Below, one piece after another: positions 1 to 64,000 of a stretch of 64,000 nucleotides of DNA. Positions within the stretch are counted from its first letter, which is position 1. Every line of letters begins with the position of its first letter. The position numbers were made by a program, and so were the translations under genes. The stretch is from Stutzerimonas stutzeri (GTDB taxonomy: Bacteria > Pseudomonadota > Gammaproteobacteria > Pseudomonadales > Pseudomonadaceae), in contig NZ_JAMOIC010000012.1 in assembly GCF_024448895.1 (NCBI RefSeq), positions 62,001-126,000 on the forward strand, in the 5' to 3' direction. The notes under the pieces were generated by a model, which was given only the letters and a program-made list of their open reading frames with translations, made no database searches and was not told the DNA's origin.

Positions 1-77
1 TAGTACTTGCTTAGATGGTCTTCCCACATCTTGGTCGCGGGGAAGCGCGCATCGACCCATTCCATGAACTTGCTCAT
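1..77 (-). CDS. petB: Cytochrome b of the bc1 complex, N-terminal fragment
   Basis: Only the first 25 codons are in the window; the gene runs off the left edge. The translated start (MSKFMEWVDARFPATKMW) has the amphipathic N-terminus of proteobacterial cytochrome b, the membrane quinol-oxidising subunit of complex III. The ATG shares its A with the TGA of the upstream Rieske gene (TGATG), so the two are translationally coupled, as in the usual petABC order. The call rests on position and this short stretch. Confidence 0.85.
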   Translation of the reverse strand, partial: MSKFMEWVDARFPATKMWEDHLSKY

Positions 78-670
78 CACGCGCTCTCCTGATCCACGCC
101 GATGACGACCAATGCGTCCGTCTCGTAGGTGTGAGGGGGAACCGGCAGGTTCAAGGGCGCAGGCTGCCCCTTGTAGACGCGGCCAGCCATGTCATATTTC
201 GAACCGTGGCACGGGCAGAAGTAGCCGCCGAGCCAATCTGCACCCAGATCCGGGGCCGCGACTTCAGGACGGAAAGATGGAGCGCAGCCGAGGTGGGTGC
301 AGAGCCCAACCACAATCAGCACTTCAGGCTTGATTGAGCGAACCGACGGATCTACGTAAGTTGGCTGCTCGGATGCTTCGGACTTCGGATCAGCGACCGT
401 ATCGGTCAGCTTCTCCAGATTAGCCAGCGCCTCCTCGGTACGACGCACAATGAACACCGGCTGACCGCGCCATTCGGCGACCATCTGCTGGCCCGGCTCG
501 ATCTTGCTGATATTTACCTTAACCGGTGCACCGGCTGCCTTGGCCTTGGCACTCGGGAACCACGATCCCACAAACGGGACCGCGGCACCCACCGCTCCTG
601 CAGCACCTACTACCGAAGTAGCGGCTACCAGGAAGCGACGCCGGCCAGCATTCACGCCGTCATTGCTCAT
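77..670 (-). CDS. petA: Ubiquinol-cytochrome c reductase, Rieske iron-sulfur subunit
   Basis: This 197-residue protein carries the [2Fe-2S] cluster that takes electrons from ubiquinol in the bc1 complex. A twin-arginine signal (RRRF at residues 10-13) followed by an Ala/Gly/Val-rich anchor is present, as expected for a folded cofactor protein that uses Tat and stays membrane-anchored. The two cluster-binding boxes are intact: CTHLGC at 124-129 and CPCHGS at 152-157. The length is normal for the family. It is the first gene of petABC and overlaps petB by one base. A likely promoter lies about 85 bases upstream. Confidence 0.97.
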   Translation of the reverse strand: MSNDGVNAGRRRFLVAATSVVGAAGAVGAAVPFVGSWFPSAKAKAAGAPVKVNISKIEPGQQMVAEWRGQPVFIVRRTEEALANLEKLTDTVADPKSEASEQPTYVDPSVRSIKPEVLIVVGLCTHLGCAPSFRPEVAAPDLGADWLGGYFCPCHGSKYDMAGRVYKGQPAPLNLPVPPHTYETDALVVIGVDQESA

Positions 671-752
671 TCAGTCGTCTCCCATCAGTTTCTTATGGCC
701 CACCGAAGGCAGGCGTCTACTACGCAAAAATCAGCCGCGAAAAATTCGCCAA

Positions 753-781
753 ATGGTAAAGAAAAGCCCCTCGCATGACAA
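753..781 (-). promoter_or_regulatory. Putative sigma-70 promoter of petABC
   Basis: Read on the minus strand, a -35 hexamer TTGTCA (776-781) and a -10 hexamer TACCAT (753-758) are separated by exactly 17 bases, upstream of petA. The spacing and -35 match are good and the -10 is moderate. Confidence 0.5.
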
Positions 782-870
782 GGTAATAACCAGATACAAC
801 CAACCGCCAAGCCCCGAAAATCGGGACTCTTCGAACGCGACATGCTGTCGCATGGATAAAATCCGCCCAT

Positions 871-910
871 AAAAAAACGCCCAGCTTCGGATAAAGCTGG
901 GCGTTTTTTG
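871..910 (-). terminator. Rho-independent terminator after rpsI
   Basis: A strong inverted repeat (GCCCAGCTT ... AAGCTGGGC) is flanked by A7 on one side and T6 on the other. It starts 10 bases beyond the rpsI stop and ends the rplM-rpsI transcript. The symmetric A/T flanks mean it could work in both directions, but no plus-strand gene feeds it. Confidence 0.9.
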
Positions 911-919
911 TGAAGCGGA

Positions 920-1312
920 TTAGCGCTTCGAGTACTGCGGACGCTTACGCGCTTTACGCAGACCGACTTTCTTACGTTCAACTTCGCGAGCGTCGCGAGT
1001 AACGAAGCCAGCCTTGCGCAGAGCAGGACGAAGAGACTCGTCATACTCCATCAGTGCGCGAGTGATACCGTGACGGATCGCACCGGCCTGACCGCTCACA
1101 CCACCACCAAGAACGGTGACGTAGATGTCGAACTTCTCGACGGTCTCAGTCAGTTCCAGAGGCTGACGAACAACCATGCGAGCAGTTTCACGCCCGAAGA
1201 AGTTGTCCAGCTCACGGTTGTTGATGGAGATCTTACCAGTACCCGGACGCAGAAAAACGCGCGCGGTTGCAGTCTTGCGACGGCCAGTGCCGTAGTTTTG
1301 AGTCGCCGACAT
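920..1312 (-). CDS. rpsI: 30S ribosomal protein S9
   Basis: The 130-residue product matches S9: N-terminal [20 protein letters not shown] and the basic C-terminal tail ending in KKR-type residues (RPQYSKR), which reaches the P-site tRNA in the ribosome. It is the second gene of the conserved rplM-rpsI operon, 14 bases after rplM, and is followed by a strong terminator. Confidence 0.98.
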
Positions 1313-1326
1313 AATGAACTATTCCG

Positions 1327-1755
1327 TTAAATCTTCAGTTCTTGGGGCTGCTGAGCGGTATGTGGATGGCTAGCACCCTTATACACCTTCAGCTTACGGT
1401 ACATGTCGCGACCCAGCGGGTTCTTAGGCAGCATGCCCTTGACCGCGGTCTCGATCACACGCTCTGGCGCCTTGGCGATCAGCTTCTCGAAGTTGATCGA
1501 CTTGATGCCACCCGGGAAACCGGAGTGAGAGTAGTACATCTTGTCGGTGGTCTTCGCACCGGTAACACGCACTTGCTCGGCGTTGATAACGACGATGTAA
1601 TCACCGGTATCGACGTGAGGGGTGTATTCCGCCTTGTGCTTGCCACGCAGGCGGCTAGCGATTTCGGTTGCCAGACGACCCAGGGTCTGGCCGGCAGCGT
1701 CGACGACGAACCAGTCGCGCTTGACGGTTTCCGGTTTAGCAGTAAAAGTCTTCAT
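1327..1755 (-). CDS. rplM: 50S ribosomal protein L13
   Basis: The product is 142 residues, the standard length for bacterial L13, with the characteristic start [20 protein letters not shown] and the conserved [18 protein letters not shown] and [10 protein letters not shown] segments. L13 is an early assembly protein of the large ribosomal subunit. It is the first gene of the rplM-rpsI operon, with a well-formed promoter just upstream. Confidence 0.98.
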
Positions 1756-1796
1756 TCGTTATAGCCTCAGGGGCCGCCCTGAAAATAAGACGGCGA

Positions 1797-1825
1797 ATCT
1801 TACTGAATGGTGCTCGCCCTGGCAA
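1797..1825 (-). promoter_or_regulatory. Putative sigma-70 promoter of rplM-rpsI
   Basis: On the minus strand TTGCCA (1820-1825) and TAAGAT (1797-1802) are separated by 17 bases, placing transcription start roughly 35 bases before the rplM ATG. The spacing and the -10 match are good. Confidence 0.6.
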
Positions 1826-2135
1826 GGCCAGGACAGCCGGAAACAGACGCTATCGGGGGCTCGGGTCAGCGCGTCCGCTACGGCAGTGTTCGGTAGGCTA
1901 GGCATCCCCTACCTTGTTTTTGCGTCAGCGGGCTAGGCATCCCCGACGACAGGCTGCGGAATTATCCGGATTACGCGCAAAATAGCAAGCATGTTCGAAT
2001 GACCAACAGACAAAGCACATAGCCCCGCCTGAACATATGTGGTCGCGCGCAGTACGAGCCATCCCCGAACCTAACGAAACTTCCGCGCCAACCGCGCGAT
2101 CCGATCCAACAATCTCCAGACAGAAGGAATACCGC
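1826..2135. other. Intergenic stretch between rplM and the aldo/keto reductase
   Basis: About 310 bases between divergent genes with no convincing coding region. A 14-base direct repeat, GGCTAGGCATCCCC, occurs at 1896-1909 and 1931-1944 with a 35-base period. A Shine-Dalgarno-like GAAGGA is at 2123-2128. Nothing else is recognised. Confidence 0.5.
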
Positions 2136-3173
2136 ATGGAACTGCGCCAACTCGGCCGCACCGACTTGACAGTCACCTCACTCTGCCTCGGCAGCATGAC
2201 CTGGGGCGAGCAGAACGATCAGGACCAAGCCTTTGCCCAGCTTGATCGCGCCAGAGCAGCCGGCATCAACTTTGTCGACACCGCGGAGATGTACCCAGTA
2301 CCTCCCCGGGCTGAGACCTACGCAACCACGGAACGCTACTTGGGCAACTACTTCAAGGCCCGCGGTAACCGCGCAGACTGGATCCTGGCGAGCAAGATCG
2401 CAGGGCCTGGGAATGGCATCAGCCACATACGCGATGGCCAGCTGAAGATGAACGCTCATCACATCGTCGCCGCGCTGGACGCCAGCCTTCAGCGGTTGCA
2501 GACAGACTGGATTGACCTCTATCAACTGCACTGGCCCGAACGCAGCACCAATTTTTTTGGCCAGCTCGGCTATCGTCATCAGGACCAGGAATTTACGCCA
2601 ATCGAGGAAACCCTCCAGGTACTCGATGACCAAGTGAAGGCTGGCAAAATTCGTCATATCGGCCTGTCGAACGAAACCCCCTGGGGCGCAATGAAGTTTC
2701 TGCAGCTCGCAGAGTCCAGAGGCTGGCCGCGCGCCGTCTCGATTCAGAACCCCTACAACTTGGTCAATCGCACTTTCGAGGTTGGACTCGCTGAGATCGC
2801 CATGCGTGAACAGTGCGGGCTGCTTGCCTACTCGCCTCTGGCGTTCGGCATGCTGAGCGGCAAATATGAAAATGGAGCACGGCCAGCCGGAGCGCGCATC
2901 ACATTGTTTAGCCGCTTCGCGCGATACGCAAATGCTCAGGCGCAATCGGCTTGTTCCCGTTACGTGGCGCTCGCCCGTGAGCATGGGCTGGACCCTGCGC
3001 AGATGGCGCTGGCGTACGTGACGCAGCAGCCCTTCGTGACCAGCAATATCATCGGAGCCACTTCTCTAGAGCAACTGGAGAGCAATCTGGCCAGCGCCGA
3101 ATTGCGACTATCACCCGAAGTCCTGGAAGCCATCGAGGCAATCCACACAGAGCAACCCAACCCCGCGCCATGA
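2136..3173 (+). CDS. Tas-like NADP(H)-dependent aldo/keto reductase
   Basis: The 345-residue protein belongs to the aldo/keto reductase superfamily. MELRQLGRTDLTVTSLCLGSMTWGEQND is typical of the Tas subgroup, and E. coli Tas is nearly the same length. The barrel residues are visible: DTAEMYP (the active-site Asp and Tyr region), the Lys in ASKIAG, and the QLHWP strand with the catalytic His. The NADPH-binding C-terminal segment (IIGATSLEQLESNL) is intact. The ATG at 2136 is chosen because GAAGGA lies 7 bases upstream. Pseudomonas genomes have such a gene beside rplM. The substrate cannot be told from sequence. Confidence 0.88.
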   Translation: MELRQLGRTDLTVTSLCLGSMTWGEQNDQDQAFAQLDRARAAGINFVDTAEMYPVPPRAETYATTERYLGNYFKARGNRADWILASKIAGPGNGISHIRDGQLKMNAHHIVAALDASLQRLQTDWIDLYQLHWPERSTNFFGQLGYRHQDQEFTPIEETLQVLDDQVKAGKIRHIGLSNETPWGAMKFLQLAESRGWPRAVSIQNPYNLVNRTFEVGLAEIAMREQCGLLAYSPLAFGMLSGKYENGARPAGARITLFSRFARYANAQAQSACSRYVALAREHGLDPAQMALAYVTQQPFVTSNIIGATSLEQLESNLASAELRLSPEVLEAIEAIHTEQPNPAP

Positions 3174-3251
3174 GGGACGCATAGCATCCGGCCCAAACGG
3201 CGGACGAGCCAGCTTCAGCGCCACCATCAACAACACACCAGGAGGCAACGG

Positions 3252-3944
3252 ATGATTGCCGCTGAACTACTCGCACCAACAAGCCTTCTGCTGGGCTGGA
3301 TGCTTTACGGGGCCGTTCTTTTATGGGCGTGCCTACGAGCACCCTGGGTCGAGCTGTTCAGCGATATACGGCGACAGCATTTGTTGTTCGGCGCAGTGCT
3401 CTCGATCTTTCTGCTCTGGCTGGTTCGTCGGGATTTCGACTCAGGGCTGTCCTTTCATTTCATCGGTCTGACGGCCGTGACGCTTTTGCTGGACTGGCCG
3501 CTGGCGATGCTAGCGGCGTTCGCTGCCCAGTTGGGGCTGACCCTTACTGGCCATCAGCAGCTGGCCGCCCTAGGGTTGAATGGCGTACTGCTGGTGCTGA
3601 TCCCCGTCACCGTGACGGAGATCTGCGCCATCGCGGTCGAGCGAACCCAACCGCGCAACCTCTTCGTCTATATCTTCTTTTCCGGATTCTTCGCTGCAGG
3701 CCTCGCAGCCCTGTGCTGCATATTGGCGGGACTCGGAATTCTATTGATCGATGGCCGCTACCCGATGCCACCCTGGCTGGAAGATTTCGCCGGCTATATC
3801 TGGCTGGTAATGTTTCCAGAAGCCTTCATCAACGGCACCGTCGTCAGCGCTCTGGTGGTTTTCTATCCCGACTGGATGGAAACCTTTAATCGCAGCCGAT
3901 ACCTGCAAGCGCCCTGGAAGGATGATGGCAACAAGCAGGCATGA
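3252..3944 (+). CDS. Energy-coupling factor-type (CbiM-like) membrane permease
   Basis: A 230-residue hydrophobic protein with about six to seven membrane segments, preceded by a perfect AGGAGG ribosome site at 3240-3245. It resembles the CbiM/NikM-type substrate-binding permease family of ECF transporters; the LGLNGVLLVLIPV and MFPEAFINGTVVSALVVF segments recall that family. No ECF ATPase or T-component gene is adjacent, so the partner and substrate (often Co2+ or Ni2+ in the family) are unknown. The gene faces yacG and coaE, the same neighbourhood as in P. aeruginosa as I recall it. Confidence 0.65.
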   Translation: MIAAELLAPTSLLLGWMLYGAVLLWACLRAPWVELFSDIRRQHLLFGAVLSIFLLWLVRRDFDSGLSFHFIGLTAVTLLLDWPLAMLAAFAAQLGLTLTGHQQLAALGLNGVLLVLIPVTVTEICAIAVERTQPRNLFVYIFFSGFFAAGLAALCCILAGLGILLIDGRYPMPPWLEDFAGYIWLVMFPEAFINGTVVSALVVFYPDWMETFNRSRYLQAPWKDDGNKQA

Positions 3945-3992
3945 CCCTCAATCAGCACAGCTTCAGCGCTTTGATGCGCCCAACTCTCCCGC

Positions 3993-4190
3993 TCAATGAG
4001 AGCGAGACGGGATGTCATCAGAAAAAAGATCATCTTCAAGCTCGTTGCCCGGGATTGCATGCTCTTCAGATGCCCAGGCTCCAAGATCGATGAGCTTGCA
4101 ACGCCCCGAGCAGAACGGACGGTTAGGACTTTTCACGCTCCATTCAACTGGCGCACCACAGGCGGGGCATTCGACGACCGTACTGCTCAT
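3993..4190 (-). CDS. yacG: DNA gyrase inhibitor, zinc-binding YacG
   Basis: A 65-residue protein with the YacG zinc site: C8 and C11 (CPAC), then C27 and C31 (RPFCSGRCK), followed by the diagnostic [15 protein letters not shown]. YacG binds GyrB and blocks gyrase binding to DNA. The C-terminus is acidic. The start overlaps the coaE stop in an ATGA quartet, so it is translated from the pilBCD-coaE-yacG side. Confidence 0.95.
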
Positions 4191-4795
4191 TCCTGACCTC
4201 CTCGTAGCGTCAGATAAAAGTTATGTAAGCGCTCTACTTCCTGCTTCAGCCAATTCAGGTCTCGGTCATTGACCAACACATCATCGGCGTGACGCAAGCG
4301 ATCCTCACGACTGGCCTGAGCGTTCAGAATGGCGCGAATCTGCGTTTCGCTGGATTGATCACGCCGAACGGCTCGCTCCAACTGCAACACTTCAGGCACA
4401 TCGACCACAAGCACTCGATCAACCTGACGATACTGGCCGGACTCTACCAGCAGGGGCGAAACCATGATCGCGTAGGCTGATTCAGCGCGAGCGAGGTGGT
4501 CAACAGTTTCCTTCCGGATCAGCGGGTGAAGAAGCTCCTCCAGCCACTTGCGCTGCGCGGGCTCCTGAAAGACCAGCTCACGCATGACCGCCCTGTCCAA
4601 GCTGCCATCCGGCGCGAGAACGGTTGTCCCAAATCGCTCAGCGATGGCCGCGAGTGCCGGCTTGCCTGGCTCGACAACCCAACGCGCAACATGATCGACA
4701 TCGACCCAATGCACCCCTTGCTTGCCGAACTCCTCGACCACAGCGCTCTTGCCGCTGCCGATACCGCCAGTCAAACCAAGCACCCAAGGCTTCAT
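4187..4795 (-). CDS. coaE: Dephospho-CoA kinase
   Basis: A 202-residue protein that phosphorylates dephospho-CoA in the last step of coenzyme A synthesis. The P-loop GGIGSGKS is at residues 10-17, followed by the family's [15 protein letters not shown] segment and the HPLIRKE lid region. The ATG at 4795 ([11 protein letters not shown]) is preferred over an in-frame TTG two codons earlier. In Pseudomonas coaE normally follows pilD closely; here 308 bases separate them. Confidence 0.96.
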
Positions 4796-5103
4796 CAACA
4801 ACCGTCCACGCCATTAAACGACGCGCAGTAGTAACGCTTGATCAGCGAGGATGCAAGGGTGCTGTCGACACACGGATACGAAGAATCAAACCGGTAAGAG
4901 CGCCAAGCTCACGAGGATCAGGTTCGGTATTCGATTTGAAAGATTGGCGAGCGCGCCCAGCTATTCAAGCTTAGGCACTCATTTGCCGGTGATTATCCGC
5001 AAACCAATCGGAGCTTGGAAAATTTGGCTACTAAATGCCTAACGCTCAATGTAGGACTCTGACAATGAACAGCGACCTTCACAGGTAGAAACCCAGTTGA
5101 TGA
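4796..5103. other. Spacer between coaE and pilD with no recognised gene
   Basis: Some 308 bases separate pilD from coaE. The sequence is less GC-rich than its neighbours. It has short open frames but none with convincing coding character, no clear terminator and no repeat that I recognise. It may carry a promoter for coaE-yacG. Confidence 0.4.
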
Positions 5104-5967
5104 TCAAAGCCTTGCGAACTGAAGGTAGCTTGACGTGATCTGGTCACCCCACAACAGGGCGATCCAGCCGGCAATAGCCAAGTATGGGCCAAAGGGGATA
5201 GCCGTCCCACTCTCAGCCTTCTGCACGCGCAGCATGATCGTCCCAAGCACTGCACCTACGACAGACGAAAGCAGAATGGTCAGTGGCAGAACCTGCCAGC
5301 CGCCCCAGGCACCGAGCATCGCCAATAGCTTGAAATCCCCGTAGCCCATGCCCTCTTTACCGGTGATGAGCTTGAACAACCAGTACACGGACCACAGGCT
5401 GAGATACCCAGCAACCGCCCCCCACACTGCGTCCGGCAACGAGGCGAATACCCCGAAGACATTGACGATCAACCCCAGCCAAAGTAGCGGCAGCACGATC
5501 GAGTCGGGCAGCAATTGATGATCGATATCGATCATGCTCATCGCCAAAAGTCCCCAGGTCAGCAGCAACATCGCGCCGGCCTGCCAGGAGAACCCAAAGT
5601 GCCAGGCCACATAGGCGGACAAGAGGCCACAGAGCAGCTCAATCAATGGATAACGGCGACTGATCGACACCCGACAAGACGAGCACTTACCGCGCAGCGC
5701 CAGCCAGCTGACCAAGGGAATATTTTCCCAAGGACGGATCTCATGATCGCAATGCGGGCAGTGAGAGTTGGGAAGCACCAGATTGAAGGTGGAAGCCGGC
5801 TCGGCAGACAGGTCGAGAAACTCGCGCGCCTGAGCACGCCAGTCCCGCTGCATCATGATCGGCAGGCGATGGATGACCACGTTGAGAAAACTGCCCACCA
5901 GCAAACCCAGCACCAGTGCACATAAAACAAAGGCCAGCGTGCTGCTGGCCAGAACGTCGAGAATCAT
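5104..5967 (-). CDS. pilD: Type IV prepilin peptidase / N-methyltransferase
   Basis: A 287-residue inner-membrane aspartyl protease that cuts type III leader peptides from prepilins and methylates the new N-terminus. The cytoplasmic tetracysteine motif is present (C70, C73, C95, C98), as are both catalytic aspartates: D149 in the MIDIDHQLLPD segment and D211 in GYGDFK. The ATG at 5967, four bases after the pilC stop, is chosen over an in-frame GTG 18 bases upstream that would overlap pilC. It should process the short pilin at 9403 and any type II secretion pseudopilins elsewhere. Confidence 0.96.
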   Translation of the reverse strand: MILDVLASSTLAFVLCALVLGLLVGSFLNVVIHRLPIMMQRDWRAQAREFLDLSAEPASTFNLVLPNSHCPHCDHEIRPWENIPLVSWLALRGKCSSCRVSISRRYPLIELLCGLLSAYVAWHFGFSWQAGAMLLLTWGLLAMSMIDIDHQLLPDSIVLPLLWLGLIVNVFGVFASLPDAVWGAVAGYLSLWSVYWLFKLITGKEGMGYGDFKLLAMLGAWGGWQVLPLTILLSSVVGAVLGTIMLRVQKAESGTAIPFGPYLAIAGWIALLWGDQITSSYLQFARL

Positions 5968-5971
5968 TGCT

Positions 5972-7192
5972 TTATCCGACCACACTGCCGAGCTGGAAAA
6001 TGGGCAGGTACATGGCCACGATCAGGCCACCCACGAGCGTACCCAAAACCACCATGATCATCGGCTCCATCAAGGTCGTGAGGTTATCCACCATATTGTC
6101 GACTTCGTCTTCGTAGAACCCGGCGACCTTGTCCAGCATCTCATCCAACGAACCGGATTCTTCGCCGATAGCCGTCATCTGAATCGCCATGGAGGGGAAC
6201 ACACCGGTGGTGCGCATGGAGAAGTTCAGTTGCACGCCGGAGGAAACGTCATTGCGTATCTTGGCGACGGCGTTACGGAAGACCACATTGCCAGTAGCCC
6301 CGGCGACTGAGTCCAACGCATCTACTAGCGGCACCCCTGCAGCGAAGGTCGTCGACAACGTTCGCGCATAGCGAGCCACCACCGCTTTGTACAAAATATC
6401 CCCAACGATCGGGGTCTTCAGCAGACCGCGATCAAGCGCATCGCGGAACTTCTGTGAACGCTTGTAGAAATGTTTGAACGTGAAGGCGAACAGGAACAAC
6501 CCGATCCCCACTAGATACCACCACTCCTGCAGCCATCGGGACAGCCCGACCACCATCATGGTGAACGCGGGCAATTCGGCACCAAAACCTTGGAACACAC
6601 TTTCGAATTGCGGCACCACTTTTATCAGAAGAACGGCGGACACGATGATCGCAACAATGATGACCGCGATCGGATAAGTCATTGCCTTCTTGATCTTTGC
6701 CTTGAGCTGCTCAGTTTTCTCTTTATAGGTCGCAACTCGGTCCAGCAGCGTCTCAAGCGCACCCGATTGCTCACCGGACTCCACCAGGTTGCAGTAGAGA
6801 TCATCGAAATACTGTGGCTTCTTGCGCAGGGAGCCAGCGAAGCTGTTACCCGCCGCCACCTCCTGTTTAACCTCGTCCACCAACTTGCGCATGTTGGGGT
6901 TGTCGAAGCCCTCGCCAATAATATCGAACGACTGCAACAGCGGCACGCCCGCCTTCATCATGGTCGCCATCTGCCGAGTGAACAGCGCGATGTCCATGGG
7001 TTTGATCTTTTTACCAGCACCGAACAGCGAGACGGCTTTCTTGCGCACCTTGAGCGGATTGATACCCTGCTTGCGGAGTTGCGCCTTGATCAGCGCCGGA
7101 CTTTGGCCGGATAGCTCACCCTTGATCTTGCTGCCCTTGCGGTCAGTCCCTTCCCAGGTGAACACACTGGTTTTCAACGCTTTTTCCGCCAT
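5972..7192 (-). CDS. pilC: Type IV pilus inner-membrane platform protein
   Basis: A 406-residue GspF/PilC-family protein with two repeated cytoplasmic domains (FTRQMATMMKAGVPLLQSFDIIGEG near the N-terminus, and TLSTTFAAGVPLVDALDSV further on) and three membrane spans. It couples the PilB/PilT motors to pilin addition and removal. The length and the ending (MYLPIFQLGSVVG) are canonical. It sits between pilB and pilD, two bases after the pilB stop. Confidence 0.97.
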   Translation of the reverse strand: MAEKALKTSVFTWEGTDRKGSKIKGELSGQSPALIKAQLRKQGINPLKVRKKAVSLFGAGKKIKPMDIALFTRQMATMMKAGVPLLQSFDIIGEGFDNPNMRKLVDEVKQEVAAGNSFAGSLRKKPQYFDDLYCNLVESGEQSGALETLLDRVATYKEKTEQLKAKIKKAMTYPIAVIIVAIIVSAVLLIKVVPQFESVFQGFGAELPAFTMMVVGLSRWLQEWWYLVGIGLFLFAFTFKHFYKRSQKFRDALDRGLLKTPIVGDILYKAVVARYARTLSTTFAAGVPLVDALDSVAGATGNVVFRNAVAKIRNDVSSGVQLNFSMRTTGVFPSMAIQMTAIGEESGSLDEMLDKVAGFYEDEVDNMVDNLTTLMEPMIMVVLGTLVGGLIVAMYLPIFQLGSVVG

Positions 7193-7194
7193 GG

Positions 7195-8901
7195 TTAATC
7201 CTTGGTCACGCGGTTGACTTCTTCCAGGCTGGTAATGCCATTCATGGCTTTGACCAGACCGGAAATGCGCAAATCATTGAAACCATCTTTGCGCGCCTGA
7301 ATGGCGATATCGATGGAGTTACCTTCCTCCATGATAAGCCGCTGCAGGGCAGGCGTGATTTTAACCACTTCATAAATACCGACACGGCCCTTGTAGCCGC
7401 CGTTGCAATTATCACAACCCACCGGCCCGTAGAGCTGGAACGTGCCAATCCGGTCTTCCGGGATGCCTTCCTTCAAAAGCGCCTCGCGTGGCACCTCCAC
7501 TTCTTTTTTGCAGCTAGAGCAAAGCTTACGAGCGAGCCGCTGAGCGATGATCAGGTTGACTGATGTGGCAATGTTAAAGGCCGGTACCCCCATGTTACGC
7601 AGACGGGTGAGCGTCTCCGCAGCACTGTTGGTGTGAAGGGTCGACATAACCATATGGCCGGTTTGGGCGGCCTTGACCGCGATCTCCGCAGTCTCCAGGT
7701 CACGAATCTCGCCCACCATGATGATGTCCGGATCCTGGCGCAGGAAGGCGCGCAGCGCCTGGGCGAAATCCATGCCCTGCCGAGGATTAACGTTTACCTG
7801 ATTGATACCTTCGAGGTTGATTTCCACCGGATCTTCAGCGGTTGAGATGTTCACGTCCACTGTATTTAGAATGTTAAGCCCGGTGTACAGGGAAACGGTC
7901 TTACCCGAGCCCGTCGGGCCCGTGACCAGAATCATGCCTTGCGGCTGCTTCAGCGCGGCCATATACAGCGCTTTCTGTTCTTCCTCATAACCCAGCGCAT
8001 CGATCCCCATTTTGGCGCTGGACGAATCCAGAATTCGCATCACAATCTTTTCGCCCCACAGCGTGGGTAGACTGTTGACGCGAAAATCGATGGACTTGGT
8101 CTTGGAGACCTTCATCTTGATCCGCCCGTCCTGCGGCTTGCGCCGCTCGGCAATGTCCAGCGCCGCCATCACCTTGAGGCGCGCCGAAATCCGGCTAACC
8201 AGCTGTACCGGCGGCCGCGCTACCTCATGCAGCACCCCATCGGTGCGAAAGCGGACGCGATATGATTTTTCGTAGGGCTCGAAGTGCAGATCAGATGAGC
8301 CGCGCTTGATCGCATCCAGCAGCATCTTATTGACGAAGCGAACAACCGGGGCGTCATCCGCCTCGTTGTGCTCGCCTTCTTCCTTGGGAGCAGCTCCGCC
8401 ACCTACCTCGATATCCAGATCATCCAGATCGGAGTCCGACAGTCCGTCCAGCGCCGTATTGGCCGACTCGAAAAGCTTTTCGATGGCCTCACCCAGCTTG
8501 TCATCTTCAACCAGCACCGACTCGACCGACAGCCCAGTATTGAATTGAATATCACTGATGGCCTGGTGGTTGGTTGGGTCGGACACCGCCACATACAGTT
8601 TATTGCCGCGACGCTGCAGCGGCAGCACCCGGTGCTGACGGACCAGCTTTTCACTGACGAGATCTTGAGGCTGGGTTTCTTTATCCAGCGTCGTCAGATC
8701 GAAGTACGGAACACCGAACTGCTCACCCGCGACTTCTGCTACCGCCCGGCTTTTGACCAGCTTGTTCTGCACCAGCCAGGAAACCAGCGGCACCTGGTTA
8801 CGCTGGGCCTGCTGCTGCGCCTGCAGCGCAATTTTTTCATCAAGCTGACCGACCAAAACCAACTGGCGAGCCAAACCACCGAGGGGAGCGTTTTCGTTCA
8901 T
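7195..8901 (-). CDS. pilB: Type IV pilus extension ATPase
   Basis: A 568-residue hexameric motor that drives pilus extension. It has an N-terminal regulatory (N1-type) domain over residues 1-140, then the secretion-ATPase core: Walker A GPTGSGKT at 328-335, the GEIRD Walker B region at 393-401, the His box TLHTN at 421-425, and a zinc-type tetracysteine (C461, C464, C496, C499). All catalytic motifs are intact, so this is not a remnant. It is divergent from the short pilin gene across a 500-base region that holds both promoters. Confidence 0.98.
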   Translation of the reverse strand: MNENAPLGGLARQLVLVGQLDEKIALQAQQQAQRNQVPLVSWLVQNKLVKSRAVAEVAGEQFGVPYFDLTTLDKETQPQDLVSEKLVRQHRVLPLQRRGNKLYVAVSDPTNHQAISDIQFNTGLSVESVLVEDDKLGEAIEKLFESANTALDGLSDSDLDDLDIEVGGGAAPKEEGEHNEADDAPVVRFVNKMLLDAIKRGSSDLHFEPYEKSYRVRFRTDGVLHEVARPPVQLVSRISARLKVMAALDIAERRKPQDGRIKMKVSKTKSIDFRVNSLPTLWGEKIVMRILDSSSAKMGIDALGYEEEQKALYMAALKQPQGMILVTGPTGSGKTVSLYTGLNILNTVDVNISTAEDPVEINLEGINQVNVNPRQGMDFAQALRAFLRQDPDIIMVGEIRDLETAEIAVKAAQTGHMVMSTLHTNSAAETLTRLRNMGVPAFNIATSVNLIIAQRLARKLCSSCKKEVEVPREALLKEGIPEDRIGTFQLYGPVGCDNCNGGYKGRVGIYEVVKITPALQRLIMEEGNSIDIAIQARKDGFNDLRISGLVKAMNGITSLEEVNRVTKD

Positions 8902-8937
8902 TGAACTGCCTATAAAGGCTGGGGAAATGTGGCGCCC

Positions 8938-8966
8938 TTATAACGCAGTTCCAAAGACCTGCCAAA
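8938..8966 (-). promoter_or_regulatory. Possible pilBCD promoter
   Basis: On the minus strand TTTGGC (8961-8966) and TTATAA (8938-8943) are 17 bases apart, about 40 bases before the pilB ATG. The match is only moderate. Confidence 0.35.
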
Positions 8967-9077
8967 CGCGCTAACGAGATGTGGCAATTTCTGTCACTTG
9001 TTGACTGGGGGCGTTACTGTCTAACCGAGCTACCCCCCAACAAACCACTAGCTCAACTGACTTACCCGCAGCACACA

Positions 9078-9104
9078 CTGTAGGAGGCGCACCCTCGCGG
9101 CGAA
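9078..9104 (+). repeat. REP-like palindromic unit, copy 1
   Basis: CTGTAGGAGGCGC is followed by a GC-rich imperfect palindrome ending CTCGCGGCGAA. It has the form of Pseudomonas REP elements (TGTAGGAG head plus GC hairpin). It is nearly identical to the units at 9208 and, inverted, at 13003. Confidence 0.75.
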
Positions 9105-9207
9105 ACGCTGTCGAGGTCCCTTATATAAGCGAAGGCATTCGACCGAGGCCAGCGCTAAAGCGCCCACAGCTCAAGCCCAGCGGGCATCAGGCTCTAGATT
9201 CGCACTC

Positions 9208-9233
9208 CTGTAGGAGGCGCGCCCCGCGGCGAA
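9208..9233 (+). repeat. REP-like palindromic unit, copy 2
   Basis: Same orientation as the unit at 9078, about 130 bases downstream, with CTGTAGGAGGCGCGCC and a GCGGCGAA tail. The tandem direct arrangement is common for REP doublets. Confidence 0.75.
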
Positions 9234-9340
9234 AGCTCCGCCAACCAAGTTAAAGTCCGGCGCCACCACCAACCCAGTACAGAAGCCAAAGAGTGAACCA
9301 CCGCACAGCTCCAACTCCTCTCAACGCCTCCCCGCCCCGC

Positions 9341-9357
9341 TTGGCACAGAAGCTGCT
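9341..9357 (+). promoter_or_regulatory. Sigma-54 (RpoN) promoter of the split pilin
   Basis: TTGGCAC begins at 9341. The invariant GG (9343-9344) and GC (9355-9356) are exactly 10 bases apart, in close match to the -24/-12 consensus TGGCAC-N5-TTGCW. Transcription should start near 9368, giving a leader of about 35 bases to the ATG at 9403. Pilin genes of both Pseudomonas and Geobacter are RpoN/PilR dependent. An rpoN gene is in this window at 31287; pilS and pilR are not. Confidence 0.8.
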
Positions 9358-9402
9358 CCTATATCTACAGGTCCAACGACCTCACCAACAAGGAGCTTTT
9401 CA

Positions 9403-9588
9403 ATGCAGTCCATCAAGAAGCAAAAAGGTTTCACTCTGATTGAATTGATGATCGTAATTGCCATTATCGGAATCTTGGCAGCTATCGCAATTCCTCAGTT
9501 CAATGAGTACCGAGCTAAGGCTAATGATACGTCTGCAGTAGCTGACGTAAAAAACGGCACAACCGCCATCATCTCGTCTTTGAACTAA
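9403..9588 (+). CDS. pilA: Short type IV pilin consisting of the N-terminal helix domain only (PilA-N type)
   Basis: A 61-residue prepilin with a 9-residue leader ending in Gly (MQSIKKQKG) and mature start [18 protein letters not shown]. Phe1 and Glu5, needed for methylation and assembly, are present. The mature chain is only 52 residues and stops just after the alpha-1 helix (Pro22 is kept), with no globular beta domain and no C-terminal disulfide loop. Pseudomonas PilA is usually about 140-150 residues. The reading frame does not continue into the next gene, which is in another frame and has its own signal peptide, so this is not a simple nonsense mutant. AAGGAG lies 7 bases before the ATG. 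Base use is more AT-rich than in neighbouring core genes. The closest architecture I know is Geobacter PilA-N. Confidence 0.92.
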
Positions 9589-9610
9589 TCAGAAGCCTTG
9601 GAGGCGTAAA

Positions 9611-10042
9611 ATGAAAAAGCTAACACTATTGATCGCAGGTTTGATGGCTTCTGGAATGGCGTCCGCCGTGACATTTGAGCAGTCTGGCTCGCTCAAGATG
9701 ACCGATTGCGCACCGCTGCTAAATGAGAACGTGCAGATCAATCTGTCGACAGGCGTCGTAGCGGGTGCGTCTTGCAATACTGCTGGCATCGCCTTGGCAG
9801 GCTGCCATACTTCCGGCCGCACAACTGCACGTGAAGTTGAAGTATTGGTGGCGTCGTCAGATCCAACTGCACCGACCGGAACCATGGTTTCGCAGAACCC
9901 GAAAGTCTATAAGACCGCTAAGGGCCCTGCCGTTGCCACCGGATCGACATTCCAGGGGACGGTCGTTTCGCTTTACCCAGAAGCAGCAGCATGTACAACC
10001 GCTGTCGCCGAAGCTGCTGCGACCACGCGGTTAGCTGATTGA
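9611..10042 (+). CDS. Secreted partner of the short pilin (PilA-C / short-pilin-chaperone-like)
   Basis: A 143-residue protein starting 22 bases after the short pilin stop, with GGAGG 6 bases before its ATG. It has a Sec signal peptide (MKKLTLLIAGLMASGMASA, cut after ASA at 17-19) and a mature part of about 124 residues. Four cysteines (C33, C55, C65, C128) could form two disulfides. The segment GCHTSGRTTAREVEVLVASSDP looks like part of a beta-rich pilin head. No type III leader is present, so it cannot enter a pilus by itself. Its position and size suggest it supplies the globular part missing from the neighbouring pilin, as PilA-C does in Geobacter. Direct homology to PilA-C is inferred, not shown. 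Confidence 0.7.
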   Translation: MKKLTLLIAGLMASGMASAVTFEQSGSLKMTDCAPLLNENVQINLSTGVVAGASCNTAGIALAGCHTSGRTTAREVEVLVASSDPTAPTGTMVSQNPKVYKTAKGPAVATGSTFQGTVVSLYPEAAACTTAVAEAAATTRLAD

Positions 10043-10160
10043 TTGCAATAGTACGGTGGAGAGGTCGGTAGTCCTCTCACTTAGAGATACTAGCATTGGC
10101 TAATGCGAAGCCTACCAAGCGGATAAATCCGTGCGGTTACGCATTGCCTGATAGCTACAC
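10043..10160 (+). other. Hairpin-rich 3' untranslated stretch
   Basis: Between the PilA-C-like gene and its terminator are three short inverted repeats: GAGAGG/CCTCTC near 10060, GCATT/AATGC near 10093 and CGGAT/ATCCG near 10120. No tRNA cloverleaf or riboswitch family was recognised. It may be a stabilised mRNA tail or the source of a small RNA. Confidence 0.35.
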
Positions 10161-10195
10161 AAAACCCCCGCCCCTTTCGGCGGGGTTTTGTTTTC
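10161..10195 (+). terminator. Rho-independent terminator after the split pilin pair
   Basis: AAAACCCC(C)GCC, loop, GGCGGGGTTTT, then a further T run. It separates the abundant pilin transcript from the ABC genes downstream, which must then use their own promoter or readthrough. Confidence 0.88.
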
Positions 10196-10400
10196 ACGAT
10201 TACGTTCTACGCCGTCAAAGCCTACTAGTGGGGTGAACCGCTCGCGCTTTTATCCGACAAGCTCAAAAGCCTATAGAAAGTCTGGACAAGCTTTGCGACA
10301 TTTACCCCCAGCTGCACGCTGATAATGCCACGCACCTTCGGCACGCATTACAATCCCAATCTCACGCTCACGTTTAATCTCTTTGGCTAGATAACCTCGC
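10196..10400. other. Spacer before the ABC transporter genes
   Basis: About 205 bases without a convincing gene. It should hold the promoter of the ABC unit, but I could not pick a clear one. The permease ATG at 10401 has only a weak ribosome site. Confidence 0.35.
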
Positions 10401-11210
10401 ATGCGGTCTTTCCCAAACCTATCAACCGGGCTCCGCCTCGCCTTTCGCGCACGATTTGGCTGGCTGACTGGCAACGCGTTGCTAGTTCTAGCCCTCGCGG
10501 TTTTTTTGGCCGCCCAATTCAGCGGCCGCCAACCCGCGACAGTGGCAATGGATATCGGCCTATCGGTGATCCGCCTAATGTTGCCCCTGGTGCTAATATT
10601 GATGACTCAAGAGCTGTTATCACGTGAATTTGATCGGCGTTATTTTTTCAATACTTTGTCGTATCCGCACCCACGGCATCATCTGTTGTTGGGCCGTTTT
10701 ATTGCCGTAGTTCTACTAACGCTCGGGCTGTTAATTTTGCTTGCTGGCGCGCTCGCGCTACTAGTTGGGTTGATAGGTCACGGCTACGCACAGAGCACCC
10801 CGGTTACGCTGGGCACCCATTACCTCGTCACGATTGCGTTCATAAGTTTGGACCTACTACAGCTGAGCGCTGTAGCCACCCTGCTCGCAGTGCTCGCCTC
10901 CACACCCAGCTTTGTACTAATCGGCACCTTAGGCTTTATGCTCGTGGCTCGTTCATTTGGCGCAATAGTTGAACTGCTGACCCGCAACACAACGGTAGTG
11001 AACGATGCCGACGGTTACCGCTCCGGCGTCGACCTACTGAGCTACCTGCTGCCCGATCTAGGCGCGCTGGATGTGCGCATGGTCACTCTCTATGGTCGGA
11101 TGGAATTGCTACCCGCCGACTGGCCCTGGCTGGTGATGTCAAATCTGACTTACATAGTCGGCTTGCTGGCCTTGGCAGTTTGGGCTCTGCAACGAAAGCG
11201 TTTCGCCTGA
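10401..11210 (+). CDS. ABC-2 type transporter permease of the pilin cassette
   Basis: A 269-residue membrane protein with about six predicted spans (first near residues 25-42, last near 243-263). It has the ABC-2 exporter layout with an N-terminal cytoplasmic segment. The segment QELLSREFDRRYFFNTLSYPHPRHHLLLGR between the second and third spans is a typical coupling-helix region. It lies one base before the periplasmic protein gene and in a unit with the ATPase at 12045. Codon use includes many cta and tta codons, unlike the flanking core genes. The substrate is unknown. A Geobacter pilA locus also has ABC genes downstream, as I recall. Confidence 0.75.
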   Translation: MRSFPNLSTGLRLAFRARFGWLTGNALLVLALAVFLAAQFSGRQPATVAMDIGLSVIRLMLPLVLILMTQELLSREFDRRYFFNTLSYPHPRHHLLLGRFIAVVLLTLGLLILLAGALALLVGLIGHGYAQSTPVTLGTHYLVTIAFISLDLLQLSAVATLLAVLASTPSFVLIGTLGFMLVARSFGAIVELLTRNTTVVNDADGYRSGVDLLSYLLPDLGALDVRMVTLYGRMELLPADWPWLVMSNLTYIVGLLALAVWALQRKRFA

Positions 11211-11211
11211 T

Positions 11212-12048
11212 ATGCATAGACGCCGCTCGCTATCGATTGCCCTGCTTAGTTTCGCGCTGTTCGCCGGGATCGCCACCTGGCGCGCGCAGCAACCAGTGGC
11301 ACTGACACCGCAATTCTTCACCGACCGAGTAGTGATTCCTGCACCATTGCTAATCGCGCTTCATGGCGGCGACCGCTTTCTAGCGGCAGACCTTGAAACT
11401 ATGCGCCTGGCTGCCACTGGCATAGATGACCGCGGCGCTGATACCGATTATCTGGTCCGCGCTCAGCGCGAAGTCGCACGGCTCAACCCCTGCCACGAAG
11501 ACAACTACTATTTAGCAAACGGTCTGCTGACTTGGGGCGGAGCGGTAGAAGAAGGCAATGACGTTTTGCGTGCGGCCGTCGAGTGCCGTTTCTGGGATGA
11601 AATTCCGCCCTTCTTCTATGGCATTAACCTCTCGTTCTTCCAGCACAACAACGAAGAAGCCGCGCGGGTTTTGGAGATTGGCGCAGAGCGCTCTCCGCAG
11701 AACGCCGCCGCCATGCGCAAACTAGCGGTGATGCTGCGCGCCGAGCAGTTCGCCGACGAACGCCTGGCACTCAACTACCTGATTCAACAACGTGACAGCG
11801 CAGCCGACCCAAAGCTGCGAGATATGCTCGACAAGCGCGTTGTTCGCCTTCTGGGTCTGATCGCGCTGCGCGAGGCGCAACGCCGCTATGAAGACAAACA
11901 TGGTCCACTGCTAACACTTGAGCAGTTGGTCGAACAGCACCTGATCGACAACCTGCCAGCCGACCCACTGCGCCTCGGCTATGAGCTGCGTGACGGGCGC
12001 ATCGAACTAAAGAAATTGAAAATCGCCGGATTGGAGGAACAACCTTGA
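11212..12048 (+). CDS. Periplasmic TPR-like protein with a pseudopilin-like C-terminus
   Basis: A 278-residue protein with an uncleaved-looking N-terminal membrane anchor (residues 6-21) and a periplasmic body. Residues 85-200 form helical pairs resembling TPR repeats (LNPCHEDNYYLANGLL, AARVLEIGAERSP). Residues 219-266 (RRYEDKHG, LTLEQLVEQHLI, LPADPLRLGYELRDGRI) match the pattern at the end of type II pseudopilins and related proteins, where a short helix is followed by 'LP.DP..G.Y....DG'. It starts one base after the permease stop and overlaps the ATPase gene by four bases. It may bind pilin-like substrates; this is inference. Confidence 0.6.
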   Translation: MHRRRSLSIALLSFALFAGIATWRAQQPVALTPQFFTDRVVIPAPLLIALHGGDRFLAADLETMRLAATGIDDRGADTDYLVRAQREVARLNPCHEDNYYLANGLLTWGGAVEEGNDVLRAAVECRFWDEIPPFFYGINLSFFQHNNEEAARVLEIGAERSPQNAAAMRKLAVMLRAEQFADERLALNYLIQQRDSAADPKLRDMLDKRVVRLLGLIALREAQRRYEDKHGPLLTLEQLVEQHLIDNLPADPLRLGYELRDGRIELKKLKIAGLEEQP

Positions 12049-12941
12049 GCGCAGCCGTTGAGTTTAAGGGTGTCAGCCATACCTACCAAGCCAAGGGCAA
12101 ACAGGTCCAGGCGGTGCGGGATGTAAGCTTCAGCCTGTCCGAGGGCGAGGTGTTCGGCTTTGTCGGCCCCAACGGCGCTGGCAAGTCCACCACGATCAAG
12201 ATCATGCTGGACATCATTAACGACTACCAGGGTCAGGTGACGCTTTACGGCATTGACGCCCGCCGGGCCGAAGCCCGCCAGGGCATGGCCTATGTGCCGG
12301 AAGCGCCGGCGCTGTACGACCAATTCACGCCGCTGGAAATACTGCGCATGGGCCTGTCCATGTATGGCATCAAGCGCAGCGACGCGGATGCCTGGTGTTT
12401 GCAGTGGCTGGAGCGATTCTCCGTGGACGGCACCGGTAAACGGCGGATGCGCGAACTCTCCAAGGGCAACGCACAGCGGGTCGCACTGGCTCATGCCATG
12501 GCGGTGGAGCCACGACTGCTGATCCTCGACGAGCCGCTGTCTGGCCTCGACCCGGTGGGCCGTAAGGATGTGGTCGAGATTCTCAATGAGTACAAGAAAC
12601 AAGGTGGCGCGATTTTCTTCACTTCTCACGTGCTGCATGACGTGGAACGAATCGCCGACCGCTTCGGCTTTATCAACAAAGGCCAGCTGGTCACCGTCCG
12701 CTCGCCTCGCGAATTGGCCGCAGAACGCGCTGATTGTTTTATTCTGCGTTACCAGGCGGATCAGTCGCTAACGCCAGCGTGTATCGCACTTCGTCCTGGC
12801 GAGTTCGAGTGCGAGCTTGCACAAAGCGAGCTACCGGCTGCCATCGCGCAGCTGGGCAACACCGGTGGCCATCTGCTGACCGTCAAGCCTGCCGTATCGC
12901 TAGAAACCCTGTTCTTCCGCATTCTCGCCGAAGCCTCCTAG
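12045..12941 (+). CDS. ABC transporter ATP-binding protein of the pilin cassette
   Basis: A 298-residue ABC-2 family ATPase. Walker A is GPNGAGKST, the Q-loop region reads YVPEAPALYDQ, the signature is LSKGN (Lys in place of the second Gly of LSGGQ, as in several DrrA/CcmA-type exporters), and Walker B is LLILDEPLSGLDP with a switch His in TSHVLHDVERIAD. About 75 extra C-terminal residues follow the nucleotide-binding domain. It overlaps the TPR-like gene in an ATGA-type coupling (12045-12048), so the permease, periplasmic protein and ATPase form one unit. Confidence 0.85.
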   Translation: MSAAVEFKGVSHTYQAKGKQVQAVRDVSFSLSEGEVFGFVGPNGAGKSTTIKIMLDIINDYQGQVTLYGIDARRAEARQGMAYVPEAPALYDQFTPLEILRMGLSMYGIKRSDADAWCLQWLERFSVDGTGKRRMRELSKGNAQRVALAHAMAVEPRLLILDEPLSGLDPVGRKDVVEILNEYKKQGGAIFFTSHVLHDVERIADRFGFINKGQLVTVRSPRELAAERADCFILRYQADQSLTPACIALRPGEFECELAQSELPAAIAQLGNTGGHLLTVKPAVSLETLFFRILAEAS

Positions 12942-13002
12942 GCGTAATCGTACAGACCGCCTTTTGACGGGATGCAGCTTGTTGCGCCGACCATAGGCCG
13001 CA

Positions 13003-13028
13003 TTCGCCGCGAGGCGCGCCTCCTACAG
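13003..13028 (-). repeat. REP-like palindromic unit, copy 3 (inverted)
   Basis: The reverse complement reads CTGTAGGAGGCGCGCC followed by TCGCGGCGAA, the same family as the units at 9078 and 9208 but in opposite orientation. The three together bracket the split-pilin and ABC cassette. Confidence 0.75.
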
Positions 13029-13140
13029 AAGCTTGATCATCCGCTGAGCATTTGCCAGTGGCTGGCCTTGAGGCGTCTACCGGGCTAGCATCGAGCCTTC
13101 TTTGCCAAAGCGCAGCGCAGCCCAAATCCCAGGAGGATTC

Positions 13141-13578
13141 ATGAGCTTTACCGTTTATCTGTCCGGCGAAATTCACACCGACTGGCGCGACGAGATCAAG
13201 CGTGGCGCCGCCGCAGCCGGATTGGATGTGCTATTCACCTCAGCCGTAACCGATCACGAAGCCAGCGATGCCGCTGGTGATTGCCTAGGCGCCGAGCCCA
13301 ACGCCTTCTGGCGCGACCACAAGTCATCCAAGGTCAATGCAATCCGCACCAAGACGCTGATCCAGCAAGCGGACCTCGTGGTGGTGCGTTTCGGCGATAG
13401 GTACAAGCAGTGGAACGCGGCGTTTGATGCCGGTTACTGCGCCGCGCTGGGCAAGCCTTATGTCACGCTGCATGACGACGATATTGTGCACCCGCTGAAG
13501 GAAGTCGATGCGGCTGCCATGGCATGGGCCACCACTACCGAACAGGTCGTGGAAATTCTGAAATACGTGGTGCAGTAA
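13141..13578 (+). CDS. YtoQ family protein
   Basis: A 145-residue protein starting MSFTVYLSGEIHTDWRDEI and containing DLVVVRFGDRYKQWNAAFDAGYCAALGKPYVTLHDDD, which identify the YtoQ family. This is related in fold to nucleoside 2-deoxyribosyltransferase-like proteins, but no activity is established. AGGAGG (13131-13136) fits the ATG at 13141. It stands alone between a REP unit and a terminator, outside the pilin cassette. Confidence 0.85.
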   Translation: MSFTVYLSGEIHTDWRDEIKRGAAAAGLDVLFTSAVTDHEASDAAGDCLGAEPNAFWRDHKSSKVNAIRTKTLIQQADLVVVRFGDRYKQWNAAFDAGYCAALGKPYVTLHDDDIVHPLKEVDAAAMAWATTTEQVVEILKYVVQ

Positions 13579-13655
13579 GACCCGTAGTGACTTGCAAGTG
13601 CCACGGATCAAATCCGTAGATCATTCTTAAGCGATCCGCCTGCCCCAACAAAAAG

Positions 13656-13680
13656 AAACCCCGCCACTTGGGCGGGGTTG
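13656..13680 (-). terminator. Terminator between ytoQ and cysNC
   Basis: The stem AACCCCGCC/GGCGGGGTT has a 7-base loop. On the minus strand it is followed by TTCTTTTTG, so it best serves the cysD-cysNC transcript, 54 bases after cysNC; it may also stop ytoQ. Confidence 0.8.
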
Positions 13681-13733
13681 ATCATCACCCTGAACGCCCT
13701 GACTACCCAAGGCGGAATGGCTTACTTCATTGA

Positions 13734-15632
13734 TCAGATAGCGCCACGCTTGCGCAGCAGATCGATAACCTGCTTTGCACTTTCCTCGACCGTAAGCGAC
13801 TCGGTGTCGATCACCAGATCAGCATTACTCGGCACATCGTAAGGGAAGGATTCACCGGGGATGTTATCATCCGCCGCTGCGTACAAGCCCTGCGGGTCAC
13901 GTTGCTGGCAGGCTTGCGGCGATGCCTGTACATAGACCGTCAGCATCCGGTCGCTGCCGATCAGCGCCTTGGCTTGTTCACGTCCTTCCGCATCTGGCGC
14001 GACGAACGCAGCCAGCGTCAGCAGGCCCGCCTCGTTGAACTGACGCGCCACATGCGCGGCGCGGCGCCAGTTCTCGGTACGGCCGGCGCGGTCTTGTGGC
14101 AGACCCTTGTTCAGATCGTGGCGCAGGTTCTGGCCATCCAGCACGTACACAGCGCGGCCCATGTCGAACAACTTTCGCTCAACCGCGTAGGCCAGCGTGC
14201 TCTTGCCTGCGCCGGACAAGCCGGTGAACAGTACAGTAGCAGGCTGTTGGCCGAAGCGGCTTGCGCGCTCCTCGGTCAGTACGTGAGCGAGAGCGCCGTG
14301 ATGTCCTGATGGGCCGTGAGCGACCGGATCGGCAATGATCATTCCCGCGCCAACAGTGGCATTGGTGAGGCGGTCGATGATGATGAAGGAGCCGGTAGTG
14401 CGGTTCTGCGCGTAGCCGTCCAGTGCAATCGGCGCGTCGAGGCTGATTTTTACCCGGCCGATCTCGTTGAGCTGCAAGCTGCTCGCGGGGCCATGCTCCA
14501 GGGTGTTCACATCGACCCGATGGGTGATGCTGGCGATGGAGCCCGGCACGTAGCTCGTGGCGCGTTTGATGTCGTATTTCTTGCCCGGCAGCATCGGCTC
14601 CTCGGCCATCCACACCAGCATGGCGTCGAAACCGTCGGTGATGCGAGGCTGGTTGTCGGCGTGTACCAGCATGTCGCCGCGCGATACGTCGATCTCGTCT
14701 TCAAGCGTCAGGGTAACAGCCTCACCCGGTGTCGCCTGCTCCAGTTCGCCATCAAAGGTCACGATGGATTTTACGGTGCTGCGTTTGCCGGACGGCAGCA
14801 CGACCACTTCGTCGCCCTTGCGCACGACACCGCTGGCAAGGGTGCCGGCGAAGCCGCGGAAGTTGAGGTTGGGACGGTTGACGTACTGCACGGGAAAGCG
14901 CAGGTCATCGAAGTTGCGGTCGCCCGCAATCTCGACGCTTTCAAGGATCTCCATCAACGACTGCCCTTCATACCACGGCGCGCGCTCGGATGGGTTGACT
15001 ACGTTGTCGCCTTTGAGCGCCGACATCGGCACGAAATGCAGCGAGGATGGCTTGAGTTCGATGCGCTCGGCGAAGGCCAAGTAATCGGCCTTGATACGCT
15101 CGAAAACGGTCTGATCGAAGTCCATCAGGTCCATCTTGTTGATGGCCACGACGATGTGCTTGATGCCGAGCAGCGAGGTGATGAAGCTGTGGCGCTTGGT
15201 CTGAGTTTGCACGCCATAGCGCGCATCGACCAGGATGATCGCAAGGTCGCAGGTGGATGCGCCGGTCGCCATGTTGCGCGTGTACTGCTCATGGCCGGGG
15301 GTGTCGGCGATGATGAACTTGCGCTTGGCGGTTGAAAAATAGCGGTAGGCGACATCAATGGTGATGCCCTGCTCCCGCTCGGCCTGCAGGCCGTCGACCA
15401 GCAACGCCAGGTCGACGTCGTCGCCCGTCGTGCCGGATTTTTTCGAATCGCGAGTGATGGCTTCCAGATGGTCTTCGTAAATCATCTTGGAGTCATGCAG
15501 CAGGCGCCCTATCAGGGTGCTCTTGCCGTCATCGACGTTGCCGCAGGTGAGAAAGCGCAGCAGCTCTTTGCGTTCGTGCTGGGACAGGTACGCGAGGATG
15601 TCCTCGCTGATCAAATCAGACTGATGAGACAT
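13734..15632 (-). CDS. cysNC: Bifunctional sulfate adenylyltransferase subunit 1 / adenylylsulfate kinase
   Basis: A 632-residue fusion. The N-terminal CysN GTPase has GNVDDGKST at 31-39, the switch [12 protein letters not shown] and NKMDL; it drives ATP sulfurylase activity of the CysD partner. From about residue 460 a CysC-type APS kinase follows with P-loop GLSGAGKST at 471-479, making PAPS. The fusion is the usual form in Pseudomonas. It follows cysD by 12 bases in one operon for assimilatory sulfate activation. Confidence 0.97.
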
Positions 15633-15644
15633 GGTGCGGAATCC

Positions 15645-16562
15645 TTAGAAGTAGCCCTGACGTTTCTTTTCTTCCATCGAACCAGCGCCATCGTGGTCGA
15701 TGACCCGGCCCTGACGTTCGGAAGTACGCGTCAGGAGCATTTCCTGGATGATCTCCGGAAGGCTGGTGGCCGTGGACTCCACCGCGCCCGTCAGCGGGTA
15801 GCAGCCAAGGGTACGGAAGCGGACCATACGCTTCTCGATCCGGCCTTTTTCCTCGTCGGACAGGTGTTCGAGGATGCGCTCGTCGTCGATCATGATCAGC
15901 GTGCCGTTCTTCTCGATGACTTCGCGCTCGGCTGCGAAGTACAGCGGGACGATTGGAATCTGCTCCATATAGATGTACTGCCAGATATCCAGCTCGGTCC
16001 AGTTCGACAGTGGGAAGACGCGGATGGACTCACCTTTCTTCACGTTGCCGTTGTACACGTTCCAGAGTTCAGGACGCTGATTCTTAGGGTCCCAGCGGTG
16101 CTTGCTATCGCGGAACGAATAGACGCGCTCCTTCGCGCGGGACTTCTCTTCGTCACGCCGCGCGCCACCAAAGGCAGCATCGAAACCGTGCTTGTCGAGC
16201 GCCTGCTTGAGGCCTTCGGTCTTCATGATGTCGGTGTGCTTGGCGCTGCCGTGCGTGAACGGGTTGATGTTTTGCGCCACGCCGTCCGGATTGATGTGCG
16301 TGATCAAATCCAGATCCATTTCGGAGACCATCTTCTCGCGGAAGCGGTACATCTCCTGAAATTTCCAGCGCGTGTCGACATGCATCACGGGAAACGGCAG
16401 ACGACCGGGAAAGAAGGCCTTGCGTGCCAGATGCAACATCACGGCCGAATCCTTGCCGATGGAATAGAGCATCACCGGGTTATCGAACTCGGCGGCCACC
16501 TCACGGATGATGTGGATGCTTTCCGCCTCCAGCTGTTTCAGATGCGTCAGTTTGTCGACCAT
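15645..16562 (-). CDS. cysD: Sulfate adenylyltransferase subunit 2
   Basis: A 305-residue ATP sulfurylase catalytic subunit of the PAPS-reductase/N-type PPase fold. The PP-loop [13 protein letters not shown] is near residues 34-46, and [12 protein letters not shown] and [16 protein letters not shown] are conserved. It is the first gene of cysD-cysNC. The AT-rich stretch upstream (16600-16680) is a likely CysB-controlled promoter region, with a possible -10 TAGAAT at 16633-16638 on the minus strand. Confidence 0.97.
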
Positions 16563-16739
16563 GGCTACTCACGAATTTGCAGGTGGACGGCCGGCTCAGC
16601 CGGAAAGAGGCGCAACTTTAACACGACACAAAATTCTAATCAGGCTGCTACTTAGATCTAAATGCTCTAGCTTTATGCCAGCGCTATTGGCCCAAGACGC
16701 GAGTACTTCTGCTTCTAAACCCTGTCGCCGAAAAACCAC

Positions 16740-17498
16740 TCAAGCGGGATTCGGGCAATCGATAAAGATATGTTCGATGGCAAAACGCTTCGCCAGGTAA
16801 TCACCCAGTGCCTGAACGCCATAACGCTCCGTGGCATGGTGACCCGCGGCGAAAAAGCTCATGCCGTTCTCCCGAGCAATATGCACCGTGGGCTCGGACA
16901 CCTCCCCCGTCAGATAAGCATCTACGCCCGCTGCTACGGCCTGATCGATATAGCCCTGGGCGCCGCCGGTGCACCACGCGATCCGCCTGATCAGGTCGGG
17001 CCCTTCGACCATCAACGGCTCGCGCACAAGCGAAGTACGGATTCTCTCCATGAAATCCACAGGGGACAGCGGCGTCTCCAGGGATCCGACAAGCCCGACC
17101 GAGCGCGGATTGTCCGGCTCCAACGGACCTTCTACGGTAAGCCCAAGCACCCGCGCTAGTTGGACGTTGTTGCCGACCTCTGGGTGGACATCCAGCGGCA
17201 AGTGGTAGGCGAGCAGGCTGATATCGTTGCAGAGCAATGTCTTCATCCGCCGCTGTTTGATTCCGACTACGCGTTGATCCTCGTTCTTCCAGAAGTAACC
17301 GTGGTGAACCAGCACTACATCAGCGCCTGCCTCCACCGCTGCATCCAACAGCGCCTGACTCGCAGTCACACCGCTGACAATGCGCTGCACTTTCGGTCGG
17401 CCTTCGACCTGCAGACCGTTCGGGCAATAGTCGGAAATTCTCGCAGCATTCAGAAAACGGTCGGCTTCCTCGACCAGAGTAGTCAGCGCAACGGCCAT
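16740..17498 (-). CDS. Nif3-like dinuclear metal centre protein (YbgI family)
   Basis: A 252-residue protein of the conserved Nif3/YbgI family. It has the metal-binding HHGYFWKNEDQRVVG segment, the YHLPLDVHPEVGNNVQLA segment, and GHHATERYGVQALG with further metal ligands near the C-terminus. The molecular role is not settled in the family; a link to GTP cyclohydrolase I-type chemistry has been proposed. It is divergent from algW, the usual Pseudomonas context. Confidence 0.93.
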   Translation of the reverse strand: MAVALTTLVEEADRFLNAARISDYCPNGLQVEGRPKVQRIVSGVTASQALLDAAVEAGADVVLVHHGYFWKNEDQRVVGIKQRRMKTLLCNDISLLAYHLPLDVHPEVGNNVQLARVLGLTVEGPLEPDNPRSVGLVGSLETPLSPVDFMERIRTSLVREPLMVEGPDLIRRIAWCTGGAQGYIDQAVAAGVDAYLTGEVSEPTVHIARENGMSFFAAGHHATERYGVQALGDYLAKRFAIEHIFIDCPNPA

Positions 17499-17712
17499 TG
17501 AAGATCCTCATGATGATAGTTGGACGCACATATCGGTTATGACGGCGTAGATCACGTCCGGGAGAGCGTGCAAAATGTTTGGCTTAAGCCGCATAGCTAA
17601 CGCCGCGCAGTTTCCTCGGCGGCAAGGCTGCTTTTCGCGGCCAGCTTCGTATAATGCCGCCACCTTAAGGGGCGCATCTGCCCTCCGCAACTTGTCCGGA
17701 CTCCCAATTGCG

Positions 17713-18870
17713 ATGATCAATGCCCTGCGTTTTCTTGGCTGGCCGTTGCTGGTAGGCCTGTTGGTCGCCCTGCTGGTCATTCAGCGCTTTCCGCATCTGG
17801 TAGGCCTGGGAGCCGAACCGGCTTACACGCTGCAACAAGCGCCGGTAGTGGGCATACCGCAGCAAGGACCCTACTCATACGCCAACGCGGTCAGCAGCGC
17901 AGCGCCTGCAGTTGCCAATCTGTACACCACAAAGTTGATCGATAACTCGAGCAAGGCGCCCATGCTCAAGGACGACCCGCTGTTCCGGCGCTTCTATGGT
18001 GACAGCCTGCCGCGGCAACGCAGGATGGAGTCGAGCCTGGGATCCGCGGTGATCATGAGCCCTGAAGGGTATCTGTTGACCAACAATCATGTGACCGCGA
18101 ATGCAGAGCAGATCGTCGTGGCCTTACGGGATGGACGGGAGACGCTCGCCCGGGTGATCGGTAGCGATCCGGAAACCGACCTCGCCGTACTCAAGATCGA
18201 TCTGGCCGACCTCCCCGCGATTACCATCGGTCAGTCGGACGGCATCCGCATCGGCGACGTAACGCTGGCGATCGGCAACCCGTTCGGCGTGGGCCAGACA
18301 GTGACCATGGGCATCATCAGCGCGACCGGCCGCAACCAACTGGGCCTCAATACCTATGAAGACTTCATCCAGACCGACGCGGCCATCAATCGCGGCAATT
18401 CCGGCGGCGCCCTGGTCGACACGGCAGGCCACCTGATCGGCATTAACACCGCAATCATTTCCGAAACGGGCGGCTCCCAGGGCATCGGCTTTGCGATCCC
18501 GGTAAAGCTGGCCATGGACGTGATGAAATCCATCGTCGAGCATGGCCAGGTCATCCGTGGCTGGCTCGGGGTCGAGGTTCAATCGCTCACGCCGGAACTG
18601 GCGGAATCCTTCGGCCAAGCAGGCAGGCCCGGAATCGTGGTTGCTGGTGTCTATCGCGATGGTCCAGCCGAACGTGCAGGACTGTTGCCGGGTGACCTGA
18701 TCCTCAGCATCGACGGCCATCAAGCAAGCGATGGGCGCAGCTCGATGAATCAGGTTGCCCGAGTACGGCCGGGCGATGAGATTGATATCGACATTCTGCG
18801 CAACGGCAAGCCGCTTACCCTTACCGCAGAAGTAGGAATGCGGCCGCTGGTTGAGAAGGCGGCGAATTAA
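17713..18870 (+). CDS. algW: DegS-like periplasmic serine protease
   Basis: A 385-residue HtrA-family protease with an N-terminal membrane anchor (residues 5-24). The catalytic triad is H126 (LLTNNHVTA), D156 (ETDLAVLKID) and S230 (RGNSGGA). One C-terminal PDZ domain spans roughly 280-380. AlgW starts the cascade that degrades the anti-sigma factor MucA and releases AlgU under envelope stress in Pseudomonas. The ATG at 17713 gives the family length; an earlier in-frame start would add 46 residues that do not look like a leader. It is divergent from the Nif3-family gene. Confidence 0.95.
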   Translation: MINALRFLGWPLLVGLLVALLVIQRFPHLVGLGAEPAYTLQQAPVVGIPQQGPYSYANAVSSAAPAVANLYTTKLIDNSSKAPMLKDDPLFRRFYGDSLPRQRRMESSLGSAVIMSPEGYLLTNNHVTANAEQIVVALRDGRETLARVIGSDPETDLAVLKIDLADLPAITIGQSDGIRIGDVTLAIGNPFGVGQTVTMGIISATGRNQLGLNTYEDFIQTDAAINRGNSGGALVDTAGHLIGINTAIISETGGSQGIGFAIPVKLAMDVMKSIVEHGQVIRGWLGVEVQSLTPELAESFGQAGRPGIVVAGVYRDGPAERAGLLPGDLILSIDGHQASDGRSSMNQVARVRPGDEIDIDILRNGKPLTLTAEVGMRPLVEKAAN

Positions 18871-18998
18871 GACAGTCTCGGCGATGGGAGCATCCGGACT
18901 CGTCGCCGACCGCTAGCAACCACGCGCCACTTCATCGAAGGGCGCGTAACCCTTCAGGTCAGCCACTCAGTGCCGCAGCCCTTATGGCGAGCGGCTAT

Positions 18999-20054
18999 TC
19001 AGATGATTTCCTGAAGCGCATCGAGCAACGCCTGATTCTGCTCCGGCGCGCCGATGGTTATCCGCAGGAACTGACTGATCCGCGGCTGCTTGAAATGTCG
19101 AACGATGACGCCCTGCTCGCGCAGACCTGCGGCAATCGCTGCCGCGTCGTGTTGAGGATGACGGGCGAATATGAAGTTCGCCGCCGACGGCAGCACCTCG
19201 AAGCCTAGCGCTCGCATCGTGCTGGTCACCGCCTCGCGGCTGACAATCACCTGCTGAGTGCACCGCTCGAAATAAGCATGGTCTTCGAACGCGGCAGCGG
19301 CGCCCGCGATGGCGATCCGGTCGAGCGGGTAGGAGTTGAAGCTGTTCTTGATGCGCTCCAGGGCCTCGATAAGATCGGGATGCCCGACCGCCAGGCCCAC
19401 ACGCAGCCCCGCCAAAGAGCGCGACTTGGATAACGTCTGTGTAACCAGCAGGTTCGTATAGCGATCAACCAAAGCAATCGCCGACGTGCCGCCAAAGTCG
19501 ATATAGGCCTCGTCTACCAGCACAACCGAGTCAGGATTCGCCTGCAACAGACGCTCAATCGCATCCAGCGATAGCAGGCAGCCGGTCGGGGCATTGGGGT
19601 TCGGAAATATGATCCCGCCATTTGGTCGGCAGTAATCGGCGACATCGATCTGGAACTGCTCGTCCAGCGCAACGGCTTCATGACCGATGCCATACAGTCC
19701 ACAATAAACCGGATAGAAGCTGTAACTCACATCAGGGAAGAGCAACGGCTTGTCGTGCTGAAACAGGCCGTGGAACGCATGGGCCAGGACCTCGTCCGAA
19801 CCGTTGCCCACGAAGACCTGAGCCGGTTGCACGCCGTAATAGTCGGCAACCGCGCGCTTCAGGCGCTCACCGTTCGGGTCCGGGTACAACCGCAGATTGT
19901 CGTTAAGCTCAGCCTGCATCGCGGCTAGCGCCAGCGGCGACGGGCCATAGGGGTTTTCATTTGTATTGAGCTTGACCAGATTGGCCAGCTTAGGTTGCTC
20001 ACCCGGCACGTAAGGCACCAGATCCTTGACGAAGGGGCTCCAGAATTTGCTCAT
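18999..20054 (-). CDS. hisC: Histidinol-phosphate aminotransferase
   Basis: A 351-residue PLP enzyme that converts imidazole acetol phosphate to histidinol phosphate. The PLP-binding lysine is K210 in [12 protein letters not shown], and N-terminal [21 protein letters not shown] and NPNAPTG are conserved. The ATG at 20054 ([15 protein letters not shown]) is chosen because a GAGGAG site precedes it. It is the last gene of the hisG-hisD-hisC set. Confidence 0.96.
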
Positions 20055-20120
20055 CTGCCCTTGTCTCCTCAACTATGTTCGATTAACCGACAGGTGGAGC
20101 GCGCTAGCGTCTCAACGGCG

Positions 20121-21431
20121 TTACGGCTTGATTCGATATTCGGCGCTACGTGCGTGAGCGGTCAACGACTCACCACGAGCCAGCACCGAAGCGATCTTTC
20201 CTAGTTCGGATGCACCTTCGGCCGAACAGTTGATGATCGACGAGCGCTTCTGAAAGTCATAAACCCCCAGCGGCGACGAGAACCGCGCGGTGCCCGATGT
20301 TGGTAACACGTGATTGGGGCCGGCGCAGTAGTCGCCCAAGGCCTCCGCCGTATAACGCCCCATGAAGATGGCGCCGGCATGGCGAATCTGTGGCAGCCAC
20401 TGATCGGGATCAGCGACCGACAGCTCAAGGTGCTCAGGCGCGATGCGGTTCGCGACATCGATAGCCTGCTGCATATCAGCCACCTGGATCAGTGCGCCAC
20501 GCCCCTGGATCGAGGCTCGTGCGATCTCGCTGCGCTCCAGGGTTGGCAGCAGGCGAGCGATGCTCTCGGCGACGAGATCAAGAAAGGCAGCATCCGCGCT
20601 GACCAGAATCGATTGCGCATCTTCGTCATGTTCGGCCTGTGAGAACAGATCCATCGCGATCCAATCAGGATCGGTCTGGCCATCGCACACCACCAGAATC
20701 TCCGAGGGCCCGGCAATCATGTCGATACCGACCTTGCCAAACACATGGCGCTTCGCAGTTGCGACATAGATGTTGCCCGGACCTACGATCTTGTCTACGG
20801 GCGGTACGCTTTCAGTTCCATAGGCCAATGCAGCAACGGCTTGAGCGCCACCGATGGTGAACACCCGGTCCACGCCGGCAATGCAGGCCGCCGCCAGTAC
20901 CAGTTCGTTAACCTCACCCCGCGGGGTTGGCACTACCATGACGACTTCCGGAACACCGGCTACCTTGGCTGGAATAGCGTTCATCAGCACAGATGAGGGG
21001 TAGGACGCTTTTCCGCCCGGTACGTACAAACCTGCGCGATCAAGCGGCGTGACCTTTTGGCCCAACACCGTGCCGTCGGATTCGGTGTAACTCCAGGAGT
21101 CCTGTTTTTGCTTTTCGTGATAAATGCGAACGCGCTCCGCCGCAGCTTCGAGCGCTTTGCGCTGGTCCTGGCTGATGCGCGTCAGCGCGAGTTCGAGACG
21201 TTCGCGCGGCAGGATCAGATCGGCCATCGAAGCGACTTCGAGGCCGTCGAAACGCTGGGTCAGCTCAACCAGCGCCGCATCGCCGCGCTCGCGGACAGCC
21301 TTGATGATCTCCAAGACGCGCTGATTGACGCCGTCATCGGACACGCTTTCCCAGCTCAGCAGATGATCCAGATGTCGAGCAAAGTCCGGATCAGCGGCAT
21401 TGAGTCGGCGAATGTCGATGGGAGCAGTCAT
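20121..21431 (-). CDS. hisD: Histidinol dehydrogenase
   Basis: A 436-residue NAD- and zinc-dependent enzyme that oxidises L-histidinol to L-histidine. [25 protein letters not shown], the [12 protein letters not shown] segment, [12 protein letters not shown] (metal and catalytic residues) and the C-terminal [24 protein letters not shown] are all present. The ATG at 21431 has GAGG 8 bases upstream; another ATG four codons earlier is possible. It lies between hisG and hisC. Confidence 0.97.
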
Positions 21432-21562
21432 AGCGGGCCTCATGGGAGATACGGACAGGCTGATTTCAAGCGCGCTAGATTAACAAGCCAGCCGTGCGAG
21501 CACCTGAGAATTTAGCTATGACACGGATTAGCGGCCGGATACGCAACGCGAATCGGCAGAAA

Positions 21563-22192
21563 TCAGGCTTGCTGCGAAATGGCGCTTTGCAGCGCATCGA
21601 TCAGTGCCTGGATACGGGCATGCTGCATTTTCATGGAGGCCTTATTGACCACCAGCCTCGAACTGATCATGGCGATCAGCTCCTGCGGTTCAAGCCCGTT
21701 GGCGCGCAGTGTGTTGCCTGTGTCAACGACATCTATGATCGTGTCCGCCAGCCCCACCAATGGTGCGAGCTCCATCGAGCCATAGAGCTTAATGATGTCG
21801 ACCTGACGGCCTTGCTCGGCGTAATAGCGCTTGGCAACGTTGACGAACTTGGTGGCAACCCGAAGCCGCCCCTTGGGCAACACGGCGCCGACCTTCCCGG
21901 CCGTCATCAACTTGCAGTTGGCGATCTTCAGATCAAGCGGTTCGTACAGGCCCTGCCCACCGTACTCCATCAGTACGTCCTTGCCTGCCACTCCCAGATC
22001 AGCAGCGCCATGCTCGACATAGGTCGGCACGTCGGTTGCGCGTACGATCAACAGACGCACGTCGTCTTGTGTGGTGGGGATGATTAGCTTGCGGCTTTTT
22101 TCAGGATTTTCGGTAGGAACGATACCGGCAGCCGCCAGCAGCGGCAGGGTGTCGTCAAGAATGCGGCCTTTGGAAAGGGCGATGGTGAGCAT
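21563..22192 (-). CDS. hisG: ATP phosphoribosyltransferase, short form
   Basis: A 209-residue short-form HisG, the first and feedback-controlled enzyme of histidine synthesis. [23 protein letters not shown] and the phosphate-binding [18 protein letters not shown] near the C-terminus are conserved. Short HisG enzymes need a HisZ regulatory subunit, which is not in the window. The ATG at 22192 matches the usual family start. It follows murA, separated by a strong inverted repeat. Confidence 0.96.
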
Positions 22193-22264
22193 GGACGATG
22201 ATTCCTTGAAGCCTGTTGATGGCGGCCCTGCACAGGCGTGGGCGAACGAGCGCTGGTATCGGCA

Positions 22265-22290
22265 AGCCGCCAGCTTTCGAGCTGGCGGCT
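22265..22290. repeat. Perfect 11-bp inverted repeat with a 4-base loop between murA and hisG
   Basis: AGCCGCCAGCT, TTCG, AGCTGGCGGCT. In the minus direction (murA to hisG) the hairpin is not followed by a T run, so it is not a classic terminator. It may dampen or process the transcript between the two genes. Confidence 0.6.
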
Positions 22291-22307
22291 GCATCGTCAG
22301 CCGTTAC

Positions 22308-23648
<1,341 letters not shown>

Positions 23649-23675
23649 CTAAGAGATGCCTGTCGCCTGTGACGA

Positions 23676-23915
23676 TCAGGTGCGTGCAAGCCAATCGGCA
23701 CGACTGAAGAACTTCATCGTGACAGCGTGAATGCTGCCATCAGCAATCCATGGATTGAGATGAGCATATATCTGCTGCTGGCGTTTGACCGGGCTCAAGC
23801 CGGCCAGCTCATCGCTGATCACGTTCAGCTGGAAGTTGCAGCCCTCGCCTTCGACTTCCACCTGGGCTTCTGAAAGCTTCTGCTCCAGAAAATTCTTAAC
23901 TTCTACGGCCTGCAT
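23676..23915 (-). CDS. ibaG: BolA-family protein IbaG
   Basis: A 79-residue BolA/IbaG protein (MQAVEVKNFLEQKLSEAQVEVEGEGCNFQL ... FVG-equivalent region, ending MKFFSRADWLART). BolA-type proteins bind Fe-S clusters with monothiol glutaredoxins; IbaG is linked to acid stress and envelope functions. The ATG at 23915 has GAGG upstream; an in-frame TTG lies two codons earlier. Its place between mla genes and murA is conserved in gammaproteobacteria. Confidence 0.92.
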   Translation of the reverse strand: MQAVEVKNFLEQKLSEAQVEVEGEGCNFQLNVISDELAGLSPVKRQQQIYAHLNPWIADGSIHAVTMKFFSRADWLART

Positions 23916-24011
23916 GTTCAACCTCGATCAGCGCCGGACGCGCGCGGCCGGCCATCATACAAAAAAGCCCGAAGACTGCGAACCCTGAAGCCACATGGGG
24001 TGACGAAGCAC

Positions 24012-24497
24012 TCACTCGAGCGCTTCCGCCTCGCTGTCTGACGAACGTGGAGGGCGGCCAGCAGGACCTGCCGCTGCAGCCGGAAACTTCGATGACGCAA
24101 AACGTACAACCAGAATAGCGATGGCCAACAACAGAATTGCACCGGAGATATAGACCACGCCCATGTCAGGGCGATGATGATGCGACACATCCGAGATAAG
24201 AAGGCGGGTCAGGGCGGTAATGGCCACGTAGATGAGGAAACGCACCGGCATATGGTTGGTCTTGAAATAGATTCCAACCATGGCGCCAAGCTCGAGGTAT
24301 ATGAACAGCAGCAGGATGTCATCAACACTGATGCTGCCCTTCTCGACCATTCCCAGAAACGCTACCAGCCCCGCCCATGCGGTTACCGCACCGATGGCGA
24401 AGAGCGCAAGGTAATGGAAGGTCTCGACCAAGAGGTTGCCAAGCGACTCGGCGATGGCATGCACCTTACCGCGAGTGGCCTCTGCCCAGCGCAGCAT
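24012..24497 (-). CDS. PsiE-family membrane protein
   Basis: A 161-residue protein with four membrane spans and the phosphate-starvation-inducible E family pattern: FIYLELGAMVGIYFKTNHMPVRFLIYVAITALTRLLISD in the middle and a charged C-terminal tail (RPPRSSDSEAEALE). PsiE proteins are induced by phosphate limitation in E. coli, but their biochemical role is unknown. Its ATG shares a base with the mlaB stop (TGATG), so it is coupled to the Mla operon. I recall no such gene at this place in P. aeruginosa. Confidence 0.85.
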   Translation of the reverse strand: MLRWAEATRGKVHAIAESLGNLLVETFHYLALFAIGAVTAWAGLVAFLGMVEKGSISVDDILLLFIYLELGAMVGIYFKTNHMPVRFLIYVAITALTRLLISDVSHHHRPDMGVVYISGAILLLAIAILVVRFASSKFPAAAAGPAGRPPRSSDSEAEALE

Positions 24498-24823
24498 CAA
24501 GCAGCTCCCTGTGCTTCGTCAGCGATGGGAAGGACATCCAGAAGGCCAGATACCCGGGCTATCTCCCGCATATCCCCTGGCAGTCCAAAGATGGAAACCT
24601 CGCGACCCGAACCCGCTGCATCGCGGGCGTATGACAAGAGTAGCGATAACCCGACGCTGCTGGATTTTTCTACCGCCGAACAATCAATCAACAAAGACTG
24701 CCCTCTATCAGCAAGGATCAGCGCCTGCCCGGCCCGACGAAGCGCCGGGCCGGATTGATAGTCGAGCACCCCCGACAGCAATATCTCACCGCCAACGCCC
24801 CGCTCAACCCGGCCTTCACTCAT
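24497..24823 (-). CDS. mlaB: STAS-domain subunit of the Mla lipid transporter
   Basis: A 108-residue STAS-domain protein (LLIDCSAVEKSSSVGLSLLLSYARDAAG is the core helix-strand pair) that binds the MlaF ATPase in the inner-membrane MlaFEDB complex. The ATG at 24823 overlaps the end of mlaC by 8 bases, and earlier in-frame starts would run deep into mlaC. Confidence 0.9.
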   Translation of the reverse strand: MSEGRVERGVGGEILLSGVLDYQSGPALRRAGQALILADRGQSLLIDCSAVEKSSSVGLSLLLSYARDAAGSGREVSIFGLPGDMREIARVSGLLDVLPIADEAQGAA

Positions 24824-25466
24824 CGCCCGCCGCCTGCTGGCCAGCCTCAGTGTCCTTGGCGCGTGCAACGACCTCAGCCCATCCATCAATGGTCTTGTCC
24901 AGATCATTGCCGTTCTTCTGCATGGCGTCTGCAAACTGGTCACGGAACAGTTTGCCAATGTTGATTCCGTTGATGATCACGTTACGCACCAGCCAATCCC
25001 CACCGTGATTGACCATCGTGTACGACACAGGGTAAATCTCGCCCTGACGCCCAGTGACTTCCATGCCGACGCTGGTGCGCTCTTGATCCTGCTTGCCGCT
25101 CGCGGGCAATACACGAATCTGTTGATTGTTGTACTCCAGCAAAGCGTTTCCATAGAACTGCATCAGGCTGCGCTTGAAGTTCTCCTGGAAGCGGGTCATC
25201 TGTTCCGGGCTGGCGTTGCGCGAGTACTTCACGGTCATGATGCTGCGCGAGATACCCTCGGCGTCGACAACCGGGCCGAGAATTCCGTTGAGCGACTCGT
25301 AGAACGCATTTGGATCCTGACGATACTGATCCTTGTTGGCCTTGAGATCAGCCAGCAGCTCATCGGTGGATTTCTGGATCACTTCGTGAGCACTTGGGGC
25401 CGCGAGGGCAAGCATGGGCAGGGTCGCCAACAAAACCAGTAAGCCGCGACGCAGGGCAGTCATCAT
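24816..25466 (-). CDS. mlaC: Periplasmic phospholipid-binding protein of the Mla system
   Basis: A 216-residue exported protein (signal MMTALRRGLLVLLATLPMLALAA) of the MlaC/Ttg2D family, which shuttles phospholipids between the outer-membrane MlaA complex and MlaFEDB. The motifs VKYSRNASPEQMTRFQENFKRSLMQFY and WLVRNVIINGINIGKLFRDQFADAM are conserved. The start at 25466 is preferred because GAGGTG lies about 8 bases upstream; an ATG five codons earlier overlaps the mlaD stop. Confidence 0.94.
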   Translation of the reverse strand: MMTALRRGLLVLLATLPMLALAAPSAHEVIQKSTDELLADLKANKDQYRQDPNAFYESLNGILGPVVDAEGISRSIMTVKYSRNASPEQMTRFQENFKRSLMQFYGNALLEYNNQQIRVLPASGKQDQERTSVGMEVTGRQGEIYPVSYTMVNHGGDWLVRNVIINGINIGKLFRDQFADAMQKNGNDLDKTIDGWAEVVARAKDTEAGQQAAGDE

Positions 25467-25477
25467 GTAAGTACACC

Positions 25478-25936
25478 TCATTCTTTGTTGACTGAATTGA
25501 GCAAGAATTTGCCGATCAGTTCTTCCAACACCAGAGACGACTGGGTATCGCGAATGGTATCGCCATCGCCAAGTGTCTCCTCCTCTCCGCCGACGCTGAT
25601 ACCGACGTATTTCTCACCCAACAGGCCAGCCGTTAGGATCGACGCGGTAGAGTCGGTCGGCAGGATATCGATATCCTTCTGAACTTCCAGGGTGACACGG
25701 CCTGTATAGCTCTCGCGATCAAGATCAATCGCAGTCACCTTGCCAATGGTCACGCCAGCCATGGTGACCTTGGATCTGACACTCAGACCGGCAATATTGT
25801 CGAAGTAGGCGTAAAGCTTGTAGGTATCGGCGCTATCGACGTTCAGCCCGCTCACGCGCAGCGATAGCAGCAGCAGGGCAAGAACGCCCGCGAGCAGAAA
25901 CAAGCCAACACCAATTTCCAGGGTGCGGATACGCAT
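25478..25936 (-). CDS. mlaD: MCE-domain subunit of the Mla lipid transporter
   Basis: A 152-residue protein with one N-terminal membrane span (LEIGVGLFLLAGVLALLLLSLRVSG) and a single MCE domain (YKLYAYFDNIAGLSVRSKVTMAGVTIGKVTAIDLD), which forms a hexameric ring for lipid passage. The ATG at 25936 shares its A with the mlaE TGA. Confidence 0.96.
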   Translation of the reverse strand: MRIRTLEIGVGLFLLAGVLALLLLSLRVSGLNVDSADTYKLYAYFDNIAGLSVRSKVTMAGVTIGKVTAIDLDRESYTGRVTLEVQKDIDILPTDSTASILTAGLLGEKYVGISVGGEEETLGDGDTIRDTQSSLVLEELIGKFLLNSVNKE

Positions 25937-26733
25937 CAAAAATCTCCAAACATCAACGCGGTCAGAATAAAGTCGAGGCCAAGTACGGCCAGCGAGGCGT
26001 AAACCACAGTCCGGGTGGTGGCGCGACTGATCCCTTCGGAGGTCGGCTCGCAGTCGTAGCCCTGGAATACCGCAATCCAGGTGACCACGACTCCAAACAC
26101 CACACTCTTGAGGACGCCGTTGAGCACGTCCGTCGTGAAGACGACACTGTTCTGCATATTGGACCAGAACGAGCCGTCATAAACGCCGAGCCAATCCACA
26201 GCCACCATCGCCCCGCCCCAAATACCGACCACATTGAATATCACGGTCAGCAACGGAAGCGAGATGAAGCCCGCCCACAAACGCGGCGCAATTATGTATT
26301 TCAGCGGATCGACGCCAATCATTTCCAGGCTCGACAGCTGCTCGGTGGACTTCATGTTGCCGATCTCGGCAGCCAGCGCTGAGCCGGCACGCCCGGCAAA
26401 CAGCAACGCCGTGACAACCGGCCCCAACTCACGCAACAGCGTAAGCGCAACCATCTGGCCGACCGCCTGCTCAGAGCCATAGCTACTGAGAATGCTGTAG
26501 CCCTGAAGGGCGAGGACCATGCCGATGAATATCCCCGAGACAACCACGATTGCCAGTGACAGCACACCCACTGAATAGAGCTGACGAATCAGTAGCGAAA
26601 ATCGGTTGTCGAGGCCGCTTTGACCAAATAGCGCGTGAAACAGGAACACTGTCGCGCGGCCTTGAGCCGCCAACACATTCAAGCCGCCTTCACCGAACAG
26701 CCTGACTCGTTCAATCAGAGAACGTCTACGCAT
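25936..26733 (-). CDS. mlaE: Permease subunit of the Mla lipid transporter
   Basis: A 265-residue MlaE-family permease with about five to six spans. The conserved [53 protein letters not shown] segment is complete, as is the C-terminal [24 protein letters not shown] motif. The start at 26733 overlaps mlaF by 8 bases; upstream in-frame Met residues lie inside mlaF. Confidence 0.96.
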
Positions 26734-27541
26734 CGGCGCCTCGCAACAGATCATCGGCATACGCGGGTGCCGGGAAGTGGAAAGGCACAGGGCCATCCGC
26801 AGCACCCTTCATGAATTGTCTGATCCGCGGGTTGGTCGATTCGTGCAGCTCTGCCGGCGTACCCTGCCCCAGCACCTGGCCATCTCCAACCACGTAGATG
26901 TAGTCGGCGATGCTCGCGGTTTCGGCCAAGTCGTGAGAAACCACGATACTGGTGATGCCCAGCGCATCGGTTAGCAGCCGGATAAGCTGCACCAGAACGC
27001 CCATCGCAATCGGATCCTGGCCCGCAAAAGGCTCGTCGTACATGAGAATCTGCGGATCAAGCGCGATCGCACGCGCAAGCGCTACGCGACGCTTCATGCC
27101 ACCGGAAAGCTCATCGGGCATCAACTCTATGGCTCCGCGCAGCCCTACTGCCTGCAGCTTCATGAGGACGATGTCCCTAATCATCTCTTCGGGCAGCTTG
27201 GTATGAACGCGCAACGGAAACGCAACGTTCTCGAAAACGTCGAGATCGGTAAACAAGGCGCCGCTCTGGAATAGAACGCCCATCTGCTTGCGCATATCAA
27301 ACAGCTCGCGGCGCGACAACGTCGGAAGATTGGTTCCAGCCACCCAAACCTCTCCGCTGGTCGGCTTGAGCTGAGCAGCGATCAAACGCAGCAAGGTCGT
27401 CTTGCCACAGCCGGACGGGCCCATGATGGCCGTGACCTTCCCATGGGGGATGACAATATCGATGTTATTGAAAATGCTCCGCTCACCGCGCTGAAAGGTG
27501 ACACCCTTCAGCTCGACGGCGTTAGCGTTGGCGGCGCTCAT
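26726..27541 (-). CDS. mlaF: ATPase subunit of the Mla lipid transporter
   Basis: A 271-residue ABC ATPase that powers phospholipid traffic for outer-membrane asymmetry. It shows Walker [12 protein letters not shown], signature [16 protein letters not shown] and Walker [14 protein letters not shown], with switch His in [14 protein letters not shown]. It is the first gene of mlaFEDCB. The ATG at 27541 ([16 protein letters not shown]) is downstream of a good promoter. Confidence 0.96.
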
Positions 27542-27623
27542 CGGATCTCCTCGGATACAGCTTGCGAATCTGACGCTCCCCGCCCTTACGGAGATACTTC
27601 GCAGAGCTGTTTTGGCGGCGCGA

Positions 27624-27652
27624 ACTATAGCACTGCGCCGAGGGCACCCCAA
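27624..27652 (-). promoter_or_regulatory. Putative sigma-70 promoter of the mla operon
   Basis: On the minus strand TTGGGG (27647-27652) and TATAGT (27624-27629) are separated by 17 bases, about 80 bases before the mlaF ATG. Confidence 0.5.
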
Positions 27653-27764
27653 GCTGGCGGCAGCAGCGCCCGCCGCCAGAGCGTGCAGTTGTTCAGCTTG
27701 AGTTCAGCTTCAAGCGCGACGATTACGACTGATGCTTTTCAGTGAGCGGCATCGGGTTTACCGC

Positions 27765-27770
27765 TATAAT
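27765..27770 (+). promoter_or_regulatory. Putative -10 element of the kdsD-lpt operon
   Basis: A perfect TATAAT, 32 bases before the kdsD ATG. No good -35 hexamer is seen at 16-18 bases, so it may need an activator or be weak. Confidence 0.4.
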
Positions 27771-27801
27771 CCCGCGCTTTAATTCAGCCGATGAGATCGA
27801 C

Positions 27802-28776
27802 ATGAGCCAGAGCAGCCAGCTGATCGAGACTGCCCAGCGCACCATTCGCATGGAAACCGAAGCGGTCGAGCAACTCAAGACGCGCATCGACCACCACTTC
27901 GTCAAAGCATGCGAGCTCATTCTCCAATGTAAAGGTCGTGTCGTAGTCGTCGGGATGGGCAAGTCCGGTCACATCGGCAACAAGATCGCCGCCACACTTG
28001 CCAGCACCGGTACCACCGCATTCTTCGTTCACCCTGCCGAAGCCAGTCATGGCGATATGGGCATGATCACCCGGGACGACGTAGTCCTGGCCCTGTCCAA
28101 TTCGGGCAGCACCAATGAGATCGTCACGCTGCTTCCACTGATCAAGCGGCTCGGCATCACACTGATCAGCATGACCGGCAATCCGGAATCCGTCCTGGCG
28201 AAGGCAGCCGAGGTCAACATTGATGCCAGCGTTGCCATCGAAGCCTGCCCGCTGAACCTCGCCCCGACTTCTTCGACCACCGTGAGCCTGGTGCTCGGTG
28301 ATGCGCTGGCCATCGCGCTGCTGGAAGCGCGCGGTTTCACAGCGGAAGATTTCGCGTTCTCGCACCCGGGCGGCGCCCTGGGTCGACGCCTGCTGCTTAA
28401 AGTCGAACACGTCATGCATGCCGGGGAACGCCTGCCCTTGGTCAACCGCGGCACACCACTTCGCGAAGCGCTGCTGGAAATGACCCAGAAAGGGCTTGGG
28501 ATGACAGCGGTAATCGAGACGGACGGCAGCCTCGCCGGGATTTTCACCGACGGTGATCTGCGGCGCACGCTGGATAAAGGCATCGACGTCCGCCAGGCCA
28601 ACATCGACCAGGTGATGACGATCCATGGCAAGACCGCCCAGGCCGACATGCTTGCCGCCGAAGCACTGAAGATAATGGAAGACAACAAGATCAACGCACT
28701 CGTAGTGGTCGACGAGAACGATCGCCCGGTTGGCGCGTTGAACATGCATGATCTGCTACGTGCGGGAGTGATGTAA
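27802..28776 (+). CDS. kdsD: D-arabinose 5-phosphate isomerase
   Basis: A 324-residue protein: an N-terminal SIS sugar-isomerase domain (VVVVGMGKSGHIGNKIAATLASTGT, the HPAEASHGDMGM loop and LSNSGSTNEI) and two C-terminal CBS domains (from about residue 205). It isomerises ribulose 5-phosphate to arabinose 5-phosphate, the first step to Kdo for lipopolysaccharide. It is followed directly by kdsC. The ATG at 27802 gives the usual length. Confidence 0.97.
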   Translation: MSQSSQLIETAQRTIRMETEAVEQLKTRIDHHFVKACELILQCKGRVVVVGMGKSGHIGNKIAATLASTGTTAFFVHPAEASHGDMGMITRDDVVLALSNSGSTNEIVTLLPLIKRLGITLISMTGNPESVLAKAAEVNIDASVAIEACPLNLAPTSSTTVSLVLGDALAIALLEARGFTAEDFAFSHPGGALGRRLLLKVEHVMHAGERLPLVNRGTPLREALLEMTQKGLGMTAVIETDGSLAGIFTDGDLRRTLDKGIDVRQANIDQVMTIHGKTAQADMLAAEALKIMEDNKINALVVVDENDRPVGALNMHDLLRAGVM

Positions 28777-29298
28777 GTGAACGATCTGTTACGACGTGCA
28801 AGGGATATCCGCCTCGCCATCTTCGATGTCGACGGCGTACTCACAGACGGCAAACTCTATTTTCTGGTTGATGGCAGTGAGTTCAAGACCTTCAACACGC
28901 TCGACGGCCATGGCATCAAGATGCTTATCAACTCTGGAGTCCGCACCGCTATCATCAGTGGCCGAAAGACGCCGGTGGTCGAGCGGCGAGCGCAGAACCT
29001 GGGCATCCAGCATCTCTATCAAGGCCGCGAAGACAAGCTCGTAGTGCTCGATGAATTACTTGCAGAGCTTGGACTCGACTACGCTGAAGTCGCCTATCTG
29101 GGTGATGACCTGCCAGACTTGCCAGTGATCCGCCGTGTCGGGCTCGGCATGGCGGTTGCCAGCGCTGACGCCTTTGTCCGCCAGCACGCCCATGGGGTTA
29201 CCACCGCTCGCGGCGGCGAAGGCGCAGCAAGGGAGTTCTGTGAACTGATCATGCGCGCCCAGGGCAGCCTTGAGGCCGCACAGGCCGCCTATCTCTAA
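28777..29298 (+). CDS. kdsC: 3-deoxy-D-manno-octulosonate 8-phosphate phosphatase
   Basis: A 173-residue HAD phosphatase with DVDGVLTDG (nucleophile Asp) and GDDLPDLPVIRRVGLGMAVASA near the C-terminus. It dephosphorylates Kdo-8-P. The GTG start directly follows the kdsD TAA (TAAGTG), so initiation is probably coupled. Confidence 0.96.
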   Translation: MNDLLRRARDIRLAIFDVDGVLTDGKLYFLVDGSEFKTFNTLDGHGIKMLINSGVRTAIISGRKTPVVERRAQNLGIQHLYQGREDKLVVLDELLAELGLDYAEVAYLGDDLPDLPVIRRVGLGMAVASADAFVRQHAHGVTTARGGEGAAREFCELIMRAQGSLEAAQAAYL

Positions 29299-29307
29299 GA
29301 GGTTTCA

Positions 29308-29880
29308 ATGCTGAGCAAAATCCGCCTTCCTGCCATCCTGCTGCTGATCGCCCTGCTCCTGGTCGCGGTAGGCTATTGGAACATCCGCCCCGAAAGCTTC
29401 ATGCAGGAGGCGCCGGTGGCCCAGGGCGAGGAATCTCCAATCGACTTCTACGTGATCAACTCACGAACCGTGCAGTACCAACCGGACGGCAAGCGCAATT
29501 ACGAGCTGACAGCTGACAAGGTAGAGCACATCAAGGCAAGCGACGTCAGCCTGCTCACGCAACCTAACCTGCGATCCTATCGAGGCACCGAGCTGCCCTG
29601 GCATGTCACCAGCGATCGCGGCGAAGTGGGCCCGCAGGGTGAAGAAGTGGAGCTGATAGACAACGTGAGGATCGAGCGTACCGATACCAAGGGACGCGCG
29701 ACCGTTGTCACTTCCAGCCGAATGACGGTGCTCCCCGAGAAGGATTATGCCGAGACCCGCCAACCCGTTAGAATCGTCGCCGCAAACGGCGTGACGACCG
29801 CTACAGGCATGAAAGCGTATCTAGACGAAGGCAGGATGCTCCTGCTATCCAATGTAAGAGGCCAGCATGAGCTGCGTTAA
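29308..29880 (+). CDS. lptC: LPS export protein LptC
   Basis: A 190-residue bitopic protein with an N-terminal span (IRLPAILLLIALLLVAVGYW) and a periplasmic beta-jellyroll. It links the LptB2FG transporter to the periplasmic LptA bridge. GAGG precedes the ATG. It overlaps lptA by 14 bases. Confidence 0.94.
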   Translation: MLSKIRLPAILLLIALLLVAVGYWNIRPESFMQEAPVAQGEESPIDFYVINSRTVQYQPDGKRNYELTADKVEHIKASDVSLLTQPNLRSYRGTELPWHVTSDRGEVGPQGEEVELIDNVRIERTDTKGRATVVTSSRMTVLPEKDYAETRQPVRIVAANGVTTATGMKAYLDEGRMLLLSNVRGQHELR

Positions 29881-30415
29881 GACTCTCCCCCTCCTGATCG
29901 GTTTGAGCATTTTCCTGCTCGGCTCAAACGCCCATGCGCTGCCAGAGGACCGCAATCAGCCCATTCGCGTCCAGGCCGACACGGCAGAACTGGATGATCG
30001 CCAGGGCGTCGCCGTGTATCGCGGGGATGTCGTGATCACGCAGGGCACGATGAAGATAACCGGTGATACGGTCACGATCACCCAGAACGGCAACGGCGAC
30101 GTCGAGGTTTTCACCTCCATCGGCAAGCCCGCCTACTACGAACAAAAGCCTTCAGCTGACAAGGAGATCGTCAAGGCGTACGGCTTGACGATTCAGTATT
30201 TCGCAGCGAACGAGCGAATCGTGCTGATTGACCAGGCAAAAGTCGTTCAGGAAGGCAACACCTTCGAGGGCGAGAAGATTGTCTACGACACCCAACGACA
30301 GATAGTGAATGCCGGACGTGCGACCAATACCGACGTCACGACGCCACGCCCTCGCGTGGACATGGTCATACAGCCGCGCAAGAAAGATGAGCCCGCAGCG
30401 GAGCAGACCGAGTAA
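29867..30415 (+). CDS. lptA: Periplasmic LPS bridge protein LptA
   Basis: A 182-residue exported protein with a signal peptide ([18 protein letters not shown]) and an OstA-type beta domain ([35 protein letters not shown]). It forms the filament carrying LPS across the periplasm. Its stop overlaps the lptB start (TAATG). Confidence 0.95.
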
Positions 30416-31140
30416 TGGCGATCCTCAAGGCTCAGCATTTGGCGAAGAGCTACAAGAGCCGGCAAGTCGTGCGCGATGTCAGCCTGTCCATAGAAAGCGG
30501 GCAGATCGTAGGCCTGCTGGGGCCCAACGGCGCGGGAAAGACCACATGCTTTTACATGATCGTCGGGCTGGTGAAAGCCGATCAAGGCCGCGTACTGATC
30601 GATGATCATGATGTGACACACCTTCCCATGCATGGCCGCGCCCGAGCTGGGATTGGCTATCTACCCCAGGAAGCATCGATCTTTCGCAAGCTGTCAGTTG
30701 CGGACAACATCATGGCGATTCTGGAAACCCGCAAGGATCTGGATCGCAGCGGGCGTCAACAGGCGCTTGAGGGGCTGTTGCAGGAGTTTCACATTCACCA
30801 CATCCGCGACAGCCTCGGGATGAGCCTGTCCGGTGGCGAACGGCGTCGCGTCGAAATTGCCCGGGCCCTGGCCACCGCACCCAAGTTCATTCTTCTCGAT
30901 GAACCTTTTGCCGGTGTTGACCCGATCTCGGTTGGTGACATCAAACAGATCATTCATCACCTGAAAGCCAAGGGCATCGGTGTTCTGATCACCGATCACA
31001 ATGTCCGCGAGACATTGGATATCTGCGAGACTGCCTACATAGTCAACGACGGCCAGCTGATAGCTGAAGGGACGTCAGAAACCATCCTGGCCAACCAGTT
31101 GGTGAAAGACGTCTACCTCGGACACGAATTCAGACTTTGA
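30415..31140 (+). CDS. lptB: LPS export ATPase LptB
   Basis: A 241-residue ABC ATPase with Walker [10 protein letters not shown] at 36-44, signature [16 protein letters not shown] and Walker [14 protein letters not shown]. It energises LPS extraction with LptFG, whose genes are elsewhere. It directly precedes rpoN, the standard proteobacterial order. Confidence 0.97.
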
Positions 31141-31200
31141 TAGCAATTTTTTCTACCGGGACGCTCATCTAGGGCTAGGCAAAGGCTTCGCCGGCAGGCA

Positions 31201-31206
31201 TATAAT
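31201..31206 (+). promoter_or_regulatory. Putative -10 element upstream of rpoN
   Basis: A perfect TATAAT, about 80 bases before the rpoN ATG, with a poor -35 region. It suggests rpoN has its own promoter besides readthrough from lptB. Confidence 0.4.
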
Positions 31207-31286
31207 TTGCTTACACCGGCGCGCGGCGCCAGCGAAATCGGAACAGGCGCGGTTGCGCCGGCAAACAAGGTTCGAAGTCCTCTGCC

Positions 31287-32804
31287 ATGAAACCATCGCT
31301 AGTCCTGAAGATGGGCCAGCAGCTGACGATGACACCGCAGCTGCAACAAGCCATACGATTGCTCCAGCTATCCACGCTCGATCTCCAACAGGAGATTCAG
31401 GAGGCGCTGGATTCCAACCCGATGCTCGAGCGCGAAGAAGAAGGAGACGACTTCGACAACTCCGATCCGATGGCAGAGTCGATCGAGAAGAAAAGCGAGA
31501 GCCCATCGACTGATGCACCCGAGCAAAGCGAGCCGGACAATCATTATGAGGAACCCATCAACACGGTGGAGAACCTCGAGGAAGGCGACTGGGGCGACCG
31601 CATCCCCAATGAACTTCCTGTAGACACGGCCTGGGAAGATATCTACCAGACCAGCGCCAGCAGCCTGCCCAGCAATGACGATGATGAATGGGACTTCACC
31701 ACCCGCACGTCATCCGGGGAAAGCCTGCAAAGTCATCTTCTCTGGCAACTCAACCTCGCCCCGATGAGCGACACCGATCGTCTCATCGCCGCCACCTTGA
31801 TCGACTGCATCAACCCTCAAGGCTATCTCGACGAGACGCTCGAAGAGGTGCTCGAGTCGTTCGACCCCGAACTTGAGATCGAACTCGACGAAATCGAGGT
31901 GGTGCTGCGGCGCATTCAGCAGTTCGAGCCGGCGGGCATCGGCGCTCGCGACCTGCGTGAATGTCTGCTGTTGCAGTTACGCCAGCTGCCTGAGCGAACC
32001 GCCTGGCTGAGCGAGGCGATCAAGCTTGTCAGCGACCATCTGGACATTCTCGGCGGACGTGACTACAGCCTGCTGATGCGCCGCATGAAGCTCAAGGAAG
32101 ACGAACTGCGCCAGGTCATCGATCTGATCCAAACGCTCAACCCCAGGCCAGGTTCGCAAATTGAAGCGGGCGAGCCGGAGTACGTCGTGCCGGACGTTAT
32201 CGTACGCAAGCACAATGGCCGCTGGTTGGTCGAGCTGAATCAGGACGCGATGCCGCGACTTCGTGTCAACGCGCAATATGCTGGGTTCGTCAAACGCGCC
32301 GATTCCAGCGCGGACAATACCTTCATGCGTAACCAGCTTCAGGAAGCACGCTGGTTCATCAAGAGCCTGCTCAGCCGCAACGAAACTCTGATGAAGGTTT
32401 CCACGCAGATCGTCGAGCACCAGCGAGGCTTCTTCGAACACGGTGATGAAGCCATGAAGCCGCTTGTGCTGCATGACATTGCCGAAGCCGTGGGCATGCA
32501 TGAGTCAACCATTTCGAGGGTTACTACTCAGAAATTCATGCACACGCCCCGCGGCATCTACGAGCTGAAGTATTTCTTTTCCAGCCATGTGAGCACGTCC
32601 GAGGGGGGTGAATGCTCATCCACCGCGATCCGGGCAATCATCAAAAAGCTGGTCGCGGCGGAAAACGCGAAAAAGCCATTGAGCGACAGCAAGATCGCTG
32701 GTTTACTGGAGGAACAGGGGATTCAGGTCGCACGCCGCACCGTCGCGAAGTACCGCGAATCACTCGGTATCGCGCCATCCAGCGAGCGCAAGCGGCTGAT
32801 GTAA
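31287..32804 (+). CDS. rpoN: RNA polymerase sigma-54 factor
   Basis: A 505-residue sigma-54. Region I is Gln/Leu-rich ([25 protein letters not shown]), region II acidic (about 55-110), then the core-binding domain, the helix-turn-helix ([21 protein letters not shown]) and the RpoN box [10 protein letters not shown] at 482-491 that reads the -24 element. It is the likely reader of the pilin promoter at 9341. Downstream hpf, ptsN, rapZ and ptsO are the usual cluster. Confidence 0.98.
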
Positions 32805-32882
32805 CACCAGAGCACTGGTCGAGTTCTTCCGATGGCGGGCTTACAGGCCCACCAATCCGCATGTGGCAAAAGGAGACGCAGT

Positions 32883-33191
32883 ATGCAAGTCAACATCACT
32901 GGCCTTCACCTGGAAATCACAGAACCCCTGCGTGACTACGTCGAGGAGAAATTCGAGCGGTTAGAACGGCATTTCGATCGCATCATCGCCGTTCAAGTCA
33001 TTCTTCAAGTCGAGAAGCTGAGGCAGAAGGCCGAAGCAACCTTGCATGTAGCTGGCCGCGAAGTTGTTGCCAACGCCGAGCACAGCGACATGTACGCCGC
33101 GATCGACCTGCTCGCGGACAAGCTCGACCGGCAGCTCATCAAACACAAAGAAAAACAGCTCGACCACAATCAGGGCGCCCTGGCTCGCTGA
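32883..33191 (+). CDS. hpf: Ribosome hibernation promoting factor (short form)
   Basis: A 102-residue short HPF/YfiA-family protein (MQVNITGLHLEITEPLRDYVEEKFERLERHF) that binds 30S subunits during stationary phase. AAGGAG lies just upstream of the ATG at 32883, which is chosen over an earlier in-frame Met without a ribosome site. Confidence 0.95.
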   Translation: MQVNITGLHLEITEPLRDYVEEKFERLERHFDRIIAVQVILQVEKLRQKAEATLHVAGREVVANAEHSDMYAAIDLLADKLDRQLIKHKEKQLDHNQGALAR

Positions 33192-33197
33192 CCCATC

Positions 33198-33662
33198 ATG
33201 ATCCGAATTGAAAACATCCTGACCCCCGCACGTTCGCTCGTGAACGTGCCGGGCGGCAGCAAAAAACGCGTTCTCGAACAAATCGCCAAGGTGCTCGGCC
33301 GGGATCTACCGGACCTGGACGGCCAAGCTATTTTCGAAAGCTTCATTGCGCGCGAAAAGCTTGGCTCCACCGGTTTCGGGAACGGCATCGCCATTCCCCA
33401 CTGTCGCATGTCCGGCTGTACGTCGCCGTTCAGTGCGGTGCTGCGGCTCGATGCTCCGGTGGATTTCGATGCAATTGACGGCGCGCCTGTCGATCTACTC
33501 TTCGTCTTGTTAGTGCCCGAAGCGGCGACTGATGAGCATCTGGAGTTGCTACGCCAGATTGCAAGCATGCTGGACCGCGAGGATGTTCGCGAGCGCCTTC
33601 GCATGGCAACTTCGGGACAGGACCTGTATCAGGCGGTCGTCGATATTCAGAGCGGTCGCTAG
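33198..33662 (+). CDS. ptsN: Nitrogen PTS enzyme IIA
   Basis: A 154-residue EIIA-Ntr with the phosphorylated His at residue 68 (GNGIAIPHCRM). It receives phosphate from NPr and regulates metabolism and potassium or carbon responses in Pseudomonas. It lies 6 bases after hpf. Confidence 0.97.
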   Translation: MIRIENILTPARSLVNVPGGSKKRVLEQIAKVLGRDLPDLDGQAIFESFIAREKLGSTGFGNGIAIPHCRMSGCTSPFSAVLRLDAPVDFDAIDGAPVDLLFVLLVPEAATDEHLELLRQIASMLDREDVRERLRMATSGQDLYQAVVDIQSGR

Positions 33663-33796
33663 CGGAGCGGCACTCCCGCCGCGACGCTCAGTGAGGAAAA
33701 AGACGTGCCCCCCAACTATCCGCACCTGCCCCTGAATAATTGCACGCCGACCGACGTTCGGCTCGTGAACAGTGCCATGCCGAGCGACGGCCCGCG

Positions 33797-34654
33797 ATGC
33801 GCCTGATCATCGTCAGCGGCCGTTCCGGCTCCGGCAAGAGCACCGCGCTGAACGTGCTTGAGGACAACGGCTTCTATTGCATCGACAACCTGCCCGCCGG
33901 CCTTCTACCGGAACTGGCCGAGCGCGCCTTGCTGCATACCGAACTGCTGCAGCCTCAGGTGGCGGTATCCATTGATGCACGCAATCTTCCCAGCCATCTC
34001 AAGCGCTTCCCGGAACTGCTAGAGGATGTGCGAGCGCGCTATATACAGTGTGATGTGCTGTATCTCGATGCGGCTGACGAAACACTGCTGAAACGGTTTT
34101 CGGAGACTCGGCGACGACATCCGCTGACCAATGAGAACCGATCATTAGCCGAAGCCATTCATGACGAAGAGCTGCTTCTGGCGCCGATCATCGATCACGC
34201 TGACCTCAAGATCGACACCACGCACCTGAACCTCTATCAGTTGCGAGATACCCTCAAGCTGCGCCTGCTGAACAAGCCCGAACCGGGCACGGCGTTTCTG
34301 TTCGAGTCATTTGGCTTCAAACGCGGCATGCCCGTCGATGCCGATCTGGTGTTCGACGTTCGCTGCCTGCCCAATCCTTACTGGAAAGCGGACCTGCGTG
34401 ATTTTTCCGGACTGGACCAACCCGTCATCGATTACCTTGCCACGCAGGCCGATGTCGAAGAGATGTTCCAGGACATCTTTGCCTACCTGAGCAAATGGCT
34501 ACCGCGTTTCGCGGCCAGTAACCGTGCCTACGTTACAGTCGCCATCGGCTGCACGGGCGGACATCATCGTTCGGTCTATCTGGCAGAGCGCCTAGGCCAG
34601 GCGCTGCGAGATCCTTTGAAGAATGTCCAGGTACGCCACCGCGACCTGGCCTAG
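33797..34654 (+). CDS. rapZ: RNase adapter protein RapZ
   Basis: A 285-residue P-loop protein (GRSGSGKS at 8-15) with the C-terminal domain [25 protein letters not shown]. In enterobacteria RapZ controls GlmS levels through small RNAs and RNase E; its target in Pseudomonas is less clear. The start at 33797 places the P-loop correctly; an upstream in-frame Met lacks support. Confidence 0.95.
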
Positions 34655-34662
34655 GAATACAC

Positions 34663-34935
34663 ATGCCTTCGTGCGATATCACCATCATCAACAAGCTGGG
34701 CCTGCATGCCCGCGCTGCGGCCAAGTTCGTCGGTGTCGCCAACCGGTTCCCCTGTGACATTCGGATAGGGCGTTGCGCAGACAGCCTCGTTGACGGCAAG
34801 AGCATCATGGCCGTCATGATGCTCGCTGCCAGCAAAGGAACCACCTTGCACCTGCGCGCAGAGGGCGAACAGGAGCAAGAGGCGATCAGCGCACTGATCG
34901 CCCTGATCGATGATTATTTCGAAGAAGGCGAATAG
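34663..34935 (+). CDS. ptsO: Nitrogen PTS phosphocarrier protein NPr
   Basis: A 90-residue HPr-like protein with the active His at residue 15 (KLGLHARAAAKFV) and a Ser region around KSIMAVMMLAASKGT. It passes phosphate to PtsN. It starts 8 bases after rapZ and converges on pmbA. Confidence 0.96.
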   Translation: MPSCDITIINKLGLHARAAAKFVGVANRFPCDIRIGRCADSLVDGKSIMAVMMLAASKGTTLHLRAEGEQEQEAISALIALIDDYFEEGE

Positions 34936-34952
34936 CGACTGGCTGTTGCTTT

Positions 34953-36299
34953 CTACTGTCCCGCCACCTTCATCCGCTCGATCAGCACCGACCCTGTGTG
35001 AATACTGCTGCGGGTTTCGACATCGCAGCCCACCGCAACGATCTGCCGGAACATGTCCCGCAGATTGCCGGCAATGGTGACTTCCTGTACCGGAAACTGG
35101 ATCACTCCATTTTCCACCCAGAAACCACCAGCACCGCGCGAATAGTCCCCGGTTACGAGGTTCAGTCCCTGCCCCATCAGCTCGGTCACGAGCAAACCGC
35201 GGTCCATCCGGCGGATCAGTGCGGCCTGATCTTCATCGCCATGGGTTACGAAGAGGTTGTGCACGCCTCCCGCGTTGGCGGTACTCGGCATGCCCAGCTT
35301 GCGTCCTGAGTAGGTGCCCAACACGTAGGAAAGCAGCCTGCCATTCTCAACGAAAGGCTTGGCATAGGTCGCCAGCCCATCACCGTCATAAGCTGAACTC
35401 GCCAAACCGCGCGGCAGGTGGGGACGCTCATCGAGGTTGAGCCACTCGGGGAAAAGCGTCTGGCCCAGCGCGTCCTCCAGGTAGGAGGACTTGCGATAGA
35501 GATTGCCGCCGGAAATCGCAGCGAGGAAATGACCGAACAGCCCTGTGGCAAGCTCTGATGAGAACAGAACCGGCACATCACAAGTAGGGACAGGCCGAGC
35601 ACCCAGGCGGCGTACAGCCCGCTCTGCAGCGCGCCGGCCAATGGATTCGGCCGAAGCAAGGTCTGCGGCCACGCGACTGACGTCGTAGTGGTAGTCGCGC
35701 TGCATCTGTCCATCAGCCTCAGCGATCATCACGCAGCTGAGGCTGTGACGCGAACTGCAGTAGGCTCCGATGAATCCATTGCTGTTGCCGTACCCGCGGC
35801 AGCCCTGATGAGTGCTCACGCTGGTGCCGTCGGCATTCAGAATGCGCTTGTCGGTTGCGAAAGCCGCTGCCTCGCAGCTGAGGGCCAACTCCACGGCCGC
35901 GTCCGGGGATATGCCCCAGGGGTGGTAGAGATCCAGATCAGGCAGATCTTTTGCCATCAGCGCTGGATCGGCTAGCCCTGCAAATTCATCTTCGGATGCA
36001 TGCTTGGCAATCGCCAACGCAGCCGCAACGGTTTCGCGTATGGCTTCATCGCCGCTGCCGGTGGTGCTGGCCGAGCCTTTTCGCTGACCGACGTACAGGG
36101 TAATGCCGAAGCCCTGATCACGATTGAACTCGACCGTTTCTACCTCGCGCTGGCGGACAGTGGTCGACAGACCCTGCTCCATCGAGACGGATACCTCGCA
36201 GGCACTGGCGCCCTGGCGGCTGGCCTCATCGATGATTCGTGCGATCTTCTCGCGCAATCCAGGCAAGGCGTGCGGCCCGATGCCATCCACTTCACTCAT
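34953..36299 (-). CDS. pmbA: Metalloprotease PmbA (TldE)
   Basis: A 448-residue member of the TldD/PmbA family lacking the HExxH metal motif, as expected of the non-catalytic partner of TldD. The pair degrades unfolded peptides and matures some peptide natural products and CcdA in E. coli. The C-terminal DYSRGAGGFWVENGVIQFPVQEVTIAGNL is diagnostic. It is convergent with ptsO, and its TldD partner is 0.7 kb away. Confidence 0.95.
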   Translation of the reverse strand: MSEVDGIGPHALPGLREKIARIIDEASRQGASACEVSVSMEQGLSTTVRQREVETVEFNRDQGFGITLYVGQRKGSASTTGSGDEAIRETVAAALAIAKHASEDEFAGLADPALMAKDLPDLDLYHPWGISPDAAVELALSCEAAAFATDKRILNADGTSVSTHQGCRGYGNSNGFIGAYCSSRHSLSCVMIAEADGQMQRDYHYDVSRVAADLASAESIGRRAAERAVRRLGARPVPTCDVPVLFSSELATGLFGHFLAAISGGNLYRKSSYLEDALGQTLFPEWLNLDERPHLPRGLASSAYDGDGLATYAKPFVENGRLLSYVLGTYSGRKLGMPSTANAGGVHNLFVTHGDEDQAALIRRMDRGLLVTELMGQGLNLVTGDYSRGAGGFWVENGVIQFPVQEVTIAGNLRDMFRQIVAVGCDVETRSSIHTGSVLIERMKVAGQ

Positions 36300-36403
36300 A
36301 AAAACTCCGACAACTGATTCGACAATTCGCAGCCCACGGTGCTCGGCAAGCCCCGCAGCAAGGCTGCTGTTATCATGGCGGCATTCCCTACTGGACCAGC
36401 CCC

Positions 36404-36925
36404 ATGTCTGATACTTCCGATCTCGACGGCTTCGAGGAAAAAAGCAAAACCCAGGTAAAGCGTGAACTGCATGCGCTGCAGGATCTGGGTGAACGCCTCA
36501 CAACCCTCAAGCCCGACGTGCTAGACCGTCTGCCCCTGACTGATGCGCTGCGCAAGGCCCTTGCTGATTCGGCCAAGCACACCGCGCACATTGCCCGCAA
36601 ACGTCACCTTCAATACATCGGCAAACTGATGCGCGATCAGGACATCGAGGGCATCCTTGCCCTCGTCGACCAGCTCGATGCCTCTACTCGTCAGTACAAC
36701 GAACGCTTCCATGCGCTAGAGCGCTGGCGAGATCGCCTGATCGCTGGTAACGATGAAACCCTTGAAGCCTTCGTCACTGAATACCCTGAAACCGATCGCC
36801 AGCACTTGCGTGGGCTGATACGTCATGCCCAGCACGAAGCGGCGCGAAACAAGCCGCCGGCCGCCAGCCGCAAGATTTTCAAATACATCCGCGAGCTGGA
36901 CGAAACCCGACGCGGCCTAAGGTAG
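36404..36925 (+). CDS. darP: Ribosome biogenesis factor DarP (YjgA)
   Basis: A 173-residue, highly charged helical protein ([23 protein letters not shown] ... [31 protein letters not shown]) that matches YjgA, a late 50S assembly factor. It lies between pmbA and tldD on the opposite strand, a conserved Pseudomonas arrangement. Confidence 0.93.
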
Positions 36926-36978
36926 GCGCAACGAGCTGAAGGCGGGAATTACGCAACCTCAGCTCTCCGGCCTTCATC

Positions 36979-38421
36979 TCAACCGCCCGTACCACCGACC
37001 GTGATGCCGTCGATCTTCAGGGTCGGTTGACCGACCCCGACGGGCACTGACTGGCCATCTTTGCCGCAGGTGCCGACTCCGCTGTCAAGTGCGAGGTCGG
37101 TGCCGACCATGGAAACCTTGTTCATCACTTCCGGCCCGTTGCCGATCAAGGTAGCGCCTTTCACCGGAGCGGTGATCTTGCCGTCCTCGATCAAATAGGC
37201 CTCACTGGTGGAAAACACGAACTTGCCACTTGTGATGTCCACCTGCCCTCCACCGAGACTCGCACAGTAGATCCCCTTCTTTACCGAACGGATGATCTCT
37301 TCAGGGTCACTTTCGCCCGCCAGCATGTACGTGTTGGTCATTCGAGGCATTGGTAGGTGGGCATAGGATTCGCGCCGACCATTACCAGTAGGGGCGACCC
37401 CCATCAGACGCGCATTGAGTTTGTCCTGGATATAGCCCTTCAGAATCCCGTTCTCGATCAAGGTGGTGCACTGCGTCGGCGTACCTTCGTCATCGACGCT
37501 CAGCGAGCCACGCCGATCAGCCAGGGCCCCGTCATCGACAATGGTGCACAGCTTGGAGGCGACCTGCTGACCGATCCGCCCGCTGTATGCCGAACTGCCC
37601 TTGCGATTGAAGTCGCCTTCAAGTCCATGCCCAACTGCTTCGTGCAGCAATACGCCGGACCAGCCTGGACCCAGCACCACCGGCAGCGTGCCGGCAGGCG
37701 CCGCTTTGGCTTCGAGATTGACCAGTGCCTGCCGCAGCGCTTCACGCGCATAACCCATCGCACGGTCTTCGGTGAGGAAGTAGTCGTATCCGGTGCGCCC
37801 GCCACCGCCCTGCCCGCCGCGCTCGCGACGACCATTCTGCTCGACAATTACACTTACATTGAAGCGCACCAGGGGGCGGATGTCGGCGGCCATGATGCCG
37901 TCCAGCCCCGCTACCAGAATGTGTTCCCAGACACCCGCCAGGCTCACCGTCACCTGCTTGATGCGCGGGTCCAGCGCGCGGGTAGCGAGATCTATCCGCT
38001 TGAGCAGCTCGACCTTCTCAGCCCGGCCCAGTCCGTCTAGCGGGTTGTCCTGGCTGTATAGCGGTGAGAACGCAGCCTTCGACAGCACTTGTACACGGCC
38101 CTGCTGACCGCCACGGGCGATTGACCGAGCGGCCTCTGCAGCCTGGCGCAACGCATCGGCGGTGATCGCATTGCTGTATGCGAAGCCGGTCTTTTCCCCG
38201 GACAGCGCGCGGACGCCCACGCCTTGCTCCAGGTGAAAACTACCCTCTTTGACGATGCCATCTTCCAGTACCCAGGATTCGGTTACCTGGTCCTGAAAGT
38301 ACAGGTCGGCCGCATCGATACCGGGACCGGCCAACTCGCCAAGAAAACCCGGCAGATCTTCAAGCCCCAGACCTCCCGGGGTCAGCAAGCGCTCAGTGAC
38401 GGGTAACAACAGTTCACTCAT
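36979..38421 (-). CDS. tldD: Metalloprotease TldD
   Basis: A 480-residue zinc protease with HEAVGH at 260-265 (H260, E261, H264) and the family's C-terminal cysteine/glycine-rich end. It is the catalytic partner of PmbA. It lies two bases after the nitrilase-family gene reading on the same strand. Confidence 0.96.
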
Positions 38422-38423
38422 AT

Positions 38424-39269
38424 CTACTCCAAAGTGCCCGAGACAATATGGGGCTCGGTAAATCGGCGATGATTCAGCACCGGCATACGCTGGCGCGCAT
38501 CAGCCTGTTCAGCAGTGTCTCGGTCGGCAACCAGGGCCGCTTCGCCAGTCGCCTGCTCATGCAGCACGCGCCCCCAGTAATCCACGATAGACGAATGCCC
38601 GTAGGTCGATCGTCCGCCAGGGTGTTCACCCCCCTGGGCTGCGGCCAGCATATAGCATTGCGTCTCGATAGCCCGCGTGCGTATCAACATCTCCCAATGT
38701 GCCTGCCCTGTAACCGTGGTGAAAGCCGACGGAGCGCTGATCAGTTCAGCACCAGCCAGGCGCAGCGCCGAGTACAGCTCAGCAAAACGCAGGTCATAAC
38801 AGACGGTCATTCCCAGGCGACCTACGGGAGTATCGACCACAACCAGACGGTCTCCGGCGGCATAATTGTCCGACTCACGATAGTGCCCGCGAGCATCGCT
38901 GACATCCGCATCGAACAGATGCAGCTTGTCATACCGAGCCACGCGACTCCCCTGGTCATCGACCAACAGCGAACACGCCCTGACCATCGCCTGCGGTTGA
39001 TCATCCGGGGGCAGCGGCAGCGTGCCGGCGACGATCCATAACCTGAGGTCGGTCGCGACCTGTTTCAACCATGGCAGGATCGGCCCAGTGCCATCGGCTT
39101 CGGCCCGACCGACTGCAGACAGATCCGCACGGCCCATGGCTGCAAAGTTTTCTGGCAGCACCGCAAGCCGCGCACCACCCTCTGCCGCGCGCTCTAACAG
39201 CTGCCTGGCGGAGGAAAGGTTGATCCCGATGTCGGCCTGACTGGTCATCTGAATAACGGCGAGGCTCAT
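38424..39269 (-). CDS. Carbon-nitrogen hydrolase (nitrilase superfamily)
   Basis: A 281-residue amidase with the Glu-Lys-Cys triad: E40 ([12 protein letters not shown]), K115 (YDKLHLFD) and C157 ([14 protein letters not shown]). It belongs to the NIT1/YafV-like branch; deaminated glutathione amidase is a likely activity, but this cannot be told from sequence alone. It sits between yhdP and tldD, as in other Pseudomonas. Confidence 0.9.
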
Positions 39270-39312
39270 GCTTGAATGCCTTTATCGCGATCAGCCCGCG
39301 TATTCAGTGCGA

Positions 39313-42300
39313 TCAATTGGGCTTTTCGAAAGGTTTATCGAAGGTGATTTTCGGCGCCTGCCACGGCCCCTCGACGTTGTACTGCACGGTTGCAAAGCGG
39401 GCGACCCGGTCTCCCAGCAATTTGTCGACCACGAAAAGCGCGCCACCGATGGCTGGAGCGCCGACGATCAGCGCCGCCAGCGGCAGGTTATTACTGACAG
39501 GCAGTGTCACTAATAGCTTGGCGTCGATCCGATCATTGACCAGATCCAGCTTGCCATCCAGCTCCAGATTGCTGGACGGCCCGGCAACAGTCAGCGGTTC
39601 GGAGGTCAGAAACACACCGTTGGTGGCACGCAACTGCGCCTTGATCCGGTCATAACTCAGCCCCTTGCTAAAGAGGTCAGAAAAATCCAGCCGCAGACGT
39701 CGGCCAATCGAATCGAAATTGAGCAGACCGAATATCCGCAACGCCTGAGCGCCGCCGTCAACTTCACGAAGCTGTCCTTTGCGCAGCCGGGCGTCAAGCG
39801 TGCCGGACAACCGATTGAGGCCGAAGAAAGCGGGGGAGCCAGGCCAGCTGCCGTCTACATCGAGACGAAAATCCTCGCTGGTCGTCGAAGGAGCGAAGCC
39901 CCATGCCAGCAACACGTCAGCGAGGTCCTGCCCCTGTAGTCGTCCCCTGTACCAGGTGCGCGATTGCTCCCAGCCGCCGGCGCCGCCAAGCTTAAGCCCC
40001 TTGAGATCGAAATTCAGATCGGAGAACAAGACGCCGTCGCTACTCGGGCGCATTTTCAAGGATCCCGCTCCCAGCAACTCGTCGCCTCTCAGCAGCTCAG
40101 CGACGGCAACATCCATCGCAGGCAAATCTTTCGGATTCACACCTTCCAGAGCGTCGTGAGGGGGCACCTGAGGATCACTCTCCTCAGCCGGAGGCAGACG
40201 CAAGCGGGATAGATTCAGCGCAATGGGTTCAGCCTCTGCGTCAGGTAGCAGGACGGTCCCATCGACCGTAGTGCTCTGCAATCCCAGCAACCAGGCCGCG
40301 TTACGACGCTGCAAGTCGACGCCAAGATTGTCCACTTGGCTGCCGAACCCGGTGAACGTGCCGATATCCAGACGAGCACGACGCAATAGCGATGCGCCCT
40401 CCTTGCCCGCTTGCGCTCCGCCATGATCGCTAAGCACAGCCTGCCATTCGCCAAGATCGAACTGCGGCAGGCGACCACGCACATAAAACCCCTGATCGGT
40501 CCGCAGATTGGCCGCGCCACCACCCAGAACAAGCTCACCACCACCCGCGCCCCAATCATTAGCTGGCGCCACGAATGTCGCTGCAGCCAAGCTGCCATGC
40601 CGAAGCGTATAGCGCTGCCGCTCCCCTCCCAAGGTCATTCTCAGGGTGGTATCGCGCCGCTCCTCGGCTTTCTTGCCGAACGGCGCGGGAAGCGCCATCT
40701 CAGTGCCAATCAGCGAGGAATCGAGCTGCAGCAGGTTCTCGGCTTCATCCAGTGATAGCGTCATTCTGAGCGGCAACGCGCCAGAGGCAGGCAAGTTCTG
40801 CTCAAACTTTTGCCACGTCAGGAGAGGCTGCAAACCGATGGTGCCTGTCGCTTCTATCCGGGTGGACGGGCTACCTGTTCGGCCTGTCGCTATGGCCTTG
40901 CCCTCGACTTGCGCGCCCAGGGTTCGGCCCCGGAATGCACTCGCGCTGAAGCCCTCGTCACTGTCATAGCGAAAGTCGCCAGCCAGTCCATCAATCTGCA
41001 GATTTGCCTGCTCAATGAAAAGCCACGCATCGCTGCTGGAAAAATCGACCGCGACATGTGGGCGGTTACCCTTGGCCAGGGGTATGCCCAGCCGAAGCGA
41101 TCCGCTCATGGCGCCGTCACCCCGCCAGCCAGCAAAAATTTCGCCAGTGCCGATAGGGGCCACCTGCATCAGCGTCACTGCATCGCGCAGGTGACCGTCT
41201 ACCTGACCTTCGATATCCAGGGTGAGTGCTGTATCGCTGCCGCCAAGAGGTATATGGGCAGTAGCATCATGGACCCGGCTGTCGAGCATGCGCGCCTCGG
41301 CAAGCCGTACCCGAACGCCGCTGTTTTCAATCAGCACCTCTGCCCGGCCGTCACGTAGCACCGGCCAGCCCGGCTGGAATGCCAACTCGGCGTCATGCAC
41401 CTTGAAATACAGGCTCAAGCTGCGGGCGGCTTTACCAGCGCCTTTGCTGATCGCGCCCTGGTACTGGAAATAGCCCTGCTCGACAGTGCCGCTGCGTATC
41501 GCCGAATTGAGCCATTCGCTCAGCGCAGGGCTCAACGCAGCTGATGTCGGCAAGTACTTCTGGGTGAAGCGGGCATCGCCATCGCTGATACCGACTCTAA
41601 GGTCCATGTAGTCCTCAGCTTCGGGGTCTCGCATCAGGCGAATCAGGAAATCACCTGCGATGTGTCCCTCCTCGCCTTCGACCTGCAGGTAAGGCGCAAC
41701 AAGGGTGAACGCCGCCTCATCGAGGCTCCACCGCAAGCTGCCGCGCGCGCGCGGGTAGTCCCACGGCTGTGCAAACAGCTGCGCGAGGTGCAATGCGAAG
41801 TCACGGTTATCGAAACGCAGCTCACCGCCCCCAAGGTCACCTCGGATCTCGCCGGAAACGTTACGCACGCCGGGGATCCAGTTATGGTCGGCGATGCTTA
41901 CCGCATCCAGATTACCCGTGAACGCGAGCCGCTCGGACCCAGACAGGGCGGGCCTGTAGTTGAACTGCAGATTGCGCAAGGTTCCACTGGGTGCGAGGCC
42001 CAATAGGTACTCCTTCGCCACGTCCGGCAGAGGCGCCAAGGCATGAATCAGTTCCGCCAATGGGGCAACGGCGATGCGGTCGGTCTGCAAATGCCAGCGA
42101 TTTTCCGCGAGGTGCTGCTCGATAAGCAGCGTGGTATCCCGCCAACGTTCCTCACCGAACGTGAAAGCCAGACCCCCAAGTTGCAAACGGTAGCCATCGT
42201 CCGCGCGATCGAGGAAAGCTGTAACGGCCAGGTCGTCGATCTGCACCGCATCACGATCCTGCTGGGCAAGCTGCAAGGCAGGCGCATTCAAGCGAGCCAC

Positions 42301-43119
42301 AGCGCGCGAGACCTTTCGGTCACGCCAGTCTATCCACAGTTCTCCTCCGGCCTTGAGCTGCTTCAACTCCCAGTTCGGGAGCAGGCGTTCTGGCACCCAG
42401 GCAGCCCAGTCGCTCTGCGGCAGGCTCAGATAGACTTTAGCGTCGCTGGCCTGCCAGTCGGACGGCTGTACCTGCGCATCGGCATGCAGGCTCACTGGCT
42501 GGCCGTCAGGCAGCAGCACCTGCCCATCCAGCCGCAAATGCTCGCCAACGGTACGCAATTGCAGGCTGGCGTAGGTGAGCGTCAAAGGCGCTGCGGCGTG
42601 GGGTTCGACGGTTAGCTGGCTGTCGAGCAGTCTCAGATCACGAATCTTCTGCAATTCCGCGAACAGCTTCTGTATGTCAGCCGGCTCTTTATCCTCGCGA
42701 TTGCGATCAGGAAGCCCAGCTACACGCCACTTCCCTTCCGCGCCCTGCACCAAACTGAGCTGGACGCCGCTGAACTCCATTGTGCTCAGGCGCAGCTGGC
42801 GGGCTAGGAGACTGGACAAGACGTCGGGAACCAGTGCCAGACGATCAAGCCGCACCGCTGATTCCTCATCACCGATCATCACATCATGCGCGAGAATCTG
42901 CGGTGAAAACCTATCCCAGCGGCCTTCAAGGTTACCAAGGACTACTGGCATTCCGAGCAGCTCGCGCGCCTTGTCCTGAACTTCGGGGCGATACTCGGCA
43001 ACCAAGGGCACGAGTTGCCGCCCAAGGCTGACGTACAAGGCAAGCAGCATCAAACAGATCGCAGCCAGCCAGAGGCTGCGACGGAGGAAAACGAGAACAA
43101 GGGCCAGGAGCCGACTCAT
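39313..43119 (-). CDS. yhdP: AsmA-like envelope protein YhdP
   Basis: A 1268-residue protein with one N-terminal membrane span (LVFLRRSLWLAAICLMLLALYVSLG) and a long periplasmic beta-rich part of the AsmA/DUF3971 type. It ends in the AsmA-like C-terminal LVNDRIDAKLLVTLPVSNNLPLAALIVGAPAIGGALFVVDKLLG. AsmA-family proteins are thought to bridge the envelope and carry phospholipid to the outer membrane. The start at 43119 puts the membrane anchor near the N-terminus; a 15-residue upstream extension is unlikely. It follows rng. Confidence 0.93.
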   Translation of the reverse strand: MSRLLALVLVFLRRSLWLAAICLMLLALYVSLGRQLVPLVAEYRPEVQDKARELLGMPVVLGNLEGRWDRFSPQILAHDVMIGDEESAVRLDRLALVPDVLSSLLARQLRLSTMEFSGVQLSLVQGAEGKWRVAGLPDRNREDKEPADIQKLFAELQKIRDLRLLDSQLTVEPHAAAPLTLTYASLQLRTVGEHLRLDGQVLLPDGQPVSLHADAQVQPSDWQASDAKVYLSLPQSDWAAWVPERLLPNWELKQLKAGGELWIDWRDRKVSRAVARLNAPALQLAQQDRDAVQIDDLAVTAFLDRADDGYRLQLGGLAFTFGEERWRDTTLLIEQHLAENRWHLQTDRIAVAPLAELIHALAPLPDVAKEYLLGLAPSGTLRNLQFNYRPALSGSERLAFTGNLDAVSIADHNWIPGVRNVSGEIRGDLGGGELRFDNRDFALHLAQLFAQPWDYPRARGSLRWSLDEAAFTLVAPYLQVEGEEGHIAGDFLIRLMRDPEAEDYMDLRVGISDGDARFTQKYLPTSAALSPALSEWLNSAIRSGTVEQGYFQYQGAISKGAGKAARSLSLYFKVHDAELAFQPGWPVLRDGRAEVLIENSGVRVRLAEARMLDSRVHDATAHIPLGGSDTALTLDIEGQVDGHLRDAVTLMQVAPIGTGEIFAGWRGDGAMSGSLRLGIPLAKGNRPHVAVDFSSSDAWLFIEQANLQIDGLAGDFRYDSDEGFSASAFRGRTLGAQVEGKAIATGRTGSPSTRIEATGTIGLQPLLTWQKFEQNLPASGALPLRMTLSLDEAENLLQLDSSLIGTEMALPAPFGKKAEERRDTTLRMTLGGERQRYTLRHGSLAAATFVAPANDWGAGGGELVLGGGAANLRTDQGFYVRGRLPQFDLGEWQAVLSDHGGAQAGKEGASLLRRARLDIGTFTGFGSQVDNLGVDLQRRNAAWLLGLQSTTVDGTVLLPDAEAEPIALNLSRLRLPPAEESDPQVPPHDALEGVNPKDLPAMDVAVAELLRGDELLGAGSLKMRPSSDGVLFSDLNFDLKGLKLGGAGGWEQSRTWYRGRLQGQDLADVLLAWGFAPSTTSEDFRLDVDGSWPGSPAFFGLNRLSGTLDARLRKGQLREVDGGAQALRIFGLLNFDSIGRRLRLDFSDLFSKGLSYDRIKAQLRATNGVFLTSEPLTVAGPSSNLELDGKLDLVNDRIDAKLLVTLPVSNNLPLAALIVGAPAIGGALFVVDKLLGDRVARFATVQYNVEGPWQAPKITFDKPFEKPN

Positions 43120-43168
43120 ACCGATATGCTCCGCGCGTGCGGGCCCCGATGGCCAAGCTTGCATCTAT

Positions 43169-44626
43169 TCAGAGCAGCACCACGTCGTACTGTTCCTGGG
43201 AATACATGGTTTCAACCTGGAATTTGATCGAGCGGCCTATAAAACTCTCGAGATCGGCCACGTTGCCGGATTCCTCGTCCAGTAACCGGTCGATGACCTT
43301 CTGGTTCGCCAGCACACGGTAACCTTCGGGCTGATAGGCCCGCGCCTCGCGAAGGATTTCACGGAAGATCTCATAGCAGACCGTTTCGGGAGTTTTCAGC
43401 TTGCCGCGTCCCTGGCAGCACATGCAGGGCTCGCACAGGATTTGCTCCAGACTCTCGCGCGTACGTTTGCGGGTCATCTGCACCAGGCCCAACTCGGTGA
43501 TTCCGATGATGTTGGTTTTGGCGTGGTCACGTTCGAGCTGCTTTTCCAGCGTCCGCAGTACCTGGCGGCGATGCTCCTCGTCTTCCATGTCGATGAAGTC
43601 GATGATGATGATCCCCCCGATGTTGCGCAGCCGCAGCTGGCGCGCAATAGCGGTGGCAGACTCGAGGTTGGTCTTGAAGATGGTTTCTTCGAGCGTTCGA
43701 TGACCGACAAACGCGCCAGTGTTGACGTCGATAGTAGTCATCGCCTCGGCCGGATCGATGATCAGATAGCCGCCGGATTTGAGCATGACCTTGCGCTCGA
43801 GGGCCTTCTGGATCTCGTCCTCGACGCTGTAGAGATCGAAGATGGGCCGCTCGCCGGGGTAATGCTCCAGGTGCTCGCCAAGTTCAGGCATCAGCTCGCC
43901 CACGAACTGGCTGACCTTCTGGAAATTCTCCCGTGAGTCGATTCGAATCTTTTCGATTCGCGGATTGACCAGGTCACGGAGCGTACGCATGGCCAGCGAG
44001 AGATCTTCATAGATGACCGATGGTGCACCGGCGGTCTTGATCTGCCCGTCTATCTGCTCCCACAGACGGCGCAGGTAACGGATGTCCATGAGAATCTCGT
44101 CGCTACCGGCGCCTTCCGCTGCGGTACGCAGGATGAAACCGCCGGTTTCCTTGATGCCTTCGGCTGCGATGCACTCAGCGACGACCTGTTTGAGACGCTC
44201 CCGCTCGGCCTCGTCCTCGATACGCAGCGAAATGCCGACGTGGCTGGTCTTAGGCATGTAGACGAGGTAACGCGAGGGTATCGACAACTGGGTCGTTAGC
44301 CGGGCGCCCTTGGTGCCGATCGGATCCTTGGTGACCTGCACGACCAGTGCCTGACCGTCATGAACCAACGCGCTGATGGGTTCGACGGCATTGCCTTCAC
44401 GGCTGGAAATCTCAGAGGCATGGATGAACGCAGCACGCTCCAGACCGATATCGACGAACGCCGCCTGCATGCCCGGGAGTACCCGGACCACCTTGCCTTT
44501 GTAGATATTGCCAACAATGCCCCGGCGCTGGGTGCGCTCGACGTGCACCTCCTGCAGGACACCGTTCTCCACCACCGCCACCCGCGATTCCATTGGGGTG
44601 ATGTTCATCAGAATTTCTTCGCTCAT
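43169..44626 (-). CDS. rng: Ribonuclease G
   Basis: A 485-residue endoribonuclease of the RNase E/G family with an N-terminal S1 domain (GNIYKGKVVRVLPGMQAAFVDIGLERAAFIHASE), the catalytic DVNTGAFVG and IIIDFIDM acidic segments, and a zinc-link cysteine cluster (CEPCMCCQG). It matures 16S rRNA 5' ends and degrades some mRNAs. The start at 44626 agrees with the family; a 28-residue upstream extension overlaps maf promoter space. Confidence 0.97.
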   Translation of the reverse strand: MSEEILMNITPMESRVAVVENGVLQEVHVERTQRRGIVGNIYKGKVVRVLPGMQAAFVDIGLERAAFIHASEISSREGNAVEPISALVHDGQALVVQVTKDPIGTKGARLTTQLSIPSRYLVYMPKTSHVGISLRIEDEAERERLKQVVAECIAAEGIKETGGFILRTAAEGAGSDEILMDIRYLRRLWEQIDGQIKTAGAPSVIYEDLSLAMRTLRDLVNPRIEKIRIDSRENFQKVSQFVGELMPELGEHLEHYPGERPIFDLYSVEDEIQKALERKVMLKSGGYLIIDPAEAMTTIDVNTGAFVGHRTLEETIFKTNLESATAIARQLRLRNIGGIIIIDFIDMEDEEHRRQVLRTLEKQLERDHAKTNIIGITELGLVQMTRKRTRESLEQILCEPCMCCQGRGKLKTPETVCYEIFREILREARAYQPEGYRVLANQKVIDRLLDEESGNVADLESFIGRSIKFQVETMYSQEQYDVVLL

Positions 44627-44715
44627 TGTTATTCTCGGCCGATGGCGTGGGGTAAAGCAGCCGAAGCTGACGAGTTGGCTCGATTCTAACGGCATAAGCC
44701 GCCAATCCACAGGCT

Positions 44716-45306
44716 CTAGACTGAGCTTTTAGTCCAGTAGGCGACCCCATGTGCATTGAGCATCTGTGCCGTCTCGCATAACGGCAGGCCAACCACGGCC
44801 GAATAACTGCCCTCGAGCCCTGCGACAAAGACCGCGCCCCAGCCCTGTATGCCATAGCTGCCGGCCTTGTCCCGTGGCTCGCCGCTGGCCCAGTAGGCCT
44901 CAGCTTCGTCGTCGCAAATGTGCCGGAAGCGCACCCGACTGGTGACGAGTCGCACGGTGCAACCCGAATTGCTGGCGAGCGCGATGGCTGTCATCACCTG
45001 ATGCTCGCGTCCAGACAGCGCCTGCAGCGTGGCCAGCGCATCCGCTTTATCAGTCGGCTTGCCCAGAATTCGCTGATCGAGCACGACGGTGGTATCGGCA
45101 CCCAGCACGCAAGCCGAACTGTCCTCGAGCTGCGCAAGACCCGCCAGCGCCTTCTCCCGCGCCAAGCGCTGAACATAGACGTCGGCGGGCTCCGACTCGA
45201 TTGGTGTCTCATCGATTGATACGGAAAGCAGCGAAAACGGGACGCCGATCTGAGTCAAAAGCTCGCGGCGTCGCGGGGATGCAGAAGCGAGATACAAGGC
45301 AGGCAT
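44716..45306 (-). CDS. Maf-family nucleoside triphosphate pyrophosphatase
   Basis: A 196-residue Maf protein ([19 protein letters not shown] and [18 protein letters not shown]). It hydrolyses dTTP, UTP or modified NTPs to NMP and PPi, the YhdE-type activity. It lies in the mreBCD-maf-rng cluster. The ATG at 45306 is used because an earlier in-frame start would add an atypical leader. Confidence 0.93.
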
Positions 45307-45390
45307 GCCAGCTCCTAAGGGAAACAGAGCGAAGCAGATTCGCATATCCAGCGGCGCCCCGGTAGCCGCGCGACCGAGGCGAAGGGAGCG

Positions 45391-45879
45391 TCAATAGACG
45401 TTGAAGCGCCGCCTCGCCCATTCCAGCGCGACGAATACCCACGGCCAGAGCAGCGCGCTCACGGGTACCGGAACCAGAAACAGCAATGTGGGCGGACGGT
45501 TACCGGTAAGTGTGCTGAGCCACAGGTGGACAAGTTGCCCGAGACCCAGCAGCACAAGCAGCACCAGGCTCTGCTGCAGCAGCGGAAACATGCGCAAACG
45601 CTGCTGAAGACTAAGCACCAGAAAGGTAATCAGGATAAGAGGTAAGCCGTTCTGACCGAGCAAGGTACCCGAGAGTACATCCAGCATCAGCCCGAAGAAG
45701 AATGCCGCTCCCATGCCGCCCCGGTGAGGCAAGGCAATGGCCCAGTAGGCGATGAACATTCCGAGCCAGAGCGGTCGAGCCAGCCCGAAGCTCTGTGGCA
45801 TTGGCGCCACGCTGAGCAGCAGCGCGACCAGAAGCGACAGCCAGATGACCCAACCATTATTGAGGCGTCCGTTAATCAT
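45391..45879 (-). CDS. mreD: Rod shape-determining protein MreD
   Basis: A 162-residue, strongly hydrophobic protein with five to six spans; it is the membrane partner of MreC in the elongasome. The segment HRGGMGAAFFFGLMLDVLSGTLLGQNGL is conserved. Its start overlaps the mreC stop by four bases. Confidence 0.95.
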   Translation of the reverse strand: MINGRLNNGWVIWLSLLVALLLSVAPMPQSFGLARPLWLGMFIAYWAIALPHRGGMGAAFFFGLMLDVLSGTLLGQNGLPLILITFLVLSLQQRLRMFPLLQQSLVLLVLLGLGQLVHLWLSTLTGNRPPTLLFLVPVPVSALLWPWVFVALEWARRRFNVY

Positions 45880-46871
45880 GGACGCACCTCGGGAGCTGGC
45901 GCCGGCGTGCCGGCACCTGCCGGGGCGGGATCAGGCGCTTGAGGCGCGGGCGCAGCTTCCGGCGGAACCGATTCGCCGGTCTGCTCTGCCGCTTCGCGGT
46001 CGGCTGTTTCCTGAGCCTCGGCCGCTGCAGTCGCCCGCTCTTCAGGGCTGCGGGAGTCACTGAAGACCAGTAGCAGGTAACGACTACGATTGAGCATCGC
46101 AGTGGGAATGGCGCGCACGATCAGAAAGGGTTGTCCGGAGCCACGCACCACTTCGGTTACCTGCGCCACCGGATAGCCGCTGGGAAAGCGCTGACCCAGA
46201 CCGGAACTGACCAACAGATCGCCTTCCTTGATATCGGCTGTCTCGGCGACATGGCGCAACTCGAGGTAATCCGGACTACCCGTGCCGACTGCAATGGCGC
46301 GCAGGCCGTTGCGATTGACCTGCACCGGGATGCTATGGGTCACGTCGGTCAACAACAGTACGCGAGCGGCATAGGGCATGACTTCCACTACCTGCCCCAT
46401 CAGACCGCTTGCATCCAGCACCGGCTGGCCGAGGAACACACCGTCGCGCTCGCCCTTGTCGATCAGAATGCGATGGGTAAAAGGGTTGGGGTCCAGCCCG
46501 ATAAGCTCGCTGACAATCACCTTGTCGTCGACCAATGCAGCGGAGTTCAGCAATTCGCGCAAGCGCACGTTCTGCTCAGTGAGCATCGCCAGTCGTTGCA
46601 GGCGACGCTGCATGAGTAACGCCTCGGCCTTGAGCTTCTCATTCTCGGCGACAAGGCTGGTGCTGCTGCTGATCTGCTCGGTTGTCCGCTGCCATGTGCG
46701 TACCGGCAAATCAGCCAGCCAGTAGAAGGGAGTCAGCACCAGCCCCATTTGGCTGCGAATCGGCTTGAGTGCTTCGAAGCGAGCGTCGACCACCATCAGC
46801 GCGACACAAAGCACGGTGAGCACCAGCAGGCGAACGCCGAGCAAAGGGCCTTTGGCGAATAGTGGTTTGAT
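45876..46871 (-). CDS. mreC: Rod shape-determining protein MreC
   Basis: About 331 residues: an N-terminal span (LGVRLLVLTVLCVALMVVD), a coiled coil (about 70-110), the paired beta domain (VIVSELIGLDPNPFTHRILIDKGERDGVFLGQPVLD) and a Pro/Ala/Glu-rich C-terminus. No ATG, GTG or TTG lies in frame upstream of a TTG at 46844. Ten-codon homology to the usual N-terminus (IKPLFAKGP) extends to an ATC at 46871 that has GAGGA 7 bases before it. The start is given at this ATC with reserve; a TTG start at 46844 is the alternative. Confidence 0.85.
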   Translation of the reverse strand: MKPLFAKGPLLGVRLLVLTVLCVALMVVDARFEALKPIRSQMGLVLTPFYWLADLPVRTWQRTTEQISSSTSLVAENEKLKAEALLMQRRLQRLAMLTEQNVRLRELLNSAALVDDKVIVSELIGLDPNPFTHRILIDKGERDGVFLGQPVLDASGLMGQVVEVMPYAARVLLLTDVTHSIPVQVNRNGLRAIAVGTGSPDYLELRHVAETADIKEGDLLVSSGLGQRFPSGYPVAQVTEVVRGSGQPFLIVRAIPTAMLNRSRYLLLVFSDSRSPEERATAAAEAQETADREAAEQTGESVPPEAAPAPQAPDPAPAGAGTPAPAPEVRP

Positions 46872-46912
46872 GGGCGGGTCCTCGCAGCTGCAGGCTTCAA
46901 ACTAAACGCGAC

Positions 46913-46945
46913 AAGCCGAGAGCAGAGCAACTCTGCTATCGGCTT
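46913..46945 (-). other. Long hairpin between mreB and mreC
   Basis: AAGCCGA, AGCAGAG, a 3-base loop, CTCTGCT, TCGGCTT: two 7-bp stems around single mismatched bases. In the direction of transcription no strong T run follows, so a partial terminator or RNA processing site is more likely than a full terminator. It may set MreB well above MreC and MreD. Confidence 0.55.
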
Positions 46946-46970
46946 GCGCTTGGAGCTTACCGCTTGTCAC

Positions 46971-48083
<1,113 letters not shown>

Positions 48084-48310
48084 GGCGAGAGTCCGCGGCA
48101 AACGGGCCATACGTGAGCCATTGCGCTAAAAATGCACAACAGTGAAAAGCCCGGCAAGCCGCAGCCGCGCTACCGGGAACCCCCTCAGGCATGTAAGATT
48201 GACGGCTTTTCCGGGCTCGAATGCCCACCGCTGCGGCTCGAACCCGCCGCCCCTCGTCACGCTTTGCCGACGAAAGGCGCACCCGACTCGCTTCCCGCTG
48301 GAGAATCCCG
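48084..48310. other. Rest of the mreB-gatC divergent intergenic region
   Basis: About 230 bases with no gene. A TAAGAT (48195-48200) could be a -10 element for gatC, without a clear -35. Nothing else was seen. Confidence 0.35.
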
Positions 48311-48598
48311 ATGGCGCTTGAACGCTCCGAGGTGGAAAAGATCGCTCATCTGGCCCGCCTGGGTCTGAATGAAGACGACCTGCCCCGCACCACCGAGACC
48401 CTGAACAACATCCTTGGCCTCATCGATCGGATGCAGGCCGTGGACACCACCGGCATCGAGCCACTGGCTCATCCGCTGGAAACTCATCAGCGTCTGCGCG
48501 CCGATACCGTTACCGAGAGCAATCAGCGCGACGCCTACCAGGCCATCGCCCCGGCCGTGGAAAACGGCTTGTATCTGGTTCCGCGGGTAATCGAGTAA
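48311..48598 (+). CDS. gatC: Asp-tRNA(Asn)/Glu-tRNA(Gln) amidotransferase subunit C
   Basis: A 95-residue GatC ([24 protein letters not shown] ... [21 protein letters not shown]) that holds GatA and GatB together. Its stop overlaps a possible gatA ATG (TAATG at 48596-48600). It is the first gene of gatCAB, divergent from mreB. Confidence 0.96.
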
Positions 48599-48612
48599 TG
48601 AAGGACCTCGAC

Positions 48613-50064
48613 ATGCACGAATTGACACTCGCCGAGATCGCCCGCGCCCTGGCTGACAAGCAATTCTCGGCCGAAGAGCTGACCCGCTCGCTGCTGCAGC
48701 GAATCGATACGCTCGACCCCCAACTGAACAGCTTCGTCACGGTCACGCGGGATCAGGCTATCGCCCAGGCCCAGACTGCAGACGCACGCCGTGCCAAGGG
48801 CGAGAGCGGCGCGCTGCTCGGCGCGCCGATCGGTCACAAGGACCTGTTCTGCACCCAAGGCGTCCGCACAAGCTGCGGTTCGAAGATGCTCGACAATTTC
48901 AAGGCCCCCTACGACGCCACCGTGGTTGAGCGCCTGGCAGCCGCCGGCGCCGTATCGCTGGGCAAGCTCAATATGGACGAGTTCGCCATGGGCTCGGCCA
49001 ACGAATCCAGTCATTACGGTGCGGTCAAGAACCCCTGGGATACGACCCGTGTGCCAGGTGGATCGTCCGGCGGTTCGGCAGCCGCCATTGCAGCGCGCCT
49101 GCTGCCCGCAGCTACCGGCAGCGACACCGGCGGCTCGATCCGCCAACCTGCAGCGCTGACCAACCTCACCGGCCTCAAACCAACCTATGGACGCGTTTCG
49201 CGCTGGGGCATGATCGCCTACGCCTCAAGCCTCGATCAGGGTGGTCCGCTGGCCCGCACGGCCGAAGACTGCGCGCTGATGCTTGGCGCCATGGCCGGCT
49301 TCGACCCGAAGGACTCCACCAGTGTCGATCAGCCACTGGACGACTACCTCGCGGCACTGAACAAGCCGCTCACGGGTCTGCGCATCGGCCTGCCGAAGGA
49401 ATATTTCGGCAACGGGCTGGACGCAAAGATCGCCGACGCCGTGATGGCCTCAGTCGAAGAATTGAAAAAGCTCGGCGCCTCGGTCAAAGAAATCAGCCTG
49501 CCGAACATGCAGCACGCGATCCCTTCTTACTACGTGATCGCGCCCGCTGAGGCCAGCTCCAACCTGTCACGCTTCGACGGCGTGCGTTTCGGCTATCGCT
49601 GCGACGACCCTGCCGACCTGACCGATCTCTACAAGCGTTCGCGCGCCGAGGGCTTCGGTGACGAAGTCCGCCGCCGCATCATGGTTGGCACCTACGCACT
49701 GTCTGCTGGCTACTACGACGCTTACTACCTGAAGGCGCAGAAGATCCGCCGACTGATCAAGAACGACTTCGTCAGCGCCTTCGACGAAGTCGACGTCATC
49801 CTCGGCCCGACCACGCCGAACCTCGCCTGGAAGCTTGGCGAAAAGAACAACGATCCGGTCTCGGCTTACCTCGAAGACATCTACACCATCACCGCCAACC
49901 TGGCCGGCATCCCAGGCATCTCCATGCCAGCCGGCTTCATCGATGGCTTGCCGGTTGGCGTGCAGTTGCTGGCGCCGTACTTCCAAGAAGGCCGTCTGCT
50001 CAACGTCGCCCATCAGTACCAGCAGGTCACTGAATGGCACAAACAAGCACCGAGCGGATTCTGA
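48613..50064 (+). CDS. gatA: Asp-tRNA(Asn)/Glu-tRNA(Gln) amidotransferase subunit A
   Basis: A 483-residue amidase-signature enzyme that releases ammonia from glutamine. The Ser-cisSer-Lys triad is K76 (GHKDLF), S151 (GGSSGGSAA) and S175 ([10 protein letters not shown]). The ATG at 48613 ([13 protein letters not shown]) has AAGGA 7 bases upstream and gives the family length; an ATG five codons earlier overlaps the gatC stop. Its presence implies indirect Asn- or Gln-tRNA charging. Confidence 0.97.
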
Positions 50065-50075
50065 GGACGACATAT

Positions 50076-51521
50076 ATGCAATGGGAAACCGTGATCGGGC
50101 TGGAAATTCACGCACAGCTCGCGACCCAGTCGAAGATCTTCTCCGGCAGCGCCACCACCTTTGGTGCCGAGCCCAACACTCAAGCCAACCTCGTTGACCT
50201 CGGCATGCCGGGCACCCTGCCGGTGCTCAACGCCGAAGCCGTGCGCATGGCATGCAAGTTCGGCCTGGCGATCGATGCCGAGATCGCCGAGAAGAACGTC
50301 TTCGCGCGCAAGAACTATTTCTACCCGGACCTACCCAAGGGCTACCAGACCAGCCAGATGGACCACCCCATCGTCGGTAAGGGCTTCCTCGACATCACCC
50401 TTGAAGATGGCTCGCAGAAGCGTATCGGCATCACCCGTGCGCACCTCGAAGAAGACGCCGGCAAGAGCCTGCACGAAGACTTTCAGGGCATGAGCGGTAT
50501 CGACCTAAACCGCGCCGGTACGCCGCTGCTGGAGATCGTCTCCGAGCCGGACATTCGCTCTGCCAAGGAAGCGGTTGCCTACGTCAAGGCCATCCACGCG
50601 CTTGTGCGCTATCTCGGCATCTGTGACGGCAACATGGCTGAAGGTTCGCTGCGTTGCGATTGCAACGTCTCGGTTCGGCCGAAGGGGCAGGCCGAGTTCG
50701 GCACCCGCGCAGAGATCAAGAACGTCAACTCTTTCCGCTTTATCGAGAAAGCGATCAATCACGAAGTGCAGCGGCAGATCGAGCTGATCGAAGACGGCGG
50801 AAAAATCGTCCAGGAAACTCGCCTGTACGACCCGAATAAAGACGAAACGCGCTCGATGCGCAGCAAGGAGGAAGCCAACGACTACCGCTACTTCCCCTGC
50901 CCCGACTTGCTGCCGGTGGTGATCGAACAGAGTTTGCTCGATGAAATCCGCGCCAGCCTGCCGGAGCTGCCGGTCGAGAAGCGTGCGCGTTTCGAACGGG
51001 AGTTCGGCCTGTCCGCCTACGATGCCGACGTGCTGGCAGCCAGTCGTGAGCAAGCCGACTTCTTCGAAGCGGTACAGCGGGTCTGCGGCGACGCCAAGCT
51101 GGCCGCCAACTGGGTCATGGGCGAGCTGTCCAGCCTGCTCAACAAGGACAATCTCGAGATCGAGCAGTCGCCGGTTTCGGCCGAGCAGCTAGGCGGCATG
51201 ATTCAGCGCATCAAGGACAACACCATCAGCGGCAAGATCGCCAAGATGGTCTTCGAGGCGATGGCTGCTGGCGAAGGTTCGGCGGACGAGATTATTGAGA
51301 AGAAGGGCCTCAAGCAGGTCACCGATTCGGGCGCCATCGAGAAGATGCTGGACGAGGTGCTTGCTGCGAACGCCGAGCAGGTCGAACAGTACCGCGCCAG
51401 CGATGAAGCCAAGCGCGGCAAGATGTTCGGGTTCTTCGTCGGTCAGGCGATGAAGGCCTCCAAGGGCAAGGCGAATCCAGGCCAGGTGAACCAGCTGCTG
51501 AAGAGCAAGCTTGAAGGGTAG
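50076..51521 (+). CDS. gatB: Asp-tRNA(Asn)/Glu-tRNA(Gln) amidotransferase subunit B
   Basis: A 481-residue subunit that activates and binds the mischarged tRNA. It has [22 protein letters not shown] at the start, the PGTLPVLN loop, the [18 protein letters not shown] segment and a C-terminal YqeY-like tail domain ([39 protein letters not shown]). It follows gatA by 11 bases. Confidence 0.98.
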
Positions 51522-51585
51522 AACCCAACGGGTCTAGGACCGGCCATTCGAGCATTAGTACTCGAAGGCCAGATAGGCAAAAGCT

Positions 51586-51629
51586 GGCTGAACGCAGCAA
51601 TTAGTCGCTGTGATTGCGCGCGTTCAGCC
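51586..51629. repeat. Inverted repeat downstream of gatB
   Basis: GGCTGAACGC (51586-51595) pairs with GCGTTCAGCC (51620-51629), with an inner GCAAT/ATTGC pairing. It may be a transcript end structure; there is no T run. Confidence 0.5.
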
Positions 51630-51807
51630 GGTAGTCTTCCGCCGGCACGCCCAAGTGCGCAGCTTCTCACTGACCGTCAAAGCGGCCGTACTAATCAAAG
51701 CCTGATCACACCTGATCGGGGCAAGTGAACGGCCACGCGCCCTGGCGCTCCAATCCAGATGAGGAAAAACAGTTACTGCTGCCTGATCCGCTCAGGAAGG
51801 ATTGCTC

Positions 51808-52188
51808 ATGCAAACCAGAATGCTGACCGTCCCGATCCTGCTCGCTCTCGCTGCCGGTTGCGGCGAATCACCGGAAGCGGATGCCAACGAAAGCACCCTT
51901 ACCCAGAAGGGCAAGGCGTCCTACTACGCACGCAGCTTCCACGGCGAGCAGACAGCTAGTGGCGAAACCTTCAATCAGAACGAGCTGGTAGCGGCGCACA
52001 AAACGTTGCCGTTCGACACCCGCGTGCAGGTTACGAATCTGGAAAACGGCAAGAAGGTCACTGTTCGGATCAACGATCGAGGGCCCTTCAAACCAGGGCG
52101 CATCATCGATCTTTCTCGGGTCGCAGCTAACCGAATCGACCTGCTCGAGGATGGCATCGCCCCTGTCAAGATCGAGGCGCTTGACTGA
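51808..52188 (+). CDS. RlpA-like double-psi beta-barrel lipoprotein
   Basis: A 126-residue protein with a lipobox (LAAGC, Cys about residue 18) and an RlpA-type barrel (GKASYYARSFHGEQTASGETFNQNELVAAHKTLPFDTRVQVTNLENGK ... VRINDRGPF, IIDLSRVAANRI). RlpA of P. aeruginosa is a septal lytic transglycosylase; this shorter protein lacks the SPOR domain, so septal targeting is doubtful. The ATG at 51808 has AGGAAGG upstream. Confidence 0.85.
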   Translation: MQTRMLTVPILLALAAGCGESPEADANESTLTQKGKASYYARSFHGEQTASGETFNQNELVAAHKTLPFDTRVQVTNLENGKKVTVRINDRGPFKPGRIIDLSRVAANRIDLLEDGIAPVKIEALD

Positions 52189-52216
52189 CCATCCTGACCA
52201 TTGCTGAGGAGCTTCA

Positions 52217-53299
52217 ATGAGTTTGATCACATTGGCCTATCTGGTCGGTGGGCTGGTATTGCTGGTCGCGGGTGCGGAAGCATTAGTGCGCGGCGCTTCC
52301 AGGCTGGCGGCACGTTTTGGTATCTCGCCGCTGATCATCGGCCTGACCGTGGTTGCCTTTGGTACCAGCGCGCCGGAAACAGCGGTGAGCATCCAGGCCT
52401 CGCTCAATGGCAGCGGGGATATCGCCGTCGGCAACGTGATCGGCAGCAACATCGCCAATATCCTCCTCATCCTGGGTCTCTCCGCGCTCGTCGCGCCGCT
52501 GGTGGTTTCGCGACAACTGGTCCGTCTCGACGTACCGGTCATGATCGGCGCCGGTTTGCTGACCTTCGGCCTGGCGTGGAACGGCCAAGTCAGCCGGCTC
52601 GACGGCTTCATCCTCTTAGCGCTTTTGCTTGCGTACACCGCCTTTCTGGTAATCGTCAGCAAGCGAGAAAAGAGCCGTCAGCAGGATGAGTTCGTCGACG
52701 AATACGGTGCCGATGAAACCGCCAAACCTTTTGGCTGGGTCTTCCAATTGTTCTTGGTACTGCTCGGCCTGGGATTGTTGATCGTCGGCTCAAACTTCTT
52801 GATCGAGGGAGCCGTGGCGCTGGCACGTGCGCTTGGTTTATCCGAGCTGGTCATCGGACTGACCGTGATTGCTGTCGGGACGTCCATGCCGGAACTCGCG
52901 ACATCCTTGATGGCGGTGTATCGCGGCGAGCGCGACATCGCAGTGGGCAACATCGTCGGCAGCTGCATTTTCAATCTGCTGTTGGTGCTCGGGGCCGGCG
53001 CTGCGATTTCGGCTGATGGCCTGTCCATTTCACCCAATGCGCTGGCGTTCGATCTCCCGGTCATGCTCGCGGTCTTCGCCGCCTGTTTGCCAATCTTCTT
53101 TTCGGGATACCGGATCAATCGCTGGGAAGGCTTGATGTTCTTCAGCTATTACATCGCCTATACCCTCTACCTGGTGATGTTCTCCACAGGATTACCGGCG
53201 ATCGAACTGCTGCGCCACGCAATGACTTGGTACGTATTGCCCTTGACCGCCGTGACGCTTTTGGTGATCTTCCTGCGCGCTTTGAAGCATCAGCGCTGA
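52217..53299 (+). CDS. Calcium/sodium antiporter, YrbG family (copy 1)
   Basis: A 360-residue inner-membrane exchanger with ten spans in two inverted halves. The alpha-1 repeat is GTSAPETAVSIQASLNGSGD with VGNVIGSNIANI; the alpha-2 repeat is GTSMPELATSLMAVYRGERD with VGNIVGSCIFNL. The usual GSN of alpha-2 reads GSC here (Cys at residue 250), at a position near the ion site. The second copy follows 37 bases downstream. Confidence 0.88.
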   Translation: MSLITLAYLVGGLVLLVAGAEALVRGASRLAARFGISPLIIGLTVVAFGTSAPETAVSIQASLNGSGDIAVGNVIGSNIANILLILGLSALVAPLVVSRQLVRLDVPVMIGAGLLTFGLAWNGQVSRLDGFILLALLLAYTAFLVIVSKREKSRQQDEFVDEYGADETAKPFGWVFQLFLVLLGLGLLIVGSNFLIEGAVALARALGLSELVIGLTVIAVGTSMPELATSLMAVYRGERDIAVGNIVGSCIFNLLLVLGAGAAISADGLSISPNALAFDLPVMLAVFAACLPIFFSGYRINRWEGLMFFSYYIAYTLYLVMFSTGLPAIELLRHAMTWYVLPLTAVTLLVIFLRALKHQR

Positions 53300-53336
53300 G
53301 CTGTTTCGTTTTCGTCCTAATTGGAGCGTTCCCATC

Positions 53337-54425
53337 GTGTCCGCGATGACTTTTGTATATCTGATTGCTGGCCTGGTCCTGCTGGTTGCAGGCGCTGAAG
53401 TACTGGTGCGGGGCGCGGCCAAACTGGCGGCTCAGTTCGGCATCCCCCCACTGATCATTGGCCTGACCGTAGTTGCGTTCGGAACCAGCGCGCCGGAGAC
53501 AGCCGTGAGCGTGCAAGCCGCTCTCAATGGCAGCGGAGATATTGCCATCGGCAACGTGCTGGGCAGCAACATTGCCAATGTGCTGCTGATTCTCGGGATG
53601 ACTTCGCTGATCGCGCCGCTGATCGTTTCCCGTCAGCTGATTCGTCTCGATGTGCCGATCATGATCGGAGCAAGCCTGGTCACCTACGCGTTGGCGTGGG
53701 ACGGTTCGCTTAGCCGTCTGGATGGAGCGCTGCTGTTCTCGGCCGTGGTCGGCTACACGCTGTTTCTGATCATCAGCAGTCGGCGCGCCAGTGCAGCCGC
53801 CGCGGCAGATGACGAATTCGCCAAGGAATTCGGCCTCGACGAAACGCCAAAACCCTATGCGACCCTGATCAATGCCGCGCTGGTTGTCGTGGGTCTGGTG
53901 CTGCTTGTTACCGGTTCCAATTTTCTCGTCGAAGGCGCCGTTTCGTTGGCGCGGGCACTGGGCCTGTCGGAGCTGGTGATCGGCTTGACGGTAATCGCCA
54001 TAGGGACGTCGCTGCCGGAGCTGGCCACATCAATACTCGCCGCCATCCGAGGTGAGCGCGACATCGCCGTGGGCAACATCGTCGGTAGTAATATCTTCAA
54101 CCTGCTCTGCGTGCTGGGGCTCGCATCCTTGGTGTCGCCGGCAGCTATCAGCGTAGCGGCCAGCGCCCTGGCTTTCGACTTCCCGGTCATGATCGCAGTC
54201 GCCGTGGCTTGCCTGCCGATCTTCTTTACCGGCTATGCGATCAACCGCTGGGAGGGACTGCTGTTCCTGGCCTACTACGCGGCCTATACCGGCTACCTGG
54301 TCATGGTTAGCGCCGGGCGACCGTTCGCCGAAACTTTCGGCGATGCGATGATTGGCTATGTTGTTCCGCTTACTGCGGTGACCCTGCTGGTCGTGGCCAC
54401 CCGCTCCTGGAAAAAGCAGCACTGA
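53337..54425 (+). CDS. Calcium/sodium antiporter, YrbG family (copy 2)
   Basis: A 362-residue paralogue of the preceding gene with alpha-1 GTSAPETAVSVQAALNGSGD/GSNIANV and alpha-2 GTSLPELATSILAAIRGERD/GSNIFNL, both in standard form. The GTG start at 53337 (MSAMTFVYLIAGLVLL) aligns with copy 1 (MSLITLAYLVGGLVLL); an ATG three codons later is the alternative. The pair arose by tandem duplication and has diverged. Confidence 0.88.
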   Translation: MSAMTFVYLIAGLVLLVAGAEVLVRGAAKLAAQFGIPPLIIGLTVVAFGTSAPETAVSVQAALNGSGDIAIGNVLGSNIANVLLILGMTSLIAPLIVSRQLIRLDVPIMIGASLVTYALAWDGSLSRLDGALLFSAVVGYTLFLIISSRRASAAAAADDEFAKEFGLDETPKPYATLINAALVVVGLVLLVTGSNFLVEGAVSLARALGLSELVIGLTVIAIGTSLPELATSILAAIRGERDIAVGNIVGSNIFNLLCVLGLASLVSPAAISVAASALAFDFPVMIAVAVACLPIFFTGYAINRWEGLLFLAYYAAYTGYLVMVSAGRPFAETFGDAMIGYVVPLTAVTLLVVATRSWKKQH

Positions 54426-54503
54426 AGTGACGAGCGCCCGCGACAGTGACGTGACTCAACCTCCTGATGGGTCTAGTCAGGCAGCAACGACACGGCGCGG
54501 GCG

Positions 54504-54929
54504 TCAGCCCTCACGCACCTGAGATCGCGGCAGCTCCAAGACTTGCGCGGTCTGTTCTTCATCGCTCATGCGGCTGAGCGTACCTTCCACGACGGCACCG
54601 TTCTCCATGCTCAAATGGCGATAGCGGATATTGCCGCGTACGCGTGCATTGGAATGCAGCTCCAGTAGATTTTCGACCATCAGGTCGCCGACGATGGTGC
54701 CGTCGATCAGGGCATCGTGACTGCTAACGCTGCCCTCGATCCGCCCCTCAGCACTCAGCGCCAACAAACTGCGCGTACCGGCCTTGTGCTGGACGTTGCC
54801 CTTTACCGTACCGTTTACCTTCAGCCCGTCCTCGAACTCAACGTCGCCGCTGAGGGACAAGTTGCTCGATATCAGGCTTGAGAATTGATCGACGGTGATC
54901 TGCGACACCGGCTTTTTCTTGTTGAACAT
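54504..54929 (-). CDS. Bactofilin (polymer-forming cytoskeletal protein)
   Basis: A 141-residue bactofilin: a short polar N-terminus (MFNKKKPVSQITVDQFSSLISSNLSLSG) and a right-handed beta-helix core with the repeated GxVxGxV pattern (GLKVNGTVKGNVQH, AEGRIEGSVSSHDALIDGTIVGDL). Bactofilins form filaments that place wall enzymes. It is downstream of a coiled-coil membrane protein and an M23 peptidase on the same strand. Confidence 0.92.
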   Translation of the reverse strand: MFNKKKPVSQITVDQFSSLISSNLSLSGDVEFEDGLKVNGTVKGNVQHKAGTRSLLALSAEGRIEGSVSSHDALIDGTIVGDLMVENLLELHSNARVRGNIRYRHLSMENGAVVEGTLSRMSDEEQTAQVLELPRSQVREG

Positions 54930-54946
54930 CTGTACCTCCAATGGAA

Positions 54947-55291
54947 TTAACGAGACTTCTTCTGCTGCTGTAAGAAGGCCAGGTCGGTCTGCAGGCGCTC
55001 GATCTGGGCGGACAATCTAGTAATCCGGCTGAGCAGCTGCTCCTGCGTGGCTTCGGCTTCCTGTTCTTGCAGTCGGCTCTGGCTGAGCGCCACCTGTAGC
55101 ACTTGATTTCGATTCATCAACTCTGCGATCTGGCGGCCATGATCGGTGCCATCTTCCCAGCGCAGATAAAGCAGACCCGCCAAAACGCACAGCATCGTGA
55201 GCAACAGCCACAGCCACCGCCGTGGTGCGCGTTCAGCCACGAGCCGGTGCTCTGCACGCAGTAATTCTCGAGTGTCGATTGCTCTAGTCAT
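54947..55291 (-). CDS. Single-span coiled-coil membrane protein
   Basis: A 114-residue protein with one span (WLWLLLTMLCVLAGLLYL, about residues 26-43) and a heptad-rich C-terminal coiled coil (about 60-110). No named family is recognised with confidence. Its gene overlaps the M23 peptidase stop by 8 bases and precedes the bactofilin by about 17 bases, so it may link the two. Confidence 0.7.
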   Translation of the reverse strand: MTRAIDTRELLRAEHRLVAERAPRRWLWLLLTMLCVLAGLLYLRWEDGTDHGRQIAELMNRNQVLQVALSQSRLQEQEAEATQEQLLSRITRLSAQIERLQTDLAFLQQQKKSR

Positions 55292-56264
55292 CGGCCTGGC
55301 CAACAGCCCGTTCCAGGTCGCCGAGGGCAAGGAAGCGCTGCGGGTCGACGAACCGGCCCTTGTGCAGCACTTCGAAGTGAAGGTGAGGGCCGGTCGATCG
55401 CCCAGTGGAACCGACGGCACCGACACTCTGCTCCGGCGTTATTACTTCGCCCTTGCGTACCAGGATTTTTGACAGGTGGGCGTAGCGAGTCACCAAGCCG
55501 TTCCCGTGGTCGACCTCTACCAGCTTGCCGTAGGCACCGCGATATCCGGCGAAGCGTACCCGTCCGCCAGCAGCGGCACGAACATCCGCGCCGGATCGCA
55601 GCGCGAAGTCCACGCCTGAGTGAAAGGCTGGCTGCTTGCGGAAAGGGTCGATGCGGTTACCGAATGGCGAACCCAGACGCGCCTGATCAACCGGTCTGCG
55701 AGAGGGAATCGCCATGAGCGCGGCGTTACGTTCAGCGACACGCTGCATCATGTGGTCGAGTACTTCGCGTATGCAGCGGGCTGACGTTTCGGTGTGTTCC
55801 AGGTCAGCCAGCGATACGCTGCCTGCCTCCACCGACAAAGCGCCAGAGCAAGTCTGTGGCGGCAACAGCACGCCGCCCTGCCCTTCGCCGCCTCGAGCCG
55901 GACGCTCTGGCGCCAGCAATGGAAGAAGCGTGGGATCGAGTGCAGAAAGCTGGGCATTCAGGGCGCGCTGCTCGCCCATCATCTGCTGCAGCGCCAGCAC
56001 ATCGGACTCCAGCGACTTGAGCCGGCCCACCACCTTGCCGACACGGGCGATGGCGAAACTACCCTCGACGTCAGCGGCGGGCGCTTCATGAATGACAGCT
56101 TGAGGGGCAACGTCCTGGTCTCGTCCAAACCAGACGCCACCTGCAAAGGTCCCGACATTCAAAAGTAGCAGCAGCGCCAGACCAGGGCCAAACCTGCGAC
56201 GCAAACTGACGACGCGGTCAGCGTCGCGGGTCAGCGACCGGCTCGTCGGTGTGAATAGCGACAT
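55284..56264 (-). CDS. M23-family (LytM-type) metallopeptidase
   Basis: A 326-residue membrane-anchored peptidase with a span at about 27-47, a helical region (70-190), and a LytM domain from about residue 195. The zinc ligands are H215 and D219 (HSGVDF) and H296, with H294 in the conserved HLHF motif. It probably cuts peptidoglycan cross-links. It leads a gene set with the coiled-coil protein and bactofilin. Confidence 0.9.
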   Translation of the reverse strand: MSLFTPTSRSLTRDADRVVSLRRRFGPGLALLLLLNVGTFAGGVWFGRDQDVAPQAVIHEAPAADVEGSFAIARVGKVVGRLKSLESDVLALQQMMGEQRALNAQLSALDPTLLPLLAPERPARGGEGQGGVLLPPQTCSGALSVEAGSVSLADLEHTETSARCIREVLDHMMQRVAERNAALMAIPSRRPVDQARLGSPFGNRIDPFRKQPAFHSGVDFALRSGADVRAAAGGRVRFAGYRGAYGKLVEVDHGNGLVTRYAHLSKILVRKGEVITPEQSVGAVGSTGRSTGPHLHFEVLHKGRFVDPQRFLALGDLERAVGQADD

Positions 56265-56494
56265 GATGCGAATCCCCAAAACAAGGTGCCGGCCCGTGAG
56301 GTGGGCCTTGGAATGTCGCGGGGAAGATGAAGGAAAACGTTATTCTTTTCTGAGGTCTGATGACCGATTACGGACCTGACGATGCTGCCATTGATCGGAA
56401 AAACAAAGCAGATCACAGCACGCTTGCCATGAGCACGTCCGCAGTCGGCAATCAATCGGCAACGACCTTGCTCGAAACGAAGCGGATGCCTGGT
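56265..56494. other. Intergenic stretch between the M23 peptidase and AEC transporter genes
   Basis: About 230 bases that hold the M23 promoter region and the AEC transporter 3' end. No gene or clear terminator was seen. Confidence 0.3.
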
Positions 56495-57436
56495 CTAGAT
56501 CCAGCCGACCCAACCAAGCAGGAAGAGTCCGATATTCACGCTCAGCGCAGCCATCAATGTGGTGATCACGATAATGACCGCCGCCAGCTGATGGTTGGCA
56601 TTGACTGCTCGCGCCATGACGTAGCTCGCCGAGGCTGTGGGACTTGCGAAGTAAAGAAACAGGATGCCCAGGTCCGCGCCCCGGAAACCCAGTAGCCCGG
56701 CGCCCACCGTCGCCAATGCGGGCAGCCAGAGCATTTTCATCATGCTCGAACTCATTGCCGTGCGGCTGCTCTCGCGCAAAACGGACAGGGTCAGCGTGCC
56801 GCCGATGCAGATCAGTGCCAGCGGTAAGGTCATCTGCGCGAAGTAGCGCCCCGAAGTCAGCAACCAGTCCGGCAGCGGGACCTGCCAATAGGCAAAGGGA
56901 ACGGCGCTGGTAACGCCGATGACGAGGGGATTTCGCAGAATGCTGAGCAGAATCGCGCCGGCACTAACGCGCCCATTCGGGTTGTAGATGGCCAGAATCA
57001 GCGCCGACAGGCTGTTGTAGACCAGGATCACGATGCCAGCCAGTACGCCGCCGAGCGATAGCCCGTAATCCCCGTAGAGGCTGGTTGCCAACGCCAGACC
57101 GACGATGCCGTTGTTGCCCCGGAACGCGCCTTGGACATACACGCCACGGTCCGCGACTGGGCAGCGCCACAGAGCCCATGCCCACGCCAGGAAGAACATC
57201 GCAACGGTGGCGATGACGTAATAGGTCAGCAAGGCCGGCTGCAGTGCTGCGTCGAGGTCGGCATTGATGATGGACAGAAACAACAGTGTCGGCATCGTGG
57301 CCTTGAAGACCAGCGTCGAGGCAGTCTGTATGAACGCTGCATCGATCCAGCCCAGGCGTTTGAGCGCCACACCGATGAACAGCATGACGAAGACTGGGGC
57401 CGTAATGCCCAGGGTCTGGATGGCGACGGACAACAT
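56495..57436 (-). CDS. AEC (auxin efflux carrier) family transporter
   Basis: A 313-residue protein with ten spans in two five-helix halves, typical of the AEC family (bile/arsenite/riboflavin-type fold). FKATMPTLLFLSIINA, GNNGIVGLALATSLYG and the C-terminal FRGADLGILFLYFASPTASASYVMARAVN motif are recognisable. The family exports or imports organic acids; the substrate here is unknown. The ATG at 57436 is one of two nearby choices. Confidence 0.85.
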   Translation of the reverse strand: MLSVAIQTLGITAPVFVMLFIGVALKRLGWIDAAFIQTASTLVFKATMPTLLFLSIINADLDAALQPALLTYYVIATVAMFFLAWAWALWRCPVADRGVYVQGAFRGNNGIVGLALATSLYGDYGLSLGGVLAGIVILVYNSLSALILAIYNPNGRVSAGAILLSILRNPLVIGVTSAVPFAYWQVPLPDWLLTSGRYFAQMTLPLALICIGGTLTLSVLRESSRTAMSSSMMKMLWLPALATVGAGLLGFRGADLGILFLYFASPTASASYVMARAVNANHQLAAVIIVITTLMAALSVNIGLFLLGWVGWI

Positions 57437-57534
57437 GGACAAACTCGGGACGAAGAAGCCGTCCTAGGTTAGCTGCAGATACGTCAAAAGCTGGAAGCGG
57501 CCCGGTATCCGCCCGCTTCCAGCTCGACGGAGAG

Positions 57535-58095
57535 TTACCGCCTGACGGGGCGCTTTTGCAGTTTGCGCTGCAAAGTCCGTCGGTGCATGCCCAGCGCGCG
57601 CGCCGTAGCAGAGATGTTGCCATCGTGCTCGGTGAGTACCCGCTGGATGTGTTCCCACTGCAGGCGATCTACCGACATCGGGTTTTCGGGGACCAGGGTG
57701 TCCAGATCGGCGTGCTTGGAAAGCAGTGCTGCCAGCACGTCATCGGCATCGGCCGGCTTGCAGAGATAGTTGCAGGCACCGCGCTTGATGGCCTCGACGG
57801 CAGTCGCGATGCTCGAATAACCGGTGAGAATCAGGACCTTCATTTCCGGGTCCAGCTCAAGCAGCTTGGGCAGCAGCACCAGACCGGAATCGCCTTCCAT
57901 CTTCAAGTCCAGGACCGCGTAATCCGGCAGATCCTGCTTTGCCATTTCCAGGCCTTCTTCAGCTGAGCCAGCAATGCTGACATGCAGGCCGCGGCGACTC
58001 ATGGCGCGGGCCATGACGCGGGTAAAGGTCGGGTCGTCGTCCACCAGCAGCAGATGGGGCTGTTCTTCGCCGTCGTGCTGCAGCTCTTCGGTCAT
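57535..58095 (-). CDS. roxR: Redox response regulator, RegA/PrrA/RoxR type
   Basis: A 186-residue response regulator with an N-terminal receiver (acidic pocket DDD at 19-21, phosphorylated D63 in YAVLDLKM, Lys in CKPADADDV) and a C-terminal Fis-type helix-turn-helix (LTEHDGNISATARALGMHRRTLQRKLQKR). RoxSR responds to respiratory inhibition in Pseudomonas and controls terminal oxidases. It lies next to its sensor kinase. Confidence 0.93.
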   Translation of the reverse strand: MTEELQHDGEEQPHLLLVDDDPTFTRVMARAMSRRGLHVSIAGSAEEGLEMAKQDLPDYAVLDLKMEGDSGLVLLPKLLELDPEMKVLILTGYSSIATAVEAIKRGACNYLCKPADADDVLAALLSKHADLDTLVPENPMSVDRLQWEHIQRVLTEHDGNISATARALGMHRRTLQRKLQKRPVRR

Positions 58096-58127
58096 GTTTG
58101 CATTCCTCGCGTATTGATCACGTCGGG

Positions 58128-59384
58128 TCAGGCCCGCACAGAGCCATGTGGCAAGCGTAATTCAGTCAGGGTGCCACCATCTTCGTGATTGTAAAGTTTC
58201 ACAGTACCACCGGCGCGCGTGACGCTCGCCTGGCTCAGGAAAAGACCAAGGCCGAAACCCTTGCCCTTGGTCGTGATGAAGGGTCTGCCGATCTGCTCGG
58301 CGATAGCCAATGGCACGCCGGCGCCGTGGTCCCGAATGGTCAGCTTGATCCATTGCGCATCCCAGTCCAGGCGAATATCGAGATTGTCCGGGCTGGCATC
58401 GGTGGCGTTATTGAGCAGATTGAGCAGTGACTGACCGAGATCCGCGGGCGGCATCAAGCGCGGCGGGGAGCCTTTGCCAAGGCATTGGAAGCGATAGGTG
58501 GCCTCAGGATGCATCAGATGCCAGCGCTGCAGCACGGACTCGACCCATTCGCGGGCGGTCTGCTCGACGATGGCCTGCCGACGATCTGCTTCAGCTGCGC
58601 GAACCAGTTGCCGAAGGCTGTCCTTGCACAACTGAACCTGGGACTGCAGCAACGCCAGGTCTTCACCGAGCTGCGGCGACTCCTTGTGGTCCTGGCGCAA
58701 TTCCTTGAGCAGCACACTCATGGTCGCCAGCGGCGTGCCCAGCTCATGAGCTGCACCCGCGGCCTGAGTCGCCACCGCCAATAACTGCTGATCCCGCATG
58801 CTTTCTTCACGGCGCTGTGCCTGAAGCTGTTCCTGACGCCGAAGCTGTTCAGCCATGCGTGCCACGAAAAAGGTAATCAGCGCAGCGGCCAGCGCAAAGC
58901 TCAGCCACATTCCGTAGACCAGCAGCGTGGTTCGATCCACTGGCGGTGCGATGACTGGGTCGTACCACACCAGCATCAAGGTGTAGCCCACCAGCGCGAG
59001 GCCCGAAAGCACCACTGAATACAGCCAAGGCAGCGTTGCCGCCGCAATGGTGAGCGGCACCAGGTAATAGGACACGAAGGGGTTGGTCGAGCCGCCCGAG
59101 TAATACAACAATGCGCTATGGATCAGCAGATCGGTCGCCAGATGCACAGCATATTCGAGCTCTGTCACCGGCCATGGGCCGCGCAGGCGTAACGCCGTAC
59201 CCATACAGATCAGCGCCGAGATCCCGAGGGTAACTGCCAGATGAAACCACGGCAGGCCGAACATCTGCGTCGCGTAGGCGAGCCCGACCGCACCGGCCTG
59301 TGCTGCCAGCACGAGGATGCGAATCAGGGTAAGCAGACGGAGGTTCTGACGGCTGGCCGACAGCAGGTGAACGGATGCGTGCAT
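58128..59384 (-). CDS. roxS: Redox sensor histidine kinase, RegB/PrrB/RoxS type
   Basis: A 418-residue kinase with six N-terminal membrane spans and the quinone-linked GGSTNPF motif between them, the hallmark of RegB sensors. The phosphorylated His is in AAGAAHELGTPLATMS, with N, G1 and G2 boxes (LLNNATDASPDN, DHGAGVP, GKGFGLGLFLSQ) in the ATPase domain. The ATG at 59384 (MHASVHLL) gives the normal length. It is cotranscribed with roxR and divergent from the SIMPL gene. Confidence 0.92.
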   Translation of the reverse strand: MHASVHLLSASRQNLRLLTLIRILVLAAQAGAVGLAYATQMFGLPWFHLAVTLGISALICMGTALRLRGPWPVTELEYAVHLATDLLIHSALLYYSGGSTNPFVSYYLVPLTIAAATLPWLYSVVLSGLALVGYTLMLVWYDPVIAPPVDRTTLLVYGMWLSFALAAALITFFVARMAEQLRRQEQLQAQRREESMRDQQLLAVATQAAGAAHELGTPLATMSVLLKELRQDHKESPQLGEDLALLQSQVQLCKDSLRQLVRAAEADRRQAIVEQTAREWVESVLQRWHLMHPEATYRFQCLGKGSPPRLMPPADLGQSLLNLLNNATDASPDNLDIRLDWDAQWIKLTIRDHGAGVPLAIAEQIGRPFITTKGKGFGLGLFLSQASVTRAGGTVKLYNHEDGGTLTELRLPHGSVRA

Positions 59385-59532
59385 GGGGTCTCCAAAGGTG
59401 CCGCGAGTATAACCAAGCCGCCTGAAGCACAGCCGATCTGCGTCAACGCGACGCACGAAAAACTGCGCAGTAACAATCAAAAGGATAAAGTCTGCTCGCC
59501 GCACCGCTGGTGCAATCGACTCAGGAGCTTTC

Positions 59533-60231
59533 ATGTTCGTTTCCATCCCCCGCAGCATTGCGCTGCTGGCCTGCGTGGCCTGCCTTCCCGCTGTCGCCGA
59601 CGAGCCGCGCTACAACCAGATTTCCCTGCGCGCCGAGGCCACCAGCGAAGTGGCTCATGACCGCATGCACGTCACGCTGTATAGCGAAGCCCAGCATCAG
59701 GACCCGGCGCAGCTGGCCGCACAAACGACCGAAGCCATGAACAAGGCACTGCAGCGCGCCCGCCAGGCTAAGGGTGTAGTGGTCAGCCAGGGTAGCCGCA
59801 GCAGCTACCCGGTCTACGAAGAAAAGGGCCAGCAGATCACCGCCTGGCGCGAGCGTGCCGAGTTGCGACTGGAAAGTGGTGACTTTGCAGTGCTGTCCAA
59901 GCTGACGGGCGAACTGATGCAGGACCTGAAGATGGGCAGCATGCATTTCAGCGTCTCCGACGGCATCCGAAAGCAGAACGAAGACAGCCTGCTCAAAGAT
60001 GCCGTCGCTGCTTTCCGTGCCCGTGCGCAGTTGGCCACCGAGGCGCTTGGAGGCTCCGACTACCGAATCGTCAACCTAAACCTTGGAAGCAGCGGCGGCG
60101 GCTATCAGCCCGAAATGCGCAACTTCGCCATGAAGAGCAGCATGGATGCCATGCCGACACCAGACGTCGAGGCCGGCACCAGGCAAATCAGCATCAATGC
60201 CGAGGGCGTTATCGAAGTACAGATGCCCTGA
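59533..60231 (+). CDS. SIMPL (DUF541) domain periplasmic protein
   Basis: A 232-residue exported protein (signal ending LPAVADEP) of the SIMPL family. It has the repeat pattern EATSEVAHDRMHVTLYSEAQHQDPAQLAAQ and YPVYEEKGQQITAWRERAELRLESGD. The family has been linked to stress tolerance and oligomer formation, but its function is not known here. Confidence 0.88.
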   Translation: MFVSIPRSIALLACVACLPAVADEPRYNQISLRAEATSEVAHDRMHVTLYSEAQHQDPAQLAAQTTEAMNKALQRARQAKGVVVSQGSRSSYPVYEEKGQQITAWRERAELRLESGDFAVLSKLTGELMQDLKMGSMHFSVSDGIRKQNEDSLLKDAVAAFRARAQLATEALGGSDYRIVNLNLGSSGGGYQPEMRNFAMKSSMDAMPTPDVEAGTRQISINAEGVIEVQMP

Positions 60232-60387
60232 TATATCTGCCGGGCCGCTCAAGACGGACCAAATCTTCTGCTCTGCCCAACGGCTTTCCGCATCATCTCG
60301 AAACATCGTTAATGCGCCTTCCCGCCACGCTTAAGCGAGGCGGGAAGCCGTCCTGATACATCTCGCAACAAGATACGAAAGATTCTC

Positions 60388-60406
60388 TACTGCGAATCAC
60401 TATCAT
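60388..60406 (+). promoter_or_regulatory. Possible degenerate Fur box
   Basis: The right half AATCACTATCAT matches the Fur consensus (ATCATTATC) at most positions; the left half is weak. It lies just before the TonB-dependent receptor. Confidence 0.3.
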
Positions 60407-60443
60407 GCGCGTCGACCCGACTATTGATGTCATGGAGACACGC

Positions 60444-62558
60444 ATGCGCATACCCTTCAATCGCACTGCATTGGCAGGCGCTCTTATTGCCATTAGCGCC
60501 CCGCTGATGGCCAACACTGATTCCGTCGACCTGGGCGATGTAGTCGTCAGTGCGTCCGGCTTCGAGCAGAAGATCACCGAAGCTCCCGCCAGTATCAGCG
60601 TGATCGGTCGCGAAGAGCTTCAGCGCAAGCGTGTCACCAGCCTTGCCGACGCCCTTCAGGATGTGGAAGGCGTCGACGTCGGCGGAACCGTTGGCAAAAC
60701 CGGCGGCATGAACATCAGCATTCGCGGCATGCCCAGCGACTACACCCTGATTCTCATCGATGGCCGTCGGCAGAACGCCGCAGGCAGCGTCACGCCGAAC
60801 GGCTTTGGCGAGACGTCCACCAGTTTCATGCCGCCGGTAGCTTCAATAGAACGCATCGAAGTCATCCGCGGCCCCATGTCGACGCTCTACGGCTCTGATG
60901 CCATGGGCGGTGTGATCAACATCATCACGCGTAAAGTCGGCAAGCAATGGCACGGCTCTGCGTCGGTCGAGAGCACTTTCCAGCAACATGACGAGTACGG
61001 TGATGGCCACGGGACCAATCTCTACCTCAGCGGGCCACTGGTGGAGGATCGGCTGGGGCTCACGCTGCGCGGTAATTACATCGAGCGCGACGAGTCGAAC
61101 ATCCGCTACTCGGACGTCGACAACAACGAAGTTACGCCCTGGATGGGCCGCAACCCGGTCGAATCCGATATCTACAATGCTGGCGGGCGCCTGACGTTCA
61201 CCCCCAACGCCGATCACGATGTGAGCCTCGATTACGAAGTCGGCAAGCAGCGGTATGACAACAGCGAAGGTCAGCTGGGCACCCTTGGCAATCAGGGCTA
61301 CTCCGACGAACAACGTTATGAACGCGAGCAGTACTACGTCGCGCATACCGGCCGTTTTGCATTCGGCACGCTGGAATCAAGCCTGACTCGCAATACCACT
61401 GAAACCATTGGCCGCATCATCCCGGTACCTGCCGGCGAGCCGCTACGTGATCGAACGCTGGAGACGGAGAACACCATCTTCGACACCAAATTCATCACGC
61501 ACCTTGGCAACCATGCAGTAACCGTTGGCGGCCAATGGTGGGATGCAGAGATGGTCGATGGTGTTATCGACGACACCTTCAAGCACCGCATGACGGCCCT
61601 GTTCATCGAAGACGAATGGCGTCTGCGTGACGATCTGGCGCTGACCCTTGGCGTACGACGCGACGATCACGATCAGTTCGGTAGCCAGCTCAGCCCGCGC
61701 GCTTACGTCGTCTGGAACACCAGTGATAACTGGACGATGAAAGGCGGCATGAGTCAGGGTTTCAAAGCGCCACGCCTCGAACAGCTGGCCGATGGCATCA
61801 ATGGATTCGGCCGCCAGGGAACACTGCCGTTGATTGGTAACCCCGACCTGCAACCGGAAACCAGCACCAGCAGCGAGTTCGGTGTTTATTTCGATAGCCT
61901 TGAGGGTTTCAGTGCCAACGCCACGCTGTTCCACAACAAATTCGAGGACAAGATTTCCTCGACGACAGTGGACAATTGTCAGGTAACAGCCAGTGCCGGC
62001 TGCGTCGATATCGGCCCTGGCTGGGATAACGTTGCGCCTACGTTCAACAGAAGCATCAATGTCGACGAAGCAGTGACCCAGGGCGTCGAGCTGGCCAGTC
62101 GCATGCAACTGGCACCGCGCTGGTCACTGAGCGCCAACTACACCTACACCGACAGTGAACAGAAGAGCGGCGCCAACAAGGGGCGGCCACTCAGCGACAC
62201 CCCTGAACACTTGGTCAACGCCTCACTCAACTGGCAAGCCACGGACCGCGTGAGCGCCTGGCTACGCGGGGAATACAGAAGCGAGCGCGCGCGCAACACT
62301 ACCAACAGCATCAACTATGCCGAAGAGGCCTTCGGTGATTACAAGGCGTATAGCCTTTTCCACCTCGGAGGCAGCTATCAGGCGACCGAGGCGCTTTCTC
62401 TCAACGCAACGATATACAACCTGTTCGATAAGGATTTCCTCGACTACGAGCCCTATACGAATGTCGTCCGAGGCCAGTCTGAGCTTGCCTATGACAACGC
62501 GTACAACAACAGCCAGGAACGCCGTCGACTGTGGCTTTCTGCAACCTACAACTTCTGA
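60444..62558 (+). CDS. TonB-dependent outer-membrane receptor, FepA/CirA type
   Basis: A 704-residue receptor with a signal peptide (LAGALIAISAPLMA) and a TonB box region (DLGDVVVSASG). The plug domain has ISIRGMPSDYTLILIDGRRQN and IERIEVIRGPMSTLYGSDAMGGVINII. A 22-strand barrel follows and ends in the terminal Phe (LWLSATYNF). It resembles catecholate siderophore/colicin I receptors. The ligand is not certain; the downstream genes suggest reduction or metal handling. Confidence 0.9.
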   Translation: MRIPFNRTALAGALIAISAPLMANTDSVDLGDVVVSASGFEQKITEAPASISVIGREELQRKRVTSLADALQDVEGVDVGGTVGKTGGMNISIRGMPSDYTLILIDGRRQNAAGSVTPNGFGETSTSFMPPVASIERIEVIRGPMSTLYGSDAMGGVINIITRKVGKQWHGSASVESTFQQHDEYGDGHGTNLYLSGPLVEDRLGLTLRGNYIERDESNIRYSDVDNNEVTPWMGRNPVESDIYNAGGRLTFTPNADHDVSLDYEVGKQRYDNSEGQLGTLGNQGYSDEQRYEREQYYVAHTGRFAFGTLESSLTRNTTETIGRIIPVPAGEPLRDRTLETENTIFDTKFITHLGNHAVTVGGQWWDAEMVDGVIDDTFKHRMTALFIEDEWRLRDDLALTLGVRRDDHDQFGSQLSPRAYVVWNTSDNWTMKGGMSQGFKAPRLEQLADGINGFGRQGTLPLIGNPDLQPETSTSSEFGVYFDSLEGFSANATLFHNKFEDKISSTTVDNCQVTASAGCVDIGPGWDNVAPTFNRSINVDEAVTQGVELASRMQLAPRWSLSANYTYTDSEQKSGANKGRPLSDTPEHLVNASLNWQATDRVSAWLRGEYRSERARNTTNSINYAEEAFGDYKAYSLFHLGGSYQATEALSLNATIYNLFDKDFLDYEPYTNVVRGQSELAYDNAYNNSQERRRLWLSATYNF

Positions 62559-62692
62559 TAACCCCGCTGCAGCGTGCGGCACCGGCTTTCCGGTGCCGCA
62601 CCAATGCGAATGTATGTCTTCTGTAAATTCTTGGCATTTAGCCGCACCCGAACTTTAGAATCCCCGTTCCGCCCTGTTACTCAAGGATCTCC

Positions 62693-63286
62693 ATGCAGCT
62701 CTGGCTCGGCACGCTTCGCCAATGGCACTGGATCAGCTCGGCGCTGTGCCTGGTCGGGATGCTGTTGTTTGCGGTCACGGGCATCACGCTCAACCATGCC
62801 GCGCAGATCGAGGCCAAACCTGTCGTCATCGAACGCCAGGCGGTGCTGCCGGCGGCTCTTCAAGAAAGCCTGCAAGCACAAACGCCAATAAGCGGTTTGC
62901 CTGGCCCCCTGCGCCAGTGGATCGAGAGCCAACTGGACCTGGACCTCGATGAGCGCGAAGCCGAATGGACGGATGGCGAACTCTATGTCGCCCTGCCCCG
63001 CCCCGGTGGCGATGCCTGGCTGAGCCTGGACGTCGAGAGCGGCGAGCTGCTTTATGAATCCACCGACCGCGGCTGGATTTCCTACCTGAACGACCTGCAC
63101 AAAGACCGCAACACTGGCGGCGCCTGGAGCTGGTTCATCGATATCTTCGCCGCAGCCTGCGTGGTGTTCAGCCTCACGGGCCTGCTGTTGCTGCAGCGCC
63201 ACGCCGCGGGCCGCCCGACAACCTGGCCGCTTGTCGGAGCAGGCCTGGTCATACCCGTGCTGCTTGCGCTGCTGTTCATTCATTAA
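62693..63286 (+). CDS. PepSY-associated TM helix protein
   Basis: A 197-residue protein with a first span (SALCLVGMLLFAVTGITLNH), a PepSY-like periplasmic region, and two C-terminal spans (IFAAACVVFSLTGLLLLQ, GLVIPVLLALLFI). The HxW/ITLNH pattern is that of PepSY-TM proteins linked to siderophore-receptor genes, some of them putative iron reductases. It follows the receptor by 134 bases. Confidence 0.85.
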   Translation: MQLWLGTLRQWHWISSALCLVGMLLFAVTGITLNHAAQIEAKPVVIERQAVLPAALQESLQAQTPISGLPGPLRQWIESQLDLDLDEREAEWTDGELYVALPRPGGDAWLSLDVESGELLYESTDRGWISYLNDLHKDRNTGGAWSWFIDIFAAACVVFSLTGLLLLQRHAAGRPTTWPLVGAGLVIPVLLALLFIH

Positions 63287-63295
63287 GGATTTGCG

Positions 63296-63805
63296 ATGCG
63301 TAAAACCCTGCTGTTACCCCTTGCCCTGCTCGGCACGCCATTGATGGCGGCGGAGCTCAACGTATCAGTCGAGATTCCCCGATTGCAGGTGGCCGAATAC
63401 CACCGTCCCTATGTCGCGCTCTGGTTGGAAAAAACCGACCAGAGCCACGTGGCCGATCTGGCCGTCTGGTACGACGTCAAGCTCAAGGACAAGGAAGGCG
63501 AAAAGTGGCTCAAGGACTTGCGCCAGTGGTGGCGACGCAGCGGCCGTAGTCTTGAACTGCCTGTCGATGGCGTCAGCGCCGCGACCCGAGCGGTCGGCAG
63601 CCACACACTGACATTCGATGACAGCAAGGCGCCCCTCAAGGATCTGCCGCCAGGCGACTACCGTCTGGTCGTCGAGGCCGCGCGGGAGGTAGGTGGTCGC
63701 GAGCTGCTGCGCGTTCCGTTCAGCTGGCCGGCCACGGCGAAACAGACTCACAAAGCTCAGGGCGAAAGCGAACTGGGCGCCATCTCCCTCACCCTCAAAC
63801 CCTGA
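63296..63805 (+). CDS. DUF2271 periplasmic protein
   Basis: A 169-residue exported protein (signal [18 protein letters not shown], mature start AELNV) of the DUF2271 family: [26 protein letters not shown] and [26 protein letters not shown] are conserved. The function is not known. It starts 9 bases after the PepSY gene. Confidence 0.87.
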
Positions 63806-63833
63806 CCTCGAACCTCATACAAGGAAGCCCACG

Positions 63834-64000
63834 ATGAAAACCGCAATGAAGTGGACCGCCCTGGCGCTCGCCGTCTGCCTGCCACTCTCGGCTCAGGCAC
63901 ACCGCGCCTGGATGTTGCCGTCCGCCACCGTGTTGTCTGGCGAGGATCCCTGGGTGACGGTTGATGCCGCGGTCTCCAACGACCTGTTCTACTTCGAGCA
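63834..64000 (+). CDS. DUF4198 periplasmic protein, N-terminal fragment
   Basis: The first 55 codons, cut by the window end. [22 protein letters not shown] is a signal peptide, and [28 protein letters not shown] is the family's N-terminal signature. DUF4198 proteins are associated with metal (Ni/Co-type) or receptor operons. It follows the DUF2271 gene by 28 bases. Confidence 0.85.

Follow-up and report, generated by a model that had tools for sequence, protein, structure and literature searches.

The window described here is the whole 64,000-nucleotide stretch of a Stutzerimonas stutzeri contig (NZ_JAMOIC010000012.1) that was analysed. Beside pilB it carries a short pilin gene and, directly behind it, a gene for a secreted-looking protein, here called the partner. 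The genes and signals of this region are as follows.

5104..5985, minus strand: pilD, prepilin peptidase, not part of the exchanged block (prepilin peptidase family match)
5972..7192, minus strand: pilC, in the allele that goes with the short pilin (T2SSF match)
7195..8901, minus strand: pilB, in the allele that goes with the short pilin (TIGR02538 at 860 bits, cut-off 676)
9342..9357, plus strand: site resembling an RpoN (sigma-54) promoter, TGGCAC-N5-CTGCT, 61 nt ahead of the ATG of the pilin
9403..9588, plus strand: short type IVa pilin of 61 residues, a 9-residue leader and a 52-residue mature chain, helix only (open reading frame, PDB matches)
9600..9604, plus strand: GGAGG ribosome-binding site of the partner gene (read from the sequence)
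9611..10042, plus strand: secreted partner of 143 residues, putative second pilin chain (open reading frame; signal peptide 9611-9667 by eye)
10166..10190, plus strand: intrinsic terminator-like hairpin with 7 G-C pairs and a T-rich tail, after the pilin-partner pair
10401..11210, plus strand: ABC-2 permease of the module (PF12730)
11212..12048, plus strand: conserved 278-residue protein of the ABC cluster (Pfam and NCBIfam gave no match)
12045..12941, plus strand: ABC ATPase of the module, TTG start (PF00005)

The two reading frames of the pair (9403-9588 and 9611-10042), their spacing and their frames are exactly as an earlier note on this DNA had claimed: the partner frame starts 22 nt past the pilin frame, in a different frame. 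GGAGG stands six bases ahead of its ATG. The pilin has an N-methylation motif (Pfam PF07963, E 2.7e-12), and a cut after the usual glycine leaves 52 residues; it gave no match to PF00114, the one-chain PilA family, in a search whose control was positive in only 1 of 14 genomes. The N-terminus of the partner resembles a signal peptide (MKKLTLLIAGLMASGMASA), as judged by eye both here and in its relatives, and the mature protein would comprise 124 residues, with cysteines at positions 14, 36, 46 and 109. Single-sequence searches with the partner found no Pfam, NCBIfam or PHROGs family, a phage protein family was considered and none matched, and the PDB search gave no match better than E 0.88. 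AlphaFold2, run on two sequences (the window partner and that of Thauera), returned a pLDDT of 35, too low for the model to be of use. A REP-like repeat of the Pseudomonas type (GTAGGAGGCGC...GCGGCGAAA) occurs twice between pilB and the pilin gene, at 9080-9110 and 9210-9240.

The pilB, pilC and pilD genes are intact by family match, and the features that characterise a type IVa system are present, namely a class III leader with an N-methyl motif, PilB, PilC, PilD and PilT-family genes; the last are two adjacent genes above cut-off, presumably PilT and PilU. The check for a full-length PilA elsewhere in the assembly, which is listed as 100% complete, found none. Ten N-methyl places lie above cut-off, comprising the window pilin, four in a type II secretion cluster and five in a minor-pilin cluster (PilY1, PilW, PilV). 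Those classified, other than the window pilin, are minor pilins beside PilY1 or type II secretion pseudopilins, and no other full-length major pilin is seen among the places tested. A 147-residue pilin on contig C15 was considered as the major pilin and rejected, as it adjoins PilY1, shares a gene cluster with PilW and PilV and has the ComP_DUS domain of minor pilins.

The site ahead of the pilin, which we take to be of sigma-54 type by its consensus, belongs to a pattern common to the genus. A GG-N10-GC site is found in 55 of 57 pilA loci, upstream by 61-65 nt where the pilin is short and by 71-75 nt where it is full-length, and 54 of the 57 loci score at least 9 as sigma-54-type sites, against a rate of 0.8% in shuffled sequence.

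Distribution and probable exchange of the short-pilin locus

In 36 of 56 genomes of the genus, the gene adjoining pilB is an ordinary PilA of 130-174 residues; in the other 20 it is a short pilin, and a secreted-looking protein is encoded behind it. Seventeen of these 20 have a partner of the profile family and three (G021, G024 and G037) a divergent partner. Genome G019 (73% complete), counted as short, has both short-pilin and full-length pilA loci (L076, L119) in one fragmented assembly of 510 contigs, which may result from contamination. G009 and G025, with 56-residue pilins and a very divergent PilB (47-48%), appear to form a separate lineage of the split locus, and at their loci (L117, L118) no sigma-54-type site is found within 150 nt of the pilin.

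A first scan of the genome collection with the partner gave no match. The single-sequence search found it in 9 of the 56 genomes, the window's own included, and the partner profile in 18 of 56; one profile match, G023 (E 0.003, internal stop), was dropped from the partner counts. In a draw from the family the profile matched 35 of 398 genomes (G023 included), 17 of them outside the genus, in two further genera. A pilin of 56-63 residues precedes the partner in all 34 Pseudomonadaceae genomes in which the partner is intact (17 of this genus, 17 of the two others), and the pilin end is separated from the partner's likely start codon by 11-33 nt; with the first possible start codon instead, the spacing ranges upwards from a 1 nt overlap. 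The earlier note had treated the arrangement as a property of this strain, but two alternative modules exist across the genus, and the short-pilin one extends to two more genera of Pseudomonadaceae.

The claim that both halves are intact, by contrast, is borne out. The pair is kept in every one of these 34 genomes, and the partner is under purifying selection. Seven partner pairs at least 60% identical were compared; two have saturated dS and are not measurable, and the other five (three of this family, two of the divergent type) give dN/dS values of 0.06-0.13, which indicates purifying selection. The four cysteines are invariant across 35 aligned mature partners, and 33 of the 35 have six. 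A variable stretch lies ahead of the last third of the partner.

At several loci a second pilin-like frame is seen past the partner (L034:2054-2236, L039:2018-2197, L041:1976-2239, L057, L059, L061 and L062 in Pseudomonadaceae, and L195:6792-6980 in Lampropedia). These frames are 59-91 residues long as read, mostly 59-65, and give a cluster of short pilin, partner and short pilin. In G051 a second, divergent partner gene (L048:1501-1935) stands in tandem directly behind the first.

The short pilin is tied to other genes as well. The ABC-2 permease is present in 19 of the 20 short-pilin genomes and in none of the 36 others (Fisher p 5e-14, with relatedness ignored); the exception, G025, counts against strict linkage. 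The terminator-like hairpin also counts against reading these genes as one module, since it lies between the pair and the ABC genes, and co-transcription of the two may fail.

The extent of the linked block was delimited by comparing the window, gene by gene, with three genomes of the short-pilin group (G053, G027, G049) and four of the full-length group (G055, G046, G023, G026). Identity in pilC is 95-97% in the short-pilin genomes and 80-83% in the full-length ones, in the N-terminus of pilB 93-99% against 62-64%, and in the remainder of pilB 98-99% against 88-89%. On the other hand, coaE (79-86%) and pilD (88-93%) are similar regardless of pilin type, and cysNC and cysD, where found, are 95-99% identical in both groups. 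The partner and ABC genes were not found in the four full-length genomes. As identity drops at pilC and pilB and is equal in both groups outside, the exchanged block would span about 5972-12941. In G027 (L291, right of about 13000) other genes take the place of cysNC and cysD, unlike in the other six stretches, so that the right flank of the module varies.

Phylogenies point the same way. For the 56 genomes, a gatB tree requires 14 changes of pilin type, and well-supported branches force at least 11 of these; the mean after shuffling is about 17, and pilin type is thus hardly clustered. On a tree of 200 residues from the PilB N-terminus it needs one change, and none of 500 shuffles gave a number as low. 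Both are quick trees, gatB may itself recombine, and G009 and G025 form long PilB branches. The contrast between one change and about 14 suggests that the modules have been swapped repeatedly between species, and we regard this as the simplest reading of the sequences. The earlier note's picture of pilin and partner is partly supported and incomplete, for it lacked the linked ABC transporter and the co-inherited pilB and pilC alleles.

Spread on plasmids was considered and rejected, as the partner was not found in 72,556 plasmid records; at the DNA level 8 records matched, over no more than the conserved beginning of the pilin gene (3% of the query). Strict linkage to PilB also fails past the genus. 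In Pseudomonas mendocina (L174), whose PilB is 80% identical to the window's, two tandem pilins of 109 and 112 residues (L174:5544-6327) adjoin PilB and represent a third architecture. For Stutzerimonas balearica, the available text of one report mentions, upstream of pilB, nothing beyond a gene whose identity to PilAI is low (PMC10234333).

Split pilins beyond the family and their kinship

When named genomes were scanned with the pilin and the best 80 loci kept, 11 pilin frames of at most 95 residues were found, in 9 of the 80. At eight of these nine loci the short pilin is followed by a secreted-looking frame: Thauera propionica (L126), Accumulibacter (L167), a Burkholderiaceae MAG (L185), Lampropedia (L195), Desulfocapsa, a deltaproteobacterial MAG, a Nitrospinota MAG (L191) and a Desulfuromonadales MAG (L127). 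The ninth (L135) has a pilin with masked bases ahead of another pilin. The Desulfuromonadales MAG has two tandem 70-residue short pilins before one partner-like gene (L127:5593-6210). Among the matches listed, the Thauera pilin is 92% identical to that of the window.

In Thauera, Accumulibacter and the Burkholderiaceae MAG the short pilin and secreted partner are accompanied by the three ABC genes in the order seen in the window, although in the last these begin 2.2 kb on; the order recurs more weakly in the deltaproteobacterial MAG, and in Desulfocapsa the genes are present in a different order. The Thauera partner is 42% identical to the window partner, and its permease, middle protein and ATPase are 53%, 54% and 71% identical. 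The partners of L167 and L185, in contrast, are placed, in a loose alignment, with the divergent type A6, which is also found in three genomes of this genus and three of a sister genus. The ATPase is 41-49% identical in L167, L185, L178 and L204. Relatives of the 278-residue protein adjoin the other two ABC genes in L126, L167, L185 and L178 and, with the Accumulibacter protein as query, in L204, so that this protein travels with the permease and ATPase over beta-, gamma- and deltaproteobacterial loci. Next to the pairs of L127, L191 and L195 the search gave no ABC genes, the L191 sequence stopping 1.5 kb past the pilin. A class-wide draw gave the partner profile in 3 of 369 genomes; two belong to this genus and the third, with a 58-residue pilin ahead, to another family. 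The divergent profile matched 3 of 398 genomes in a phylum draw, all of one sister genus. As far as sampled, the pair is therefore concentrated in Pseudomonadaceae.

The three genes that adjoin the pilin form a set like PilGHI of Myxococcus xanthus, with an ABC-2 permease, an ATPase and a third protein near a pilin. The likeness is one of gene content, and the pilin of M. xanthus is full-length. Myxococcota-type loci L190 and L196 contain a related permease (24-29% identical) and ATPase (32-37%) over the pieces found. Deletion of PilGHI in M. xanthus is described, in the text available, as causing defects in S motility and EPS (PMC5544727).

The arrangement of the pair also recalls PilA-N/PilA-C of Geobacter (GSU1496/GSU1497; PDB 7tgg, 9egp), in which a short N-methyl helix pilin is likewise followed by a separately exported protein. 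In the PDB the window pilin matches chains of Geopilin domain 1 best, and these take the first three places (E 2e-17 to 3e-14; 65, 63 and 55 bits, with the next pilin at 45). There are differences, however. The mature pilin here has 52 residues against 61, without the later aromatics. The window-type partner has 4-6 cysteines and the variable stretch, and the host belongs to Pseudomonadaceae. Conductivity of the Geobacter e-pilins is linked to aromatic residues at positions 24, 27, 32, 51 and 57; those at 32, 51 and 57 are absent from the window pilin, which has only F1, F24 and Y27.

Evidence for kinship of the partner with the second Geobacter chain, PilA-C, is less direct. The top PDB match of the full-length partner profile is a Geopilin domain 2 (PilA-C) chain at E 0.0064, a match that leans on the signal peptide, and profiles of the mature partner found no PDB chain. 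Comparisons by hhalign gave P values of 0.004-0.022 and probabilities below 10% overall; for the mature partner profile against PilA-C, P is 0.017 and the probability 2.7%. With the mature-only profile A4, shuffling gave p values, uncorrected and for partial PDB pieces, of 0.0005 for 9egp_B, 0.035 for 7tgg_a and 0.010 for the Nitrospinota protein of L191; with the divergent profile A6 the corresponding values, with the same qualification, were 0.029, 0.0075 and 0.008, and 0.016 for L204. Three of six PilA-C-like proteins thus fall below 0.05 with A4 and four with A6, whereas L127 and L178 give no signal with either and L204 none with A4. The partner profile and 9egp_B both show the order S-x-x-V ... 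H-x-x-G, and strong divergence marks the window-type partner, a property that the accessible part of one report ascribes to PilA-C (PMC6201914). The homology is not significant on the mature sequence alone, and we regard it as suggestive. The Geobacter-like design proposed in the earlier note is upheld for the helix and for the adjoining exported partner, with the kinship of partner and PilA-C at this suggestive level.

The ordinary Pseudomonas PilA shares with the window pilin the site beside pilB, the RpoN-type site and the N-methyl helix, but is a single chain, whereas here the head is on a separate gene, with other pilB and pilC alleles, an ABC transporter and no PF00114 match. When the C-domains of 37 local full-length PilA proteins were compared with the partner profile, none fell below p 0.09 (200 shuffles each). 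A tree of the helices places all short pilins, including the beta- and delta-type, on one side and the 37 full-length pilins on another; it has 52 columns, weak support and long branches, and its PilE outgroup is misplaced among the short pilins. The grouping of the short helices and the lack of likeness of the partner to local PilA fit acquisition by transfer and do not fit recent local fission. Of the two origins that the earlier note had offered, transfer is thus favoured, and common ancestry of the split pilins appears, from these comparisons, more likely than local fission.

A probable two-chain pilus and its alternatives

We consider it probable that an intact module for a two-chain, Geobacter-like type IVa pilus lies here, one that can be exchanged and has spread by transfer. 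This reading is favoured by the conservation of the pair, the purifying selection on the partner, the position of the short pilin in pilA's place with an RpoN-type site, the lack of another major pilin among the places tested and the linkage to the permease. The short gene would supply a membrane helix with the processing and packing signals, which PilD would process once it is inserted. The partner would be exported separately by its signal peptide, form disulfides and fold into a globular chain that docks in the periplasm on the exposed half of the helix, where it stands in for the head of an ordinary pilin. PilB and PilC would then polymerise the helix-partner complex, and the PilT-family motors could retract the pilus. 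The PilGHI-like transporter, with its 278-residue companion, and the module's own pilC and pilB alleles would complete the set. Recombination would have put this set in place of the one-chain pilA module, at one and the same position in the chromosome and many times among species. We infer the docking, the disulfides, the presence of both chains in the filament and the role of the transporter.

A first alternative, unlikely but the strongest of those considered, is that the partner acts as a periplasmic chaperone or stabiliser outside a helix-only pilus. In Geobacter, according to the portions of the reports at hand, no stable PilA was found without GSU1497 (PMC5174107), and the presence of PilA-C in wild-type pili is disputed (PMC9207759). 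Against this, PDB 7tgg contains both geopilin domains, and the Geobacter pilin is called heterodimeric, with a PilA-N of 61 and a PilA-C of 104 residues, in the available text of another (PMC11046646). The partner, moreover, varies as a surface-exposed chain would (its relatives are 21-59% identical), while the helix hardly varies.

It is quite improbable that the partner is instead an adhesin, a glycan-binding protein or an electron-transfer accessory that decorates the pilus. Its cysteines, its hypervariability and the tandem duplication in G051 would suit such a role, but it lies directly behind the pilin in 38 of 38 loci checked, a headless pilus of 52-residue helices would be unusual, the disputed e-pili of Geobacter aside, and the pilin lacks the three conductivity-linked aromatics.

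We give very little weight to the idea that the pair arose by recent fission of a local Pseudomonas pilA. The site and promoter type are indeed those of pilA, yet the short helices fall with short pilins of beta and delta type (on few columns and weak support), the partner is unlike the local C-domains, the linked pilB, pilC and ABC genes differ too, and a pilin with 92% identity occurs in Thauera. Finally, a pilA broken by frameshift, sequencing error or pseudogene formation can be set aside, since nothing was found in its favour, the pair is conserved in dozens of genomes and the partner has its own ribosome site and signal peptide and is under purifying selection.

The two-chain reading can be extended, tentatively and with less than even likelihood, to the locus as a whole. 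One-chain and two-chain pili may be interchangeable alleles of one locus, in which helix, docking head, ABC transporter and matched PilB and PilC move between species as a unit. The transporter might be a dedicated device that loads the separately exported head on to the helix or modifies it, and pilus-binding phages or surfaces might select for both forms.

Many relatives of Pseudomonas thus appear to build their pili from two proteins rather than one, a design known until now chiefly from Geobacter, a distant relative; in the titles and abstract openings searched, no earlier report of a split pilin in these organisms was recognised. The debate over whether the second protein of a split pilin is a pilus component or a helper has drawn chiefly on Geobacter, a lineage that transfers electrons, and close Pseudomonadaceae relatives that carry either form at the same site provide a matched natural experiment. 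Here short pilins occur without the aromatic pattern linked to conductivity, and the little-understood PilGHI-like transporters gain a strict genetic partner. Surveys that seek one full-length pilin, or that dismiss a 61-residue pilin as truncated, will misread such genomes.
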